DNA of 64,000 nucleotides from Sedimenticola selenatireducens (GTDB lineage: Bacteria; Pseudomonadota; Gammaproteobacteria; Chromatiales; Chromatiaceae): positions 1 through 64,000 of the forward strand of contig NZ_VMNH01000024.1 of assembly GCF_007625115.1 (NCBI RefSeq), read 5' to 3'. A model generated the notes under the pieces. The model was not told the DNA's origin. It saw only the letters and a list, made by a program, of their open reading frames with translations, and searched no databases. Of the stretch, positions 1-64,000 are shown in pieces; positions within the stretch are counted from its first letter, which is position 1; each line of letters opens with the position of its first letter. A program made the position numbers and the translations under genes.

Positions 1-132
1 GTGGCAGCACTTTCACTACCTGAAATGTTGATCTTGCGTAAAGTCATTAAGTGGCAGGCCTTGGCACTGTTCGCCGCCGTATTGGCAACCGCGTTTGTGT
101 TGGTTGGCTGGGTCTTTAACCTGATTGCTTGA
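1..132 (+). CDS. C-terminal end of a predicted permease (UPF0718/DUF318-like), partial
   Basis: An open frame runs from the window edge to TGA at 130-132. The 43 visible residues have a basic stretch (LRKVIKWQ) followed by one hydrophobic segment ending VLVGWVFNLIA. This resembles the last membrane helix of the YraQ/DUF318 permease family, whose members often carry a LPEMLILR-type motif near the end. The N-terminus lies outside the window, so family assignment rests on this short tail only. Such permeases are thought to move metal or metalloid species, but no substrate can be read here. Confidence 0.5.
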   Translation: MAALSLPEMLILRKVIKWQALALFAAVLATAFVLVGWVFNLIA

Positions 133-215
133 ATTGTTTTGGAATACTAAACAACACCTGTGAGCAGGCGCTAACTGCAATAAATGACACTGGTCACATT
201 GTTTTTTATAAAATC

Positions 216-295
216 GGTAGGGTGGGCACGCCGTGTGTGCCCACGCGGAAATTATGGAGCATGCGCGTGGGCATAAAAAACGTGCCCACCCTACC
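216..295. repeat. 80-bp palindromic repeat, copy 1 (REP/MITE-like)
   Basis: The element begins GGTAGGGTGGGCACG and ends with the exact reverse complement, giving perfect 15-bp terminal inverted repeats. Inside is a second inverted pair, TGCCCACGCG (238-247) and CGCGTGGGCA (263-272), so the unit can fold into nested hairpins. A second copy of the same length lies at 2875-2954. Short motifs with AATGACACTG precede both copies. No transposase is present, so it is a non-autonomous dispersed repeat. Whether it is REP-type or a MITE cannot be decided here. Confidence 0.9.
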
Positions 296-500
296 TGGCT
301 CGGAAGTCCGCGAAGCGACCATAACAGCCCCTTGGACCTACAATCGAAGATTACGTTTCGATATGAATCAAGACCACTGCTGACACGCAGCAGTTATACA
401 TGGATTGCTTATGGAGGGTGTCAGTAAATCTTACAATTTATTATCCCACAATATTTATAATGCTGAATAAGCTGATGTTATTACTTATGTATATATTTTC

Positions 501-515
501 TGGCTTGGATTTTGC
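501..515 (+). promoter_or_regulatory. Candidate sigma-54 (-24/-12) promoter
   Basis: TGGC at 501-504 and TTGC at 512-515 have the spacing of the RpoN consensus (TGGC, seven bases, TTGC), with a G at the expected position after TGGC. The start codon follows at 552, about 25 bp beyond the predicted transcription start. PEP-CTERM genes are known in some Betaproteobacteria to depend on RpoN with PrsK/PrsR. That regulation here is inference. Confidence 0.5.
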
Positions 516-551
516 GTTCAAATTCCCCGGCAAATAAACAGTAGGATAACT

Positions 552-1268
552 ATGTTTATGAGGAGAATAATACAGATGAAAATGGCGCGAAAACTAATAT
601 TTACTTTGATGTTCGTTTCTATATTCTTCACCGGAAACGCGCAAGCAGTCTACCTTAACAATTCAAATATCTCTGTGGCTTTGGGTTCTAGCATGACTGC
701 AGAGCCGTTTTCCAACCGAACAACTGCCGCTTCATTAGCTAGTGTGATTGACGCACCTTCGGCAATCGCGAAAGAATATCACACCCAAACCACGCACGTT
801 TGGGTCAGTGGTGGAAGTCTGGAGCTGGATTTCGATTTTGGTACCGAGTACGACCTGACAACTCTACACTTCTGGAACTATTGGGGTGAAGGTTATGACG
901 TAGATAATATCGCGTTTACGTTCTTCGACGACGCAATGTTATTAGTCGGCACACTCGATGTTGTTAATCCATTCCTCGGCGGTTACCTGGAGACGGGCCC
1001 ATTCAGTGACAGCACGCCATTAAGCGCACAGAATTATGTGCTCAATTTTCCTACAGAGGTTCAGTTTGTGAATGCTGTACTGACAGGCTCGAACGGAGAA
1101 GTTGACTTCAACAATATCGGTTTTACTGGGCAGCTGTCGATCTGTGCTACCAATCCCTCGCTTCCGCAGTGTGCGAGCCAAGTACCAGTGCCCGGCACGG
1201 CTTTGTTGCTTGCGGCTGGCTTGGCCGGTATCGGCTTTAGACGGCATCGCAGTAAGATCACTGCATAA
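552..1268 (+). CDS. PEP-CTERM-type secreted protein of unknown function
   Basis: The N-terminus has a Sec signal peptide: basic start, then IFTLMFVSIFF, then a GNAQA cleavage region. The body is rich in aromatic and acidic residues and is likely extracellular. The last 28 residues form the tripartite PEP-CTERM-like sorting tag: VPVPGT, a hydrophobic helix (ALLLAAGLAGIGF), then basic RRHR. Such tags are cut by an exosortase, which is not in this window. AGGA at 543-546 supports the ATG at 552. An ATG at 576, preceded by AGGAG, is an equally plausible start and gives a cleaner signal peptide. The function of the mature domain is not recognised. Confidence 0.8.
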   Translation: MFMRRIIQMKMARKLIFTLMFVSIFFTGNAQAVYLNNSNISVALGSSMTAEPFSNRTTAASLASVIDAPSAIAKEYHTQTTHVWVSGGSLELDFDFGTEYDLTTLHFWNYWGEGYDVDNIAFTFFDDAMLLVGTLDVVNPFLGGYLETGPFSDSTPLSAQNYVLNFPTEVQFVNAVLTGSNGEVDFNNIGFTGQLSICATNPSLPQCASQVPVPGTALLLAAGLAGIGFRRHRSKITA

Positions 1269-1280
1269 CAGGCACACAAC

Positions 1281-1318
1281 AAAACCCCCGCTACGACTCC
1301 ACTCCAGCGGGGTTTTTT
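1281..1318 (+). terminator. Intrinsic terminator after the PEP-CTERM gene
   Basis: CCCCGCT (1286-1292) pairs with AGCGGGG (1306-1312), followed by a run of six T. The stem starts 17 bp after the stop codon. Confidence 0.85.
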
Positions 1319-1423
1319 CATGTACTTTGAATGTTTCTGTTGGCCGTGTAATTTCCTCACCAAAGTCCGCTTAATCACTGTACAGGCAAGATCCATCCAT
1401 AAGCTGTCGTTAACAGCGACACT

Positions 1424-1445
1424 CGGATTGCCAATCAATGACACT
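1424..1445. repeat. 22-bp exact repeat (copy A), contains ATCAATGACACT
   Basis: These 22 bases recur exactly at 2810-2831. The core AATCAATGACACT also appears inverted at 2083-2095 and in a shorter form at 182-191. At 2810 and 182 the motif stands just upstream of the 80-bp palindromic repeats, so it may belong to the same repeat family. Confidence 0.7.
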
Positions 1446-1537
1446 AACCAACTGTTTTAAAATGATTCTGGAGGGTGCACAGTGGAGCTATTAGTCAGGC
1501 TCAGCCTGTCAAAGTGGCCGGTAACATATAATCGAAA

Positions 1538-2053
1538 ATGGAATTCCGCTATCCTTATAGTATGCAATCATTTGAAGATCGACAGCTTGAACCACCCGAG
1601 GTGGAGGTGGTGATAGAGATCCCACGCTTCAGCTTCCTGAAACGCGGCAGCAGTGGACATGTCGATTTCATCTCGCCATTTCCCTGCCCGTTTAATTACG
1701 GTTGTGTTCCTAACTATGTCGGCGGGGAAGGTGATCTGCTGGATGCGGTCGTGCTGGGCCCCCGGCTGCCGCTCGGGACGCGGGTCAGGGTGCGTGCCTG
1801 GGGGGCAATCGGCTTGTCGGAGCGTTTTATGTATGACGACAAACTGATCTGTAGCGCCGAGCCGTTGCGGGACAAGCAGCGCCGCTCGGCGTTGCGTTTT
1901 TTTCACTTCTACGCCTTCTGTAAAGGCTGGCTCAATTTTTGGCGGGGTCGCCAAGGGCCCTCACGTTGTGAGGGTTGGGGTACGGCCAGTGATGCCATCG
2001 CTCGTGCCAAACCGATTGGTTCGGATTGGCGCGGCCCACGGATATCTTATTAA
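1538..2053 (+). CDS. Inorganic pyrophosphatase family protein (divergent, short)
   Basis: 171 residues matching the family I soluble pyrophosphatase fold: VVIEIPRFSFLKRG near residue 25, then FNYGCVPN, then GGEGDLLDAVVLG around the metal-binding signature, then DDKLI. The family hydrolyses diphosphate to phosphate with Mg2+. Compared with the E. coli enzyme, the first Asp of the D-x-D-x-x-D signature is Glu here, and the residues expected at Glu31 and Arg43 are not evident. It may be a divergent subfamily or of reduced activity. The C-terminus is shorter and rich in Arg and Trp. ATG at 1538 lacks a clear ribosome site; ATG at 1562 is an alternative. Confidence 0.7.
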   Translation: MEFRYPYSMQSFEDRQLEPPEVEVVIEIPRFSFLKRGSSGHVDFISPFPCPFNYGCVPNYVGGEGDLLDAVVLGPRLPLGTRVRVRAWGAIGLSERFMYDDKLICSAEPLRDKQRRSALRFFHFYAFCKGWLNFWRGRQGPSRCEGWGTASDAIARAKPIGSDWRGPRISY

Positions 2054-2107
2054 GACCGCGCAATCAATAATCAATAAGGTCAGTGTCATTGATTTCAAAG
2101 CTGAAAG

Positions 2108-2131
2108 AACAGGTGGCGTAGCCACCCTGTT
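2108..2131. other. Inverted repeat between pyrophosphatase and ccdA
   Basis: AACAGGTGGC and GCCACCCTGTT face each other across GTA with one bulged base. It could be a weak terminator of the upstream gene. There is no T-run, so the role is open. Confidence 0.4.
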
Positions 2132-2132
2132 G

Positions 2133-2161
2133 TTGACATGCTAATTATTTCCAACTATGTT
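2133..2161 (+). promoter_or_regulatory. Sigma-70 promoter of ccdAB
   Basis: TTGACA at 2133-2138 and TATGTT at 2156-2161 are separated by 17 bp, a near-ideal -35/-10 pair directly upstream of the antitoxin gene. Confidence 0.75.
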
Positions 2162-2186
2162 TATGCGCATTATTAATGCGCATAAA
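2160..2186. promoter_or_regulatory. Palindromic operator candidate for CcdA/CcdB autoregulation
   Basis: TTTATGCGCATTA (2160-2172) and its exact reverse complement (2174-2186) are separated by one base. The palindrome begins at the end of the -10 box and runs into the start region. This is where a type II antitoxin complex would bind to repress its own operon. Binding is inferred. Confidence 0.65.
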
Positions 2187-2203
2187 CTATGCTGGAACCC
2201 AAC

Positions 2204-2452
2204 ATGAAGCAACCTTTAATTGATGCCTCAGCTCAAAAAAAAGCCACTAACCTTAGTATAAACAAAGAGTTATTGGCGGAAGCCCGCAACCTGAACATTA
2301 ACCTTTCTGCGACACTTGAGCAGGCGCTAATTGAAAAAGTGCGCCAAGAGAAGCGCAGACAATGGTTAGAGGACAATCGTGTAGCCATTGAGGCCTGTAA
2401 TGAACTTGCGGAACAAAGTGGTCTCTTCTCTGACAAGCACCGGCTGTTCTAA
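2204..2452 (+). CDS. ccdA: CcdA-like type II antitoxin
   Basis: 82 residues with the CcdA layout. The N-terminal part (KATNLSINKELLAEARNLNINLS) is a ribbon-helix-helix DNA-binding region. The C-terminal part is acidic and presumably wraps the toxin, and contains RQWLEDNRVAIEACNELAEQ in slightly shorter form. The stop codon overlaps the toxin start (TAATG), so the two are translationally coupled. I prefer ATG 2204 because ATG 2189 sits just after the operator with no ribosome site. The protein should neutralise CcdB and repress the operon. Confidence 0.85.
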   Translation: MKQPLIDASAQKKATNLSINKELLAEARNLNINLSATLEQALIEKVRQEKRRQWLEDNRVAIEACNELAEQSGLFSDKHRLF

Positions 2453-2769
2453 TGGATCAATTCGACTTGTATGTTAATCCTGATAAGGATACCAATAAGA
2501 CTTATCCCTATTTCATTGATATTCAGAATGGACTACTCAACACACTGAATAGCAGAGTAGTCATTCCGCTAACACCCATTGGTAAATCTGACAAAGCTTA
2601 TCCCGAAAATCTTTGCCCTGTGATCAAGATCAAGAATAAGAATTTTGCGCTCCTTACACACCAACTCACAAGTGTATCAGTCAGCTTTTTAAAACAGAAA
2701 GAATCATCACTCACCTCATATCGGGATAAAATTGTCGCTGCGGTAGACTTTCTGGTTACTGGAATTTAA
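2452..2769 (+). CDS. ccdB: CcdB-like toxin, DNA gyrase poison
   Basis: 105 residues with the CcdB fold pattern: MDQFDLYVNPD start, YPYFIDIQNGLLNTL strand, VIPLTPIGK, then a C-terminal helix ending VDFLVTGI. CcdB binds GyrA and traps gyrase on cleaved DNA. The catalytically important C-terminal Gly-Ile end of the F-plasmid toxin is matched by the final GI here. Full length and intact. The pair sits beside dispersed repeats and an ImmA-like peptidase, in a small accessory patch. Confidence 0.85.
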   Translation: MDQFDLYVNPDKDTNKTYPYFIDIQNGLLNTLNSRVVIPLTPIGKSDKAYPENLCPVIKIKNKNFALLTHQLTSVSVSFLKQKESSLTSYRDKIVAAVDFLVTGI

Positions 2770-2809
2770 CGCCGGTCTTCATCCAGTAACGGGTACTCAG
2801 TTCGGCACC

Positions 2810-2831
2810 CGGATTGCCAATCAATGACACT
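2810..2831. repeat. 22-bp exact repeat (copy B)
   Basis: Identical to 1424-1445. It lies 43 bp upstream of the second 80-bp palindrome and is followed by CATTGTTTT, which also follows the shorter copy at 182-191. The combination suggests a larger, partly decayed repeat unit. Confidence 0.7.
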
Positions 2832-2874
2832 GCCCCCATTGTTTTGGCACTGTGAGCGTTGGCTGATACAGATC

Positions 2875-2954
2875 GGTAGGGTGGGCACGCCGTGTGTGCC
2901 CACGCGATAATTATGGAGCATACCCGTGGGCACAAAAAACGTGCCCACCCTACC
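2875..2954. repeat. 80-bp palindromic repeat, copy 2 (REP/MITE-like)
   Basis: Same 15-bp terminal inverted repeats and same length as 216-295, differing at only a few internal positions. It ends 7 bp before the stop codon of the minus-strand peptidase gene, so in RNA it would form a strong hairpin at that transcript's 3' end. Confidence 0.9.
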
Positions 2955-2961
2955 GGGCTAT

Positions 2962-4164
2962 CTACATTCCAATCAAATCCAGTTCTTCGATTCTGATCGC
3001 CATTGCTTCCATTGATACCTTGAATTGCATAAACAATGGGATAACATGGCGAGTGTTATACCGCTCTGCTTTAGCTAATATCCTAGCCAACTCTCTCCGG
3101 GTGATATTTTTGTTGTTAAGCTTCAGTAAGCCTGATGGATCAAGCGCAAACGCAGTTTCATGATTCAAAGCAAATCTTTCGCACATAAATATCTGCTTGA
3201 AGCGAATCCGCAGAAGTTTCTCTGGCATTAAGAAAACTGAAGCGAACTTGTCGGCCTCGACTTCAATTTGCTCCCTCCGGCCTGCGCGTGAAACGGAACC
3301 ATCAATGGCTCTATCGCGGTGCATCCGGATATCATTATGAAGAATAGCGTGTCCAAGCTCATGTGCTGCCGTGAAACGCAATGTTTCATAAGGGAGATGC
3401 CGCGATATACGGACACTTTTTTTACTCTGATCAATATAACCAGCTACTTTTGTACCAGTTCCGCGATCAGGAAAATATCCTAAAGAGTCGGATAATGCGT
3501 AATTAAAACCAATTGCTCCCAATGTTATTGAAGGATCAAGCAAATCCACCGGATCTGTTGGTACGCCATCAGGCCACATTTGTTGCCGTAAATTCCATAT
3601 TTCTACTTGAATTTCATGGGCCAATTGCTCTATGCGGCTAACCGGATTCTTTCCGGGCAATTTAGCTATGGAGGAGAGTTTGGCTAGTGGTAGCCTTGGA
3701 AGGGTGCTTTCACCTAAATCAGCTGTATCGAATCCACCAGTGTCGTTTAGGAAAGCATAGGGATTGCCTAACTCTCTACGTCTAGCGGCAACTGATGTGA
3801 TTTTAGGAGATCGTGAGTAGGTGCGAGGAGTTTGCGCTTTAGGTGAATGATCGAAGAAACCGGTATCGTTTAAGTGAGCGTATTGATTGCCGTAGCTTTT
3901 TCTGCTTGCGGAAATATTAATCGAATCGGGTGGAGAATAAGCTGATTGCCTCTTATGTGTTTTGGGTAATGCGTCGAAGCCACCAGTACCATTTATGTGG
4001 GCGTATTGATTTTGGTATTTTCTACGGCTTGACGAAATGAGCGCTTTGCCTGTTTCTGATTGATTTGAAATGGCATCGAACTCGCCTACGTCATTTAAAT
4101 ACGCGTAGGGGTTGCCCAATAATAGGCGGATCATCCGGATCTGATCTCGATATTTTGTGGACAT
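2962..4164 (-). CDS. ImmA/IrrE-type metallopeptidase with four N-terminal NPYA/FD repeats
   Basis: From the ATG at 4164 (AGGA upstream) the protein has 400 residues. A non-ATG extension to 4227 is possible. The C-terminal half is an ImmA/IrrE zinc peptidase: HELGH at residues 268-272 and the downstream metal-ligand region EVEAD near 301-305, then FLMPEKLL. Instead of the usual helix-turn-helix, the N-terminal half has four copies of a 14-residue motif of form (G/Q)N(P/Q)YAxxNxxGxFD at residues 17-30, 51-64, 92-105 and 133-146. Each is preceded by a basic RR/RK patch. Linkers are Ser-, Pro- and Lys-rich and look disordered. ImmA/IrrE enzymes cut or inactivate repressors; the role of the repeats is unknown to me. 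Confidence 0.75.
   Translation of the reverse strand: MSTKYRDQIRMIRLLLGNPYAYLNDVGEFDAISNQSETGKALISSSRRKYQNQYAHINGTGGFDALPKTHKRQSAYSPPDSINISASRKSYGNQYAHLNDTGFFDHSPKAQTPRTYSRSPKITSVAARRRELGNPYAFLNDTGGFDTADLGESTLPRLPLAKLSSIAKLPGKNPVSRIEQLAHEIQVEIWNLRQQMWPDGVPTDPVDLLDPSITLGAIGFNYALSDSLGYFPDRGTGTKVAGYIDQSKKSVRISRHLPYETLRFTAAHELGHAILHNDIRMHRDRAIDGSVSRAGRREQIEVEADKFASVFLMPEKLLRIRFKQIFMCERFALNHETAFALDPSGLLKLNNKNITRRELARILAKAERYNTRHVIPLFMQFKVSMEAMAIRIEELDLIGM
3727..4116 (-). repeat. Four in-frame coding repeats of the NPYA..N..G.FD motif
   Basis: Repeat units code for the 14-residue motif at 4075-4116, 3973-4014, 3850-3891 and 3727-3768. The steps are 102, 123 and 123 bp. The DNA of the units is similar but clearly diverged, so the amino acid motif has been kept while the spacers changed. 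Confidence 0.85.
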
Positions 4165-4313
4165 CAGCAATTTTCCTAGCATTCGATAATATTTTGCGCC
4201 AACGTCTGTCTGATACTCGTTTGGCAAAAGTTCAAGGGGGCAGACTTGTTGATTTTAAGCTCATCTTTTCTGTTTTCAATTTATGCTAGCCAATTTTGTA
4301 TCTTTAAATACCG

Positions 4314-5003
4314 TTACCCGCACTTACTATCACCACAGTTCAAACAGGTGAGACAACCATCCATCATGATCGCCGCCTTGGTGTTGCACTTTTTGCAAAG
4401 CTGGGCGCCTTCCGGAAAATCACAGTCGTGCTCTTTGTCCCGCAAGTTGATGGACTCTTCATATTGGGCGCGTTTTTCATCGATCAACTTCTGCTGATGT
4501 TCATCAGGACCATCTTCTTTCAATAGGCCGATCATCACCAGATGACAGTGAATGGCGTCACCGATTTCGGCCACCAGTGAAGGCATGTATTTGCCGCCTT
4601 TCTTGAAGTAACCACCACTGGGATCAAATACCGAGCGCAGCTCTTCTACCAGGAAGGTGACATCACCCCCTTTACGGAATACGGCCGAGATAATGCGGGT
4701 CAGTGCAACGATCCACTGGAAGTGATCCATGTTCTTGGAGTTGATGAACACTTCGTAGGGGCGGCGGACCTCATGCTCAGTACCATGATTCAGGATAATG
4801 TCATTAATGGTGACATACAGCGCATGCTCAGAGAGTGGCGTACTGATCTTATAGGTTGAGCCGAACAGCATTTCGGGTCGGGCGACCTTTTCATGCATGT
4901 GGATAATGTTGCTTTCTGCCGCTTTCTCTTCAACAGGAGCAGGTGCCTGCTCATCTTTTGCAACACTGTAGCTTACGATTTTACTGTCAATCTTGATTGC
5001 CAT
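4314..5003 (-). CDS. nrdJb: Class II ribonucleotide reductase, small C-terminal chain NrdJb
   Basis: 229 residues resembling Pseudomonas NrdJb, the detached C-terminal part of the B12-dependent ribonucleotide reductase. The central TSCPD-type region (GSTYKISTPLSEHALYVTIN) is followed by KGGDVTFLVEELRSVFDPSGGYF. The tail is Cys-rich (CKKCNTK, then CLTCLNCG), and is likely the redox or zinc end that re-reduces the active-site disulfide of NrdJa. It lies 87 bp downstream of nrdJa on the same strand. AGGG precedes the ATG. Confidence 0.88.
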   Translation of the reverse strand: MAIKIDSKIVSYSVAKDEQAPAPVEEKAAESNIIHMHEKVARPEMLFGSTYKISTPLSEHALYVTINDIILNHGTEHEVRRPYEVFINSKNMDHFQWIVALTRIISAVFRKGGDVTFLVEELRSVFDPSGGYFKKGGKYMPSLVAEIGDAIHCHLVMIGLLKEDGPDEHQQKLIDEKRAQYEESINLRDKEHDCDFPEGAQLCKKCNTKAAIMMDGCLTCLNCGDSKCG

Positions 5004-5090
5004 GATACTTAACCCTGCCAGTATTAACTGATCGGTTGATTCCTCTCTATCAGCATCGGGGCTGATAGGTTTGTTCTCTGTTATTACGGT

Positions 5091-8000
5091 TTAGAATTTA
5101 CCGTAGTAACCCTCTTTCATCGCGTCGAACAGGTTGGCGGCCGAATGGATCTCGCCATCATATTCGATCTCATCATTACCCTTGGCCTCAATCACGGTGC
5201 CATCTTCCAAGGTAAATTTGTATGTGGTGTTGGCCAGGTCTTCCTCTTTAACCAGGACGCCCTGGAATGCCTCGGGATTGAAGCGGAAGGTGGTGCAACC
5301 CTTCAGACCCTGTTCATAGGCATAGAGATAGATGTCCTTGAACTCTTCGTAATCAAAGTCGGTCGGTACGTTGGCTGTTTTTGAGATGGATGAGTCGATC
5401 CATTTCTGTGCGGCCGCCTGTACATCGACATGCTGTTTTGGCGAGATCTGATCGGCACTGATGAAGTAGTCAGGTAGCTTTTGCTCTGCCTCATTGGAGT
5501 AGGGCATGGCCTCTTTATTTATCAGTTCACGATAGGCCAGCAGTTCAAAGCTGAATACATCGACCTTCTCTTTACTCTTTTTGCCTTCACGTATGACATT
5601 GCGGGCATAGTGATGGGCAAAGCTGGGCTCGATCCCGTTACTGGCGTTATTCGCTAGCGACAGTGAGATGGTGCCGGTCGGTGCAATAGAGCTGTGATGG
5701 GTGAAACGACAACCGTGTTCAGCGATCTGTTCGACTAACTCAGGACGTTCTGCTGCAATTTGTTGCATGTAACGGCTGTATTTGGCGTGCAAAATCTTGC
5801 CCTTGATCTTGTCGCCGATCTTCCAGTTATCGACTGCCATCTCGGGGCGCTGGGTCAGCATCTCGTTGGTGATGGTGAATTCCTGTTCCATGATCGGGGC
5901 AGGGCCCTTTTCACGCGCGAGTTCAAGACCCGTCTCCCAACCAACAAGAGCCAACTCTTTGGTTACTTTTTCGGTAAAGCGTAAAGAGGCGGCATCGCCG
6001 TATTTCATGCCCAGCATAGTCATGCAGGAACCGAGGCCAAGATAGCCCATGCCATGCCGACGCTTGTGCTCGATCTCTTTGCGCTGCTCTTCCAGTGGTA
6101 GTCCGTTGATATCAACCACGTTGTCCAGCATGCGGGTGAATATAGCCACTACTTTGCGGAACTCAGCCCAGTCAAAGCTGGCCTCTTTGTTAAAGGCGTT
6201 TCGTACAAACTTGGTCAGATTGACCGAACCCAAGAGACAAGCGCCATAGGGGGGGAGGGGCTGTTCGCCGCAATTGTGGGCGTGCAGACCGTTGGCGTCG
6301 AAGGTGTTGATACCGGGCACCTGAACATCATAGACGGCTTCAAAACCGGCGGATTCTACAGATTCGACCCGGGCAGTGAAACGCTCACGGTTCAGACTGC
6401 GCTGGTAGTTTTTCAGCAGATATTCGAGTTTCTCCTGCTTGTTGCTGTCAGCAAAACCGATTAGCTTGTTGTACTGGCTAAGATTCTCACCACTGATGAC
6501 AAGTTCATGCTGTGCCTTGACGGCATACTCTTGTAAGCCTCCATTCCCATCGGGTAGTGATTTGGTTCCTTCAGGACGACGGGCACGGTAGATCGTTGAG
6601 GCGACGCCCAGCCGCAGCAACATGCGTTGTGCCGCTTCAAGTAGAGAAATACTGGATTGGGACAGGCGTATGCTCACTCCCTTCTTTTGGTTGCCCTGGA
6701 CTGAGCCGTCAGCATCGAAGAGGCCGCGTAATAGTCCGCGGTGGAAACTGCTGGAGGTCTGCTCCATTCGGGGGGTGATTGCTTTATGGCCTGGGTATAT
6801 ACCCATCTTTTCAGCCAGTTTTTTTATGGCGCTGGTGGACAGTCGGAATTCATTTCTTCCCGGCACTTCCATCCAGCCACTGAAATCGGAACGGTGGGGC
6901 AGGGAGTGAGCAGCGGCAAGAGCCTCTTGCATCACAGCCTCTATTCCATGGTCTAAGTTGCCATTACAGCCGTTGGCCACGGCAGCTGCTTTCCAGACAG
7001 AGAGTACAGCTTTGTCTGACTTGAGTGTGCCATCACCAATCAGTAGGCCGAGCAGGTAGCCCTCCTCATGGCTCTGTTCTCCACTCCACTCACTGTTTGA
7101 TCGGTGGTCGTTGAGTAGCACCCGGTCACCTGTAGCCAGCTCTCCAGCTTCACACCACTCAGTTTCGGTACGGTAACGCGTAAATTTGGTAACACGCCGT
7201 ACCCGGTGGTCGGAAGTGAGGCGCAAGCTGTGTCCTTCTGTAGTTTTCAGGTGAACGACAGCTTTATCAGCAGTTTTGAAGAAACCTTCGCTTCCAGAGT
7301 TGTGGTCATTACCATCAACGCGGGCAGCAAATGGAGTGCCAATCAACTCATTTACCTGCCGTGGGCCGGCGCTGGTTTGAATCCAGGTATCCGCTGTAAC
7401 GCAGGGATTGGTGGCACGCACATTTTCACAGAACCAGTTGTTGTTCATCTCATTGACTTTGTCGATCAGGATGAAACCAGGCTCGGCATAATCGTATGTG
7501 GAAGACATGATGACATCCCACAACCTTTGCGCCCGAATGGTTTTGTAAATCTTGCAGGCCACTTTGGTGCCGGTTTCGTCAACAATAAAGTTCTCTTTGT
7601 AGGGCCACTCGCGCCAGACGACTTGATCACTGTTACTCAGACTGATTCCGTCTTCCTGCACCTCTTTCTCTGTAACAGGGAAGGCCAGGTCCCATTGCGC
7701 GTCCTGTTTTACCGCTTCCATAAACTCTTCGGTAATTAACAGGGAGAGATTGAACTGGCGCAGTCGACCGTCTTCACGTTTGGCACGGATAAAATCCATC
7801 ACATCGGGATGCCCGATATCAAAGGTGGCCATTTGTGCGCCACGACGGCCACCGGCAGAAGAGACGGTGAAACACATCTTGTCGTAGATATCCATGAAAG
7901 AGAGTGGCCCAGAGGTGTAGGCACCTGCGCCACTGACATAGGCGCCTTTGGGCCTAAGGGTGGAGAACTCGTAACCAATGCCGCAACCGGCCTTGAGGGT

Positions 8001-8378
8001 AAGGCCCGCCTCATGCACTTTGCCAAGAATCTCGTTCATCGAGTCAAAAATGGTGCCGGAAACCGTACAGTTGATCGTTGATGTGGCCGGTTTATGTTCC
8101 AGAGCACCGGCGTTGGAGGTGATTCGTCCGGCCGGGATGGCACCTCGACGCAGGGCCCAGAGAAAACGGCCTTCCCACTCCTCCTGCAGTTCCGGTGTGG
8201 TCTCAATTTCAGCGAGGGCTTTGGCAACACGCTGATAGGTGCCATCAATGTCTTTATCAACCGGCGTACCGTCTTTGGCCTTCAGGCGGTATTTAGTGTT
8301 CCAGATGTCGAGAGAGGCCGGTTGTAGGGCAATCTCAACGGCGGCATCGGGTACTGCTTTGAGGTGGGCGCTTTTCAT
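5091..8378 (-). CDS. nrdJa: Class II (adenosylcobalamin) ribonucleotide reductase NrdJa with intein
   Basis: The precursor has 1095 residues; removing the 377-residue intein (residues 326-702) leaves 718, close to other NrdJa chains. Extein landmarks are LKAGCGIGYEFSTLRP, AGGRRGAQMA and the split finger-loop motif NP/CGEQPLPPYGACLLGS. The enzyme makes deoxyribonucleotides independently of oxygen using a B12-derived thiyl radical. The Cys after the intein corresponds to the radical Cys in the N-x-C-x-E motif, so no activity is possible before splicing. The ATG at 8378 is preceded by AAGGA; the upstream TTG at 8387 is too close to it. NrdR-like boxes lie upstream. Confidence 0.92.
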   Translation of the reverse strand: MKSAHLKAVPDAAVEIALQPASLDIWNTKYRLKAKDGTPVDKDIDGTYQRVAKALAEIETTPELQEEWEGRFLWALRRGAIPAGRITSNAGALEHKPATSTINCTVSGTIFDSMNEILGKVHEAGLTLKAGCGIGYEFSTLRPKGAYVSGAGAYTSGPLSFMDIYDKMCFTVSSAGGRRGAQMATFDIGHPDVMDFIRAKREDGRLRQFNLSLLITEEFMEAVKQDAQWDLAFPVTEKEVQEDGISLSNSDQVVWREWPYKENFIVDETGTKVACKIYKTIRAQRLWDVIMSSTYDYAEPGFILIDKVNEMNNNWFCENVRATNPCVTADTWIQTSAGPRQVNELIGTPFAARVDGNDHNSGSEGFFKTADKAVVHLKTTEGHSLRLTSDHRVRRVTKFTRYRTETEWCEAGELATGDRVLLNDHRSNSEWSGEQSHEEGYLLGLLIGDGTLKSDKAVLSVWKAAAVANGCNGNLDHGIEAVMQEALAAAHSLPHRSDFSGWMEVPGRNEFRLSTSAIKKLAEKMGIYPGHKAITPRMEQTSSSFHRGLLRGLFDADGSVQGNQKKGVSIRLSQSSISLLEAAQRMLLRLGVASTIYRARRPEGTKSLPDGNGGLQEYAVKAQHELVISGENLSQYNKLIGFADSNKQEKLEYLLKNYQRSLNRERFTARVESVESAGFEAVYDVQVPGINTFDANGLHAHNCGEQPLPPYGACLLGSVNLTKFVRNAFNKEASFDWAEFRKVVAIFTRMLDNVVDINGLPLEEQRKEIEHKRRHGMGYLGLGSCMTMLGMKYGDAASLRFTEKVTKELALVGWETGLELAREKGPAPIMEQEFTITNEMLTQRPEMAVDNWKIGDKIKGKILHAKYSRYMQQIAAERPELVEQIAEHGCRFTHHSSIAPTGTISLSLANNASNGIEPSFAHHYARNVIREGKKSKEKVDVFSFELLAYRELINKEAMPYSNEAEQKLPDYFISADQISPKQHVDVQAAAQKWIDSSISKTANVPTDFDYEEFKDIYLYAYEQGLKGCTTFRFNPEAFQGVLVKEEDLANTTYKFTLEDGTVIEAKGNDEIEYDGEIHSAANLFDAMKEGYYGKF
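6273..7403 (-). other. Intein with LAGLIDADG homing endonuclease inside nrdJa
   Basis: The insert begins with Cys (CVTADTWIQTS, block A) and ends with HAHN before an extein Cys, the classic splicing junctions. Block B is LTSDHRV with the expected His. Two LAGLIDADG motifs are visible, GYLLGLLIGDG and LLRGLFDADG, about 107 residues apart. Block F is AVYDVQVPGINTF. All splicing residues (Cys1, block B His, terminal His-Asn, Cys+1) are present, so it should splice. The endonuclease motifs keep their acidic residues, so it may still be active for homing. Confidence 0.93.
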
Positions 8379-8555
8379 GTCACACAAATCCTTCGGCTCT
8401 TATATTTATAGTGTTGTCGTCTCTGCATTGGTCCAGCCGCTAGATGCTGGCGCAGCTATACAGGGTACAACTTTCAAAGTTTCTAATTCAGTATGGTCTT
8501 TAACTTAAAAATAACGGGTGCCAGGGCTGGTTTCCGTTCAATATATTAAGCTCTA

Positions 8556-8571
8556 TCCCTATATATTGTAG
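8556..8571 (-). promoter_or_regulatory. NrdR-like box, promoter-proximal
   Basis: TCCCTATATATTGTAG fits the core of the NrdR consensus (ACACWATATWTWGTGT) with mismatches at the ends. It contains ATTGTA at 8565-8570, which read on the minus strand is TACAAT, a plausible -10 element for nrdJa. The next box is 42 bp upstream, a whole number of helical turns. Confidence 0.6.
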
Positions 8572-8597
8572 CTCGGCTTTCCATTGCTGGCTGAAAA

Positions 8598-8613
8598 ACA
8601 CTATATGTTGTGT
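8598..8613 (-). promoter_or_regulatory. NrdR-like box, distal member of the pair
   Basis: ACACTATATGTTGTGT has the full ACAC...GTGT ends and only one base off the consensus core. Together with 8556-8571 it forms a pair on one helix face, the known arrangement for the NrdR repressor that senses nucleotide levels. Confidence 0.75.
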
Positions 8614-8767
8614 TTTGATGGGCGAAGATTATGACTTGGATTGATCGCTGTCAAGCATCAGAAATGTTTATAAGAGAATAGTAATAAACAATGAAATCAA
8701 TGACATAGTTTGTCATTATTTGAGTGAAGTCCCCATAAGTATCGGAAAAAAAAGGAAAATAATAAAA

Positions 8768-8783
8768 ACACAAGATATTGTGT
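8768..8783 (-). promoter_or_regulatory. Third NrdR-like box, remote
   Basis: ACACAAGATATTGTGT is a good palindromic match to the NrdR consensus but lies 170 bp from the next box and about 390 bp from the nrdJa start. It might serve a second promoter or DNA looping, or be a chance match in AT-rich DNA. Confidence 0.5.
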
Positions 8784-8873
8784 TTTTATTAGGAGCGGGT
8801 CACAACTGATAGCTATTTGCCGTGAACTGGCAACAATTTACCGCCCTAATGAACTGAGTCTACGATCGGGAGA

Positions 8874-8911
8874 AATACCTGCTCATACATGAAGCCTGTA
8901 GAGCAGGTATT
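8874..8911 (-). terminator. Hairpin after the sulfur globule gene
   Basis: AATACCTGCTC and GAGCAGGTATT form a perfect 11-bp stem with a 16-nt loop, 31 bp after the minus-strand stop codon. Only a short T-rich tail follows, so it may act as an mRNA-stabilising hairpin as much as a terminator. Confidence 0.6.
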
Positions 8912-8941
8912 CTGTTTACCGAAAAAGTTGATCGATCCCGG

Positions 8942-9241
8942 TTACTTGGCTTCCTCTTTTTTTTCGGGTGCAGGCGCTTGGGGGGCGGCAGGCAGATAAG
9001 GTACGCCATAGTAGGGCGCATAGCCGTATCCATACCCAGGATAACCGTATGCCGGGTAGCCATAGCCATAACCTGGATAGCCGCCGTAATAGGGATATCC
9101 TCCCCAAGGTCCACCACCCCAGGGGCCACCCCAACCATCGTTCCATGGACCCCAGCCCCAGAAAGCATCCGCAGTGAGTGGTGCCATAGCCGCAGAGGTG
9201 GCTATGAGTGCAGCAGTCAAAAATTTGTGAGTCTTATTCAT
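8942..9241 (-). CDS. Sulfur globule envelope protein
   Basis: 99 residues. A Sec signal peptide (KFLTAALIATSAAMAPLTADA) precedes a low-complexity mature part almost entirely of Gly, Tyr, Pro and Trp (WGWGPWNDGWGG, then GYGY repeats), with a short Lys/Glu tail. This is the make-up of the small envelope proteins that coat periplasmic sulfur globules in purple and colourless sulfur bacteria. A strong GGAGG lies just upstream of the ATG. It is the clearest lifestyle marker in the window: it implies that sulfide or thiosulfate is oxidised with transient storage of sulfur. It faces the hydrogenase genes across a 149-bp region. Confidence 0.85.
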   Translation of the reverse strand: MNKTHKFLTAALIATSAAMAPLTADAFWGWGPWNDGWGGPWGGGPWGGYPYYGGYPGYGYGYPAYGYPGYGYGYAPYYGVPYLPAAPQAPAPEKKEEAK

Positions 9242-9317
9242 GTCATCCCTCCGATCTAAGTTGATTTGTGACGCAATTTCGCACTAAATAGCTTAATAGT
9301 AGATGTACAAATTGATA

Positions 9318-9331
9318 TTGATTCAGATCAT
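9318..9331 (+). promoter_or_regulatory. FNR-like site upstream of hynD
   Basis: TTGATTCAGATCAT matches the FNR consensus TTGAT-N4-ATCAA at nine of ten positions. A TAATAT at 9355-9360 could be the -10 box, which would put the site about 42 bp upstream of the start of transcription, the classic class II activator position. In Thiocapsa the hyn hydrogenase is known to be under an FNR-type regulator. Use of this site is inferred. Confidence 0.5.
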
Positions 9332-9390
9332 ATAATAAGAAAACAATAATAAGTTAATATATACACAGAATTCTTTTATAAGGGAAAACG

Positions 9391-9876
9391 ATGCCTATTG
9401 ATAGCAAGCGAACACTGGTTCTTGGGATCGGCAATACGATCATGACCGATGAAGGTGTGGGCATTCATGTCATTGAACATTTACAGAAGATCTATCCAGA
9501 GAAGGAGGACGTCTCTTTCGTCGATGGTGGGACGCTAAGTTTCTCGCTGGCGGGCTTCCTTGCTGAGCATGAACAGCTCATTGTGGTTGATGCAGCCAGA
9601 ACAGGAGGGGCGCCTGGTAGCGTGGTCTGTTATGAGGGCAACGAAATGGATCGCTACCTGACCGGAAATCGCCAGAGTGTGCATGAGGTTGGTTTGACTG
9701 ATTTATTGGATATTGCGCGTTTGAGTGATCACTATCCCGAGAATCGGGCGCTGATTGGTATTGAACCCGAGAGCATGGATTGGGGTGATGAGCCGACAGC
9801 CAGCGTTGCGCCAGCTATTCCCCAGGCGGCTGATATTGTCATTAAACTGATTGATCGATGGGGGATGCAAAAATAG
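9391..9876 (+). CDS. hynD: Hydrogenase maturation protease, HynL-specific
   Basis: 161 residues, the usual size for the HyaD/HybD/HupD family, which trims the C-terminal peptide from the [NiFe] large subunit after nickel insertion. The three nickel-sensing ligands are present: Glu21 in DEGVG, Asp67 in VVDAAR and His98 in SVHEVGL, at spacings matching E. coli HybD. AAGGG sits ahead of the ATG. It lies upstream of the structural genes rather than downstream as in many clusters. Cytoplasmic. Confidence 0.92.
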   Translation: MPIDSKRTLVLGIGNTIMTDEGVGIHVIEHLQKIYPEKEDVSFVDGGTLSFSLAGFLAEHEQLIVVDAARTGGAPGSVVCYEGNEMDRYLTGNRQSVHEVGLTDLLDIARLSDHYPENRALIGIEPESMDWGDEPTASVAPAIPQAADIVIKLIDRWGMQK

Positions 9877-10077
9877 TACGTATTGCCCAGTTTAAGTTTT
9901 GTGAAGTGTTTCGATTTCTCGCTGAGGAGCGATCTGATATCGGCCGAGACATTTCAGGTTAAGTCGTTGTAATTGAGTGACTAAATAGAAATTACCTAGA
10001 AAGCATAGGGAACATGACCTACGTCATCAACGTTTAACTCAATCAGCGGTAGTCTTGTGTCAAGGGTAAATAAGCAT

Positions 10078-10530
10078 ATGAGCGTATTTGATAATAAATC
10101 TTCTGAATCACCTTCCAGTTGTGGGCTGGCGGGGATGTCACACAATACGCTGCCACTCCTGAATGAAGTGAGTCATGCGCTAAAGCGCCTGGTTCGTACT
10201 GGGGAGTCAACAATAATAGATCTTCGCGCCATTCCCTTTGGACCCGGAGATGAAGCACGATTAATCAATTTACTGGGCAAAGGAGAGGTACAAGCCACGC
10301 TGGATACACTGGGAAAGACGACAGTGACGGAGACGCGCTTTGCAGGCGTCTGGCTGGTTGATCACTATAACAGTGAGGATGAGCGTATCGCTTTTCAGAT
10401 AGAAATAATTGATATACCCGAACTGTTACGGGCACAAACTGAAGATATGTACGAAAGCCTCGACTTACTGGGTGAGGTGGTTGAAGTAGAGAAGCAGAAG
10501 TTGAATGGAGGATCACCGGCGATTCAGTAA
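10078..10530 (+). CDS. hupH: HupH/HyaF-family hydrogenase expression protein
   Basis: 150 residues from the ATG at 10078 (AAGGG upstream; a GTG at 10057 is possible). The central block resembles the HupH C-terminal domain: LLNEVSHALKRLV, then IIDLRAIPFGPGD, LLGKGEV, TRFAGVWLVDHY. The family assists assembly or expression of membrane-bound [NiFe] hydrogenases, probably of the FeS-bearing small subunit. Classical HupH has two such domains; only one is seen here, so it is a short version. It lies between hynD and hynS, 76 bp ahead of hynS. Confidence 0.75.
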   Translation: MSVFDNKSSESPSSCGLAGMSHNTLPLLNEVSHALKRLVRTGESTIIDLRAIPFGPGDEARLINLLGKGEVQATLDTLGKTTVTETRFAGVWLVDHYNSEDERIAFQIEIIDIPELLRAQTEDMYESLDLLGEVVEVEKQKLNGGSPAIQ

Positions 10531-10606
10531 CGCCAGTGTGGATGTTTACCGGAAATAAGATCAATAAAAATCAACGAACAGATATCGAAGTACATTGGGA
10601 GGTAAC

Positions 10607-11698
10607 ATGGCTGAAAAAAACACCCTGGGCGAGAGCCTGAGACGTCACGGGGTATCGAGGCGCGGATTTCTGAAGTTCTGTACCGCTACAGCCTCACTCA
10701 TGGCGCTACCGCCGACTATGGTCCCGGCAATTGCCGAGGCACTTGAAAAGGCGAAAAGACCTTCGGTCATCTGGCTCTCCTTTCAGGAGTGTACAGGCTG
10801 TACCGAATCCTTGACCCGAAGTCACTCTCCCTCCGTGGAAAGCCTGATTTTTGATCATATCTCCCTGGACTATCATCACACCTTGCAGGCAGCTGCAGGT
10901 GAAGCGGCTGAAGCGGCTCGCGAAGCTGCCATGCATGAAAACAAGGGGAAATATATCCTGGTTGTGGATGGTTCTATCCCATTAGGTGATCCCGGCTATT
11001 CAACCATTGCGGGCATCAGTAACCTTGAGATGCTGAAAGAGACTGCAAAGGATGCTGCCGCCATTGTTGCGGTAGGTACCTGTGCGGCCTTCGGTGGATT
11101 ACCTCAGGCCAATCCTAATCCAACTGGTGCTGTCTCAGTATCCGACATCATAAAAGACAAGCCCATTATCAATGTCTCTGGCTGTCCGCCGATTCCTACC
11201 GTCATCACGGGCGTATTGGCTCACTTCCTGACCTTTGGCAGTATCCCCGACCTGGATCAATACAATCGTCCAAAGGTTTTCTATGGACAGAGTATCCATG
11301 ATCGCTGTTATCGCCGTCCGTTCTATGACAAAGGTAAGTTCGCAGAAACCTTTGATGATGAAGGCGCAAAGGCAGGTTGGTGTCTCTACAAACTCGGTTG
11401 TAAAGGGCCGATGACCTACAACGCTTGTGCTACGGCCAAATGGAATCAGGGCACCAGTTGGCCAGTAGAGTCTGGTCACGGTTGTCTCGGTTGTTCCGAG
11501 CCGCGTTTCTGGGATGCAGGCGGCTTCTACAACGCACTCTCTGTCCCAATCAGTGATAACTCACAGACGGTAGCTTTTGCCGCTGCGGCCGGTCTGGCAC
11601 TCGGTGCCGCTGCTGCTGGCCTCAACTATAAAAACAAAGATGAGGCAACCAAGGCACACGGAACCGTCACTATTGACGATCTGGAGAAATCATCATGA
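10607..11698 (+). CDS. hynS: [NiFe] hydrogenase small subunit HynS
   Basis: 363 residues from the ATG with GGGAGG upstream. A twin-arginine signal (VSRRGFLKF) exports the folded heterodimer to the periplasm. FeS cluster ligands are visible: ECTGC, GTCAAFGG, SGCPP, HDRC, GWCLYKLGCKGP, NAC and HGCLGCSEPRFWD. A C-terminal Ala/Gly-rich helix (AFAAAAGLALGAAAAG) likely anchors it. It carries electrons from the NiFe site to Isp1/Isp2. The stop overlaps isp1 (ATGA). Fits the group 1e, Isp1-type hydrogenases. Confidence 0.95.
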   Translation: MAEKNTLGESLRRHGVSRRGFLKFCTATASLMALPPTMVPAIAEALEKAKRPSVIWLSFQECTGCTESLTRSHSPSVESLIFDHISLDYHHTLQAAAGEAAEAAREAAMHENKGKYILVVDGSIPLGDPGYSTIAGISNLEMLKETAKDAAAIVAVGTCAAFGGLPQANPNPTGAVSVSDIIKDKPIINVSGCPPIPTVITGVLAHFLTFGSIPDLDQYNRPKVFYGQSIHDRCYRRPFYDKGKFAETFDDEGAKAGWCLYKLGCKGPMTYNACATAKWNQGTSWPVESGHGCLGCSEPRFWDAGGFYNALSVPISDNSQTVAFAAAAGLALGAAAAGLNYKNKDEATKAHGTVTIDDLEKSS

Positions 11699-12357
11699 AC
11701 GAACCGATGGACTTTCTCATCTGGACACGCAGTACGGCATTCGATGTGGCCGTTACGATCTTTGTGATCGGCGTGATATTACGACTGTTTGAAATTATCT
11801 CACTCGGTCGCAAACAAAATCTGGCAGAAGCGAAAGGGACCGAGTTCGGCCCCGGCATGAGAACTATATTCAGCCGGTCTGTACCCGATCTGGGCACCTT
11901 CAGAAGACAGCCACTGACCGTGGTAACAGGCTATATGTTCCACATCGGGTTATTCATTAGCCTGATTATGTTTGTGCCACATATTGAACTGTTCAGGGCT
12001 ACCTTCGGTTTCGGCTGGCCAGGTCTGCCAACACCTATTGTGGATGCTGCCGCTGTGTTGGCCCTCATAGGATTGCTGGCCGGGCTCTGGCACCGGATCA
12101 TGAATCCTGTGATGCAGAAGATCACAACCTTTGAGGATTGGCTGGTATGGACGTTGACATTCCTGCCCATTCTCACAGGCTATCTCGCCTACCATCGGAT
12201 GGTGGATCCCTATCCATTGATTCTCGGGCTGCATGTGCTCAGTGTTGAGGCGCTCATGATTGCGTTTCCATTTACCAAACTGATGCACACGTTCACTGTA
12301 TTTCTTTCACGCTGGTATAACGGCGCGATGAATGGCCGTCGGGGAGTTGAGTCATGA
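11695..12357 (+). CDS. isp1: Isp1, cytochrome b-type membrane subunit of Hyn hydrogenase
   Basis: 220 residues with about five membrane helices, related to NarI/DsrM cytochromes b. Candidate heme-ligand His residues sit in YMFHIG, LWHRIM, AYHRMV, LHVLS and KLMHTF. Overlaps hynS and isp2 by 4 bp each, so the three are translated together. Isp1 is thought to receive electrons from HynS on the periplasmic side and pass them across the membrane to Isp2. Confidence 0.92.
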   Translation: MNEPMDFLIWTRSTAFDVAVTIFVIGVILRLFEIISLGRKQNLAEAKGTEFGPGMRTIFSRSVPDLGTFRRQPLTVVTGYMFHIGLFISLIMFVPHIELFRATFGFGWPGLPTPIVDAAAVLALIGLLAGLWHRIMNPVMQKITTFEDWLVWTLTFLPILTGYLAYHRMVDPYPLILGLHVLSVEALMIAFPFTKLMHTFTVFLSRWYNGAMNGRRGVES

Positions 12358-13640
12358 GTGAAGCCACACTTGAAAGAGGCATCAATGCCCTCAAAGAGCA
12401 GATCGATGCACCCGTCGCGGCCTTCTTCTCCAGTTGCGTCAGTTGCGGCATGTGTGCCGAGGCCTGCCTGTTTTATACCGAGACGGGTGATCCAAAATAC
12501 ACGCCCATCTATAAACTGGAACCCTTGCGTCGTGTCTGGGAGTCTGAGTACACACTGATTGGAAAGATTAAAAAGGCCCTGGGTCTGCATAAGCCCGTTA
12601 CCGATGAGATGTTGGAAGAGTGGCAAGAACTGCTCTATGACAGTTGCACAATGTGCGCACGCTGTTCGATGATCTGTCCGGTCGGTAATGATATTGCCTA
12701 TATGGTACGCAAGACGCGTGAAGGCATGGTGGCTTCGGGCAATGCGCCTGAAGGCGTCAAGGGTGCGTCCATGCGTGCGGTTACCATTGGTAGTCCCATG
12801 GGTGTCAAACTCAGTGCGCTGGAAGCCCAGATAAAACATATTGAAGCTGATACAGGTCTGAAGATCCCAATGGATGCCGAGGGTGCGGATTATCTGGTAC
12901 TGCTCTCATCCATGGAGATCATGAACTTCCCAGAATACCTGGAAGGCTTGGCAAAGATCTTTAAACAAGCTGGCATCAGTTGGACACTTTGCTCAACGGC
13001 CTTTGAGGCCACCAACTCGGGTATCCAGATCGGTTCAACGGATATCGCACGCATTCTGGTGCAACGCATTGTCGATGGTGCAGAACGCCTGAAAGTCAAA
13101 AATGTTATCAGCCCAGAGTGCGGTCATGCCTATACCGCGATTCGTTGGGATGGTCCCAATCTGATTGGACGTCCGTTCACTTTCCGGGTGCTGCATATTC
13201 TTGAGTTGCTGGATGAGCTTCGTGCGGCCGGTAAGATCAAGACAAAGGATCTGGAAACTGACTGTTACACCTTCCATGACCCTTGTTCATTGGCCAGAAA
13301 AGGTGGTGTGATCGAGGGTCCACGCAGACTGATGAACATGGTCACCACTAACTTTGCCGAGATGAAAGATCACGGCAAGATGAACTGGTGCTGCGGTGGC
13401 GGTGGCGGTGTCTCCAGTAATGAAGATGCTGAAGAGCTACGCATCAAGGTATTCAAGAAAAAGAAAGATCAGATAGAAGAGACCGGCGCAGATGTGCTGG
13501 TGACGGCCTGTGCAAACTGCCGTCTGGTGATTGAAGAGGGGCTCGAAGAGTACAAGGTCGAGTTACCCGTCATCGGTCTGTCTGAGTTGATTGCTGATCA
13601 TCTGGTTGTGGATGAAGCACAAGCCGAAGAGAAGGGTTAA
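12354..13640 (+). CDS. isp2: Isp2, HdrD/DsrK-like iron-sulfur subunit
   Basis: 428 residues. Two N-terminal 4Fe-4S motifs are seen (CVSCGMCAEAC and CTMCARCSMICP). The C-terminal half has the CCG-type cysteine-rich region (HDPC, NWCCGGGGG, CANC), the hallmark of heterodisulfide reductase HdrD and DsrK. No signal peptide, so it is cytoplasmic on the membrane face of Isp1. It likely exchanges electrons with a thiol/disulfide or sulfur carrier, linking H2 to sulfur metabolism. Confidence 0.92.
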   Translation: MSEATLERGINALKEQIDAPVAAFFSSCVSCGMCAEACLFYTETGDPKYTPIYKLEPLRRVWESEYTLIGKIKKALGLHKPVTDEMLEEWQELLYDSCTMCARCSMICPVGNDIAYMVRKTREGMVASGNAPEGVKGASMRAVTIGSPMGVKLSALEAQIKHIEADTGLKIPMDAEGADYLVLLSSMEIMNFPEYLEGLAKIFKQAGISWTLCSTAFEATNSGIQIGSTDIARILVQRIVDGAERLKVKNVISPECGHAYTAIRWDGPNLIGRPFTFRVLHILELLDELRAAGKIKTKDLETDCYTFHDPCSLARKGGVIEGPRRLMNMVTTNFAEMKDHGKMNWCCGGGGGVSSNEDAEELRIKVFKKKKDQIEETGADVLVTACANCRLVIEEGLEEYKVELPVIGLSELIADHLVVDEAQAEEKG

Positions 13641-13647
13641 CGCCGGC

Positions 13648-13682
13648 TTCTCCCATACCATGATAAATGGGGTGGGGGAGAC
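13648..13682 (+). other. Imperfect hairpin between isp2 and hynL
   Basis: TCTCCCATACCA can pair imperfectly with TGGGGTGGGGGAGA. No T-run follows. In the 131-bp gap it might adjust relative amounts of hynS-isp mRNA and hynL. Confidence 0.4.
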
Positions 13683-13771
13683 TGGTTCAGATATAACAAA
13701 CGATTGCAGTAGCGCACACAGGCGCGAACATCCGTCCAATTGAAAACGGACGGTTATGGGAGAACAGAGTT

Positions 13772-15493
13772 ATGAGCGAACGCATAGTCGTCGACCCGAT
13801 CACTCGTATTGAGGGCCACCTGCGTATCGAAGCGCAAATGGATGGCAACAATATTGGTCAGGCCTACTCATCCGGCACCATGGTGCGGGGTATCGAAACC
13901 ATCCTCAAGGGGCGCGATCCAAGAGATGCCTGGGCTTATGTACAACGCATTTGCGGTGTCTGTACATTGGTACATGGAATGGCATCGATACGAGCTGTAG
14001 AAGATGCTCTGAATTACGAGATTCCAAAGAATGCCCAACTGATTCGTAACTTGATGATTGGGGCACAATACATCCATGATCATGTGATGCACTTCTATCA
14101 TCTGCATGCACTTGACTGGGTGGATGTGGTATCCGCATTGAGCGCCGATCCAAAAGCGACATCTGATTTGGCGCAATCACTGAGTAGCTGGTCAAAATCT
14201 TCGCCGGGTTATTTTTCAGACGTTAAGAAAAAACTGAAAGGCTTTGTCGATGGCGGCCAGTTGGGTATCTTCTCCAAGGCATACTGGGGACATCCGGCTT
14301 ACAAACTGCCGCCTGAGGCCAATCTGATGGCAGTGGCGCATTATCTGGAAGCACTGACCTGGCAACGTGATGTGGCAAAACTCCACGCGATCTTCGGTGG
14401 CAAGAACCCTCATCCAAACTTTCTGGTCGGTGGTGTGGCATCGCCCATTGATCTGAACTCTGATTCAGCCATTAATGCCAAGAAGCTCTCCCAGGTACAG
14501 GACATCATCACCCAGATGCGAGCGTTTGTTGATCAAGTCTATCTGCCTGATACACTCGCAGTCGCTTCGTTCTATAAAGATTGGTTCAAGCGCGGTGAAG
14601 GGCTGGGTAACTTTATGTGTTATGGCGATCTGCCCTCAACAAGCATGAGTGATCCCTCCGGTTTCTTGTTCCCCGCGGGTGTCATATTGAATCGTGATCT
14701 CAGCACTATCCATGAAGTGGATGTGCATGATGCGTCGCAGATTCAGGAATACGTCAAACACTCCTGGTATGATTATGATGAGGGCAAGGATAAAGGACTC
14801 CATCCCTACGATGGTGAAACCAATCTGAATTACACCGGGCCGAAACCACCTTATAAACATCTCGATGTGGAACAAGCCTACTCCTGGCTCAAATCACCCC
14901 GTTGGAAAAACCACTCAATGGAAGTAGGGCCGCTTGCACGCGTCCTGTTGCTCTATGCAAAGGGACATGAGCCCACCAAAGAGTTGGCAGGTTTTGCATT
15001 AAAGAAACTCGATGTGCCGATTGAAGCGCTCTTCTCAACCCTGGGACGTACCGCTGCCAGAACACTGGAATCTAAAATCCTGGCGGATGGTATGCAAGGC
15101 TGGTATGACGATTTGATTGCCAATATCAAGGCGGGTGATAGCAAGACCTTCAACGATAAGCTGTGGGATCCCTCCACCTGGCCCAGTGAGTGTCAGGGAG
15201 CGGGCTACATGGAAGCGCCTCGTGGTGCATTGGGTCACTGGATTGTTATCAAAGACACCAAGATCAAAAACTATCAGGCCGTAGTGCCATCAACCTGGAA
15301 TGCAGGCCCAAGAGACCCTGATGGTGTTCCCGGTGCCTATGAAGCCGCGCTTCAGGATAATCATCAACTGCATGATCCCAAGCAACCGATTGAGATTCTG
15401 CGTACCATTCACAGCTTTGATCCCTGTATTGCCTGCGCCGTACATCTCTCTGATGAAGATGGCGAAGAGATGGTACAGGTCAAAGTGACCTGA
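13772..15493 (+). CDS. hynL: [NiFe] hydrogenase large subunit HynL
   Basis: 573 residues carrying the NiFe(CN)2CO site. The N-terminal ligand motif is RICGVC (Cys61, Cys64) and the C-terminal motif DPCIACAVH (Cys552, Cys555). The His558 marks the HynD cleavage point, leaving a 15-residue peptide (LSDEDGEEMVQVKVT) to be removed. No signal peptide; it is exported with HynS through the Tat signal. A GGGAGAA ribosome site precedes the ATG. The gene is separated from hynS by isp1 and isp2, the arrangement known from Thiocapsa. Confidence 0.95.
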   Translation: MSERIVVDPITRIEGHLRIEAQMDGNNIGQAYSSGTMVRGIETILKGRDPRDAWAYVQRICGVCTLVHGMASIRAVEDALNYEIPKNAQLIRNLMIGAQYIHDHVMHFYHLHALDWVDVVSALSADPKATSDLAQSLSSWSKSSPGYFSDVKKKLKGFVDGGQLGIFSKAYWGHPAYKLPPEANLMAVAHYLEALTWQRDVAKLHAIFGGKNPHPNFLVGGVASPIDLNSDSAINAKKLSQVQDIITQMRAFVDQVYLPDTLAVASFYKDWFKRGEGLGNFMCYGDLPSTSMSDPSGFLFPAGVILNRDLSTIHEVDVHDASQIQEYVKHSWYDYDEGKDKGLHPYDGETNLNYTGPKPPYKHLDVEQAYSWLKSPRWKNHSMEVGPLARVLLLYAKGHEPTKELAGFALKKLDVPIEALFSTLGRTAARTLESKILADGMQGWYDDLIANIKAGDSKTFNDKLWDPSTWPSECQGAGYMEAPRGALGHWIVIKDTKIKNYQAVVPSTWNAGPRDPDGVPGAYEAALQDNHQLHDPKQPIEILRTIHSFDPCIACAVHLSDEDGEEMVQVKVT

Positions 15494-15506
15494 TAATCGT
15501 TACACC

Positions 15507-15545
15507 GTCATACGCCTCTCTCCTATGCGGGGGAGGGGCGTATAA
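15507..15545 (+). other. GC-rich hairpin after hynL
   Basis: CGTCATACGCCTCTCTCC is nearly complementary to GGGGAGGGGCGTATAACG. No T-tract follows. It may protect the hynL mRNA 3' end or weakly separate it from the membrane protein gene. Confidence 0.45.
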
Positions 15546-15604
15546 CGTATGCAGTACACGCCAATGTACACTCACGTTTATTAATCCACATACAGCAGTA
15601 CGTA

Positions 15605-16438
15605 ATGAAAGAATCCAGCAGTATCGCCATCCAACGTGATGGTATCCAATCCAATATTTCCGCGCCTGCAACAAGTAGAAAAATTACCCATCACAAGTCG
15701 GAAATTGTTGTCCGTGCCATTATCTGGGGTTTTGTCGGCAGTATTTTCGGCGGACTTTATATCGGTTTTACCAGCATGCTGGAGCCCCTCGCGTTAGGAC
15801 ATCTTGTGATGATACCCGCTGCTGCATTTGCCGGTGCGGTGGGTGCAGCTTTTTATGGATCGTTCCAAGTAGCCATCATCGGTACACTGGCAGGAGCCGC
15901 TTCTGGAATTGGCTATATGGTTGCCGTTGAAAATCTGCACATGAATGAACTGGCTATGCTCTCACTCTTTGCCGGCATCGTTGCAGGATTTCTTTATGGC
16001 AATACGCATGATGCCGTAAGCGGTGCATTGATGAAGGCACTCACAGGACTGATAGCAGGTACCATTGCTGGCTGTATCCTCTGGGTCGTTACCAGCGCAG
16101 GGATTACCTTCAACAGTTTTCTGGCAGGTGCACTCTTAGTGCCAATTACAGGTACGTTTTACATCTATGGCATTTTTCAAATCATCAGCAAACTGGAATG
16201 TAAACTCCCGCTGCCACTCGTGGGTTCCGTTGTTGCCGGTGCGCTTTCACTGGTCATTGCCAGTAGCATCTGGACAGTACACGAAGCAGTACTAACCAGC
16301 TATCAAGTCATAGAGCCTTCCATCGGGCAGGTAGGATTCAAACAGATCATGGGTGCCATCTTGGGTGGAGCAATGGGTGGTCTGATTGCGGGTGGACTCT
16401 ATGCCTGGGTGGGCCTGAAGTGGCTTGATCGTAATTAA
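15605..16438 (+). CDS. Glycine-rich integral membrane protein of unknown function
   Basis: 277 residues; about 35 polar N-terminal residues, then seven or eight hydrophobic segments rich in small residues and GxxxG-type spacing (GSIFGGLYIG, GAVGAAFYG, GTLAGAASG, GIVAGFLYG, GGAMGGLIAGG). I do not recognise a family. No metal or heme motif stands out; the few His residues are near helix ends. It starts 111 bp after hynL on the same strand and ends the hydrogenase block, so co-transcription is plausible. A role in hydrogenase function is only a guess from position. Confidence 0.7.
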   Translation: MKESSSIAIQRDGIQSNISAPATSRKITHHKSEIVVRAIIWGFVGSIFGGLYIGFTSMLEPLALGHLVMIPAAAFAGAVGAAFYGSFQVAIIGTLAGAASGIGYMVAVENLHMNELAMLSLFAGIVAGFLYGNTHDAVSGALMKALTGLIAGTIAGCILWVVTSAGITFNSFLAGALLVPITGTFYIYGIFQIISKLECKLPLPLVGSVVAGALSLVIASSIWTVHEAVLTSYQVIEPSIGQVGFKQIMGAILGGAMGGLIAGGLYAWVGLKWLDRN

Positions 16439-16634
16439 GATGTCTACAATTAACGGATGATTTCCCAATCCGCAATCGGCCCTGGAACAAGCTGAAACAG
16501 TGGATGTGGTTGGGGTAAAGTCACTGAGGTGAATGTTTCAAGCCATGAAGGATCGCGAACAGCCAGCTTCGCGCATAAATGTTTCCACTCATACTCAACT
16601 TGTTACCCTTCGAACAGCAGATCGTGGTTAGGCG

Positions 16635-17867
16635 TCAGCTTGTTTCAGAACTGGCATCAACTTCAGGATGCATTTCCAGCGCCACGGGTGTGGTACGTAC
16701 CATTGGAACAAATTCTGTTTGCTGGTCGAGTGGGGGGGCAGCGCGGCGAGTTACACGATACAGCCCATATAGAGCGAGCAGAGTAACGGTTGTTGCAGAG
16801 ACTACTGACAACCCTACCGGACCAAATTTCTCCATGCAGACGCCAGCCAACAGTGGTCCTGTAAAAGCACCGATGCCATAGACCAAAAGCAGTGCACGCG
16901 TTGCTTCAAGCTCGTGACCGTGTTCGATCTGATCATAAGTATGCGCAACACTGATACCATAGAGAGAGAACATGAGCCCTCCATAGATGAAGGATGACAG
17001 GATGAGTCCTGGGTAATTCCTGATCACAATGAAAGCCGAAACTGATGCTACTATCGCTGTTACAAAGCTGATCAGTATAAGAATGCTTCGCCGATCAAAA
17101 CGGTCAGAAAGATGTCCGATCGGCCACTGTAAAATGGCTCCTCCAAATATGGTGGCACTCATAATCAATGCAATTTGTGATTCATCCAACATCAGGCTTT
17201 GACCAAATACGGGAGTCATACCCCAGAAGGCACCATTCACTAGCCCGGCAGACAGGGCGCCAATTGTTCCAAGAGGGGCTGACTTCAACAGCCCCATAAA
17301 ATCAGACGTCTTCTCAGGTGCGATGCTGGGTTCATGTACGCGTGTTATCGCAACCGGAATTAACCCCAGAGAGATCAATATAGCGGCAATCGCAAACAGG
17401 GTCAGTTCAGAGGTATCACCCGCCATCAATAAAAACTGGCCTGCTCCCAGTGCGATTAAAGTGCTCATCATGTAAAAGGAAAAAATACGACCGCGGGATG
17501 GTCCTGCCGCTTGTTCATTCAGCCAGCTCTCTACAACCATATACAGACCAACAACACATAGTCCGTTGAGTATGCGTAGAACAAACCATGCAGCGGGGTC
17601 GATCAATAGGCCAAAAGCAAGACTTGATACGGCACCCGCAGCGGCAAAAGCAGCGAATGAACGGATATGCCCTACATTCCGAATAATACGGGGTGATAGG
17701 AGCGTTCCTGCAATATAGCCTGCATAATAGCCGGCCATAATCAAACCGGTTTCTATATTATTGAAGGATTCAAGTGTTGCACGTACCCCTAACAATGTGC
17801 CCAGCAGACCGATGCCGATAAGCAGAATACTTAAACCCGATAATAGAATTAAGATTGTAGAGGTCAT
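16635..17867 (-). CDS. MFS transporter (YcaD-like)
   Basis: 410 residues and twelve predicted helices. The first half has GLLGTLLGVRATLESF and YYAGYIAGT; VVESWLNEQAAGPSRGRIFSF resembles the YcaD/UMF family. The intracellular loop motif GHLSDRFDRRS between helices 8 and 9 is the MFS signature. The substrate cannot be told. The C-terminus is polar and ends in a Ser/Glu tail. Single gene on the minus strand, converging with the hydrogenase block. Confidence 0.8.
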   Translation of the reverse strand: MTSTILILLSGLSILLIGIGLLGTLLGVRATLESFNNIETGLIMAGYYAGYIAGTLLSPRIIRNVGHIRSFAAFAAAGAVSSLAFGLLIDPAAWFVLRILNGLCVVGLYMVVESWLNEQAAGPSRGRIFSFYMMSTLIALGAGQFLLMAGDTSELTLFAIAAILISLGLIPVAITRVHEPSIAPEKTSDFMGLLKSAPLGTIGALSAGLVNGAFWGMTPVFGQSLMLDESQIALIMSATIFGGAILQWPIGHLSDRFDRRSILILISFVTAIVASVSAFIVIRNYPGLILSSFIYGGLMFSLYGISVAHTYDQIEHGHELEATRALLLVYGIGAFTGPLLAGVCMEKFGPVGLSVVSATTVTLLALYGLYRVTRRAAPPLDQQTEFVPMVRTTPVALEMHPEVDASSETS

Positions 17868-18054
17868 TTTCCGATGGCTACTTCGATATATATACTGTTT
17901 CAGACATTTGTAAAATGGAAACCTATTCTACTACATGGCATTGCAGTCGACCCTGTGGGTTGTCCCAAAATTAGTGTAGCATCGATGATGAGGGGGCTTT
18001 ACTCCTTGTGAGTAATCAACAGGGGCATAGGTGAATTCACCACCGCGCCACTTT

Positions 18055-19764
18055 TTATTGACCGAGTGGTGATTGTAAGAGCATTTTTCTTGCTGCTTCG
18101 AAACTGTCGTTAAGAGTCCTCGAAAAGGCTACCTTACCCAATCGCTTTCTAACCCCGGCACGTCGGAGCTTTAGTATCAAGCGTGGTTGTAGATTATTTA
18201 TTACCAGTCCAATATTTTTCTTTTGTAAATCATTTGCTATTGACTCCATAGCAACGATAGCACTCATATCCAGAAGAGTGACTTCCGACATATCAAGTAT
18301 CACTACCCGTACATCCGGTCGAACTGAAGCAATTGTTCTGAGTGCTTTTTGGGCAGAACCAAAAAATAATGGCCCATTAATATCATAAACTACCGTACTA
18401 TCAGGCATATCATAATCTGTATGATCGCCTTCAACCATAGATGTCTGGGTCAGGCTAATACTTCTTCTAATAAACAGCATGGCCGCTAATCCCATTCCCA
18501 CGGCAACGGCGACTGTCATATCAAACAGGACAGTAAGCAGAAAACACAATACCAAGACAAATACATCATCTCTTGGCGCTATTTTGACCGTGCGAATAAA
18601 ATGTTTGGCCTCGCTCATGTTCCAGGCAACCATCAACAGCAATGCTGCCATTGATGCCATCGGAATATAAGACAATAAAGGAGCAAGCAGTAAGATGCTG
18701 ACTAATATGAACAAACCATGAACGACTGATGCTAGCGGAAGAGTTCCACCCGACTTGATATTCGCCGCTGTACGGGCGATTGCAGCAGTAGCAGGTATTC
18801 CACCAAATAGTGGGGCGATGATATTTCCGATTCCCTGGCCAATCAGTTCATCATTTGGACTATGTTTTTTACCAGACATACCGTCGGCAACAACAGCACA
18901 TAACAATGATTCCAGAGAGCCTAGGATAGCAATCGTAATCGCTGACGGAAGAAGTTGTCTGACAAGTTCAAAACTTAAACCGATAGGCGCTCCGTCCGCG
19001 CCTGGCAAATGCCACGGCCAATCAAATGTTGGGAGGATGGGTGGAATCCCGTTTCCTGTTATCCCATTTATATCAAATGAAAAGCGACTACCGATAGTTG
19101 CAACAGAGAAACCGGGCATATAAAGGCTAAGCATCCAAGCTAAAAGAGTGCCAACAAGTAGCGCAACAAGATGACCAGGGATCTTTGAGCGGAATTTTGG
19201 CCAAACTAACAAAACCGTCATCGTTAAAACGCCAATTAGGGTTTCATTCCAATCGATAGAAGGTAATGAAAATAGAATGGCCGATAACTTGTCCAGATAA
19301 TGGCCATCGACAGATTCAATGCTAAGACCTAGGAAATCTTTTATTTGGAAAGTGGCAATAACCACGCCAATTCCCGCGGTAAACCCAACGGTGACAGGAT
19401 ATGGCACTATTTCGATCAACCGCCCAAGCTTTCCGACACCCATCAAAACAAGAATAAAACCAGCCATAAGCCCGCTAACTAACAGACCACCTAAACCGAA
19501 TTTCTGAACAATCGGCAAAAGAATGACCACAAATGCGGCTGTAGGCCCAGATATGTTGACCTTAGATCCACCTGTTATCGCAATAATAATGCCAGCGACT
19601 ATTGCCGTATAAAGGCCATGTTGTGGTGGTACACCACTGGCTATAGCCAAAGCCATGGAGAGCGGAAGTGCGATAACACCAACGGTTAATCCGGCTAACA
19701 CATTAGCCTGGATATCTTGATACGATGGTTTGCTTTGTAACGACCTTCTTAGTGCAGATAGCAT
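18055..19764 (-). CDS. SulP/SLC26-family anion transporter with STAS domain
   Basis: 569 residues. The membrane part starts with the SulP signature region (ANVLAGLTVGVIALPLSMALAIASG, abbreviated here) and has PPQHGLYTAIVAG and GSKVNISGPTAAF. A cytoplasmic STAS domain occupies about residues 440-555, with VILDMSEVTLLDMSA. Family members move sulfate, bicarbonate or C4-dicarboxylates. The layout is close to E. coli DauA, so dicarboxylate or bicarbonate is possible, and sulfate fits a sulfur oxidiser. The sequence does not settle which. Confidence 0.88.
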   Translation of the reverse strand: MLSALRRSLQSKPSYQDIQANVLAGLTVGVIALPLSMALAIASGVPPQHGLYTAIVAGIIIAITGGSKVNISGPTAAFVVILLPIVQKFGLGGLLVSGLMAGFILVLMGVGKLGRLIEIVPYPVTVGFTAGIGVVIATFQIKDFLGLSIESVDGHYLDKLSAILFSLPSIDWNETLIGVLTMTVLLVWPKFRSKIPGHLVALLVGTLLAWMLSLYMPGFSVATIGSRFSFDINGITGNGIPPILPTFDWPWHLPGADGAPIGLSFELVRQLLPSAITIAILGSLESLLCAVVADGMSGKKHSPNDELIGQGIGNIIAPLFGGIPATAAIARTAANIKSGGTLPLASVVHGLFILVSILLLAPLLSYIPMASMAALLLMVAWNMSEAKHFIRTVKIAPRDDVFVLVLCFLLTVLFDMTVAVAVGMGLAAMLFIRRSISLTQTSMVEGDHTDYDMPDSTVVYDINGPLFFGSAQKALRTIASVRPDVRVVILDMSEVTLLDMSAIVAMESIANDLQKKNIGLVINNLQPRLILKLRRAGVRKRLGKVAFSRTLNDSFEAARKMLLQSPLGQ

Positions 19765-19987
19765 TTTGGCTCGCTTGATTTTTGCTGTGCTGTAACGAGG
19801 CAGTAGAATAATCGAAAAATCAGAATACTTTCTAGCTTTCTGTTATGTCATGACGTTCCACCTCATTTTTTTAACTGATGATTTCATTCTAATCCCACAA
19901 TAAAATAAAGGGCTTAAACACAATAGCCTTTGCGTTTTATGCCTCCTTCATATATATAATGATGCCCTTATGGAGACTGGAGGCCGT

Positions 19988-20596
19988 ATGTCCGCACAAC
20001 AGAAGTTTGATAGAGCCATTGAATTGTTTGACCAGGCGAATAGCGCTGATCCAAATCAAGTCACTGTTGATGGAGAGACATGGCCAAAGGAACTTATTTA
20101 TTCTCATCGGATGTCTGAAATGTTGCAGCGTTTTGCACCTGATACAGACGATGCGATGAAACTGGCTATTCGTGGTCAGCATATTCAGCGTTGGATGTCT
20201 CCTCGTAAGGATTACCCAGAAGGTCGCCAAGGTTATTTTCAATGGCGGACTAACCTGTATAAATTTCACGCCGAGACAACTGGCAAATTGATGGCGGAAG
20301 CGGGATACGATGAAACGAGCATCGAAAGGGCGATGAAGGCGGTTGGTAAGAAGGCCTTAAAGATTAACCCCGACAGCCAGCTGCTTGAGGATATTGCTGA
20401 TCTGGTCTTTATTGAGCATTACATGCTTGAGTTTGTGGAAAAGCATCCTGAGTATGACGAGGAGAAGTGGCTGGATATTGTTCGTAAGACCTGGAAGAAG
20501 ATGTCAGCATCTGCTCAGCAGTTTGCACTCTCAGGCGCTGTAAAGTTACCGGAGCCACTTGTCCCTCTGATTCAAAAGGCTGTGGCGGCTGATTGA
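19988..20596 (+). CDS. DUF4202 family protein
   Basis: 202 residues from the ATG preceded by GGAGG (an ATG at 19970 lacks a site). Soluble and mostly helical. Conserved-looking blocks are LIYSHRMSEML, AIRGQHIQRW and LVFIEHYML. The pattern of His and Glu residues on helices recalls HD-type or metal-bound helical proteins. I recognise the family as DUF4202, without a known function. Divergent from the SulP gene across a 223-bp region. Confidence 0.75.
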   Translation: MSAQQKFDRAIELFDQANSADPNQVTVDGETWPKELIYSHRMSEMLQRFAPDTDDAMKLAIRGQHIQRWMSPRKDYPEGRQGYFQWRTNLYKFHAETTGKLMAEAGYDETSIERAMKAVGKKALKINPDSQLLEDIADLVFIEHYMLEFVEKHPEYDEEKWLDIVRKTWKKMSASAQQFALSGAVKLPEPLVPLIQKAVAAD

Positions 20597-20855
20597 CGCT
20601 TCTATTAGAAATCGACAAGTATCTTGTAAGCCACTGTTCCCTGCAAACGCTAATTAAAATTTTCCATCCTTGGATTATTTGATAATAGTTACAGCAGTTT
20701 AGTGATATTTTTTTCTATACTATTTCTATTAGTATGATATATAGTAATTACAATCTGTCCGGGCTTAGCACGGTAGGGGTGGTCGTTATACATAATTACT
20801 TGGTGTATCGAAAAACACCCATGATGGAGTTCTGTAAAACCAGACAGCTCGAAAC

Positions 20856-23800
20856 ATGGAATTGTTGCATAAAAACAATAGACCCAATAACACTACCACA
20901 GATGCACCCCGTGGTGAAACTGCATGGCGTGTTATTCTTGTTGCAGGTGTTTACATAGCAGCGGCAATGGCCGGCTTCCTGCTCAGAATTCCTTCCAGTT
21001 ACATTTCTCCATTCATGCCCGCGACCGGCTTCGCATTGGCCGTAGTATTAATATGTGGTGTCCGTTGCTGGCCCGGTATCTGGATCGGTGCCTTTCTTGT
21101 CTATTTCTGGTTGGACAGTTCGATAGAAGGCGTTATGGTGGCGGGGTTGTTGGCCACAACAGTTTCCCTGCAAGCGATTCTTGGAGCCTATTTAACGCGC
21201 CGGTATATCACCACGAGTCAGCCATTGGCAGATGAGCGGGATATTTGGCGTTTTCTCATACTGGGCGGTCCTGTCGCCTGCCTTTTCGCTGCGACACTAA
21301 ACAGCACCATACTGGAAGGCATTAACCGATCCCCAGACCTGAACTTCCTGACCCACTGGCTCTACTGGTGGTCGGGCAATACGCTGGGTGTGTTATTTTT
21401 TACCCCGATTACACTCATTGCTTGGCCTGCTAGTAGATTGCTGGTACAGCGCAAATTCGGCGACGCCGCGATGCCGCTGGTTGTTTCCGCGGCAGTAATA
21501 GCGGCAGGACACGCAGGGTTTGCCCGCTATGAAACAAGCCAGGCTCAAACAGAGATCTATGATTTGATGAGCACTCTGTACGAGCGTGGGACCGATGTCC
21601 TGCCCGCCATTATTGAACCGATTCGCAGTGTGGAACGTTTCTTCAGCGCCAGCAAGGATGTTTCCCAAAAAGAATATGCCATCTTCACGCGACGCATGAT
21701 CACTCAACCAGGGATCGATTCAATCGACTGGGCCCCGTATGTTTCTTCGACTGAACGCAGTACTTTCGAAGAAATACAACAGCATCGAGGGGTTATCAAC
21801 TACCGTGTCTTTGAGCTCGACGACAGGGGTATCCCCAGTAACGCAAAGGATCGATCCGAGTACTTCCCAGTTGCTTTTACGGCTCCAATAAAAGAAAACG
21901 AAATACTACTGGGCCTTGATCACGCTTTTGAAGTATCTAGAAAAAAAGCCATTATCCAGGCCGTTGCAAGTGGGGAAATATACTCCAGCTGGTGCTACCA
22001 ATGCGTTCTGCCCAGACGCAACAAGATGCTGGTGTACCAACCGGTATTTCAGCCTGGTTTCAACAACGAAGGCGCAACCGAAGCTGGCAGGCGCAGTTCG
22101 ATTCGCGGCTTTGTTGTAGGGGAGATCAATGTAAACGCACTCTTCGCATCCCTCACAGACTCGGCCACGCGAAAACACATTGCGTTTCGTATCACGGATG
22201 TCACTCCGGGAGACGAATCCGGAGTAGTACTTGGCAACCTGCCTAAGGAAAAAATGGCCGACTGGAACCGTGAACTTGCCTTCACTAACCGGCTTTTCCT
22301 CATCGAGATGGATCCGGTTCATGGCTATTGGAATCCAGGCAACACCATGATGTCTCGGCTGTTTCTTCTGTTTTCGGTTATCACGGGCCTGTTGATTGTC
22401 TTTTCTATATTGAGTTCTTGGAGTCGGAGAGTGGCGGCTGAGACGCTTGTTGTTACTCGCACGGCCGAGCTTGAGAACGAACTTAACTCCAGACTGGCTG
22501 CACAACGCGCCCTGCGCGAAAGAGAAAATGATCTATCGATTACACTCGACTCAATAGGCGATGCAGTTCTTTCGACGGATCTTGATGGCAAGATAACCCG
22601 CATGAATCCGGTAGCCGAACACCTGACCGGATGGGCGATTGCGGATGCGATGGGAAAGCAGATCAGCGAAGTGTTTCATATTATCAATGCAGAGACACGC
22701 AATCCGGCACGGATTCCGGTAGACGACGTGTTTCGTACCGGCAAGATACAAGGGTTGGCAAACCATACCGTGATCATTTCACGCAATGGGGTTGAATACC
22801 ACATTGCAGACAGTGCCGCACCGATCCGTGACGACGATGGAAACATACGTGGTGTAGTGTTGGTTTTCCGCGATGTGGGCAAGGAACGTGAGTCCGAGCA
22901 GGCGCTTCAGGCCAGTGAGGAGAGGTACCGCACGCTCATCGAGTCGGCCCCGTTCGGGGTATTTGTACAGTGTCAGGGAAAGTTTGTGTTCGCTAATCCG
23001 AAAGCCACAGCCCTGCTCGGTGTGAATGCATCCGAACAACTGGTTGGCAGACTGGTTCTTGATTTCATTCACCCAGAATGCAGAGATGCAGTCAGCGAAC
23101 GCATCAGTCAACTCAATGTTCAACGCAAGGCGGTTCCCGCACAGCAAAACACCTGGTTTCGACTCGATGGCTCCCGGTTCGAAGGTGAGGCCACGGCGGT
23201 ACCTTATATGCACGAAAACCAGTCTGGTGCACTGGTCATACTGCAGGACGTTACCGCTCGTAAAGAGGCAGAGACACAGTTGATCCAAGCGAGAAAGGAG
23301 GCCGAAGAGGCGAATCGTGCAAAATCTGCCTTCCTTGCCGCCATGAGTCATGAAATCCGTACACCCATGAACGGCGTTATCGGAATGGTGGAGATACTCG
23401 CGCAGAGCCGGCTCTCCAGCCACCAGAAAGATATTGTGAATACAGTCCGGAAATCGGCGTCGACCCTACTCACTATCATTGATGACATCCTGGATTTTTC
23501 CAAGATCGAGGCGGGCAGGATGGAGCTCGACTATGCCCCGGCATCGATCTCCGAAATCGTTGAGGGATTATGCAATTCCATGGTGCCGGTAGCCGCGTCT
23601 AAGAGCGTGGAACTGAGTCTCTTTATAGCGCCCGACATACCCGAACGATTGGTGACTGACGATCTGCGCCTGCGACAGCTACTGTATAATCTTGTCGGTA
23701 ATGCCATCAAGTTCTCCGCGGGATCCGATGATCGTGGGGGACGGGTCTCAGTGAGGGTGGAGTACAAGAGTAGAGATCCATTGAGCCTGGTATTTCGCAT

Positions 23801-25277
23801 TTCAGACAATGGCATCGGAATAAAGCCCGAAGTACTTGAAAATCTGTTCACCCCCTTCACCCAGGCTGAAGTATCAACTACACGCCGTTTTGGGGGAAGC
23901 GGTCTTGGCCTCGCTATCTGCAAGCGTTTGACTAAGTTGATGAACGGGGAGATTCAAGTGGAAAGCGTCTATGGCGAAGGCTCTGAATTCAGTATTACCC
24001 TGCCTTTTGAAGTCGCAAAAACCCAGCCAAAGCCTTCGGAGAAATATCTCACCGGTCTCGATTGTATCCTGGTTGATGAACCCAGACTTCACGCAGCTGA
24101 TCTGGAAGCTTACCTGAAACACGACGGCGCCCGTGTTTCTATTGCTGATAGCATCGATAGTGCATTACAACTGGCTGCCACCAGAGAAGGTACGGTGGTT
24201 ATTCTGCATTGTGCTGAACGCAAGGAACCTCCGGAAACAAGAACGTCGGATTCACCACCCAACGTGCGCCACCTTGTCATTACCCAGGGTCGCAGGCGTC
24301 GTGCGCGGGTAGAACAAGAGAACCTGGTTACCCTAGATGGTAGCGCTATAAGACGGCTTTCACTTTTGCGTGCGGTGGCGGTTGCGGCAGGTCTGGCCTC
24401 ACCCGAGATCTTCTATAACGTGGACGAGGAGTGGCTCGTAATGGAGGATACGAAACCGTTGCCGACAGTTGCCCAGGCCCGTGCGCAGGATCGCTTGATC
24501 CTGATCGCTGAAGACGACGATATAAACCAGCATGTTATTCTGCAACAGCTTCGTCTGCTGGGCTATGTCGGGGAGGTGGCCAACAACGGGGTAGAGGCAC
24601 TAAAGCTGTGGAAAAGCGGGAACTATGCCCTCCTGCTTACGGATCTCCACATGCCCGAGATGGATGGTTATACCCTGGCTCAGACCATCCGCAACGAAGA
24701 GCGGGATCGCCGTATGCCGATCATCGCCCTGACCGCCAATGCCCTGCGGGGTGAGCAAAACCGAGCACGCTCTGTCGGAATGGATGCCTACCTGACCAAG
24801 CCAGTATCCCTGAAACTGCTCAGATCCACTCTCGAAGAGTGGCTTACGCCACCAAAAATGGAGGCTCGTAATACTGGATTCTTGCCTGATGATAGCGAAC
24901 ACCAATCTATCCGCCTCGTGGATGTGAATGTTTTGAAACAGCTGATAGGCAGTGAAAAAGAGACTATCCAGGAGTTTCTAGCCGAATACCTCGATTCGGC
25001 TAGAACACTGACCCGGGACATATTACTGGCTTTCAAGGCTGATGATGTTCGTCATATCAGCGCCATCGCGCACAAACTCAAGTCGTCATCCCGTTCAGTC
25101 GGTGCGCTTGCACTTGGCGACCTGTGTGCCGGCCTTGAAAATGCCGGTAAAGAAGGAAACAGAGGGTATATTCGTGAACATCTGCAGGAGCTTGAGCAGG
25201 TATTAACTGCAATAGAGATCGAGATTCGCGAGCTGCTGACAGAACAGGGCTGGAACAACAGGAATGGGATCATATGA
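20856..25277 (+). CDS. Large hybrid sensor histidine kinase (MASE1-CHASE-PAS-PAS-HisKA-HATPase-REC-REC-Hpt)
   Basis: 1473 residues. Membrane MASE1 region about 25-215, a periplasmic CHASE-like domain about 230-490, a helix near 501-520, two PAS domains (about 560-680 and 690-805), HisKA with SHEIRTPMN (phospho-His832), HATPase with DNGIG and GSGLGLAI. A first receiver-like domain (about 1065-1180) lacks a recognisable phospho-Asp (CILVDEPRLH). The second receiver has Asp1263 (LLTDLHMPEMDG). The Hpt domain has AHKLKSSS (His1406). The stop overlaps the next gene (ATGA), which is probably its output partner. Confidence 0.9.
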   Translation: MELLHKNNRPNNTTTDAPRGETAWRVILVAGVYIAAAMAGFLLRIPSSYISPFMPATGFALAVVLICGVRCWPGIWIGAFLVYFWLDSSIEGVMVAGLLATTVSLQAILGAYLTRRYITTSQPLADERDIWRFLILGGPVACLFAATLNSTILEGINRSPDLNFLTHWLYWWSGNTLGVLFFTPITLIAWPASRLLVQRKFGDAAMPLVVSAAVIAAGHAGFARYETSQAQTEIYDLMSTLYERGTDVLPAIIEPIRSVERFFSASKDVSQKEYAIFTRRMITQPGIDSIDWAPYVSSTERSTFEEIQQHRGVINYRVFELDDRGIPSNAKDRSEYFPVAFTAPIKENEILLGLDHAFEVSRKKAIIQAVASGEIYSSWCYQCVLPRRNKMLVYQPVFQPGFNNEGATEAGRRSSIRGFVVGEINVNALFASLTDSATRKHIAFRITDVTPGDESGVVLGNLPKEKMADWNRELAFTNRLFLIEMDPVHGYWNPGNTMMSRLFLLFSVITGLLIVFSILSSWSRRVAAETLVVTRTAELENELNSRLAAQRALRERENDLSITLDSIGDAVLSTDLDGKITRMNPVAEHLTGWAIADAMGKQISEVFHIINAETRNPARIPVDDVFRTGKIQGLANHTVIISRNGVEYHIADSAAPIRDDDGNIRGVVLVFRDVGKERESEQALQASEERYRTLIESAPFGVFVQCQGKFVFANPKATALLGVNASEQLVGRLVLDFIHPECRDAVSERISQLNVQRKAVPAQQNTWFRLDGSRFEGEATAVPYMHENQSGALVILQDVTARKEAETQLIQARKEAEEANRAKSAFLAAMSHEIRTPMNGVIGMVEILAQSRLSSHQKDIVNTVRKSASTLLTIIDDILDFSKIEAGRMELDYAPASISEIVEGLCNSMVPVAASKSVELSLFIAPDIPERLVTDDLRLRQLLYNLVGNAIKFSAGSDDRGGRVSVRVEYKSRDPLSLVFRISDNGIGIKPEVLENLFTPFTQAEVSTTRRFGGSGLGLAICKRLTKLMNGEIQVESVYGEGSEFSITLPFEVAKTQPKPSEKYLTGLDCILVDEPRLHAADLEAYLKHDGARVSIADSIDSALQLAATREGTVVILHCAERKEPPETRTSDSPPNVRHLVITQGRRRRARVEQENLVTLDGSAIRRLSLLRAVAVAAGLASPEIFYNVDEEWLVMEDTKPLPTVAQARAQDRLILIAEDDDINQHVILQQLRLLGYVGEVANNGVEALKLWKSGNYALLLTDLHMPEMDGYTLAQTIRNEERDRRMPIIALTANALRGEQNRARSVGMDAYLTKPVSLKLLRSTLEEWLTPPKMEARNTGFLPDDSEHQSIRLVDVNVLKQLIGSEKETIQEFLAEYLDSARTLTRDILLAFKADDVRHISAIAHKLKSSSRSVGALALGDLCAGLENAGKEGNRGYIREHLQELEQVLTAIEIEIRELLTEQGWNNRNGII

Positions 25278-26461
25278 ATATTTTACTCATTGATGACGAC
25301 ACCTTCATACTGAAGATCATTCACCAGCAGCTGACCAACCTCGGATTTCATAAAATCACCGCCGTCGATAATCCAGCCAACGCATTGGCCATGCTGGAGG
25401 AGACTGGCAATACATTCGATATTCTGCTGCTGGATTTGCAGATGCCCGGTATTGATGGTGTTGAATTCATCCGTCACCTTGATCGCCTTGAATATCCAGG
25501 CGGCGTTGTTCTGATAAGCGGACAGGATGAACGAATTCTGCTTACGGCGAAGCGGCTCGCCAGCTCACAGAATCTTCGAGTGCTTGGTGCCCTACATAAA
25601 CCTGTAACTCCGAGCCAACTCGACAAAGTACTGAAACACATACCGGATAAGGCGAATAATTTACCGCGGAAGATTTATGGCCGCGAAGCGCTGCAAAATG
25701 GACTGGACAGGCATGAGCTGATTAACCATTACCAACCTCAGATTGATATGCATTCGGGTCGATTTATCGGCGTTGAGACTCTGGTACGCTGGCAACACCC
25801 ACACGACGGATTGGTCTTTCCCGATCAGTTCATTGGTACGGCAGAAGATCACGGTCTGATAGACGAACTGACCAGGCAGGTGCTGATGAACGCCCTGCAG
25901 CAAGGTAAAATCTGGCAAGATGCTGGGTTGAGGCTGCGTCTATCGGTAAATATATCCATGGACAACCTCGACTCTCTTGATTTTGCCGACTATGTAATTA
26001 AATTGGTAGAGCAGGTGAATATTCCACTCTCGGACATTGTTCTTGAAGTCACCGAAAGCCGGCTCACAAAGAACATCCTCGCACCCATGGATATCCTTAC
26101 ACGCATCAGATTAAAACATATCGGTCTCTCGATCGATGATTTCGGAACTGGACACTCTTCCTTGGTCCAGTTACGCGACTTTCCCTTCGACGAACTGAAG
26201 ATCGATAGGGGTTTTATACATGGCGCACATAACCACAGCGCATTGAGAGCAATCGTTGAAGCCAGCCTATGCATGGCGGGACAGCTGGGTATTCGAACCG
26301 TTGCCGAGGGTATTGAAGATCTGGCGGACCTGCTGTTCCTGAAAACCACAAGTTGTGATCTCGGCCAAGGCTACTTCATCGCCAAGCCGATGCCAGCTGA
26401 AGAAATCCTCTTGTGGATGACAGACTGGGGGGCTCGCCGTGATGAGGTTTTTCAATCCTAA
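25274..26461 (+). CDS. Response regulator with EAL phosphodiesterase domain (REC-EAL)
   Basis: 395 residues. The receiver domain has acidic pocket IDDD, phospho-Asp54 (LLLDLQMPG) and a conserved Lys in HKP. The EAL domain begins near residue 135 with metal-binding ETLVRWQHP, then NISMDN, EVTESR and DDFGTGHSSL, so it looks able to cleave cyclic di-GMP. Translation is coupled to the hybrid kinase (4-bp overlap), so the Hpt domain likely phosphorylates this receiver. Together they form a phosphorelay that sets cyclic di-GMP levels. Confidence 0.92.
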   Translation: MNILLIDDDTFILKIIHQQLTNLGFHKITAVDNPANALAMLEETGNTFDILLLDLQMPGIDGVEFIRHLDRLEYPGGVVLISGQDERILLTAKRLASSQNLRVLGALHKPVTPSQLDKVLKHIPDKANNLPRKIYGREALQNGLDRHELINHYQPQIDMHSGRFIGVETLVRWQHPHDGLVFPDQFIGTAEDHGLIDELTRQVLMNALQQGKIWQDAGLRLRLSVNISMDNLDSLDFADYVIKLVEQVNIPLSDIVLEVTESRLTKNILAPMDILTRIRLKHIGLSIDDFGTGHSSLVQLRDFPFDELKIDRGFIHGAHNHSALRAIVEASLCMAGQLGIRTVAEGIEDLADLLFLKTTSCDLGQGYFIAKPMPAEEILLWMTDWGARRDEVFQS

Positions 26462-26669
26462 AAATGGCCAACAACTCTTTTCATTCTCGCCTTCAATTCA
26501 CTTAAATAGGCAGAACGCTGTTATCTCGGCCTGTATCGATTAAGTAACCGGATACATACTACTCCACACCGCACACTGATACTTCAACAGGTAAACAGCG
26601 ATTGGCGGAATTTGTCTATTAGCCATAGAGTGCTCAGCTGAACGATCCTCGAATTCTAGCGGGTGTCTC

Positions 26670-27140
26670 TCAATCGACCGGATAGGCCGTACTCTTACAA
26701 ACCGTTCTAATACCAATGGCTGTCTTGATTCTGGCCACGCCGGGCAGGGCTGACAGATGATGCTTATGGAGCCGCTCATAATCGGTAGTGCCTCCTGCGG
26801 CAACCCGTAGTAGATAGTCAGCCTCACCCGTCATCAGATAGCACTCCATTATTTCGGGGTTTTTTCGAACAGCGGCCTCGAATGCCTCCTGGCACTGTAC
26901 TGACTGACTCTCCAGTGTAATCTCTACAAATATGGTGGTGGGTCTGCCGATGGCAGTCGGGTTAACCAGCATCACATACCCATCAATGATCCCTGACTCT
27001 TCCAGTTGTTTGACCCGCCTGAGACAGGCAGAGGGGGAGAGATTGATGTGCTCTGCAAGTTCGGCATTGGTTAAACGGCCATCACTCTGGAGTGCTTTCA
27101 GTATCTTACGATCAATGGTATCCAGTTTCATATGCGCCAT
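26670..27140 (-). CDS. dadR: Lrp/AsnC-family regulator, DadR-like
   Basis: 156 residues from ATG 27140 (ATG 27131 is also possible). An N-terminal helix-turn-helix of the AsnC class (IDRKILKALQSDGRLTNAELAEHI, abbreviated) with LSPSACLRRVKQLE as recognition helix. The C-terminal RAM domain binds an amino acid effector (CYLMTGEADYLLRV). Divergent from dadA, so it likely senses alanine and controls D-amino-acid catabolism as DadR does in Pseudomonas. Confidence 0.8.
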   Translation of the reverse strand: MAHMKLDTIDRKILKALQSDGRLTNAELAEHINLSPSACLRRVKQLEESGIIDGYVMLVNPTAIGRPTTIFVEITLESQSVQCQEAFEAAVRKNPEIMECYLMTGEADYLLRVAAGGTTDYERLHKHHLSALPGVARIKTAIGIRTVCKSTAYPVD

Positions 27141-27279
27141 ACTATTCGAATTAATTGCCAATATATCGCATATAGTTGTGTGATAGGCAAGAATGGCCGT
27201 TGAATAAGCAAGCACATATCAATCGCTTTCTCGTATTCTTTGTGCCAGTTTTGGTCATTCATCTTTGGAGCAGGCAGCA

Positions 27280-28536
27280 ATGAAAGTTGTGATTCTTGGT
27301 AGTGGTGTGATCGGTGTAACGAATGCCTATTATCTGGCGAGGGAAGGGCATGAAGTGACGGTGATTGATCGCCAGCCTGAACCCGCGCTAGAGACCAGCT
27401 TTGCCAATGCAGGTGAGGTTTCCCCTGGATACTCCGCTCCCTGGGCTGCTCCGGGTATTCCGTTGAAGGCGATCAAATGGCTGATGATGAAACACAGCCC
27501 ACTGGTTATTAAGCCTTCTCTCGACCTTTCCATGTGGGCATGGAGCCTGCAAATGCTGCGCAACTGTACGCCGGCACGCTACGAGACTAATAAGGGTCGT
27601 ATGGTGCGTCTGGCGGAGTACAGTCGGGATGCGATCAAGGCACTGCGAAGCGAGATTGGAATCCAATACGACGAACGCAGTCGCGGCACCTTGCAGATGT
27701 TTCGTAATCAGAAACAGCTGGATGCGGCAGCAACTGATATGGCCATTCTTGATCGCTTTGGTGTTCCCTATGAATTACTGGATCGGGAAGGCTGTATCAA
27801 CGCTGAGCCTGGACTTATCCATGTAAAAGAGAAAGTGGCGGGTGGGTTGCGACTGATCAATGACGAGACCGGTGACTGTTTCATGTTTACCCAAACCCTC
27901 GCAAAGGCGGCAGAGGCGATGGGTGTTGAATTCCGCATGGGTGTTAACATCCGTCGCTTAATCACTGATCAGGGAAACATCAGTGGCGTTGAAACTGATC
28001 AAGGCGTAATCACTGGCGATGCCTATGTAATGGCACTGGGTAGCTATTCACCCTTGTTGTTGAAAGCGGTCGGTATCAAGGCACCCATCTATCCTGTTAA
28101 AGGCTACTCAATTACATTGCCAGTTGTGGATAGTGATGCTGCACCTGTATCCACCATCATGGATGAAACGCATAAGGTGGCCATCACCCGGTTGGGCGAT
28201 AGAATCCGTGTAGCCGGTACTGCAGAGCTGGCAGGGTATAATACGGATCTGAACGAAAGCAGAAGAGAGACGGTTGAGTTTGTGGTATCGGATCTGTTTC
28301 CTAAAGGTGGCGATATTAGCAAGACCGAATTCTGGTGTGGATTACGTCCGATGACGCCGGATGGTACACCCTGCGTCGGGGCCACAAAGATCCCTAATCT
28401 CTATCTGAATACGGGCCATGGCACATTGGGTTGGACGATGGCCTGTGGATCAGGCCGTCTGCTGAGTGACCTGATATCCAATAAGCAACCCGAGATTGAT
28501 ACTGAAGGACTTTCCATTGACCGCTATGCGGCATAA
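27280..28536 (+). CDS. dadA: D-amino acid dehydrogenase small subunit
   Basis: 418 residues from ATG with GGAG upstream. The N-terminal FAD-binding Rossmann motif is [16 protein letters not shown], followed by [22 protein letters not shown], typical of DadA. The C-terminal part has [15 protein letters not shown] and [16 protein letters not shown]. It oxidises D-alanine and other D-amino acids to keto acids and ammonia, feeding electrons to the respiratory chain at the inner membrane. Followed by ridA in the same direction. Confidence 0.93.
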
Positions 28537-28563
28537 TTACATAAACGTGGGATTAGAATATTT

Positions 28564-28935
28564 ATGAAAACTATAGCGACAACAGATGCACCTGCGGCGA
28601 TTGGGCCATACTGCCAAGCCATTCATGTTGATGGGTTATTATTTGCATCGGGACAAATACCCCTGACAGCTGAAGGCCAGCTCGTAGAGGGTGATGTTCA
28701 GGTTCAGGCAAGACAGGTGTTCAGTAATATCCGCGCAGTGTTAGCCGCAGCAGGCGCCACGCTGAACAATGTTGTAAAAGCCACCGTATATGTTCAAGAC
28801 CTGAATGATTTTGCACTGTTAAATGCAGTCTATGCGGAGGCATTTGGTGATCATAAACCTGCACGTTCCACGGTTCAGGTTGCGCGTCTGCCATTGGACG
28901 CTAAGGTAGAGATTGAAGTTATCGCAAAACTCTAA
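28564..28935 (+). CDS. ridA: RidA-family imine/enamine deaminase
   Basis: 123 residues, the normal length. Motifs are DAPAAIGPYCQA, LLFASGQIPL, VKATVYVQDL and PARSTVQVARLP with the active-site Arg, then KVEIEVIAKL. RidA hydrolyses reactive 2-aminoacrylate and related imines, which fits just after dadA, whose reaction produces imino acids. Located 27 bp downstream of dadA and probably co-transcribed. Alanine racemase (dadX) is not here. Confidence 0.93.
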   Translation: MKTIATTDAPAAIGPYCQAIHVDGLLFASGQIPLTAEGQLVEGDVQVQARQVFSNIRAVLAAAGATLNNVVKATVYVQDLNDFALLNAVYAEAFGDHKPARSTVQVARLPLDAKVEIEVIAKL

Positions 28936-28949
28936 CTTCGTATGCGTGT

Positions 28950-28972
28950 TGCTTCTCCATATGGGAGAGGCA
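28950..28972 (+). other. Short hairpin after ridA
   Basis: TGCTTCTCC pairs with GGAGAGGCA (one wobble) across a 5-nt loop, 14 bp after the ridA stop. No T-run, so a weak terminator at best. Confidence 0.4.
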
Positions 28973-29005
28973 GCATGCTTGTTCGTTGATTTATTATTTC
29001 AAATG

Positions 29006-29356
29006 TTAGAGCGGCTGCTTTTTAAGGTCGCCTAGTGCCCCTTCGATTTTTTTGAACTGCTCCTCCATCTTCACGCGTTTTTTTTCATTGTCAGCACCAT
29101 CAAGATGACCCAAACAGGTTTGGTGATATTCAGTCATTATTGATTCAAGAACCGCTAGTTTTGAAGTTAGAGCATTTTTCCCAGACGCCTCTTCGTCCAT
29201 CTTGGTTTTGCTTCTTGCTAATTCAACAGATGCCGCACGCATGATCATTTTTTCTGTGCCGGTTGTTTTATCTATGGCCTGCAATGGCCCAATTTTTGTG
29301 TATTCAACACCCTTATAGAGAAAGGTATCACCTGGAGTGAGTTGACTGAATTTCAT
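29006..29356 (-). CDS. Small hypothetical protein, SH3-like start and helical tail
   Basis: 116 residues. The first 45 (KFSQLTPGDTFLYKGVEYTKIG) look like a small beta-barrel domain seen in many short uncharacterised proteins. The rest is charged and helical, with one Cys (HQTCLGHL). AGGA lies upstream but 15 bases from the ATG, after a run of T. No family assignment or function is offered. It converges on ridA. Confidence 0.6.
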   Translation of the reverse strand: MKFSQLTPGDTFLYKGVEYTKIGPLQAIDKTTGTEKMIMRAASVELARSKTKMDEEASGKNALTSKLAVLESIMTEYHQTCLGHLDGADNEKKRVKMEEQFKKIEGALGDLKKQPL

Positions 29357-29625
29357 AATAAAAAAAAGATTTCCTGGTAAATAAAAGTAATATTACTCAG
29401 TATTTTACAGTGCTTTGTCATTTATTTATATCCAAGATAGCGAAACGGCTTCACCTCTATATTCTTGAGTTATATCAAGAAATAAGGCCTTTTTTCAGAG
29501 AAAAGAAAAGCGTTCCCGACTTTGTTGCTATAAACCGTTCGAAAATTGATGTTATGTATTGCGCTACAGCAAAAGCCTTACTAGAGTAGGCGCTTCTAAA
29601 AAAGTGTAACAAGAATAATTCTCAA

Positions 29626-31359
29626 ATGGACCATCTAAATCATGCCCATCAACTGCTCGCAGCACCAGCAGAAACGGATAAAGAGTTTTTTGAACATGCT
29701 GCCCAAGCTATTGCTGTTGCATCGCAAAGCCGCTGGGGTGGTGTAGGTTTTTGCGAGCCAGAATGCGATGATGTTGATGTGGTTGCGCTATGGGATGGCG
29801 ATGGCCTAGGGCACGCTTTTGCCTTTAGCATGCACGGCTCTCCATGCGAACAATTTTATGCTGAACATGTGGACACATTGCATATTCATTATGAAGATAA
29901 TATTAGAGAACACTTTGCCAATAGTGATCTGATCGACTTGCTCAAGGGCGATAGCTATCGAGCGCATGCCATATTTGGTGATCAAGAAAGAATTATCGGA
30001 CATATTTTTGCTCTTGATGATAAACCACAGCACGACCAGGTCGAACTCCGTACTTTTTTTGAGTTGCTGAGTCAGCGTATTAGTACAGAGTGCAAGCGTT
30101 ACCAACATCAGAAATCACTGCAACGCTATGCAAAGATGGTTTCCATAACCCGTAACATGCTCTCGTTTGTTGACAATTCGTTTACCTATCATGCCGTCAG
30201 TCAAGGTTATGTCGATACGTTTGGCCAGCCACATGAGCAGTTAATTGGAAAACAGGCCAAGGATCTTCATGGGGAGGACGCATTTAATAACGTGCTAAAA
30301 CCGTTGCTAAAGCGTACTTTTAATGGTGAATCAGTCAACTCACAGATCTGGATACATCCTCCCAACAACACACCTAAGTACCTCGATCTTATTCAGACAC
30401 CTTACTATGAGCCGGATGGCACCATCAGTGGTGTAGTTGTAAGCGGCCACGATATAACGGCGCAGAAGAAGACAGAGGAAACGCTCCAAAAATTATCACT
30501 GGCGGTAACCCATAGTCCCGTTTTAACCGTCATCACTGACCCAGATGGTGTCATTGAATATGTGAGTCCTATTGTTGAAAAAATAACGGGTTACACAGCA
30601 GAAGAGGTAATCGGGAATACACCGCGGCTTTTCAAATCAGGGCGAACAGATATTGCTGTTTATGAATCCCTCTGGCAGGCCATTAAAAACAAACAATCTT
30701 GGCAGGGCGAGATTGAGAATCGACGTAAGGATGGCCGTTGTTATTGGGAGCACATTTCCATTGCACCTGTTTTAAATGATAACAACGAACTGATCGCTTT
30801 TGTAGGCAGCAGCACGGATATTACGGAGAGAAAACATTTAGAACAGAAATTGCAAGAACTCGCTTCAACAGATCCTTTGACAGGAATTTATAACCGTCGC
30901 CATTTTTTGGCAGAGATAGAGACACACCTGGAATATTCAAAGCGTTATAAATCACCACTCTCTTTATTGATTATTGATATCGATAATTTTAAGTCTATTA
31001 ATGATGAGGGAGGGCACGCCTTGGGTGATGCTGTAATTCAACAATTTACTCAGGTGTGTGAGCAGACTATTCGTAACGTTGATCTACTGGGACGCTTAGG
31101 CGGTGATGAATTTGCTATCCTCATGCCAGAAACAGATCGCAATGAAGCGTTGGTACTGGCTGAACGCATTAAAGAAGAGGTCAGTCAGTTTGAACTCCAG
31201 TATGAGTCACATACGCTACACATTACGGTCAGTATCGGTCTATCAACCTTCCGCAAAGATCCGATACAGGATGATACCGTAGAAAGTCTGATGGCCCGTG
31301 CAGATGAAGGACTCTATCAGGCCAAGCGTGGTGGCCGTAATCTCATCGGGGTTATCTAA
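29626..31359 (+). CDS. PAS-PAS-GGDEF diguanylate cyclase
   Basis: 577 residues, no membrane helix. The first 165 residues look like a GAF-type sensor. PAS domains span about 170-285 and 285-405 (SPVLTVITDPDGVIEYVSP). The GGDEF domain has STDPLTGIYNRRHF and the active site GGDEF at 492-496. The product-inhibition site RNVD stands five residues before it, as in feedback-controlled cyclases. It should make cyclic di-GMP in response to a cytoplasmic signal. A 269-bp region upstream has no visible gene. Confidence 0.92.
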   Translation: MDHLNHAHQLLAAPAETDKEFFEHAAQAIAVASQSRWGGVGFCEPECDDVDVVALWDGDGLGHAFAFSMHGSPCEQFYAEHVDTLHIHYEDNIREHFANSDLIDLLKGDSYRAHAIFGDQERIIGHIFALDDKPQHDQVELRTFFELLSQRISTECKRYQHQKSLQRYAKMVSITRNMLSFVDNSFTYHAVSQGYVDTFGQPHEQLIGKQAKDLHGEDAFNNVLKPLLKRTFNGESVNSQIWIHPPNNTPKYLDLIQTPYYEPDGTISGVVVSGHDITAQKKTEETLQKLSLAVTHSPVLTVITDPDGVIEYVSPIVEKITGYTAEEVIGNTPRLFKSGRTDIAVYESLWQAIKNKQSWQGEIENRRKDGRCYWEHISIAPVLNDNNELIAFVGSSTDITERKHLEQKLQELASTDPLTGIYNRRHFLAEIETHLEYSKRYKSPLSLLIIDIDNFKSINDEGGHALGDAVIQQFTQVCEQTIRNVDLLGRLGGDEFAILMPETDRNEALVLAERIKEEVSQFELQYESHTLHITVSIGLSTFRKDPIQDDTVESLMARADEGLYQAKRGGRNLIGVI

Positions 31360-31437
31360 TGATACCCATGTCACTTGTCGAAAAAGCGTTGGATCGATAA
31401 CATAGCGCTTCTGGTTAACTATCAATTACCAATATTC

Positions 31438-31908
31438 ATGGTAGAGCGTACGCAGCCCACATTACAAAATAATTATCGAGAAGACCAAGCACTTCTTCTC
31501 TACAACAGCTATCTCCATTTAACCGGAAAAAGGTTAATTGATGGCCCTGAAAATGAAGTGAGTCGGCGTCTCTATTTTGCACCGTTCGCGCTGGTATCAC
31601 ACGACACGATGCGTGATCCAATCTTTAACTACGCCAATCAGACTGCACTTGATCTGTTTGAGATGAACTGGGAACAGTTTACGTCACTCCCTTCCCGAAA
31701 GTCAGCGGAACAACCATTACAGGAAGAGCGTGAACGCCTATTGGCTGAAGTCAGTAGTAAGGGCTTTATCAATAACTACACCGGTATCAGGATTTCCAGT
31801 TCAGGAAACCGGTTTTTTATTGAGAATGCCTTTGTTTGGAATCTTGCTGACGAGGGCGAACACCGTGGACAGGCCGCGATGTTTAGCACATGGCGACCTG
31901 TTACCTGA
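31438..31908 (+). CDS. MEKHLA domain protein
   Basis: 156 residues from ATG 31438; a TTG upstream would add 21. Blocks ALLLYNSYLHLTGKRL, APFALVSHDTMRDPIFNYANQTALDLFEM and FFIENAFVWNL fit the MEKHLA domain, a PAS-related sensor module. It follows the diguanylate cyclase by 78 bp in the same direction and may be a stand-alone sensor for it, which is a guess from position. It converges closely on ppnN, with only 6 bp between stops. Confidence 0.8.
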   Translation: MVERTQPTLQNNYREDQALLLYNSYLHLTGKRLIDGPENEVSRRLYFAPFALVSHDTMRDPIFNYANQTALDLFEMNWEQFTSLPSRKSAEQPLQEERERLLAEVSSKGFINNYTGIRISSSGNRFFIENAFVWNLADEGEHRGQAAMFSTWRPVT

Positions 31909-31914
31909 ATGGCT

Positions 31915-33303
31915 TTAAGCCGTGGAGTCGGTGACAATTTCATAGCAGGGTATGTAGTCTCCTTGTACCTTCATACGCCCCTGTTGTGCAAATGAGGTAA
32001 GTAGTTCGTCCATCGCCTGCATCAACTCTGGCTCACCGGTTATTTGGAACGGGCCATGCTCTCTTATCGCATTAATGCCTTGTTCTTTTACGTTACCGGA
32101 GACGATGCCAGAGAGTGCCCGGCGCAGATTGGCTGCCAATACCTGAGTGGGAAGATCGCGTGACAATTGCAGTTTGGCCATGGATTCATGGTCTGGCAGG
32201 AAGGGTTCCTGGAATGCCTCATCAAGATGCAATGACCAGTTATAATGAAATGAGTCATCCCGTTGTCTTCGTTCACGAGTAACATGCAGTAAGGCATCAT
32301 TGACAAGTTTCGCAATCAACTCAGGATCTCCGATCACCTTACGAATCAAATTAAGGGATGTGGCACCCAGCGTCATCTCGATAAAGCGAATGACGGAATC
32401 AAAGTAGGGTCCTGAACTGGCTGGACCTGTTAAAAAGATGGGCAGTTCAATATCCTTGTTCTCTGGATGCGATAACACACCCAGGACAAAGAGCAACTCC
32501 TCCATTGTACCCACACCGCCCGGGAATATGATCAATACATGCCCAAGTCTGATAAATGCCTCAAGGCGTTTTTCAATATCAGGCATCACAATAAGCTCAT
32601 TAACAATGGCATTCGGTGCTTCTGCCGCAATAATTCCTGGCTCAGTGAGACCGATATGCCGCCCGCTTTTATGGCGTTGCTTGGCATGCGCGATGGCGGC
32701 CCCTTTCATTGGGCCTTTCATTGCGCCCGCACCACAACCGGTACAGATATCGATGCCGCGTAGCCCCAGGTAATAGCCGATCTCTTTGGTGTAGTCATAC
32801 TCTTCCACGGGTATTGCATGTCCGCCCCAACAGACTACGGTGTTCGGCTTGACACCTGGATGAAAGGCGCCAGCATGACGTAATCGATAAAATATCTCAT
32901 GGCTGATCTGCAAGTTAGGGGAGATATTTTTATGATTACTGGTGATATCACGCAGATAGAGAATATCGCGCAATATGGAAAACAGGTGATAGCGAATACC
33001 TTCAATGAGCTGATCATCAACAAAGGCACCCGCCGGTGCATTATTAACCTCAAGAACAATTCCCTGATGTCGCTCACTGACCTGGATATCAAAATCTGGA
33101 TACATGGACATCAACTCTTCACAGCTATCAACTTGTGATCCAGAGCTGAGCACGGCTAATGCGCATTTACGGAACAGTTTATGTAAACCTGTTCCAGTAA
33201 CATCGCGTAGTTGTTCAATCTCGCGGCGGGACAGTACAGCCATGTGGGAGGCGGGGCGGATGGTGCTATTTACAACTTTTCGAACGATGGTCTTTGTGAG
33301 CAT
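31915..33303 (-). CDS. ppnN: Pyrimidine/purine nucleotide 5'-monophosphate nucleosidase
   Basis: 462 residues from ATG 33303, with AGGA upstream. The LOG/lysine-decarboxylase-like core has GCGAGAMKGPMKGA and the catalytic motif PGGVGTMEE. Flanking domains (N-terminal LSRREIEQLRDVTGTGLHKLFRKC, abbreviated, and C-terminal FHYNWSLHL) match PpnN (YgdH). It hydrolyses nucleoside monophosphates to base and ribose 5-phosphate and is known to be affected by (p)ppGpp in E. coli. Confidence 0.9.
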   Translation of the reverse strand: MLTKTIVRKVVNSTIRPASHMAVLSRREIEQLRDVTGTGLHKLFRKCALAVLSSGSQVDSCEELMSMYPDFDIQVSERHQGIVLEVNNAPAGAFVDDQLIEGIRYHLFSILRDILYLRDITSNHKNISPNLQISHEIFYRLRHAGAFHPGVKPNTVVCWGGHAIPVEEYDYTKEIGYYLGLRGIDICTGCGAGAMKGPMKGAAIAHAKQRHKSGRHIGLTEPGIIAAEAPNAIVNELIVMPDIEKRLEAFIRLGHVLIIFPGGVGTMEELLFVLGVLSHPENKDIELPIFLTGPASSGPYFDSVIRFIEMTLGATSLNLIRKVIGDPELIAKLVNDALLHVTRERRQRDDSFHYNWSLHLDEAFQEPFLPDHESMAKLQLSRDLPTQVLAANLRRALSGIVSGNVKEQGINAIREHGPFQITGEPELMQAMDELLTSFAQQGRMKVQGDYIPCYEIVTDSTA

Positions 33304-33476
33304 AACAATCCTGGGTGGGCCGGCATTGTCCGGCCACAAATACGAAAAACTGGGGTAGTGCGGTTACTGCCAGCGCTCCCTCTCTTTTATTATGAATAGT
33401 CTAAGCATAGCTGATTCTGGTAGGGCACGCTTAGTATATTGGGGCTTTCTTACAGGCATGTGAAGGGGGGCTTCAG

Positions 33477-34652
33477 CTATTGACTGAGTAGTTTCATGCC
33501 TTTTTCCAGCCCTTCCAGTGTCAGGGGAAACATGCGATTCATCATGATATCCCGGATAAGCTGTATAGAATGGATGTGATGCCAATGGTTCTCGGGCTGT
33601 GGGTTGATCCAGATGGCATTCGGATACTTTTCCAGCAGCCGCCCCATCCAAACCATACCGGTCTCTTTATTCCAGTGTTCGACAGAACCGCCTTGGTAAG
33701 TGATTTCATAGGGACTCATGGTGGCGTCACCCACAAAGATCAATTGATAATCTGAACCGTAGGTATGAATAACATCCCAGGTTGATAAAGGCTCAGACCG
33801 GCGACTACGGTTATCTTTCCATACCGCCTCGTAGACGCAGTTATGAAAATAGAAGTGCTCAAGGTGTTTGAATTCGGAATGCGCTGCTGAGAAGAGCTCC
33901 TCGCAGACTTGTACGTGATCATCCATAGAACCACCCGCATCCAGAAACAGCAGTACTTTGGCTTTGTTATGTCGCTCCGGGACCATCTTGAGATCAAGCA
34001 GACCACCATGATGGGCGGTGGATCGGATGGTCTCTTCAAGATCCAGTTCTTCAGGCGCACCTGTCCGCGCAAAACGACGCAGGCGCTTCAGTGCCACCTT
34101 GATATTGCGCGTACCCAATTCAACCGAGTCATCCAGATTGCGAAACTCCCGTCTGTCCCAGACTTTCACGGCCTTGCGGTTTCTTGAGCGATCTTGACCA
34201 ATGCGGATACCTTCGGGGTTGTACCCATAGGCGCCAAAAGGTGAGGTACCCCCGGTGCCAATCCATTTACTCCCGCCCTGATGGCGCTCCTTCTGTTCTT
34301 CAAGGCGCTCTATCAGCGTCTCCATCAGTTTCTGCCAACCCATGGCGTCGAGTTTTTTCTTCTCCTCTTCACTGAGGTATTTTTCCAACTGTTTACGCAG
34401 CCACTCCTCAGGAATCTCTGCGGTGATATTCCCCCCTTCGCCGATGATACCTTTGAAATAACTACCAAAGGCTTGATCAAATCGGTCAAACAACCGTTCA
34501 TCTTTAATCAGGCAGATACGGGAGAGATGATAGAAATCATCGACACTGGAAAAAATGACCTGCGCTTTCATTGCAGCAAGCAGATCAAGAAATTCCCGTA
34601 TCGTGATCGGTAGGCCCGAATCTTTCAGGTGATAAAAATAGTCAACCAGCAT
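33477..34652 (-). CDS. VWA domain protein (CoxE-like)
   Basis: 391 residues from ATG 34652, 7 bp after the MoxR stop. The N-terminal half is charged and helical (LSEEEKKKLDAMG). The VWA domain begins near FLDAGGSMDDH, where the metal site reads D-x-G-x-S instead of D-x-S-x-S. Later blocks are FVGDATMSPYEI and IWINPQPENHWHH. Such proteins work with the neighbouring MoxR ATPase as chaperone or insertion machines for metal enzymes or complexes. The client is not evident. Confidence 0.85.
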   Translation of the reverse strand: MLVDYFYHLKDSGLPITIREFLDLLAAMKAQVIFSSVDDFYHLSRICLIKDERLFDRFDQAFGSYFKGIIGEGGNITAEIPEEWLRKQLEKYLSEEEKKKLDAMGWQKLMETLIERLEEQKERHQGGSKWIGTGGTSPFGAYGYNPEGIRIGQDRSRNRKAVKVWDRREFRNLDDSVELGTRNIKVALKRLRRFARTGAPEELDLEETIRSTAHHGGLLDLKMVPERHNKAKVLLFLDAGGSMDDHVQVCEELFSAAHSEFKHLEHFYFHNCVYEAVWKDNRSRRSEPLSTWDVIHTYGSDYQLIFVGDATMSPYEITYQGGSVEHWNKETGMVWMGRLLEKYPNAIWINPQPENHWHHIHSIQLIRDIMMNRMFPLTLEGLEKGMKLLSQ

Positions 34653-34659
34653 CGTTTGA

Positions 34660-35505
34660 TCAGGTCCTGGTTCTGCGATGCATGAAGGCCAGACGTTCAA
34701 ACAGGTGAATATCCTGCTCGTTCTTTAGCAGGGCGCCATGTAGCGGCGGTATTGCTTGGCGTTGATCGTCACTGTGCAGGGCCTCTGCGGGGATATCTTC
34801 TGCCATTAACAGTTTTAACCAGTCCAGCAGTTCGGAGGTGGAAGGTTTTTTCTTGAGCCCAGGGACTTCACGCAATTCAAAGAAGGCTTCTAATGCACTT
34901 TTTAGCAGATCTTTTTTCAGATCAGGGTAGTGGACCTGGACGATCTGCTCCATTGTCTCCTTATCAGGGAATCGAATGTAGTGAAAGAAACAGCGCCGCA
35001 GGAATGCATCGGGTAACTCTTTTTCATTATTGCTGGTGATAATGATTAAGGGTCGATGTTTTGCCTGTATCAGTTGCTGGGTCTCGTAGACATAAAATTC
35101 CATGCGGTCCAGTTCACGTAACAGATCATTGGGAAACTCGATATCGGCCTTGTCAACTTCATCAATCAGGACGACAGAGTGATCGTCGTGGGCAAAGGCA
35201 TCCCATAACTTGCCCCGTACGATATAGTTACTGATATCGTGCACACGATCATCGCCTAATTGTGAATCACGCAGACGAGAGACGGCGTCATATTCATACA
35301 ACCCATGCTGAGCCTTGGTGGTTGATTTAATGTGCCACTGGAACAGGGGATGTCCCAGTGATTTGGCAACCTCTTCGGCCAACATGGTCTTACCCGTGCC
35401 AGGCTCACCCTTAATAAGAAGCGGTCTTTCAAGTTGGATGGCGGCGTTGACGGCGAGCATCAAATCGTCTGTCGCTACATAAGTGTCTGTTCCGTTAAAT
35501 CGCAT
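34660..35505 (-). CDS. MoxR-family AAA+ ATPase
   Basis: 281 residues from ATG 35505; a TTG upstream would add 15. Walker A is GEPGTGKT, Walker B VVLIDEVDKAD, sensor 1 ITSNNEKELPDAFLRRC. The C-terminal lid has VPGLKKKPSTSELLDWLK, typical of MoxR. It pairs with the VWA protein directly downstream. MoxR ATPases remodel or activate protein complexes. Confidence 0.92.
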   Translation of the reverse strand: MRFNGTDTYVATDDLMLAVNAAIQLERPLLIKGEPGTGKTMLAEEVAKSLGHPLFQWHIKSTTKAQHGLYEYDAVSRLRDSQLGDDRVHDISNYIVRGKLWDAFAHDDHSVVLIDEVDKADIEFPNDLLRELDRMEFYVYETQQLIQAKHRPLIIITSNNEKELPDAFLRRCFFHYIRFPDKETMEQIVQVHYPDLKKDLLKSALEAFFELREVPGLKKKPSTSELLDWLKLLMAEDIPAEALHSDDQRQAIPPLHGALLKNEQDIHLFERLAFMHRRTRT

Positions 35506-35603
35506 ATCAGTTTCCGGGTTATTTGAATCGGTATACGGCCCATTCTCCAATAAACTCGTTTCAATTGAAATAAAGTGATGAATGAGGCGTATGATTAAAT
35601 TGC

Positions 35604-35633
35604 TTGACGTTCTATGTTAGTTCTCTATATAAT
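35604..35633 (+). promoter_or_regulatory. Sigma-70 promoter ahead of yebG
   Basis: TTGACG at 35604-35609 and TATAAT at 35628-35633 with an 18-bp spacer, 78 bp upstream of the yebG start. No canonical CTGT-N8-ACAG LexA site was seen around it. Confidence 0.65.
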
Positions 35634-35710
35634 TTTCCCCAGATCAGAAATAAGCCATTTATTGTTTCAGATGGCATTTGCAAGGGTTAGCGAACCTGGG
35701 TGAGGGTGTT

Positions 35711-35995
35711 ATGGCCGTATTACCAATGTGGAAATGTGATAGAGATAGCAGCATGTTTGACAACAAGAAAGAGGCTGATGCCTATGACAAAATGCTTGAA
35801 CTCGGGGAGCAGTTTTCACTGTTGCTGGAAAAAGTAATTCCCCAAGTTGATGAGAAAGCCGCAGAAGAGTTCGGTCTGGTACTTGCTCGTAATAAGGAGT
35901 TGGTCCTACAGGCCTGCAAGGGAAGACCTGAGGCAATTGCCGAAATCTTTAAAGAGAAAGAGAGTGGCAACGTCACTAAATTAAAGGCCTCCTGA
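35711..35995 (+). CDS. yebG: YebG-family protein
   Basis: 94 residues from ATG 35711 (GAGGG upstream). The block NKKEADAYDKMLELGEQ matches E. coli YebG, a small protein induced by DNA damage, and the N-terminus (MAVLPMWKCDRDSSMF) also aligns. C-terminal part helical and charged. The function of the family is not well known. Alone between the divergent MoxR operon and the nucleoside-recognition proteins. Confidence 0.8.
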   Translation: MAVLPMWKCDRDSSMFDNKKEADAYDKMLELGEQFSLLLEKVIPQVDEKAAEEFGLVLARNKELVLQACKGRPEAIAEIFKEKESGNVTKLKAS

Positions 35996-36160
35996 TCGCG
36001 TTTTTGGAAGTCGGTAGCACAGAGTTTCCCCCCAATCCCACTCGCTATCGGCTTCCGCCTATCTACGGTATAGTTGCACTTCGATAATTGACAGCATCGA
36101 TGTGACATACCTTCTGTTGGTTTCTAACTCGCACTGTCGTATACAACAAGATCTGAATCG

Positions 36161-37099
36161 ATGGGCGATTTTGCCGAGATAATCCTGCGTTCTGGCAAGG
36201 CTGGTGTTGAACTGGCCTTCTTTGTGTTTTTGCCAGTGATGGTAGTCATGCTGACCTTCATGCGGCTACTGGAAGCCAGAGGTGTTCTGGACTGGATTAC
36301 TGCGAGGCTCTCGCCCTTATTACATCCGTTTGGGCTCCCTGACCTAGGGATATTTGCGTTGTTGCAGATATTATTTGTCAGCTTTGCCGCCCCTGTAGCG
36401 ACATTGGCTATTATGGACAGGGGAGGTACATCCAAACGACATATAGCTGCATCCCTCGCGATGGTGCTCTCCTGTGCCCAGGCCAATGTTGTATTCCCGA
36501 TGTCTGCGATAGGCCTTAATGGCCTTGCAACTATTCTTATTTCCGCTATCTGCGCCATTATCGGCGCGTCGGTCACCTACTATCTATTCGCCAAAACATT
36601 AGATGATGCCGATAAACTGCCTGAGCCAAAACCGGAACACCCTGTAGCTGATGACACTAAGGGCCTCCTAACTGTTATTAATCGGGCAGGGCGAGAGGCC
36701 ATAGAGATCTCAGTGGGCGCTGTACCCATGCTGATTCTGGCACTGCTACTGGTGAATCTGTTGCGTAGTGGCGGTGTGGTGGATTTTCTCGAACCAGTGC
36801 TGGCTCCGGTTTTTTCGCTGTTTGATCTGCCTTCCGCAGCACTGTTGCCGATTGTGACCAAGTTTATCGCCGGTGGCACAGCAATGATGGGTGTTACAAT
36901 GGAATTCGTTCAGAGTGACCTGTTTACACTCTCAGAGCTCAATCGTTTGGCTGGATTTCTGATCAGCCCCTTTGATATTGTGGGCATTGCTATACTCATA
37001 TCGGCCGGACCACGTGTTGCTGCGGTACTGCGTCCAGCACTCTATGGTGCCATAGTGGCCATTCTGTTAAGGACAATTATCCATGGACTGCTGTTCTGA
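36161..37099 (+). CDS. Nucleoside recognition (Gate) domain membrane protein
   Basis: 312 residues, around eight helices. Two Gate-type halves are seen: FFVFLPVMVVMLTFMRLLEA with FVSFAAPVATLAIMDRGG, then ISVGAVPMLILALLLVNLL with PIVTKFIAGGTAMMG. The family includes nucleoside transporter-like and spore maturation proteins. Paired with a SpmAB-like protein 72 bp downstream, so they may act together. The substrate is unknown. Confidence 0.8.
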   Translation: MGDFAEIILRSGKAGVELAFFVFLPVMVVMLTFMRLLEARGVLDWITARLSPLLHPFGLPDLGIFALLQILFVSFAAPVATLAIMDRGGTSKRHIAASLAMVLSCAQANVVFPMSAIGLNGLATILISAICAIIGASVTYYLFAKTLDDADKLPEPKPEHPVADDTKGLLTVINRAGREAIEISVGAVPMLILALLLVNLLRSGGVVDFLEPVLAPVFSLFDLPSAALLPIVTKFIAGGTAMMGVTMEFVQSDLFTLSELNRLAGFLISPFDIVGIAILISAGPRVAAVLRPALYGAIVAILLRTIIHGLLF

Positions 37100-37171
37100 T
37101 AAGGCCTGTTTATCACACCGGACTATAGCCTCACGCTTAGTCGTGATAATCACGACCTGGATACCGATTAA

Positions 37172-38455
37172 ATGAATATCGTATTTTTTCTTCTCGTATC
37201 CATTGCATTTCTGACAGCCGCATGGCGGCAGCTGACTATGACAACAGGCGACGTTTCGCCTATGGACGCACTTTCCAGCGCCATGATCGAATCGGCTACC
37301 GGGGCTGTTGAACTTGCAATAGGTTTGGTCGGTGTAATGGCGCTGTTCTTAGGCTTGATGAAGATTGCGGAAGTGGGTGGTCTGCTTAAAATACTGGCGA
37401 AGCTTATCCGACCCCTTATGATCCGGCTGTTTCCAGATGTTCCTGCAGATCATCCTGCTATGGGTGCCATGATACTGAACATGTCGGCAAACATGCTGGG
37501 ACTGGGTAATGCGGCAACACCTTTTGGAATCAAGGCGATGCAAGAGCTTAACCGGCTTAACCCGGTTAAGGGCTGCGCAACCGACTCTATGGTCTTGTTT
37601 CTTGCGATCAACACCTCAAGTATTACGTTACTCCCGACCGGTGTGATTGCCCTGAGGGCTTCGGCGGGTTCAATGGATCCAGCCGGTATCCTGCCAACCA
37701 CACTGTTCGCTACACTCTGCTCAACAGTGGCGGCGGTTATTGCGGTAAAAAGTTATCGCCGCTTTTTCCCGGTGACGGCTGAAGCTACTGATGACAATCA
37801 AACAGAAGCTGTTACCGATACTGAGGATATACCTATCACCGTTGAGACATCTGAAGGTTATCCGACCTGGGTTTCACTGCTGGCACTGCTGGGATTCTTG
37901 TTACTGATTCCATTAACTGTATTTTTTGGTCAGATAGTTTCGCCCTGGATTTTGCCGGGACTAATGCTGGGCTTTTTGCTCTTTGGCGTAATTCGCAGAG
38001 TGCCCATCTATGAAAGTTTTGTGGAGGGTGCAAAAGAGGGGTTCCAGGTTGCACTGAAGATCATCCCCTATTTGGTCGCGATCCTGGTAGCCGTCGGCAT
38101 GTTTCGGGCCAGTGGTGCGTTGGAGTGGGTTGTTAGCCACATCGGCCAGGTGACCACATTGATTGGATTACCCGCTGAGGCATTACCGATGGCCTTATTG
38201 CGCCCGTTATCCGGCTCCGGAGCTTATGGCGTAATGGCCTCCATCATCAATGACCCGGCAGTCGGTCCCGATAGCTATATCGGCTATCTCGTGTCGACCT
38301 TGCAGGGCTCAACCGAAACCACTTTTTATGTTCTGGCGGTCTATTTTGGTGCTGTGCAGATTCGCCGTATCCGCCACGCACTTGCTGCTGGATTGACCGC
38401 AGATGTTGTTGGCGTTATTGCTGCTGTGGCCGCTGTCTCTTATCTCTACGGCTGA
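37172..38455 (+). CDS. SpmA-SpmB fusion-type membrane protein
   Basis: 427 residues. The N-terminal half is SpmA-like (GAVELAIGLVGVMALFLGL, then HPAMGAMILNMSANMLGLGNAATPFG in shorter form). The C-terminal half is SpmB-like (IPYLVAILVAVGMFRASGALE, then PLSGSGAYGVM and QGSTETTFYVLAVYFG). In endospore formers these are separate genes; fused versions are common in Proteobacteria that do not sporulate. Transport of a small molecule is likely, but the role is not known. Confidence 0.88.
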   Translation: MNIVFFLLVSIAFLTAAWRQLTMTTGDVSPMDALSSAMIESATGAVELAIGLVGVMALFLGLMKIAEVGGLLKILAKLIRPLMIRLFPDVPADHPAMGAMILNMSANMLGLGNAATPFGIKAMQELNRLNPVKGCATDSMVLFLAINTSSITLLPTGVIALRASAGSMDPAGILPTTLFATLCSTVAAVIAVKSYRRFFPVTAEATDDNQTEAVTDTEDIPITVETSEGYPTWVSLLALLGFLLLIPLTVFFGQIVSPWILPGLMLGFLLFGVIRRVPIYESFVEGAKEGFQVALKIIPYLVAILVAVGMFRASGALEWVVSHIGQVTTLIGLPAEALPMALLRPLSGSGAYGVMASIINDPAVGPDSYIGYLVSTLQGSTETTFYVLAVYFGAVQIRRIRHALAAGLTADVVGVIAAVAAVSYLYG

Positions 38456-38470
38456 ATCTAGTGACGAACC

Positions 38471-38884
38471 ATGTTACATCTGACCAATAACATCATCATT
38501 CCAGAACGTGAGCTGGAGTTTAACGCGATTCGCGCGCAGGGCGCGGGTGGGCAGAACGTTAACAAGGTATCGACAGCGGTTCATCTGCGTTTTGATATTA
38601 ACCGTTCATCGCTCCCAGAAAGCTATAAAGAACGCCTGTTGCACTTCAATGATCAACGCATCTCCAATGAGGGCGTAATCATCATCAAGGCACAAAAATA
38701 CCGTAGCCAGGAGAAGAACAGGGAGGAGGCGTTACAGCGCCTTAAACAGTTAATTCTACAGGCAAACACCGTGCAAAAGCCCCGAAGAGCCACCAAGCCG
38801 ACCAAAGGTTCTCAACAAAGACGCTTGGAGAGTAAAGAGCGAAAAGGGAAAATCAAGGCGCTGCGTGGCCGTGTAATAGATTGA
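38471..38884 (+). CDS. arfB: Alternative ribosome rescue factor ArfB (peptidyl-tRNA hydrolase)
   Basis: 137 residues. The release-factor motif GGQ is in RAQGAGGQNVNKVSTAVHL near residue 27, and the C-terminus is a basic, unstructured tail (RRATKPTKGSQQRR) that enters the mRNA channel. ArfB (YaeJ) frees stalled ribosomes by hydrolysing peptidyl-tRNA. 15 bp after the SpmAB gene, so possibly co-transcribed. Confidence 0.93.
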   Translation: MLHLTNNIIIPERELEFNAIRAQGAGGQNVNKVSTAVHLRFDINRSSLPESYKERLLHFNDQRISNEGVIIIKAQKYRSQEKNREEALQRLKQLILQANTVQKPRRATKPTKGSQQRRLESKERKGKIKALRGRVID

Positions 38885-39016
38885 CGTCTCAATATTCTGG
38901 CCGTTTGGTCGCTATTCTTTTGATATAACTCAAACATTCAACAGGGTCTACTATCTCCTTAAGAGATATGACGGCAGTATAGACCGTTAACACATTCGTG
39001 AATGAGGGGGTGATTC

Positions 39017-39889
39017 GTGGCAAAAGATAACAAGAAAGGTAGTAAAAACAAGAAAGCAGAAGTTCTCTATGTAGAGGATCCATTAAGTGAAGTTGCTGAT
39101 GCACCCATCAAGAAGATCAAGAATTCAGTTTATGAAAAAGAGCTGTTTCGACTGCAACTTGAATTGGTAAAGTTGCAAGCCTGGATAGCCAAAGAAAAAC
39201 TCAAGGTAGTGGTGATCTTTGAAGGGCGGGATGCAGCCGGAAAAGGCGGTGTGATCAAACGCATTAACCAGCATCTCAATCCACGTATCTGTAGAGTAGT
39301 GGCCTTGCCGGCACCAACAGAACGGGAAACTACACAATGGTATTTCCAGCGTTATGTCCCCCATCTACCGGCCGCAGGGGAGATGGTTCTGTTTGATCGC
39401 AGTTGGTATAACCGGGCGGGTGTGGAACGCGTTATGGGGTTCTGTGATAACGAAGAGTACAGTGAGTTTCTCCGTTCCTGCCCTGAGTTTGAGCGCATGT
39501 TGGTTCGATCAGGCATTATGGTGATTAAGTACTGGTTCTCCGTCTCAGACGAAGAACAGGAGAAACGCTTTCAGAGTCGACTGGAAGAGCCGCATAAGCG
39601 CTGGAAACTGAGCCCGATGGATCTGGAATCTCGTTCACGCTGGGTCGAGTATTCCAAGGCAAAGGATATGATGTTTGCCCATACCGATATCAAGCAGGCA
39701 CCCTGGTATGTGGTGAAATCGGATATTAAAAAACATGCGCGGCTTAACTGTATCGCCCATCTTTTAAGCATGATCCCGTACGAAGATCTCACACCCAAAC
39801 CTATTGTCTTACCGAAACGTAAAGACAGCGCAGGCTACGTACGTCCTCCGATGTCTGATCAAACCTTTGTACCGGATGCCTACCCTTGA
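39017..39889 (+). CDS. ppk2: Polyphosphate kinase 2
   Basis: 290 residues from GTG 39017 (GAGGGGG upstream). The N-terminus is Lys-rich and probably disordered. Walker A is FEGRDAAGKGG, the lid is LPAPTERETTQWYFQRY, and Walker B region MVLFDRSWYNRAGVERVMGF, the single-domain PPK2 pattern. It transfers phosphate between polyphosphate and nucleotides, likely using polyphosphate to phosphorylate ADP or GDP. Confidence 0.92.
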   Translation: MAKDNKKGSKNKKAEVLYVEDPLSEVADAPIKKIKNSVYEKELFRLQLELVKLQAWIAKEKLKVVVIFEGRDAAGKGGVIKRINQHLNPRICRVVALPAPTERETTQWYFQRYVPHLPAAGEMVLFDRSWYNRAGVERVMGFCDNEEYSEFLRSCPEFERMLVRSGIMVIKYWFSVSDEEQEKRFQSRLEEPHKRWKLSPMDLESRSRWVEYSKAKDMMFAHTDIKQAPWYVVKSDIKKHARLNCIAHLLSMIPYEDLTPKPIVLPKRKDSAGYVRPPMSDQTFVPDAYP

Positions 39890-39914
39890 TCTGATATCAG
39901 GTATAGCGAAATAA

Positions 39915-39946
39915 AATAAAGCCATGGCCAACACCATGGCTTTATT
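39915..39946. terminator. Bidirectional terminator between ppk2 and the DMT gene
   Basis: AATAAAGCCATGG (39915-39927) and CCATGGCTTTATT (39934-39946) form a perfect 13-bp stem with a 6-nt loop between the two convergent genes. It overlaps the stop codon of the minus-strand gene at 39942-39944. Confidence 0.85.
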
Positions 39947-40847
39947 CTTCAGTGACGTTTTTGATGCGAGGTGATGTATTGCGAATAACCAGATACACGC
40001 CGTAGGCCGTCAGGCAGACGCCGGCGGCACCCCAGGGGGTTAACTGCTCATCAAACAGGATCCACGCGAGTAACGCGGTGACGGGAGGTGTTAGGTAAAA
40101 ATAGGCCGCCACTTTTGTGGCCTCGCCTTCGCGGATCATCAGCATGAGCAATAGGATGGCGCTGAGAGAGAGCCCAAACACGAGCCAGAGCAGGGCGATA
40201 ATGAATTGCGGTTCCCATTGGACCTCGCCTGTTTCGAACAACAGTGACAGGCAAGACATAATGATGGCATTCGCCAAATACTGATAGAAAGTACCGGGCA
40301 GGAGATCAATCTTTCCGCAGAAGCGTTTTTGATACAGCGTCCCTAGGGTAATTCCAAACAAGGCCATCAAGGCAAACAACAGCGATACTGTCGTCACATG
40401 CAGTGCGTTATTAGTGGATTTACCGAGTAGTAAAACGATCGACACGCCAGCAATACCCAATAGCAACCCGGCCAGCTGTTTCTTACTGATCCTGTCACCC
40501 ATCCAGCCCCAGGCAATCAACGCCGTAAGTATCGGTTGTAAACCTACCAATAACGAGGAAAGACCCGCAGACATTCCCGCATTTATGGCGGCAAATACTC
40601 CCCCCAGATAAGCCCCGTGTACCAGTGCGCCAACAACCATGGAGTGCGCGGTTTCAGTAGGGTTTGGCCATCTCGGTCGGTAGATCTTAATCAGGGCTAG
40701 AAAAACCCCCAGCGTGATGTACATGCGTATGGCCAGCACCGTAAAAGGTTCAGCATACGGAAGCGCATATTTGGCGCCAATGAACCCCGTACTCCATAGG
40801 AGGACGAACAGGAAGGGGATCCATCTAATGAGGTGTGGTGGCAACAT
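39942..40847 (-). CDS. EamA-family (DMT) transporter
   Basis: 301 residues, ten helices in two EamA repeats (LLWSTGFIGAKYALPYAEPF; GINAG-type turn; LIAWGWMGDRI). Ends in a short polar tail. DMT exporters move amino acids or metabolites. It lies divergent to a MocR-type regulator, which often controls a neighbouring transporter, so the regulator's ligand (perhaps an amino-compound) may be the substrate. Confidence 0.85.
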   Translation of the reverse strand: MLPPHLIRWIPFLFVLLWSTGFIGAKYALPYAEPFTVLAIRMYITLGVFLALIKIYRPRWPNPTETAHSMVVGALVHGAYLGGVFAAINAGMSAGLSSLLVGLQPILTALIAWGWMGDRISKKQLAGLLLGIAGVSIVLLLGKSTNNALHVTTVSLLFALMALFGITLGTLYQKRFCGKIDLLPGTFYQYLANAIIMSCLSLLFETGEVQWEPQFIIALLWLVFGLSLSAILLLMLMIREGEATKVAAYFYLTPPVTALLAWILFDEQLTPWGAAGVCLTAYGVYLVIRNTSPRIKNVTEE

Positions 40848-40933
40848 TACTCAATTCCATATCACAATGGTAAGAATATAAAGGGGGGCAGTTCGAAGCT
40901 GTAGGGGCAGTTATGCGATAAATAGTAGGGTAC

Positions 40934-40955
40934 AGATAGGTTAAAAACCCTATCT
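40934..40955. promoter_or_regulatory. Inverted repeat in the DMT/MocR divergent region
   Basis: AGATAGG (40934-40940) and CCTATCT (40949-40955) are inverted copies around an A/T-rich centre. It stands between the two divergent starts and might be bound by the MocR protein. Confidence 0.35.
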
Positions 40956-41033
40956 AATTGCGAAACATTCATTTTGTACCTATTCTAGACTGTACAGTTT
41001 AGCCATTTTTAATATCCAAGAGACGGTGATTCA

Positions 41034-42461
41034 GTGCACCTCTATCAACAGCTTATCGAGCAGATTCAGGTCCAAATCCAATCGGGTGTCTTGCGACCGG
41101 GACAGTCATTACCCTCAATTCGTGATTTATCCTCACAAAGAGCTGTTAGCCGAAATACCGTCATTCAAGCCTATGAGCGTCTGACTGAAATGGGCTTGGT
41201 GGCATCCAGAGACAGGGCCGGTTTTTTTGTCATCTCCCCTATCCCAAGTGAGGAGAAATCGTCCCTTATCAACAATCTGATGCCATCGACACCACGCCAC
41301 GATCAATTGGCACTCTCCGTGGTGCGTTCTGCCGCTTCACGCATGCTGGCTCCGCTTGGGAGTGCTCATCCCAGCGGGGAGTTTCCGGCACTACAATCCT
41401 TTCGGCGGATCTATAATCGTCAGCAACGCATTGCCCGCAAGGAAGAGGTCAAACTCACCCAATATGAAGTCCCGCCCGGGCATGCCGGTTTGCGTCAGCA
41501 GTTGGCCAGACATATGGCGCGCTCTTCCGCCGTTGTTGATCCAGAAGAGATTGTTATCACCAATGGCTGTCAGGAGGCGCTGAGCCTGGCCCTGCAAACC
41601 GTGGTAAAGCCAGGAGAGATTGTTGTCGTTGAGGCGCCGAGTTTCTACGGCACACTGCAATGTCTTGAAGTGTTGGGCATGCAGATCATTGAGATACCGG
41701 CCGATCCCATACTGGGTATGGACATGGACATGCTCGAACAGGCGCTGGCACACTGGCCTATAAAAGCGGTACTGATTAATCCCACGTTTAATAATCCACA
41801 AGGTCAAGTGATGCCTGAAGAGTCAGCCAGACGGTTGCTGGCCTTGACCCGTCCTTATGATATTCCAATCATTGAAGACGATGTCTTTGGTGATCTGAGC
41901 TATGAAAAAAACCGCCCCAGAAGTGTACGCTCATGGGATCATGAGGGCCGCGTGTTACTCTGCTCTTCATTGTCTAAGAGTCTCGATTCCGATCTTCGAT
42001 TGGGATGGGTGGCGGCGGGTCGATACAGCGAACAGCTCTGCTATCGAAAATATGTGACGACCATGGCAGGACGGGGACAGATACAGGCGGCCGCTGCAGA
42101 TTTTTTGTCTGGCAGTCGATTTTCCAGGCATTTAAAGCGGATCACTCACTGCTATAAGGAGCGGCGGGACTTTACCCTGGATAGCATCAGCCGACATATT
42201 CCGAGCATGTCACTTGTGAATATTCCTCGAGGCGGATTTCACTGCTGGGTAGCATTACCTGATAACGTCAACTCCAGTCATCTGTATACTGAGCTGATGA
42301 AGCAGGGGATAAGTACCGCACCAGGATCGCTTTTTGGTACCCAGGGGCAATTTGATCATTTTCTCAGGATTAATTACTCTTGCATCAATGATAAAGACAA
42401 ATATACAAGTATATTCAAAAAGATAAACAGTATTATTAATGTATTAAGTTATGATAAATAG
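41034..42461 (+). CDS. MocR-type transcription regulator (GntR-HTH + aminotransferase fold)
   Basis: 475 residues from GTG 41034. The first 75 residues are a GntR winged helix (VLRPGQSLPSIRDLS, VSRNTVIQAYERL). The rest has the fold type I aminotransferase domain: NPTFNNPQGQVMP, EDDVFGDLSY, and the PLP-lysine motif SSLSKSLDSDLRLGW. Such proteins use PLP-bound ligands as effectors. It is divergent to the DMT transporter and 30 bp ahead of the kinase-like gene. Confidence 0.9.
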   Translation: MHLYQQLIEQIQVQIQSGVLRPGQSLPSIRDLSSQRAVSRNTVIQAYERLTEMGLVASRDRAGFFVISPIPSEEKSSLINNLMPSTPRHDQLALSVVRSAASRMLAPLGSAHPSGEFPALQSFRRIYNRQQRIARKEEVKLTQYEVPPGHAGLRQQLARHMARSSAVVDPEEIVITNGCQEALSLALQTVVKPGEIVVVEAPSFYGTLQCLEVLGMQIIEIPADPILGMDMDMLEQALAHWPIKAVLINPTFNNPQGQVMPEESARRLLALTRPYDIPIIEDDVFGDLSYEKNRPRSVRSWDHEGRVLLCSSLSKSLDSDLRLGWVAAGRYSEQLCYRKYVTTMAGRGQIQAAAADFLSGSRFSRHLKRITHCYKERRDFTLDSISRHIPSMSLVNIPRGGFHCWVALPDNVNSSHLYTELMKQGISTAPGSLFGTQGQFDHFLRINYSCINDKDKYTSIFKKINSIINVLSYDK

Positions 42462-42491
42462 TAAAGAGTTGTACGCAGTAGGTCGTTTGTA

Positions 42492-43199
42492 ATGGCCAAA
42501 GAAGATGCACGCCTGCCCGCCGATATCGGATGTCTCGATACAGAGAATTTACGAGTGACGTTAATCTCAACCGTGGGTGCACATTGTGATGTTTGGCAAA
42601 CGGCCGGATATCACTTTGAAAAAGAGAAGAATCGTACCTTTGATATGGTAATAAAACGCCATACGTTGAGCTGTACGCCGATGGAAGCGAAGATCTATCG
42701 GCGAGACTACTCGCAATTGAAAACACTGCTGCACGATATCATTCCCGAGGCGATATTTGTGCGAACACGCGTAGATGGTGAACACAACATCCTGGTCTTT
42801 GCCCGTGCATTTACTCCCTGGTTCAATCTGGCGAACCCTGCCGTTGCCGAAGATGCCATCCCGCTGATGGCCAAATTACCCAAGGCGCGCCGTCAGCTCT
42901 GTCTGTTTCTAGACATTGTGAAGCGGATCAGAGAAGTCGATCATAAAGTAATCGATCTCTATGGGCTCGATAACTTAGTCTTGGATAAGAATAAAGATGT
43001 GCGCTACCTGGATAGTTTTGAGGTCTTTTTCCATGAAGATATGCTCTACATCCTCGACGATCCGTGCGAAGACCTGCGGGAGAAGATTCATGTATCGCTA
43101 AAGCGACTCGAATACCTGGAGGATTTGCTGGAAAAATCGACGGCGTTAGCCGTGTCGTTGGATGCTGAAAGCAGTCTAGAGACCGAAGGTATGCAGTAA
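42492..43199 (+). CDS. Small protein-kinase-fold protein of unknown family
   Basis: 235 residues. I do not recognise a named family, but the landmarks of a kinase fold are in order: VIK with Lys55 (strand 3), Glu65 (helix C), IDLYGLDN with Asp155 and Asn161 (catalytic loop) and LDSFE with Asp174 (a DFG-like site). A glycine-rich loop is not clear, though the STVGAHCDVW region near residue 27 could stand in. It starts 30 bp after the MocR gene. Possible roles are phosphotransfer to a small molecule or a pseudokinase regulator. Confidence 0.65.
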   Translation: MAKEDARLPADIGCLDTENLRVTLISTVGAHCDVWQTAGYHFEKEKNRTFDMVIKRHTLSCTPMEAKIYRRDYSQLKTLLHDIIPEAIFVRTRVDGEHNILVFARAFTPWFNLANPAVAEDAIPLMAKLPKARRQLCLFLDIVKRIREVDHKVIDLYGLDNLVLDKNKDVRYLDSFEVFFHEDMLYILDDPCEDLREKIHVSLKRLEYLEDLLEKSTALAVSLDAESSLETEGMQ

Positions 43200-43234
43200 C
43201 AAACAATGCTCCGTTGTTACTGCATATAATTTAT

Positions 43235-43924
43235 TCAAATACCTAATTCATCCAGCAGGTTATCTGAATCGGAAGACGCCTCATCAGCCGCTGGAGTTTC
43301 CCGAGCAAGCGCAGCACGCTTGTTCGCCTCACCTTCAAGAATATCGTCTGGATCAAAGTCTTCTTGCTGTTCAAATTCATGAAGCTGGATGAACTCAGTC
43401 TTGTCCATTGCCAGTTCCAGATAGAAAATATTATTACGCTCAGTGGTAAACGTCACTCGTCTTGCCTGAGGGCGATCAAGATTGGTGTTGATCGATAGTA
43501 GAACCTCTTTATTGATGGTCAGCATCTTCGGCTGGTTTTGATTGATTGGTGTCTGTAGCTGTTTGCCTACATTACTGATGAAATCACCAATCATCTGGTT
43601 CATCAACTCACCCAGCACATTACCCACCTCATCGGAGGTATGACTTACCGCTAGTTCTTCACGTGGAATACCCATATTTGAGAGATAGGCTTGATAGAGT
43701 TCGAGTGCAGCGCCCGCAGTAAAATTAATCACGACCAGCCCAGAAAATCCCCCATCAAATAGCACAAAACAGCCAATATCCGGCTTGAGACAGGTTCGAT
43801 TAATCTTCTGAACCATGGCCGAATAACCGATCTCATTGGAGGTGGCTGTAGTGAGTACTGAGGTGACAGACTTACAAAGCATCAGTAGGATATCGTCTGT
43901 CGAAACAATTTTTGTTTTTGCCAT
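43235..43924 (-). CDS. DUF3334 family protein (CheC/CheX-like)
   Basis: 229 residues from ATG 43924, with GAGG upstream. The longer frame to 44089 overlaps the divergent HDOD gene and is rejected. Blocks are STDDILLMLCKSVTSVL, LKPDIGCFVLFDGGFSGLVVINF and TSDEVGNVLGELMNQMIGDF, the last like the CheC/FliY phosphatase helix pattern (E..N...). The C-terminal tail is acidic (EGEANKRAA, SDSDNLLDELG). I recall this as DUF3334. Divergent from the HDOD gene with a 94-bp gap. Confidence 0.8.
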   Translation of the reverse strand: MAKTKIVSTDDILLMLCKSVTSVLTTATSNEIGYSAMVQKINRTCLKPDIGCFVLFDGGFSGLVVINFTAGAALELYQAYLSNMGIPREELAVSHTSDEVGNVLGELMNQMIGDFISNVGKQLQTPINQNQPKMLTINKEVLLSINTNLDRPQARRVTFTTERNNIFYLELAMDKTEFIQLHEFEQQEDFDPDDILEGEANKRAALARETPAADEASSDSDNLLDELGI

Positions 43925-44018
43925 CGAGATAAAACCTCGTATTCTTTTAGTTATGCTATATATTGTAGATAAGATATAGCGGCGGCACGGCTGAATTCTT
44001 GAAAACGATACACACCCT

Positions 44019-44894
44019 ATGACACCACAACAACTCATTACTGAAGCAGGAGAGCTCCTCTCTTTGCCGGAGGTATGCATACGAATCAATCAGTTAGCCG
44101 ATGACCCGAAGAGTTCGTCCGATGAAATGGGGCAAGTAATCAGTCAGGATGCGGCGCTCAGTGCACGCTTGTTGAAGATCGTTAACAGTGCCTTTTACGG
44201 CTTTCCAGGAAAGATCGATACCATCTCCCGCGCCATTACCATAATCGGCACAAAAGAGTTGCGTGACTTGGCCATGCTAACGGCTGCTTGTGGGGTCTTT
44301 GGCGGTATTCCGCGCAATCTGATTAACATGGAAACCTTCTGGCACAGCTCTATTACGTGTGGTGTCCTGGCCAGAAACCTGGCGCGGACCTGTCAGGTTT
44401 TGCATCCAGAGCGGCTTTTTTTGATGGGTGTGTTACACGATATTGGCCGTCTATTAATGTTGCAGCAACTTCCAAATGAATCGCGGGATATAATGCTGAT
44501 CAGTAAAGGGCGCGATGATCTGATTGCAACAGCCGAGCGTGAAGTGCTGGGGTTTACGCATTTGGATGTTGGCTACGAATTGGCCTCCGCCTGGGGCTTT
44601 CCAATTCCCATCCAATCCGCTATCCGTTGGCATCACGCTCCCGAGCAATCAACCCGCGATAATCTTGAGTGCTACATAATCTATATCTCCAACATATTGG
44701 CTGACGCCCTGGTTTGGGATGGCGATCTTGATCAGGCGAAAGAACAGATTGTGCCGAGTGTCTGGCAATTCACTGGTTTAACACCGAAGCAATGTGACCA
44801 GGCGATCGCAGAGATCAGCGGTGAAGTGAGGGAACTTTACTCGATTCTGATGGAGCAATCGGTGTCCAACGGGCGACGGAACCAGTCGACTTAG
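44019..44894 (+). CDS. HDOD domain signalling protein
   Basis: 291 residues of a single HDOD domain: LPEVCIRINQLADDP, then SQDAALSARLLKIVNSAFYGFPGK in shorter form, then GVLHDIGRLLML and YELASAWGFP. HDOD proteins lack full HD catalytic sets but often regulate motility, biofilm or stress. Its stop overlaps the convergent phosphoribosyltransferase stop by 4 bp. Confidence 0.9.
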   Translation: MTPQQLITEAGELLSLPEVCIRINQLADDPKSSSDEMGQVISQDAALSARLLKIVNSAFYGFPGKIDTISRAITIIGTKELRDLAMLTAACGVFGGIPRNLINMETFWHSSITCGVLARNLARTCQVLHPERLFLMGVLHDIGRLLMLQQLPNESRDIMLISKGRDDLIATAEREVLGFTHLDVGYELASAWGFPIPIQSAIRWHHAPEQSTRDNLECYIIYISNILADALVWDGDLDQAKEQIVPSVWQFTGLTPKQCDQAIAEISGEVRELYSILMEQSVSNGRRNQST

Positions 44895-45457
44895 ACCAAC
44901 CCCTTACTCTCAAACAGGGCTTGCATCTCCGGCTTATTTGCCAGTATCTCCTGCATCTCCAAGCCTTTCATCTCATGCGGAAATACCAACCATTGATCCG
45001 TAACATGGATATAGTAGTCAGGCTTCAATGTCGTCTGATTATTGCCGGGCTTATACCAGGGGGTAGCAATGCGGATATCTTTAGGCATATTGCGTCGGCT
45101 TTTTGAGCGAAGCGTGTCGAGGATCGCCTGCAGGCTTAAACCAGAATCAAATACATCATCAACAATCAACAGCGCGCTATCATAATTCATATTACGAATC
45201 AGATAGCCTAATCCATGTACGCGTACTTCTTTAGTGCGCTGTCCAATGCCCGTGTACGACGATGTACGTATGGCGATGTGGTCTGATTTGATATCAAAAT
45301 AATCCAGAATCTCTTGCACAGCAATGCCCACCGGCGTGCCTCCTCGCCATACACCGACAATAAAATCGGGTTTGAATCCACTTTGCAGGATATCAATACC
45401 CAGGCGAAATGAATCCGTCAGTAGATCCTGTGCAGTAATGTAGTATTTGTCAGTCAT
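44891..45457 (-). CDS. Hypoxanthine/guanine-type phosphoribosyltransferase
   Basis: 188 residues. The PRPP-binding motif is LLIVDDVFDSGLSL, and the pyrophosphate loop VGVWRGGTPVG. An N-terminal hood and C-terminal tail are specific to this subfamily (WYKPGNNQTTLKPDYYIH), which resembles the GPT/HPT-like proteins of Gammaproteobacteria. It likely salvages a purine base. Substrate choice is not clear. Confidence 0.85.
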   Translation of the reverse strand: MTDKYYITAQDLLTDSFRLGIDILQSGFKPDFIVGVWRGGTPVGIAVQEILDYFDIKSDHIAIRTSSYTGIGQRTKEVRVHGLGYLIRNMNYDSALLIVDDVFDSGLSLQAILDTLRSKSRRNMPKDIRIATPWYKPGNNQTTLKPDYYIHVTDQWLVFPHEMKGLEMQEILANKPEMQALFESKGLV

Positions 45458-45534
45458 ATCTGATTCTGATTATAAACGAAGTATAAAAACTAGCCCCATT
45501 CACACGCTGAGGCAACCCATTATTAGCAACGCCC

Positions 45535-46422
45535 TTAAGCAACCGAGCGTTTGCCCACCTGTTGTAAGGCGTTACCAGCAATGATCAGCAGAAGCCCCAA
45601 ACCACTTGACCAATGGATATCTTCACCAACAATAAAATGAATCAGAAACAGCGAGAGGATAGGCGAGAGAAAAATCAAATTGGCTACTTTCGACGCGTTA
45701 TCAGTCAATCTCAGTGCTTTCAACCAGAGGACAAAGGTGATGCCCATTTCGAACACGCCAACATAGGCCGCACCATAAAGGCCATCAATTGATTCGATCA
45801 TGAACCCGGTAGTTGCCCAGGTAATTAAAGCAATGAAAGGCAGGGCAAAGAGGAAATTCAGAAAAAGTCCTACAACCGGTTCGATATGGCTGCGGGTATT
45901 GAAAATCCAGAACAGTGACCAGATTAGCGTACTGCCTAATGCAAGTGATACTCCGAATCCGTCACTAAAATGGAGTGAGAGGGGTGATCCATGCGTAGCA
46001 ATAACCAGGATACCAAAATAGCTGACGCCGATCGCCAACAGATCAATTTTCCGCAGATGTTGTTTAAGCAACGGAACGGCCAAGATCGACAGGGTAATGG
46101 CCCAGGTGTAATTAAGCGGCTGCGCCTCCTGGGCCGGCAATAGATCATAGGCCTTGAATAGCACCCAATAATAGAGTGCAGGATTGAGTAACCCCATAGC
46201 AGCCGAAAACTGTAACGCTTTGCGTGGCGTATTCCTTAACAGGGTGAGGTGCCCCTGAATAACCAACACCAGAAAAAGTACCAGTGTCGATGAAATGCTG
46301 GCATAAAACAGCAGCTGTATGGGCTCCATATGGCGCAGCGACAATTTGAAAGCTGTTGCAACCGTTGACCAGAGCAGTACGGCGCATAGGCCAAAGAGAT
46401 AGGCTTTCGACTGTTGTTTCAT
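45535..46422 (-). CDS. EamA-family (DMT) transporter, second copy type
   Basis: 295 residues, two five-helix EamA repeats (LLWSTVATAFKLSLRHMEP; NYTWAITLSILAVPLL). The family exports amino acids or related compounds. Followed 21 bp before by the hydrolase gene on the same strand (46444), so the two may be co-transcribed with the hydrolase first. Confidence 0.85.
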   Translation of the reverse strand: MKQQSKAYLFGLCAVLLWSTVATAFKLSLRHMEPIQLLFYASISSTLVLFLVLVIQGHLTLLRNTPRKALQFSAAMGLLNPALYYWVLFKAYDLLPAQEAQPLNYTWAITLSILAVPLLKQHLRKIDLLAIGVSYFGILVIATHGSPLSLHFSDGFGVSLALGSTLIWSLFWIFNTRSHIEPVVGLFLNFLFALPFIALITWATTGFMIESIDGLYGAAYVGVFEMGITFVLWLKALRLTDNASKVANLIFLSPILSLFLIHFIVGEDIHWSSGLGLLLIIAGNALQQVGKRSVA

Positions 46423-46443
46423 GCTAGGTCACACAGCGCACTG

Positions 46444-47193
46444 TTAGAGTTGGCTCAGACTATTCAGTATGAGTTGCAGGTGTGCAGGCTCTGACAGTCG
46501 GTGATCACCTTGCTTGATCAGCGTGAGGGTGGCGTCGTGACTCTCCAGCCGTTCGCATGTTTTACGGCTGAAATCCCAGGGAACATCGGGGTCTTGCATG
46601 CCATGAAACAACCTGACGGGACAGCGTATGGGAATGGGGCCGTCCAATAGCATGTGTTGCTGTCCCTCTTCGATTAAGTTCTGGGTAATCGGGTAGGGTG
46701 TTTTATCATCATAATCGCAGGGTATGAGTACACTCCCGCCCTCAATCAGTTGTTGTTTCTGTTCCTGTGAAAACATGGGCATTAACAATCTCTGGGTAAA
46801 GTCAGTAGCGCAGGCCAAAGTCATCAACGCATGGACGCGTTGTGGCCTTGCTATTGTTGCCAGCAGTGAAAGCCAACCGCCCATGCTGGAGCCAATCAGA
46901 ATCTGTGGGCCTTCTGTTAATTCATCCAGCACTGCTAATGCATCACTCAACCATTCACCAATGGTTCCAGATTCAAACGAGCCTGAAGATTGACCGTGTC
47001 CCGAATAATCAAAGCGAACAAAGGCACGGTGATGCGTCTGGCACCATTGCTCAATGGCAACGGCCTTGGTGCCCGTCATATCCGATTTGAAGCCACCAAA
47101 AAAGAGCACCCCTGGGCCATCACCCTCACTTTTCTGATAGGCGATTCGCTTATCATTTTGCAGATCAAGAAAGAGGGTGGTCTGTTGTTTCAC
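46444..47193 (-). CDS. Alpha/beta hydrolase
   Basis: 249 residues. The oxyanion region is LFFGGFKSDMTG, the nucleophile elbow IGSSMGGW (Ser), Asp in HGMQDPDVPW and His in KQGDHRLSEP, a complete catalytic triad. Cytoplasmic. The ester or amide substrate is not evident. Sits between the DMT transporter and glpK on the minus strand. Confidence 0.88.
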   Translation of the reverse strand: MKQQTTLFLDLQNDKRIAYQKSEGDGPGVLFFGGFKSDMTGTKAVAIEQWCQTHHRAFVRFDYSGHGQSSGSFESGTIGEWLSDALAVLDELTEGPQILIGSSMGGWLSLLATIARPQRVHALMTLACATDFTQRLLMPMFSQEQKQQLIEGGSVLIPCDYDDKTPYPITQNLIEEGQQHMLLDGPIPIRCPVRLFHGMQDPDVPWDFSRKTCERLESHDATLTLIKQGDHRLSEPAHLQLILNSLSQL

Positions 47194-47269
47194 TGGGTGT
47201 TATCTCAAGCCAGAAGAAGTATGGAATCATACGCGTCAGGGGAGCTATTTCAACCGAGAATAGAGCGGT

Positions 47270-48763
47270 TTATTGATAATCGCTGCGCACCCGTCGTATG
47301 GCCTTATCCCATCCATGTATGAGTTCGAGCCTGAGATCCTGATCCATGCTCGGAGAAAAGGTTGCCTCTTCCACCCAATTATCTTCAAGATCCTCGAATG
47401 AGTCATAAACACCGCACTGTAGCCCTGCCAAATAGGCCGCACCGAGTGCCGTTGTTTCTGTCTGCATTGGGCGTTGTACGGTTATCTCAAGGATGTCTGT
47501 CAGAAATTGACAGAGCCAGTCATTCCTGACCATACCGCCATCGACTCGTAGATGAGTTGGGTGAATGCCGTCATCGGTCATGGCACAGAACAGATCATTG
47601 GTTTGATAACAGACTGATTCCAGTGTAGCCCTGACGATCTCTTTAATCCCAGTGCCGCGGGTTAATCCAAACAATGCCCCTCGAGCATCAGCATCCCAAT
47701 GTGGTGCACCCAGACCAGTAAATGCTGGAATCATATAAACACCTTGATTGTGTTCAGTTGTTTGGGCGATAGCCTCTGTCTCTTCGGCACTCTTGATTAA
47801 TCCAAGTCCATCTCTTAGCCATTGAATTGCTGCACCGGCCACAAAGATTGAGCCTTCAGTTGCATAGGAGGTCTCGCCATTGAGTCGATAACCCACAGTT
47901 GTCAGCAGCCTATTGTTGGATGCAATGGGCGTCTCACCGGTATTAATCAGCACAAAGCAACCTGTGCCATAGGTGCTCTTGGTCATCCCGGTTTGAAAGC
48001 AGGCCTGGCCAAAGGCAGCGGCCTGTTGATCACCTGCCATGCCGCAGATAGGTAGAGATTCTCCCAGTAGCGCTTTACTGGTTTGACCGAATTGTGCAGA
48101 ACAATCTTTAACCTCAGGCAGTACAGAAGAGGGGACATTCAGCAGTGATAATAATTCTTCATCCCAGCGGTTTGTATGAATGTTAAACAGCAGAGTACGG
48201 GCCGCATTAGTGGCGTCGGTAGTGTGTTGTGTGCCGTGAGTTAATCGCCATAAAAGAAAACTGTCTACAGTGCCAAAAGCAAGATCACCCTGGTTAGCTT
48301 TGTCCCTTGCACCCGCTACGTTATCCAGAATCCAGGCAATCTTGGTCCCTGAAAAATAGGGATCCAACAACAGACCTGTTTTATCCTTAACGGTTTGCTC
48401 GTGGCCTTCTTGCTTCAGTTGGTTGCACTGCGCAGCAGTTCGCCTGTCCTGCCAGACGATGGCGTTATAGATCGGTTTGCCACTGCCTCGCTCCCACACC
48501 ACGGTGGTTTCGCGTTGGTTGGTGATACCGATGGATGCAATGGGTCTACCCATGTTTTTGCTGGCCGCAATCGCCTCACGCGTTACGGACAGGGTGGTTG
48601 ACCAGATCTCCTCAGGATCATGTTCAACCCATCCTGACTGAGGAAAAATCTGTCTGAATTCCAGCTGTGCGGTAAAACGTGACTGGCCGTTTTTTTCAAA
48701 CAGGATTGCCCGAGAGCTGGTGGTGCCTTGGTCAATGCTGAGAATCAGTGGGTTCAAAGACAT
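47270..48763 (-). CDS. glpK: Glycerol kinase
   Basis: 497 residues from ATG 48763 (AAGGTGG upstream). FGGY kinase marks are [40 protein letters not shown] (shortened), [12 protein letters not shown] and [14 protein letters not shown]. It phosphorylates glycerol to glycerol 3-phosphate, which GlpD oxidises. Divergent from glpD with 85 bp between. No glycerol facilitator (glpF) or glpR in the window. Confidence 0.96.
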
Positions 48764-48790
48764 GAAATAGACCACCTTAGTATAGTGACG

Positions 48791-48823
48791 CTATAGTATT
48801 GATGTATAAAGGACATACTATAG
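48791..48823. promoter_or_regulatory. Inverted repeat in the glpK-glpD divergent promoter
   Basis: CTATAGTAT (48791-48799) and ATACTATAG (48815-48823) are exact inverted copies with 15 bp between. In the 85-bp region shared by glpK and glpD it is a candidate operator for a repressor of both, such as a GlpR-type protein encoded elsewhere. Confidence 0.55.
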
Positions 48824-48848
48824 TAGATCATCTGTAGGATGATATCGT

Positions 48849-50366
48849 ATGACACAAGAGACACAAACACCGCAGTTTGACCTCCTGGTAATCGGAGGAG
48901 GGATCAATGGTGTTGGCGTTGCTCGGGATGCGGCAGGCAGGGGATTGCAGGTCTATCTGTGTGAAAAGGATGATTTGGCACAGCATACATCCTCAGCCAG
49001 TACCAAATTAATCCACGGTGGATTGCGTTATCTCGAGTTGTATGACTTTAAATTGGTTCATCACGCCCTGCAGGAGCGTGAAGTCTTATTACGCTCGGCT
49101 CCTCACATTATTCACCCCATGCGTTTCATCTTGCCCCATCACAAGGCACTGCGCCCAAAGTGGATGATCCGCATTGGCCTGTTTCTTTATGATCATCTAG
49201 GCGGGCGCAAACTACTTCCATCCTCGAATGGCGTTGATCTTAAAAATCATGTTGCAGGGTTACTATTAAAAGAGCGTTACAGCGCAGGCTTTGAGTATTC
49301 AGACTGCTGGGTGCATGATGCCAAGCTCGTAGTGCTCTCAGCAATGGATGCGGAAGCTCGAGGCGCAACCATCCGTACACATACTCGATGCATATCATTG
49401 ATACGCCACGGTAAACACTGGTGTGCAACGCTAAAGGATGAGAGAGACGGTGGCACATTTGAAGTACAGGCCAAAACCGTTGTAAATGCAGCCGGTCCTT
49501 GGGTAGAGAAGGTATTGAGTCTGGGTATCAATGCCGACGAAACTCACGGTGTGCGTTTTGTAAAAGGGAGTCATATCGTGGTCCCAAAATTATTTGATCA
49601 CGATTACGCCTATATTTTTCAACACACGGATGGTCGCGTACTCTTCGCGATTCCCTTTGAGCATGATTATACCTTACTGGGTACCACCGATATCGAACTG
49701 GATAAGCTGCCTGAAATTGTCGCCATTAATCAGGGCGAGGTGGATTACATTTGTCGTGCCGTGAGTGAATATTTCCGTAAACCCATTGATCCAGAAAGTG
49801 TTGTGTGGAGTTTCAGCGGCGTGAGACCACTCTATGATGACGCAGCTAGCAACGCCTCGAAAGTTACCCGCGATTACAATCTGCATCTTGACCAAAGGCA
49901 GGCACCGATTCTCTCAATCTACGGGGGGAAAATCACCACCTATCGCAAACTGGCAGAGGAGGTATTGGACATGCTCTCAGAGTGCATGAAGATTGAAGGC
50001 ACCGCCTGGACCTCGTCCAGTCATCTGCCTGGCGGGGATATCGCCAATGGCAACTTCGGCCTGTTTCTAAGTCAGTGCAGTAGACGCTATCCGTGGTTAA
50101 ACAAAAAACTGTTGTTAGATTACGCAGGCCATTATGGAACCTGCATTCATCAACTACTTGATGGCTGTGCATCAGAAGCTGATTTAGGTGATCACTTTGG
50201 CGGAGAGCTCTATGAAAGAGAAGTACGCTATCTGATAACCTATGAATATGCCGAGAGTGCTGAAGACATTCTTTGGAGAAGGACCAAGCAGGGATTGAGA
50301 TTGACTGCAGAAGAGGTAGGCAAGCTTGAAAATTGGATTAACAGTAACAGCAAGGCAAGTGGATAG
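48849..50366 (+). CDS. glpD: Aerobic glycerol-3-phosphate dehydrogenase
   Basis: 505 residues. FAD-binding GGGINGVGVARDAAGRGLQV, then LIHGGLRYLE and the C-terminal YGGKITTYRKLAEEVL are diagnostic. A membrane-surface enzyme oxidising glycerol 3-phosphate to dihydroxyacetone phosphate and reducing quinone. Divergent partner of glpK, completing glycerol use. Confidence 0.96.
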   Translation: MTQETQTPQFDLLVIGGGINGVGVARDAAGRGLQVYLCEKDDLAQHTSSASTKLIHGGLRYLELYDFKLVHHALQEREVLLRSAPHIIHPMRFILPHHKALRPKWMIRIGLFLYDHLGGRKLLPSSNGVDLKNHVAGLLLKERYSAGFEYSDCWVHDAKLVVLSAMDAEARGATIRTHTRCISLIRHGKHWCATLKDERDGGTFEVQAKTVVNAAGPWVEKVLSLGINADETHGVRFVKGSHIVVPKLFDHDYAYIFQHTDGRVLFAIPFEHDYTLLGTTDIELDKLPEIVAINQGEVDYICRAVSEYFRKPIDPESVVWSFSGVRPLYDDAASNASKVTRDYNLHLDQRQAPILSIYGGKITTYRKLAEEVLDMLSECMKIEGTAWTSSSHLPGGDIANGNFGLFLSQCSRRYPWLNKKLLLDYAGHYGTCIHQLLDGCASEADLGDHFGGELYEREVRYLITYEYAESAEDILWRRTKQGLRLTAEEVGKLENWINSNSKASG

Positions 50367-50703
50367 ACTCTATTCACGGCATTGTAATTGGGTAGGTTTA
50401 ACATTTAACATAATATGTATTATGCGCAATTATGAAACGAGATACAATCCTCTATATCCAGTGTGGTGTTTGACATCGCAGATGAAAATCTGTGATCTCC
50501 ATGAAAACCTTATGTATTGAAATATCTTTGTTTTGCGCTCACGCTACGTGAAATCTGATAATGCTTGTGTGTATAGATACCATAGATTTTACGTAGCGTT
50601 ACTCGGATGACGAAGTAAAAACCACCCCTATTTAAATTTTTCACTGATCCCAGTTATTTCTGCCTATTAACTATTTATATCAAACATGCCGTATCATTCG
50701 ACC
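50367..50703. other. Intergenic stretch with two inverted repeats
   Basis: 337 bp without a gene. It contains a small hairpin, ATCGCAGAT/ATCTGTGAT around GAAA (50475-50496), and a long inverted repeat at 50541-50599. No clear T-run terminator follows glpD. Confidence 0.5.
50541..50599. repeat. Long inverted repeat, 16-bp arms
   Basis: ACGCTACGTGAAATCT (50541-50556) and AGATTTTACGTAGCGT (50584-50599) are inverted with 15 of 16 matches, around a 27-bp centre. It may be a transcribed hairpin, an operator or a small mobile-repeat remnant. No second copy was seen in the window. Confidence 0.7.
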
Positions 50704-51630
50704 ATGACAAGCATTATTTCAATATCGAATCTTAGCAAAACCTATGAAGGTGGCCATCAGGCGCTTAAACGGGTCAATCTCGACATCAATAAAGGCGAAA
50801 TACTCGCCCTGCTCGGCCCCAATGGCGCGGGTAAAACCACACTGATTTCAGTGATATGTGGACTGGTGTCACCCACCTCTGGAACGGTAGCGGTAAATGG
50901 TTTTGATATCATTGAAAACTATCGACACGCCCGCGAGCAGATTGGACTAGTACCCCAGGAGCTCACCCTGGCTGCATTTGACCGGGTCTTTGATACGTTA
51001 CGCTTTAGCCGAGGTCTGTTTGGTAAAAAACCGGATGACGCTTATCTAGAGCAATTACTCAAGGATCTGTCGTTGTGGAATAAGAAGGATAGCGAACTGC
51101 GGGCGCTATCGGGTGGTATGAAGCGCCGAGTGCTGATTGCCAAGGCGCTTTCTCATCAGCCGAATATCCTGTTCCTGGATGAGCCTACGGCCGGGGTTGA
51201 TGTTGAGTTACGTAAAGATATGTGGCAAATCGTGAACAAACTACGCGACTCTGGTGTCACTATCATCTTGACCACGCATTACATCGAAGAGGCAGAACAG
51301 ATCGCCGATCGTGTCGGTGTTATCAATGACGGAGAACTCTTACTGGTTGATGATAAAGTCAACTTGATGCAGGAACTTGGTCGTAAACAATTGATTATAG
51401 AACTCAAGGAACCGATTAATAAGATACCTGCGTCGATGGCTTCACATGCGCTTCACCTTTCTGATGATGGTCATGAACTGATTTATACCTATGACACTCA
51501 GGGTAAAAGCACCGGTATCACTGCACTACTCCAGGATATGCATAACGCTGGGATATCCATGAAAGACCTCAACACAACACAAAGTTCACTGCAGGATATC
51601 TTTGTCAATCTGGTGCAGGCAGACCGATGA
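50704..51630 (+). CDS. yadG: ABC transporter ATP-binding protein, YadG-like
   Basis: 308 residues from ATG 50704, which aligns exactly with the start of E. coli YadG (an ATG at 50686 is alternative). Walker [13 protein letters not shown] signature LSGGMKRR, Walker [13 protein letters not shown], and the His switch [11 protein letters not shown]-terminal regulatory part follows. Overlaps the permease by 4 bp. The transported compound is unknown. Confidence 0.92.
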
Positions 51631-52388
51631 ACATACAGGCAGTAAAAGTTATCTACAAATATGAGATGTTAAGAACCTGGAATACCCTGTTCCAGAGTAT
51701 TGCATCACCTGTAATTTCAACTGCACTCTATTTTATTGTGTTTGGTTCAGCTATCGGGTCACGTATACAGTCAGTTGAGGGCGTAACCTACGGGTTATTT
51801 ATTGTGCCTGGCTTGATGATGCTATCGATACTGACACAAAGCGTTTCGAATGCGTCCTTCGGTATCTTTTTTCCGAAATTCAGCGGAACGGTTTATGAGG
51901 TTATGTCAGCACCGATCTCGTTCTTTGAAATTCTACTGGGATATGTTGGAGCCGCCGCATCAAAGTCTCTCATTCTAGGCGCGATCATTTTGATTACCGC
52001 CAGCTTTTTTGTTGAGTTACGTATAGATCACCCAGTATGGATGGTCCTGTTTCTAGTCCTTACCTGCGTCTCATTCAGTCTGCTGGGTTTTATTATCGGA
52101 TTGTGGGCAACCAACTTTGAAAAGCTACAGGTGGTACCCTTATTAATCATTACTCCACTGGTTTTTCTAGGCGGGACGTTTTATTCAGTGAGTATGTTAC
52201 CCCCGGTGTGGCAAACCGTTACCCTATTTAATCCCGTACTCTATCTGGTGAGTGGCTTTCGCTGGAGTTTTTTTGGGGTTTCAGATGTCCATGTAGGCAT
52301 TAGTCTGGGCGTCATTCTATTGTTTTTGGGAATATGCTCGGGGGTCGTGTGGTGGATGTTTAAAACAGGGTATCGCCTTAAACAGTAA
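51627..52388 (+). CDS. yadH: ABC-2 type permease, YadH-like
   Basis: 253 residues, six helices. [21 protein letters not shown] and [17 protein letters not shown] are typical of ABC-2 export permeases. Translationally coupled to the ATPase gene. The pair should form an exporter dimer in the inner membrane. Confidence 0.92.
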
Positions 52389-52422
52389 TAATTGAGACGA
52401 GTCGATTAGTACTGAAAGCCTA

Positions 52423-53679
52423 TTACGTGTAAGGTATTTCCAGTCGAAAAACGGTACCTACACCTGGTTCACTCTCGACGCTTATACTGCCCTGATGTGA
52501 TTGTATAATGCCTTGCGCCATTGACAAACCAAGCCCAGATCCTTCACCAACCTCCTTCGTAGTGAAAAAAGGATCGTAGATTCTTCTTGCTACATCTGCG
52601 TCCATCCCTTTCCCGTTGTCGTGTATTTCAACTTGAATCACTGTATCGGCATGCTTTATACGGGTTGCAATGTTGATAATGCCATTGTCAGTAATAGACT
52701 GCTCAGCATTTTTTAGCAGATTTATGAAGAGTTGTTCCAGCTGATGAGCTAATCCCTTCATTAATGGAAGCTCAGTCAATTCCCAACAAACTTTAATGTT
52801 TTTTTCGGTACAGGCTGGTGTGATCTCAGAAATTGAATGTTTAAGAATTTGATTGATATCAACCATTGAGTACTGTTCATCATCGGATGAAGAATGTTCT
52901 CTTAATTGATTGATTATATAACTAATTTTATTAATTCCTTCATTTGATTGTTGTATTAATGAGGGAAGGTCTTCTTTGATGTAATCCAGCTCCACTTCCT
53001 GCTCTAGCGCGACTAACTTTGGATTTAAAGAAAGTTTATTGTCTTTCAAAATCTCCTGCTGTTTTTCTATCAGTCTTAGAAGGTCCGTCGTGTATTCATC
53101 AAGGGCTTGGAGATTGAGTTTTATAAACCCGATGGGGGTATTGATTTCATGGGCTGCACCTGCTGCAAGTTGCCCTATTGAAGCCAGTTTTTCCGACTGA
53201 AGAAGTTCGACTTTGGTTTGTTCGAGAGCAATTTGCGTTTCTATGCGTTCTGTTTCATCAGTCCCTGTACCCACATAACCTAAAAAATCACCCTGAGATG
53301 AGAAAACTGGCTTTCCGTTAATACGGACGTAGCGTGTTAAGCTGTGAATGCCTTGAATTCCGTACTCAAAATTTCGGAATGGTCGCCTGTTCTGCAAGTC
53401 CTCCAAGTGTTTCTTCCACAGCTCAGGGCGTCTATTCTGCTCTTTTTCAGGAACCAGATCGAAGCGCGTTTTCCCAATCACATCGTTAGCCGGAACACCC
53501 GTAATTTCGAAATAACGACCACTAACCTCGGTAAATCGCATTTTGTCATCTGTCGCCCAAAACCAATCAAGACTCACGTCAGATAGCACCTTTAAATGTT
53601 CTTCTGTTGCTTGAAGTTTTTCTTTCAATTCCTTGATATTTTTAATTAATCCATCATATTCATGATGTGATACGTCCAT
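52423..53679 (-). CDS. PAS-domain sensor histidine kinase
   Basis: 418 residues, no membrane helix. An N-terminal coiled coil and a PAS domain about 30-145 (LDWFWATDDKMRFTEVSG). The phospho-acceptor region is LAAGAAHEINTPIGF with His177. The ATPase has NLLKNAEQSI, DNGKGMD and GSGLGLSMAQGI. Cytoplasmic kinase of the NtrB/HPK4 kind. No response regulator gene is adjacent, so its partner is elsewhere. Convergent to yadH. Confidence 0.92.
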   Translation of the reverse strand: MDVSHHEYDGLIKNIKELKEKLQATEEHLKVLSDVSLDWFWATDDKMRFTEVSGRYFEITGVPANDVIGKTRFDLVPEKEQNRRPELWKKHLEDLQNRRPFRNFEYGIQGIHSLTRYVRINGKPVFSSQGDFLGYVGTGTDETERIETQIALEQTKVELLQSEKLASIGQLAAGAAHEINTPIGFIKLNLQALDEYTTDLLRLIEKQQEILKDNKLSLNPKLVALEQEVELDYIKEDLPSLIQQSNEGINKISYIINQLREHSSSDDEQYSMVDINQILKHSISEITPACTEKNIKVCWELTELPLMKGLAHQLEQLFINLLKNAEQSITDNGIINIATRIKHADTVIQVEIHDNGKGMDADVARRIYDPFFTTKEVGEGSGLGLSMAQGIIQSHQGSISVESEPGVGTVFRLEIPYT

Positions 53680-53758
53680 TTATTCCTTATAATTTGTGTG
53701 GTGGATAGGAGAAGTGTAGACCAGCTAATCTGTTTTGTACTTAAAATTGGACAATAAC

Positions 53759-54886
53759 ATGTACAGTAAAGAGTTTTCCCTTAATGACAACTTGATCTAT
53801 CTAAACCATGCAGCTGTAGCACCCTGGCCCGCCAGAACGGCATTAGCGGTAAGCCAGTTTGCGCAAGAGAATGCTTCACAAGGTGCTACTCACTATCTTA
53901 AATGGTTAAAGATTGAAGAGGCACTACGAACCCATCTCAGTTGGTTGATCAATGCGCCTTCTGTCGATGACATTGCCCTACAAAAAAGCACATCTGAGGC
54001 CCTCTCAACCATTGCGTTCGGGCTCGACTGGAGCGCCGGAGACAATGTGGTCATTTATCAGCAGGAGTTCCCCTCTAATAGACTCGTATGGCAGATGCTT
54101 GAGCCGTATGGCGTTGAATGTCGATTGTTTGATCTGGATTCAGCCGAAAACCCTGAAGAGGCACTTTTGAAGCAGTGTGACGAACATACCCGTCTCATCA
54201 GTGTAAGTTCTGTTCAGTATGCATCTGGCCTGAGAACTGATTTGCTAAGGATCGGTGAGTTTTGCAGGCAGAATCGGATCCTGCTTTGTGTTGATGCTAT
54301 TCAAAGTCTCGGGGCTTTTGAGTTTGATGTACAGAGCATCGGGGCCGATTTTGTTGTGGCGGATGGTCATAAATGGATGTTAGGACCAGAGGGCATTGCC
54401 CTACTCTATGTTAACCCTGAACTGCGCAACAACATGAAACTCCACCAATTCGGCTGGCATATGGTCGAACCTGTGGGTGACTATGACAGCATGGAAACAA
54501 CACCAGCCAAGACAGCCCGACGGTTCGAGTGCGGTAGTCCCAACATGTTGGGAATTCATGCCCTCTATAGCAGTCTTTCGCTCATTAAGGAGGTGGGGCT
54601 GGAACAAATATCCTCAGCCATTTTGCATAACAGTATGTATTTGAATGAGTTAATCCTATCTCATCCTCAATTGAAATTGATCAGCAGTACTGATAAAGAA
54701 AGGGTATCCGGGATTGTGACATTCCAGGTAAAAGGGGGTGATCATCAGCGCATCTATAAAGAGTTAATGAGCCGAGGAGTAATCTGTGCTCCTCGGGGTG
54801 GTGGTATTCGTTTTTCACCCCATTTCTATATAAGCAGGGATGAATTAGCCCGTGCTATGCAGATTGTCGATGAGATTATAATATAA
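53759..54886 (+). CDS. Class V aminotransferase (cysteine desulfurase-like)
   Basis: 375 residues from ATG 53759; a TTG upstream is alternative. Motifs NLIYLNHAAVAPWP, VSSVQYASGLRTDL, LCVDAIQSLGAFEFDV and the PLP lysine in VADGHKWMLGPEG. The C-terminal ends in APRGGGIRFSPHFY. The NifS/SufS Cys loop is not evident (the region near the end shows ICAPRGGG), so it may be an aminotransferase or isopenicillin epimerase-like enzyme rather than a desulfurase. Substrate unknown. Confidence 0.8.
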   Translation: MYSKEFSLNDNLIYLNHAAVAPWPARTALAVSQFAQENASQGATHYLKWLKIEEALRTHLSWLINAPSVDDIALQKSTSEALSTIAFGLDWSAGDNVVIYQQEFPSNRLVWQMLEPYGVECRLFDLDSAENPEEALLKQCDEHTRLISVSSVQYASGLRTDLLRIGEFCRQNRILLCVDAIQSLGAFEFDVQSIGADFVVADGHKWMLGPEGIALLYVNPELRNNMKLHQFGWHMVEPVGDYDSMETTPAKTARRFECGSPNMLGIHALYSSLSLIKEVGLEQISSAILHNSMYLNELILSHPQLKLISSTDKERVSGIVTFQVKGGDHQRIYKELMSRGVICAPRGGGIRFSPHFYISRDELARAMQIVDEIII

Positions 54887-54957
54887 TATATAGGATTATA
54901 TATACGATATAACATACTGTATAATATAAATATTACTACTTAATGTTAGAGCCATTT

Positions 54958-55356
54958 ATGAGCAAATACCCTATCGAAGAAAGAAATCCAGGTGAACGGC
55001 AGCTCACGGTGAGAGTACTTGCTATGCCTGCTGACACTAACCCCTCGGGTCATATTTTTGGTGGCTGGCTGATGTCACAAGTAGATATCGCCGGCAGTAT
55101 TGTGGCTATGCAGGTGGCCGATGCGCGTGTGGTGACTGTCGCGGTGCATGACTTTCAATTTGAAAAGCCGGTTCATGTTGGCGATTTGGTCAGCTGCTAT
55201 GCGGAGATCGAACGCATGGGTACTACTTCAATACGCGTAAAGGTGGAGGTCTACGCGGAGAGAGACCGAAACCCTCACACAGTCGGAAGGGTTGCAGTGG
55301 CATCAATCACCTATGTTGGTCTGGATGAACATTCCAAGCCCAAAAAATTACTATAA
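54958..55356 (+). CDS. Acyl-CoA thioesterase, YciA-like hot-dog fold
   Basis: 132 residues from ATG 54958 (an ATG at 54943 is alternative). ANPSGHIFGGWLMSQVDIAGSI-type block (read as TNPSGHIFGGWLMSQVDIAG), then VHDFQFEKPVHVGDLVSCYAE, match the YciA family hydrolysing acyl-CoA. An AT-rich stretch (54880-54940) precedes it. Convergent with tatD. Confidence 0.88.
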   Translation: MSKYPIEERNPGERQLTVRVLAMPADTNPSGHIFGGWLMSQVDIAGSIVAMQVADARVVTVAVHDFQFEKPVHVGDLVSCYAEIERMGTTSIRVKVEVYAERDRNPHTVGRVAVASITYVGLDEHSKPKKLL

Positions 55357-55385
55357 GCACCCCGAGTCACACACTGCTCGGTGCT
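55356..55385. terminator. Possible bidirectional hairpin between thioesterase and tatD
   Basis: AGCACC/CCGAG and CTCGGTGCT pair with two bulged bases across a short loop at the point where the genes converge. No T-run, so only a weak candidate. Confidence 0.4.
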
Positions 55386-56161
55386 CTATTGGCTGCTTGA
55401 AAGAGATTATAGAAATTCTGAGTGGTTAGCTCGTCAACAGCCTCACGTGAGACACCACGTAATTCGGCTATTTTATCTGCAACGTGACTGACGTACATTG
55501 GCAGATTGGATTTTCCGCGATGAGGGATGGGCGCTAAGTAGGGCGCATCCGTCTCTATTAAGATGCGATCTGCGGGTACCTTTTTGGCGACTTCCCTCAA
55601 GTCAACTGCACTGTTAAAGGTAATAATGCCTGAAAATGAGATATAAAAACCCAGATTCAGTGCCTGCTTGGCCATTTCCCAATCTTCAGTAAAACAGTGC
55701 ATTACCCCACCGACGGTTTGCGCACCCTCCTCTTTCATGACCTGGATGGTATCGGCCTTGGCCGCACGGGTATGAATAATCAATGGTTTCTGTGCCAGTT
55801 TGGCACCGACAATATGATTTCTGAAGCGTTCGCGCTGCCAATCCAGATCACCGTCGCTGCGAAAATAATCCAGTCCCGTCTCACCTATGGCCACATTCTT
55901 TCCGTGTTTAGCTAATTCTGCCAACTGATCAGGGGTTGGTTCCTGGCGATCATGATCATTAGGGTGAACACCTACCGATATCGAGATATCAGGATATTTT
56001 TCCACTAATTTAAGCATGGATGGATAGCTTTCAAGGTCAATACAGACACAAAGAATATGCCCGACGCCGGCTGTTCGGGTGGATTCAATCAAATTATCGA
56101 ATTGATTTTTAAACGGGGTCAGGTCCAGCCTGTCCAGATGACAATGGGAATCAACAAGCAT
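55367..56161 (-). CDS. tatD: TatD-family deoxyribonuclease (YcfH-like)
   Basis: 264 residues. Metal-binding DSHCHLD at the start, GVHPNDHD, IGETGLDYFRS, HTRAAKADT, HCFTEDWE and ETDAPYLAP, the complete TatD set. Metal-dependent nuclease. First downstream of pilZ-holB-tmk in the order usual in Pseudomonas. Confidence 0.92.
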   Translation of the reverse strand: MLVDSHCHLDRLDLTPFKNQFDNLIESTRTAGVGHILCVCIDLESYPSMLKLVEKYPDISISVGVHPNDHDRQEPTPDQLAELAKHGKNVAIGETGLDYFRSDGDLDWQRERFRNHIVGAKLAQKPLIIHTRAAKADTIQVMKEEGAQTVGGVMHCFTEDWEMAKQALNLGFYISFSGIITFNSAVDLREVAKKVPADRILIETDAPYLAPIPHRGKSNLPMYVSHVADKIAELRGVSREAVDELTTQNFYNLFQAANRAPSSV

Positions 56162-56198
56162 TACAAAACTCTTATGGGCGCGGAAAAAAGCCCGTAGA

Positions 56199-56558
56199 TT
56201 ACATCGTGTGTGTCGGGCGTTCAGATTTCAGTGCACCCGCAAGATAACCCTCGATCTTGTTTCTGGCCATACCACCATCCTGATCGCTGAACTGCACCCC
56301 AATACCGGCCGCTCTGTTCCCCTCAGCACCAACAGGGGTAATCCAGATGATTTTACCTGCAACCGGTATGCGCTCTGTCTCTTCCATAAGTGTCAAGAGC
56401 ATAAATACTTCGTCACCCAGATTGTATTTTTTATTGGTAGGTATAAACAGACCACCATTCTTTACATACTGCATATAGGCTGCATAGAGGGCATTCTTGT
56501 CTTTGATGGTCAAAGAGAGAATACCCTGTCTTGCTGGCGGTGCATTCGTCACGGACAT
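56199..56558 (-). CDS. pilZ: Type IV pilus protein PilZ
   Basis: 119 residues from ATG 56558, aligning with the start of P. aeruginosa PilZ. Blocks are RQGILSLTIKDKNALYAAYM, GGLFIPTNKKYNLGDEVF and PVAGKIIWITPVGAEGNRAAGIGVQF. This is the small PilZ form that binds PilB/FimX-type partners and lacks the RxxxR cyclic di-GMP site. It supports pilus assembly. The gene order holB-pilZ-tatD is conserved. Confidence 0.93.
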   Translation of the reverse strand: MSVTNAPPARQGILSLTIKDKNALYAAYMQYVKNGGLFIPTNKKYNLGDEVFMLLTLMEETERIPVAGKIIWITPVGAEGNRAAGIGVQFSDQDGGMARNKIEGYLAGALKSERPTHTM

Positions 56559-56565
56559 ACCTATT

Positions 56566-57573
56566 TCACTCAACTCCGATGTCAGCCCAGTCTAGTAACA
56601 GGCTTTCCAGTTGCATCTGTGTGTTCAATTGTGCCCCAAGAGTTCGATTCGCCTCAAACAGTCGATCCATGAGTGCATATAATCTCTTAGAGTTTACCTT
56701 TCGGGACAACGCTTGCAAGCGTTCCCTTTGGTCAATATTAATAATAGCGGCAGATTCTGATGCGATCTTAACCCGAATCAAATCAATCACCCAACCGCTA
56801 AACCATTTAACGACACTCTTTTGATCAAGATTACTCCAGCGCTGCGCGATCCCGATGGGATCATCGGTCTTTTTGAATATGGCCGTAAGCTCCTGAATCA
56901 TTTGTGCTCGTTCTGCGAGTACCCCATCATGGGCATATTCCAATGACAGCAAGGGCGCACCAGAAGCAAGTGAGAGCAGTAATGCCGTATCAGCAGCACC
57001 CTCTAGCCGATTATTGAGCCATTCGGTAGCAATAGCTGTATCCGGTGGCATAAAGTGATACTGCTGGCAGCGACTGCGAATAGTCGCGGGTAGTCTTCCT
57101 GCATTAGCCGTTACCAGGATCATGACCGTGCGATCTACGGGCTCCTCCAGTGTCTTGAGCAGGCTGTTAGCCGCCGCCGTGTTCAATGCGTCAGCCGGTT
57201 CGATGATAATAGCCTTATAGCCCCCAGACTGACTAGTGAGCGAACCACGCTGTGTGAATGCCCTGATGACATCGATTTTGATCCCCTTTCCAGGCTCTTC
57301 AGGGGTAATTAAGGTAAAATCCGGGTGCGTATCTGCCTGAACAAGTCTGCAAGCTTTACAGGCGCCACAGGGCATTCCATTATCTTGTACATCGGTGCAT
57401 AACAACGATGCCGCCAGCAAATGGGCAAAATGTGACTTGCCAAGGCCTGCGCCGCCCGTTAACAGCAAGGCGTGCGGAAGGCGACCACGCTGCTTAGCAT
57501 CGTAGAGCCTTTGCCATTGATCCATCTGCCACGGCAACAGTTTGTAATCCTTAATTAAGTTTAGCTCAGTCAT
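56566..57573 (-). CDS. holB: DNA polymerase III delta' subunit
   Basis: 335 residues. Walker A-like GGAGLGKSHFA, zinc-binding cysteines CTDVQDNGMPCGACKAC, and sensor SLLKTLEEP. Part of the clamp loader. Overlaps tmk by 8 bp. Confidence 0.93.
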   Translation of the reverse strand: MTELNLIKDYKLLPWQMDQWQRLYDAKQRGRLPHALLLTGGAGLGKSHFAHLLAASLLCTDVQDNGMPCGACKACRLVQADTHPDFTLITPEEPGKGIKIDVIRAFTQRGSLTSQSGGYKAIIIEPADALNTAAANSLLKTLEEPVDRTVMILVTANAGRLPATIRSRCQQYHFMPPDTAIATEWLNNRLEGAADTALLLSLASGAPLLSLEYAHDGVLAERAQMIQELTAIFKKTDDPIGIAQRWSNLDQKSVVKWFSGWVIDLIRVKIASESAAIINIDQRERLQALSRKVNSKRLYALMDRLFEANRTLGAQLNTQMQLESLLLDWADIGVE

Positions 57574-58216
57574 TCAGATTGCCCTGCACCTGAATAAATT
57601 CAGTTATTGCCCGCTCAATCTGTTTTTGAACTTGTGACAATGAGACTCCGGCATCAATGATTCTTACGCGATGCTGATCACGCTCGGCAATTTCCAGGTA
57701 GGTGGCCCTCACCCGCTCAAAGAAGGCATTCTGCTCAACTTCAAATCGGTCAGGCTCAGATCGCAGACCGGCTCTGTCCAATCCGGTCTGAACGGGAAGA
57801 TCCAGCAGTAGGGTTAAATCCGGGGCAATACCTTGTTGAACCCAAGTTTCAAGGTGTCTGATTCGTTCCATATCAATACCACGCCCACCGCCTTGATAGG
57901 CGTAGGAGGCATCTGTAAAACGGTCACAGAGTACCCATTTCCCCTGATTCAATGCGGGTAAAATCAATCGGGCCAAATGTTCTGCTCGTGCGGCAAACAT
58001 CAGCATCAGTTCTGTATCACTGGCCATACCGGTATGCTTATGGCCCAGCAGGAGATCGCGAATATCCTCACCCAGTGCCGTACCACCCGGTTCGCGGGTG
58101 AATACCACTTCGATACCCGACTGCTCCAACAGATCACGAATAAAGGCCAGGTTTGAACTCTTTCCTGCGCCTTCACCTCCTTCTACTGTGATGAACTTGC
58201 CACGTTTGATCGTCAT
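57566..58216 (-). CDS. tmk: Thymidylate kinase
   Basis: 216 residues. P-loop EGGEGAGKSSN, DR motif LCDRFTDASYAYQGGGRG and REPGGTALGE. It phosphorylates dTMP to dTDP. Between mltG and holB in a tight operon (overlap with holB). Confidence 0.95.
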   Translation of the reverse strand: MTIKRGKFITVEGGEGAGKSSNLAFIRDLLEQSGIEVVFTREPGGTALGEDIRDLLLGHKHTGMASDTELMLMFAARAEHLARLILPALNQGKWVLCDRFTDASYAYQGGGRGIDMERIRHLETWVQQGIAPDLTLLLDLPVQTGLDRAGLRSEPDRFEVEQNAFFERVRATYLEIAERDQHRVRIIDAGVSLSQVQKQIERAITEFIQVQGNLND

Positions 58217-58222
58217 TCTGAT

Positions 58223-59221
58223 TTATCTTTTTAGCTGATATTTTCTGACTGCACTGTTGTGCTCGGCCAAAGTAGCAGAAAATTGATGATAGCCGTTACC
58301 TTTAGCCACAAAATAGAGCGTGTTCCCCTTGGCTGGATGGAGCACGGAATGGATGGCATCTGCACCAGGCAAACTGATCGGAGTTGGCGTCAGGCCCTTG
58401 TGTACATAGGTATTATAGGGTGTGTCTTCCCGCAGATCACGGCGCCGTATATTGCCGTTATAGCGATCGCCCATGCCGTAGATTACCGTGGGATCGGTTT
58501 GTAACAGCATGCCCTTTTGCAGTCGCCGTATGAAAACACCCGCTATCTCAGGACGCTCTTCCGCCTGGCCGGTCTCTTTTTCAACAATGGAGGCGAGTAT
58601 AAGCGCGTCATAAGGTGTCTTTAGCGGGAGCCCCTGTTCACGCTGTGCCCATTCATTGGCAAGATAGGTTTCCATGGAGTTATAGGCCCGCTTTAAAAAT
58701 TCGCTATCTGTGGTTCCCTTTGGAAAGTGATAGGTGTCAGGTAGAAAGCGCCCCTCTGGCTCTATACCGGGCAACCCTAGCCGTACCATGACTTCCTGAC
58801 TGGTGAGCCCTTCCAGCGTCTGTTTCAGTGACTCATGGCTGTTTACTGCAGCCAGCAATTCTTTAAACGTCCACCCTTCCACGATTGTTAGGGCATGGCT
58901 CTTCACTTTGCCTGAGACGAAAAGATTGATAAGTGCTTTAGGGGTTATACCCTTATTGAGTGTGTACTCCCCTGCCTTGAGATTTCCAGCCTGTCCTTCC
59001 CATCGGGTCATTAGCTGAAAATATAAGGCACTCTCCAAATAGCCTCGCTTTTCCAAATCTATTGCAACCGCAGAGAGAGAAGAGCCTGTTGGGATTTGGT
59101 AGGTAACCTCACTGGCAGGCAATGCGAGGGGATGTTCACTAAAGGTATTAATACTCATCATGAACCAGGCAATAGCAAAGCTGCCACCAAGGATAACGAT
59201 TCCGAGTAGACGATGAATCAT
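58223..59221 (-). CDS. mltG: Endolytic murein transglycosylase MltG
   Basis: 332 residues. One N-terminal membrane helix (LLGIVILGGSFAIAWFM), LysM-like domain, then the catalytic region IVEKETGQAEERPEIAGVF with the conserved Glu, YNTYVHKGLTPTPIS. Cuts nascent glycan strands to end peptidoglycan chains. Upstream of tmk. Confidence 0.94.
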   Translation of the reverse strand: MIHRLLGIVILGGSFAIAWFMMSINTFSEHPLALPASEVTYQIPTGSSLSAVAIDLEKRGYLESALYFQLMTRWEGQAGNLKAGEYTLNKGITPKALINLFVSGKVKSHALTIVEGWTFKELLAAVNSHESLKQTLEGLTSQEVMVRLGLPGIEPEGRFLPDTYHFPKGTTDSEFLKRAYNSMETYLANEWAQREQGLPLKTPYDALILASIVEKETGQAEERPEIAGVFIRRLQKGMLLQTDPTVIYGMGDRYNGNIRRRDLREDTPYNTYVHKGLTPTPISLPGADAIHSVLHPAKGNTLYFVAKGNGYHQFSATLAEHNSAVRKYQLKR

Positions 59222-59271
59222 AACACTGGCACTACCAGGCAGAGTTAACGCTGACGATCAGCACATATTGC

Positions 59272-60096
59272 TTATTCATGATTGAAGGCCTCTGACATTA
59301 CCGTAGTGGTGAGTATTTCCGGGATTACGTCAATGGAGAACTCATGTCCTGAGAGTTCGCGTACTGGCCAGAGACCTATTAACGAATTGGTTACAAACAG
59401 TGCATCTGCACTCCACAAATCTTGTACAGAGATATTATCAACGGTCACTGGTACTCCTAACTTTTCCGCCGTTCGCATTACCACACCTTGCATGACGCCA
59501 GCTACACCACAGCGACTGAGATCAGGTGTAACAAGACGACCATTTTGCATGACAAAGAGATTGGAAAAGGTCCCTTCGATAACATAACTGGCCGAATCCA
59601 TCATCAAACCCTCTTGAATGGAGGGATCATTCCACTCAGACCGAGCCATGACTTGCTCAAGTCTGTTTAAATGCTTAATCCCTGCAAGGGTCGGATTCCA
59701 TCCCAGGCGAGTTGAGCAGAGCCTTGCTACGATCCCTTTCTGATAATACTCAGCCGGGTATTCTTGCATTTCACTCCAATTGACAATTCGGGTGGAAATC
59801 GATTCTGACTGCGGGGTGTAACCTCTTCCACCAGGACCGCGTGTGACGATCACTTTTATTACGCCGTGATTTGCAACGCCAATCTCTTGCCGCACTTCAT
59901 CGTAGAGCACTGAACTGTCTGGAGCCGGTATATTCAGTCGATGGCAACCACTCTGAAGTCTCTCCATGTGCTGGTGCCAGAGACAGGGACGTCCATCACG
60001 GACTGTCATTGTCTCAAATAGACCATCACCATACTGCAAGCCCCGATCAGTCGCTGAGATCTGTGTTTCAGTTTTACCGTTGATCAGCAAGCGCAA
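59272..60096 (-). CDS. pabC: Aminodeoxychorismate lyase
   Basis: 274 residues, fold type IV PLP enzyme: DRGLQYGDGLFETM, VTRGPGGRGY, GIKHLNRLEQVMAR (PLP-Lys) and EGTFSNLFVMQNG. It makes 4-aminobenzoate for folate. There is no ATG: an in-frame TGA lies just upstream, so the start must be TTG at 60096 or the TTG at 60090, which has better spacing to GGGGA. Confidence 0.92.
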   Translation of the reverse strand: MRLLINGKTETQISATDRGLQYGDGLFETMTVRDGRPCLWHQHMERLQSGCHRLNIPAPDSSVLYDEVRQEIGVANHGVIKVIVTRGPGGRGYTPQSESISTRIVNWSEMQEYPAEYYQKGIVARLCSTRLGWNPTLAGIKHLNRLEQVMARSEWNDPSIQEGLMMDSASYVIEGTFSNLFVMQNGRLVTPDLSRCGVAGVMQGVVMRTAEKLGVPVTVDNISVQDLWSADALFVTNSLIGLWPVRELSGHEFSIDVIPEILTTTVMSEAFNHE

Positions 60097-60159
60097 TCCC
60101 CAATGTCAGACACTCAATAAAAAGGACCTTGATTGTAACGTCTAGATTGTTTATCCGAA

Positions 60160-60194
60160 AATAAAAAGCGCCTAATAAATAGGCGCTTTTTATT
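60160..60194 (-). terminator. Intrinsic terminator after fabF
   Basis: AATAAAAAGCGCCTA (60160-60174) and its exact reverse complement (60180-60194) form a 15-bp stem with a 5-nt loop. A T-run on the minus strand completes it. It separates fabF from pabC. Confidence 0.9.
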
Positions 60195-60228
60195 CAGTAC
60201 AGAAGCGGAGAAGCTCCGTTCGTTTCTA

Positions 60229-61473
60229 TCAATCAGTCATACGACGGAAGGCCAGAGTACCGTTGGTGCCACCAAATCCAAACGAGTTGGAAAGCGCCAC
60301 ATCAATCTTCATGGCCCTTGCGGTATTCGGTACATAATCAAGATCACAATCAGGGTCCGGATTATCCAGGTTGATCGTAGGCGGTGCCACTTGATCACGA
60401 ATGGCTAAGGCGGTGAACACCGCTTCAGCACTACCCGCTGCACCTAACATATGACCGGTCATGGATTTGGTTGAACTGACTGCCAGTTTATAGGCATGAT
60501 CACCAAAGGCCCGTTTAATACCCAATGTCTCTGCGACGTCACCCGCCGGCGTAGACGTACCATGGGCATTGATATAATCAATCTCTTCCAAATTAATGCC
60601 ACCATCTCTCATGGCCAGATGCATGCACTCGCTGGCACCTTCACCACCCACTGAGGGGGCTGTCATGTGATAAGCATCTGAATTCATGCCAACACCGACG
60701 ATCTCGGCATAGATATTGGCACCACGCGCCTTGGCCGACTCGTACTCTTCCAGCACCATGACGCCAGCGCCATCACTGAGTACAAAGCCATCACGATCTC
60801 TGTCCCACGGACGGCTGGCTGCTTGTGGGTCATCATTTCGGGTCGACAGTGCACGGGCCGCGGCAAAGCCGCCGAGTCCAACAGGCGAGGTAGCCATCTC
60901 TGCACCACCTGCAACCATTGCATCCACATAGCCATGACGAATCAATCGTGTCGCCTCACCAATGTTGTGTGTACCGGTGCTGCAAGCAGAAACAATTGAA
61001 TAGTTCGGGCCTTTCAATCCGTATTTGATTGAGAGGTTACCGGCAACCATGTTAACGATATTGGCCGGTACAAAGAACGGTGATATTTTTCTTGGACCGC
61101 CATCAAGATAAGCGTGATAGCTGTTCTCAATCCCGGTAATACCGCCAATACCCGATCCAATGGCGACGCCAATGCGAGGGGCATTCTCATCAGTGATTTC
61201 CAGGCCAGAGTCTTCAATCGCCTGAGAGCCAGCCGCGATACCATAATGGATGAACTTATCCATTTTTCGCACGTCTTTCTTTGGCACATACTGAGTGACA
61301 TCGAAACCGTAGATTGGACCGCCAAAGTGGACGCTGAAAGGTTCAATATCAAAATGGGTAATCGGTTGAATACCACTCTTGCCTGCAAGAATATTCTCCC
61401 AGGATTCTTTTACTGTATGTCCAACTGGTGCAACCATACCGAGCCCAGTTATAACAACCCTTCTTCCAGACAT
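60229..61473 (-). CDS. fabF: 3-oxoacyl-ACP synthase II
   Basis: 414 residues from ATG 61473 with GGGGGAAGG upstream (a longer frame exists but has no site). Active site Cys in [12 protein letters not shown] and His in NAHGTSTP and GHMLGAAG. Elongates fatty acyl-ACP with malonyl-ACP. Confidence 0.95.
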
Positions 61474-61508
61474 CAGAGACCTTCCCCCTATTGGGATCAT
61501 TTTAAAGC

Positions 61509-61546
61509 AAAAAAGCCGCAACCAGTCGCTTTACGGCTGTGCGGCC
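61509..61546 (-). terminator. Intrinsic terminator between acpP and fabF
   Basis: On the minus strand GCCGCA (from TGCGGC 61540-61545) pairs with TGCGGC (from GCCGCA 61515-61520), followed by six T. It is partly read through to reach fabF, or limits fabF relative to acpP. Confidence 0.7.
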
Positions 61547-61570
61547 TTGAATCAAACAGGCTAGAGTAAA

Positions 61571-61804
61571 TCAACTATGAGCGTTGATGTACTCGACGGC
61601 CAGTTTAACGGTGGTGATTTTTTCTGCGTCTTCATCTGGAATTTCAGTACCGAACTCTTCTTCCAGTTGCATGACCAGCTCGACTGTGTCAAGAGAGTCT
61701 GCACCCAGATCGTCCACAAAAGAGGCTTCTAGGGTCACCTCGTCTTCAGATACACCCAGCTGTTCAACAACTATCTTCTTAACACGTTCTTCGACAGAGC
61801 TCAT
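61571..61804 (-). CDS. acpP: Acyl carrier protein
   Basis: 77 residues, strongly acidic. The phosphopantetheine site is [14 protein letters not shown] with Ser. A strong GGAGG precedes the ATG, with a promoter 57 bp upstream. Carries acyl chains in fatty acid synthesis. Confidence 0.97.
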
Positions 61805-61822
61805 GTTCTTAAATTCCTCCGG

Positions 61823-61856
61823 TAAAAAAAGATGGTCGGCTTGTCACACGACCGAC
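61823..61856 (-). other. Hairpin plus T-run in the acpP leader
   Basis: On the minus strand GGTCG and CGACC pair (alternatively GTCGG/CCGAC), followed by ATCTTTTTTT just before the GGAGG of acpP. It could end fabG transcripts or shape the 5' end of the acpP mRNA. Confidence 0.55.
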
Positions 61857-61860
61857 GGGT

Positions 61861-61889
61861 ATTGTATTCATCAAACCTCAAAAGTTCAA
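61861..61889 (-). promoter_or_regulatory. Sigma-70 promoter of acpP
   Basis: On the minus strand TTGAAC (61884-61889) and TACAAT (61861-61866) are 17 bp apart. The predicted transcription start is near 61854. Confidence 0.7.
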
Positions 61890-61987
61890 AGCAAATTGGC
61901 TCTTTTTTGATATTCGATTAAATAATTATTAAAACAACAAGTTAAACCACGTAGTTAATGTTTTAAGACACCAAAAAACATTAGGGT

Positions 61988-62728
61988 TTACCCCATATAC
62001 ATGCCGCCATTTACATGTAACGTCTCACCAGTGATGTAATCTGCTGCTGCTGACGCAAGAAAAACAACGGCATTTGCGATCTCTTTTGGTGACCCCAAAC
62101 GACCTAGCGGGATATCAGAAAGCATTTTTTTATGCAGCTCTTCTGGTAACTCGCGTGTCATATCTGTGTCAATAAAACCGGGTGCAATAGCATTCACTGT
62201 GATACCGCGCGATCCAACTTCGCGGGCCATCGATTTGGTAAATCCAATCATACCCGCTTTCGCCGCCGCATAATTGGTTTGTCCGGCATTACCGGTAGAA
62301 CCAACCACAGAACCGATGCTGATGATACGGCCCTTACGTGCCTTCATCATTGACCGAAGGCACGCTTTGGACAATCTGTAGACAGAGGTCAAGTTGGTAT
62401 TCAGGATTGAGTCCCACTCATCATCTTTCATGCGCATGAGGAGATTGTCGCGTGTAATACCCGCATTATTTACCAATATTGTGGGGGCGCCAAATTGCTC
62501 AGTGATTGTTTTAAGTACCGTATCAATCGATTCGGGGTTGGTTACATCCAGAACCATACCCAACCCTTTGATCCCGGCATCAGCAAATCGTTTGGAAATT
62601 GCAGCGGCACCATTCTCAGACGTCGCTGTACCAATAACAGTTGCACCTTGTTCGCCCAATCCGGCCGCTATCGCTTCACCTATTCCACGACTTGCACCAG
62701 TTACCAGTGCAATTTCATTCTCTAACAT
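61988..62728 (-). CDS. fabG: 3-oxoacyl-ACP reductase
   Basis: 246 residues from ATG 62728. NADPH motif TGASRGIGEAIA, catalytic Ser in SIGSVVGS, and YAAAK. Reduces 3-oxoacyl-ACP. It follows fabH after 28 bp; fabD is missing between them. Confidence 0.96.
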   Translation of the reverse strand: MLENEIALVTGASRGIGEAIAAGLGEQGATVIGTATSENGAAAISKRFADAGIKGLGMVLDVTNPESIDTVLKTITEQFGAPTILVNNAGITRDNLLMRMKDDEWDSILNTNLTSVYRLSKACLRSMMKARKGRIISIGSVVGSTGNAGQTNYAAAKAGMIGFTKSMAREVGSRGITVNAIAPGFIDTDMTRELPEELHKKMLSDIPLGRLGSPKEIANAVVFLASAAADYITGETLHVNGGMYMG

Positions 62729-62756
62729 GTAACTCTCCAATCGTATTACAGATCAG

Positions 62757-63725
62757 TTAATACCGGGCCAGTACGGAGCCCCAGGTGAAACCACCACCAA
62801 ACGCTTCCATTAACAAGGTTTCACCGCGTTTGATTCGGCCATCGCGCACAGCAACATCAAGTGCCAAAGGTACAGAGGCTGCAGAGGTATTACCATGATC
62901 GTGGACTGTAACAACCACCTGATCCATCGGCATTCCAAGTTTACGTGCTGTAGCCTTGATAATTCGAATGTTTGCCTGATGTGGAATCAACCAGTCCACG
63001 TCAGATTTCTGCATGCCATTCTTGTCCAATGTCTCGTCGACAATTCGTCCGAGCGTATTGACGGCCATTTTAAAAACTTCATTCCCTTTCATTTCAACAA
63101 AGGCCGCATTCTGTCTTACGACATCATACCCTTTGGAGACACCCTCAGGGACGTGAAGAAGATTGGCATAGTCACCATCAGCATGCAGATGGGTAGAGAG
63201 TATGCCGGGTTCATCACTCTTTTCAATGACAACCGCACCTGCACCATCGCCAAATAGAATACAGGTGCCACGATCTTCCCAGTTAAGAATTCTTGAAAAT
63301 GTCTCTGCACCGACAACCAGTGCACAGGTAGCATTACCTGCGCGAATAAAGTTATCGGCCACACTAAGGGCATAGATAAAACCGGTGCAAACAGCCTGAA
63401 CATCAAAGGCAGCGCAGCCATGGATATCCAGGCGACTCTGTAATAGACAAGCAGTACTGGGGAAAATCTGGTCGGCTGTAGTCGTTGCAACCACAATCAG
63501 ATCAATATCTGAAATACTTTTTCCGGATGCCTCAATGGCGTTACGTGCGGCCTTTTCTGCTAAATCACAGGTAGTTTCACCCTCTACTGCGATATGCCGT
63601 TTATGAATGCCTGTTCTCTCCCTGATCCATTGGTCAGAGGTGTCAACCATTTTGGCAAGGTCATCATTTGTGAGAACATTTTCTGGCAGATAACTGCCTG
63701 TACCGATTATGCGGGAATACGTCAC
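62757..63725 (-). CDS. fabH: 3-oxoacyl-ACP synthase III
   Basis: 322 residues from GTG 63725, overlapping the plsX stop by 4 bp. Active site Cys in [13 protein letters not shown], His in [11 protein letters not shown] and Asn in [12 protein letters not shown]. Starts fatty acid chains from acetyl-CoA and malonyl-ACP. Confidence 0.96.
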
Positions 63726-64000
63726 TCGTTTACCCTTTTTTCAAGTTGGCTTTCTACACCGTGTGCGATTCGCTCTGGCACATTGGTGTGAACTGCTTTT
63801 TTCGCCATTTTAATTGCGTGATTGAATGCCAAGATATCTGCACCACCATGACTTTTGATTACAATGCCCCGTAAACCCAAAAGGGTGGCGCCATTATACC
63901 TGCGTGGATCAATTTTCTTCTTGAAGCCGTTCATAACAGGGATGGCCAGCACACCTGCCAATTTCGTAAAGAAATTACGTTTGAATCCGCGCTTCAGATA
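63722..64000 (-). CDS. plsX: Phosphate acyltransferase PlsX, C-terminal part
   Basis: The frame stays open to the window edge; 92 residues are visible. [15 protein letters not shown] and [25 protein letters not shown] are diagnostic of PlsX, which makes acyl-phosphate for phospholipid synthesis. The N-terminus is beyond 64000. Confidence 0.93.

Follow-up and report, generated by a model that had tools for sequence, protein, structure and literature searches.

In this study, we investigated a stretch of 64,000 nucleotides from Sedimenticola selenatireducens (contig NZ_VMNH01000024.1, hereafter the window) and observed that it encodes a zinc peptidase of the M78 (ImmA/IrrE) family with four copies of a conserved unit ahead of the catalytic part. 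Six further unit-bearing peptidases, from other bacteria, were found by searching whole genomes and contigs for unit-bearing proteins, and all seven motif proteins, one of them truncated, fall into a single clade. We tentatively propose, with a probability of roughly 0.4, that the array binds one specific partner in a multivalent manner and thereby steers an active M78 peptidase. The kind of enzyme is already known, and the repeat-tailed clade is a small branch within it for which no description was found in the open papers searched. The coordinates of the features discussed are collected in Table 1.

Table 1. Features of the window locus and of related loci (positions refer to the window unless a contig is named).
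Feature	Position	Strand	Details
ccdA antitoxin	2189..2452	+	PF07362 E 1.4e-28
ccdB toxin	2452..2769	+	PF01845 E 6.1e-31; convergent with the peptidase gene
88-nt mobile-looking repeat	2872..2959		inverted ends GGTAGGGTGGGCACG / CGTGCCCACCCTACC; separates ccdB from the peptidase stop codon
Repeat-tailed M78 peptidase gene	2962..4164	-	400 aa from likely start ATG 4164; PF06114 E 9.6e-14
Stand-alone M78 peptidase region	2965..3639	-	common to repeat-less relatives; HExxH is HELGH, then EVEAD
Repeat copy 4	3721..3795	-	contains VAARRRELGNPYAFLNDTGGFDTA; profile match E 1.9e-14
Repeat copy 3	3847..3918	-	contains ISASRKSYGNQYAHLNDTGFFDHS; profile match E 1.7e-14
Repeat copy 2	3967..4041	-	contains ISSSRRKYQNQYAHINGTGGFDAL; profile match E 2.1e-14
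Repeat copy 1	4069..4146	-	DQIRMIRLLLGNPYAYLNDVGEFDAI; profile match E 4.4e-14
Promoter-like site TTGAAA-16-TAAAAT	4252..4279	-	intergenic, nrdJb to peptidase gene; matches the consensus only, not above chance in the region
nrdJb-like gene, C-terminal part of class II ribonucleotide reductase	4314..5003	-	upstream of the peptidase gene; PF12637 E 1.9e-7, NF006417 E 2.9e-12
L034 (genome G092, Chromatiales metagenome), three-gene row	L034:221-2297		weakly HigB-like, HigA-M78, complete unit-bearing M78
L035 (Chromatiales metagenome genome), three-gene row	L035:4551-6948		weakly HigB-like, HigA-M78, complete unit-bearing M78
L059 (genome G114)			unit-bearing, complete; neighbours HEPN/MNT and Fic
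L108 (genome G506)			unit-bearing, complete; neighbour Gp49/HTH_37, about 1.3 kb away
L119 (genome G655, outside the class)			complete, first unit without its second half; neighbour ParE/HTH_3
L109 (genome G566)	L109:5590-6821		truncated, single decayed unit; adjoins RhuM-family gene (PF13310 E 7e-19)
Repeat-less M78, Candidatus Thiodiazotropha endolucinida	L037:5998-6684		between nrdA and nrdB, gaps 26 and 5 bp
Repeat-less M78	L039:5989-6681		29 bp after nrdB
Repeat-less M78	L060:1321-2016		about 80 bp after nrdB

The open reading frame on the minus strand runs from TTG 4227 to the stop at 2962 and would give 421 amino acids, and the ATG at 4164, residue 22 of this frame, is likely the true start of a 400-residue protein, since it is preceded by AGGAAAA and aligned with the start positions of the relatives; this is the start that the first-pass annotation had adopted. 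The M78 peptidase makes up the C-terminal half of the protein (PF06114, 51.7 bits against a gathering cut-off of 22), with an intact zinc motif whose H, E and H are invariant across the alignments. In the AlphaFold model this part is confident, with pLDDT mostly above 85, and the best Foldseek matches of its fold were IrrE (3dti, E 2.7e-4) and CapP (7t5t, E 2e-3), in agreement with the ImmA/IrrE type assigned earlier. The enzyme is probably a soluble and active M78 zinc peptidase.

Pfam detected no helix-turn-helix (HTH), whether the complete window protein or only its N-terminal part was searched, and the N-terminal XRE domain that defines the XRE-M78 fusion type (spr1629 / RmrA / PD-lambda-2_B) was not found, the profile matches being confined to the peptidase part. 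The first-pass annotation had taken the repeats as a replacement for this regulatory domain. However, in ten repeat-less relatives the protein starts with the peptidase itself and is likewise without an HTH, which argues that the unit was gained by, or lost from, a peptidase that was already HTH-less, rather than put in place of an XRE domain. M78 peptidases frequently stand alone; the M78-Xre fusion was reported in more than half of cases, hence not in all of them (Makarova et al. 2009, PMC2701414).

The core of the unit, R-x4-N-x-Y-A-x5-G-x-F, occurs four times ahead of the peptidase, with copies that begin at residues 34, 68, 109 and 150 of the long frame and thus follow one another at 34, 41 and 41 residues. 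When the N-terminal region was shuffled 200,000 times, the pattern occurred once in 4 of the shuffles and twice in none. Tandem Repeats Finder detected no tandem repeat at the DNA level; the copies share 9-13 of 20 residues with one another, and 5-8 of the identical residues are written with different codons, so the amino acids have been conserved while the DNA has drifted. Both the four conserved motifs and the selection on them that had been claimed earlier are therefore retained. The linkers of 34-41 residues given with them were in fact the repeat period, and around a motif of 14 residues they measure about 20-27. Nor are they plainly free disordered tethers, as had been supposed, because the first two units keep a period of 33-34 residues in all six complete proteins. 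The five complete relatives carry two copies each, 33 or 34 residues apart, and the window protein adds two more at spacings of 41. Five of the six complete proteins, the window protein among them, have the N of their first unit at residue 18; one complete relative departs from this. AlphaFold left the repeats of the window protein at low confidence, with pLDDT under 50 across most of residues 21-148. In the two-copy relative L108, helices were modelled at 6-16 and 40-50, each leading into short paired strands, with pLDDT of about 60-67, which weakly suggests that each unit is a helix plus a beta-hairpin. A TPR-like identity was considered from the resemblance of LGNxY..G.F by eye and was rejected, as the unit differs in the distance from Y to G and is not followed by a helix B.

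The single clade was recovered with support of 100/99 in a tree of the peptidase only, for which only columns with at least 70% of rows filled were used and the repeat region was thereby excluded. Its distribution is patchy, as family members were noticed in only 5 of the 210 genomes of the taxonomic family. A motif-only profile was run on genomes of the class (369) and the phylum (398) and gave matches at E<1e-6 only on peptidases of this clade; across these roughly 800 genomes every strong match falls on the N terminus of a protein related to that of the window, and the remaining ones at E <= 0.01 are partial, with E 0.004-0.009. Conservation in homologues, on which the first-pass annotation had made its reading depend, was thus found. 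In the six family-bearing genomes, no other protein carries the unit at E <= 2, except for one 7-residue match at E 0.98. A motif common to the peptidase and to a substrate or neighbour protein, which had been suggested as a thing to look for in other genomes, was accordingly dropped as a candidate. Pfam, NCBIfam and PDB sequences gave only weak and inconsistent matches to the N-terminal units, in line with the earlier view that no named domain is involved. An identity with IsiD (NCBIfam) was also considered; it matched copy 4 of the window protein alone (E 6e-4 to 0.012) and was set aside as chance, since it is missing from all relatives. A tblastn search of plasmids and phages returned no relatives of the window protein. 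Viral contigs yielded two full-length relatives, both repeat-less, and the motif as a DNA pattern was not found in such contigs. In the open papers searched, a set that leaves most subscription journals outside, no description was found of the repeat-tailed clade or of an M78 peptidase with repeats or ribonucleotide reductase (RNR), in line with the first-pass annotation, which knew of no such layout.

With regard to the surroundings, the accessory setting described earlier was confirmed by ccdA, ccdB and the 88-nt repeat. This repeat abuts the peptidase stop codon and divides ccdAB from the peptidase gene, and a second copy, 93% identical, lies at 213-300. The peptidase gene stands 150 bp downstream of nrdJb on the same strand; its neighbours are ccdAB and nrdJab, and none of the adjoining genes was recognised as XRE. 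The nearest species (G008) matches the window at 96% identity as far as position 4255, after which an unrelated large gene follows (L130:1-4219); its 1406-residue product has a P-loop-like AEAGAGKT near the N terminus and only a sub-threshold match to a STAND NTPase in Pfam. A protein of 1468 residues with a GxGKT region that is similar by eye adjoins the repeat-less relative L040. In four further species of the genus, other genes come after nrdJab. As G008 and these four congeners carry different genes there, the site downstream of nrdJ is an accessory insertion hotspot. Apart from the window gene, no member of the peptidase family was detected in any of eight species of the genus, and the five compared at the site lack it there. 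The class II ribonucleotide reductase gene of the window also harbors an intein with a LAGLIDADG domain (6269-7402), which is missing in the five congeners compared.

Several other explanations were weighed against the binding array, and two of them arise from the neighbouring genes. The position of the window gene just downstream of nrdJab, together with three repeat-less relatives in nrdAB loci (Table 1), would fit a peptidase that regulates or processes an RNR protein. Nevertheless, no other motif-bearing member adjoins RNR, G008 has the unrelated P-loop gene at the site and five compared congeners are without the peptidase there; the hotspot weakens RNR as a functional partner, and we regard this role as very unlikely. 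The three repeat-less genes are sister-group members at class I ribonucleotide reductase genes, and come from different families; no paper on this arrangement was found. Each of the six complete motif-bearing genes has a toxin-antitoxin pair no more than about 1.3 kb away, CcdAB in the window and other types elsewhere (Table 1). The ten repeat-less relatives have none nearby: the 100 small ORFs around them gave matches to defence and phage families in Pfam but to no toxin-antitoxin family. Since the positives were candidates chosen by eye, two of them close kin, and the negatives were ORFs of roughly 65 amino acids or more that were scanned, this contrast is to be read as a strong lead and not as a clean statistic. 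The family probably works beside toxin-antitoxin genes, and the link may only reflect common accessory islands. The peptidase could then be the third component of a toxin-antitoxin or abortive-infection module, acting on the antitoxin of the pair next to it by cutting or freeing it, in the manner of the three-component systems predicted around COG2856 (Makarova et al. 2009, PMC2701414). The arrangement in L034 and L035 is in its favour, where the gene comes after a weakly HigB-like gene (E 0.16) and a HigA-M78 gene (against the PD-Lambda-2_B profile, E 1.9e-33 and 1.4e-30, respectively) on the same strand, with roughly 30-50 bp between genes, as is the precedent of PD-lambda-2, a tested three-gene defence system (PMC9519451). 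Yet the toxin-antitoxin types vary between loci and most are not co-directional, ccdAB in the window is convergent with a mobile repeat in between, and the third gene of PD-lambda-2 is a relative of the P4 antitoxin and no peptidase, which makes this reading improbable.

The main rival is an intramolecular one, in which the units are pseudosubstrates that occupy the peptidase domain, or are cut by it, and the array serves as a built-in timer or switch through autoinhibition or self-cleavage. Self-cleavage, like a role as phage-sensing bait, was among the speculative functions put forward in the first-pass annotation. It fits the exclusivity of the unit equally well, as the motif stands only in cis with the peptidase and in no separate protein of the family-bearing genomes, which is what is expected of an intramolecular ligand, and the copy number ranges from two to four. 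Against this, the array is of low confidence in both AlphaFold models, whose outputs carry no inter-domain error, and ten repeat-less relatives manage without it; we consider this rival unlikely. Lower still is the chance that a decaying accessory gene has no present function and keeps its repeats as a relic. The patchy distribution, the truncation of L109 and the decayed first unit of L119 agree with such decay, but the open frame and intact HExxH of the window gene, and the repeats conserved despite synonymous drift in the window and the relatives, speak against it.

In the binding-array reading, to which the conservation of the unit points, units of about 33 residues, each a short basic helix followed by an N-P/Q-Y-A turn and a beta-hairpin, would bind one specific partner multivalently, and the array would either put the peptidase on its substrate or restrain it from that substrate. 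Known M78 enzymes cut XRE-type proteins, and on the model of ImmA/ImmR, IrrE/DdrO and CapP/CapH the protein cleaved here would most likely be an XRE-type repressor or antitoxin, whose loss may release a stress, mobile-element or toxin response. No common substrate is visible among the loci, because the toxin-antitoxin types vary by locus and are mostly outside the peptidase operon. It is possible, if rather doubtful, that the units form a new 33-residue helix/beta-hairpin module by which a stand-alone M78 peptidase becomes a partner-directed protease, an add-on trigger for several types of toxin-antitoxin or defence modules in Pseudomonadota. The targets and switches of M78 peptidases are known in few cases only, and a conserved, countable and separable array offers a handle, as it can serve as bait for the partner and be shortened copy by copy. 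The toxin-antitoxin neighbourhood would open the old three-component prediction to testing.

Compared with known M78 systems, the window protein shares the fold of CapP of the CBASS-associated CapH-CapP, and capP scored best among the PADLOC profiles in every motif member tested. It differs in that no CapH-like XRE partner or CBASS genes were recognised beside the window gene, and CapP is not known to carry a repeat array. IrrE/PprI of Deinococcus is likewise an M78 peptidase with HExxH, but it has other accessory domains and no such repeats, and the window is without a recognised counterpart of DdrO, the protein cleaved by IrrE (PMC7907104). ImmA of ICEBs1 is needed for the proteolytic inactivation of ImmR, as cited in PMC2701414. 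The window protein resembles it as a stand-alone M78 peptidase (COG2856) without an HTH. ImmA, however, pairs with the adjacent XRE repressor ImmR and is not known to have a repeat array, whereas the window gene has an array and no recognised adjacent XRE repressor. None of the three genes of PD-lambda-2 (HigB, HigA-M78 and a P4-antitoxin-like gene) was found in the window locus. The rows in L034 and L035 hold two M78 peptidases each in a PD-lambda-2-like arrangement, alike in the HigA-M78 gene and unlike in the third place, which is taken by the repeat-tailed M78 peptidase instead of the P4-type antitoxin relative.
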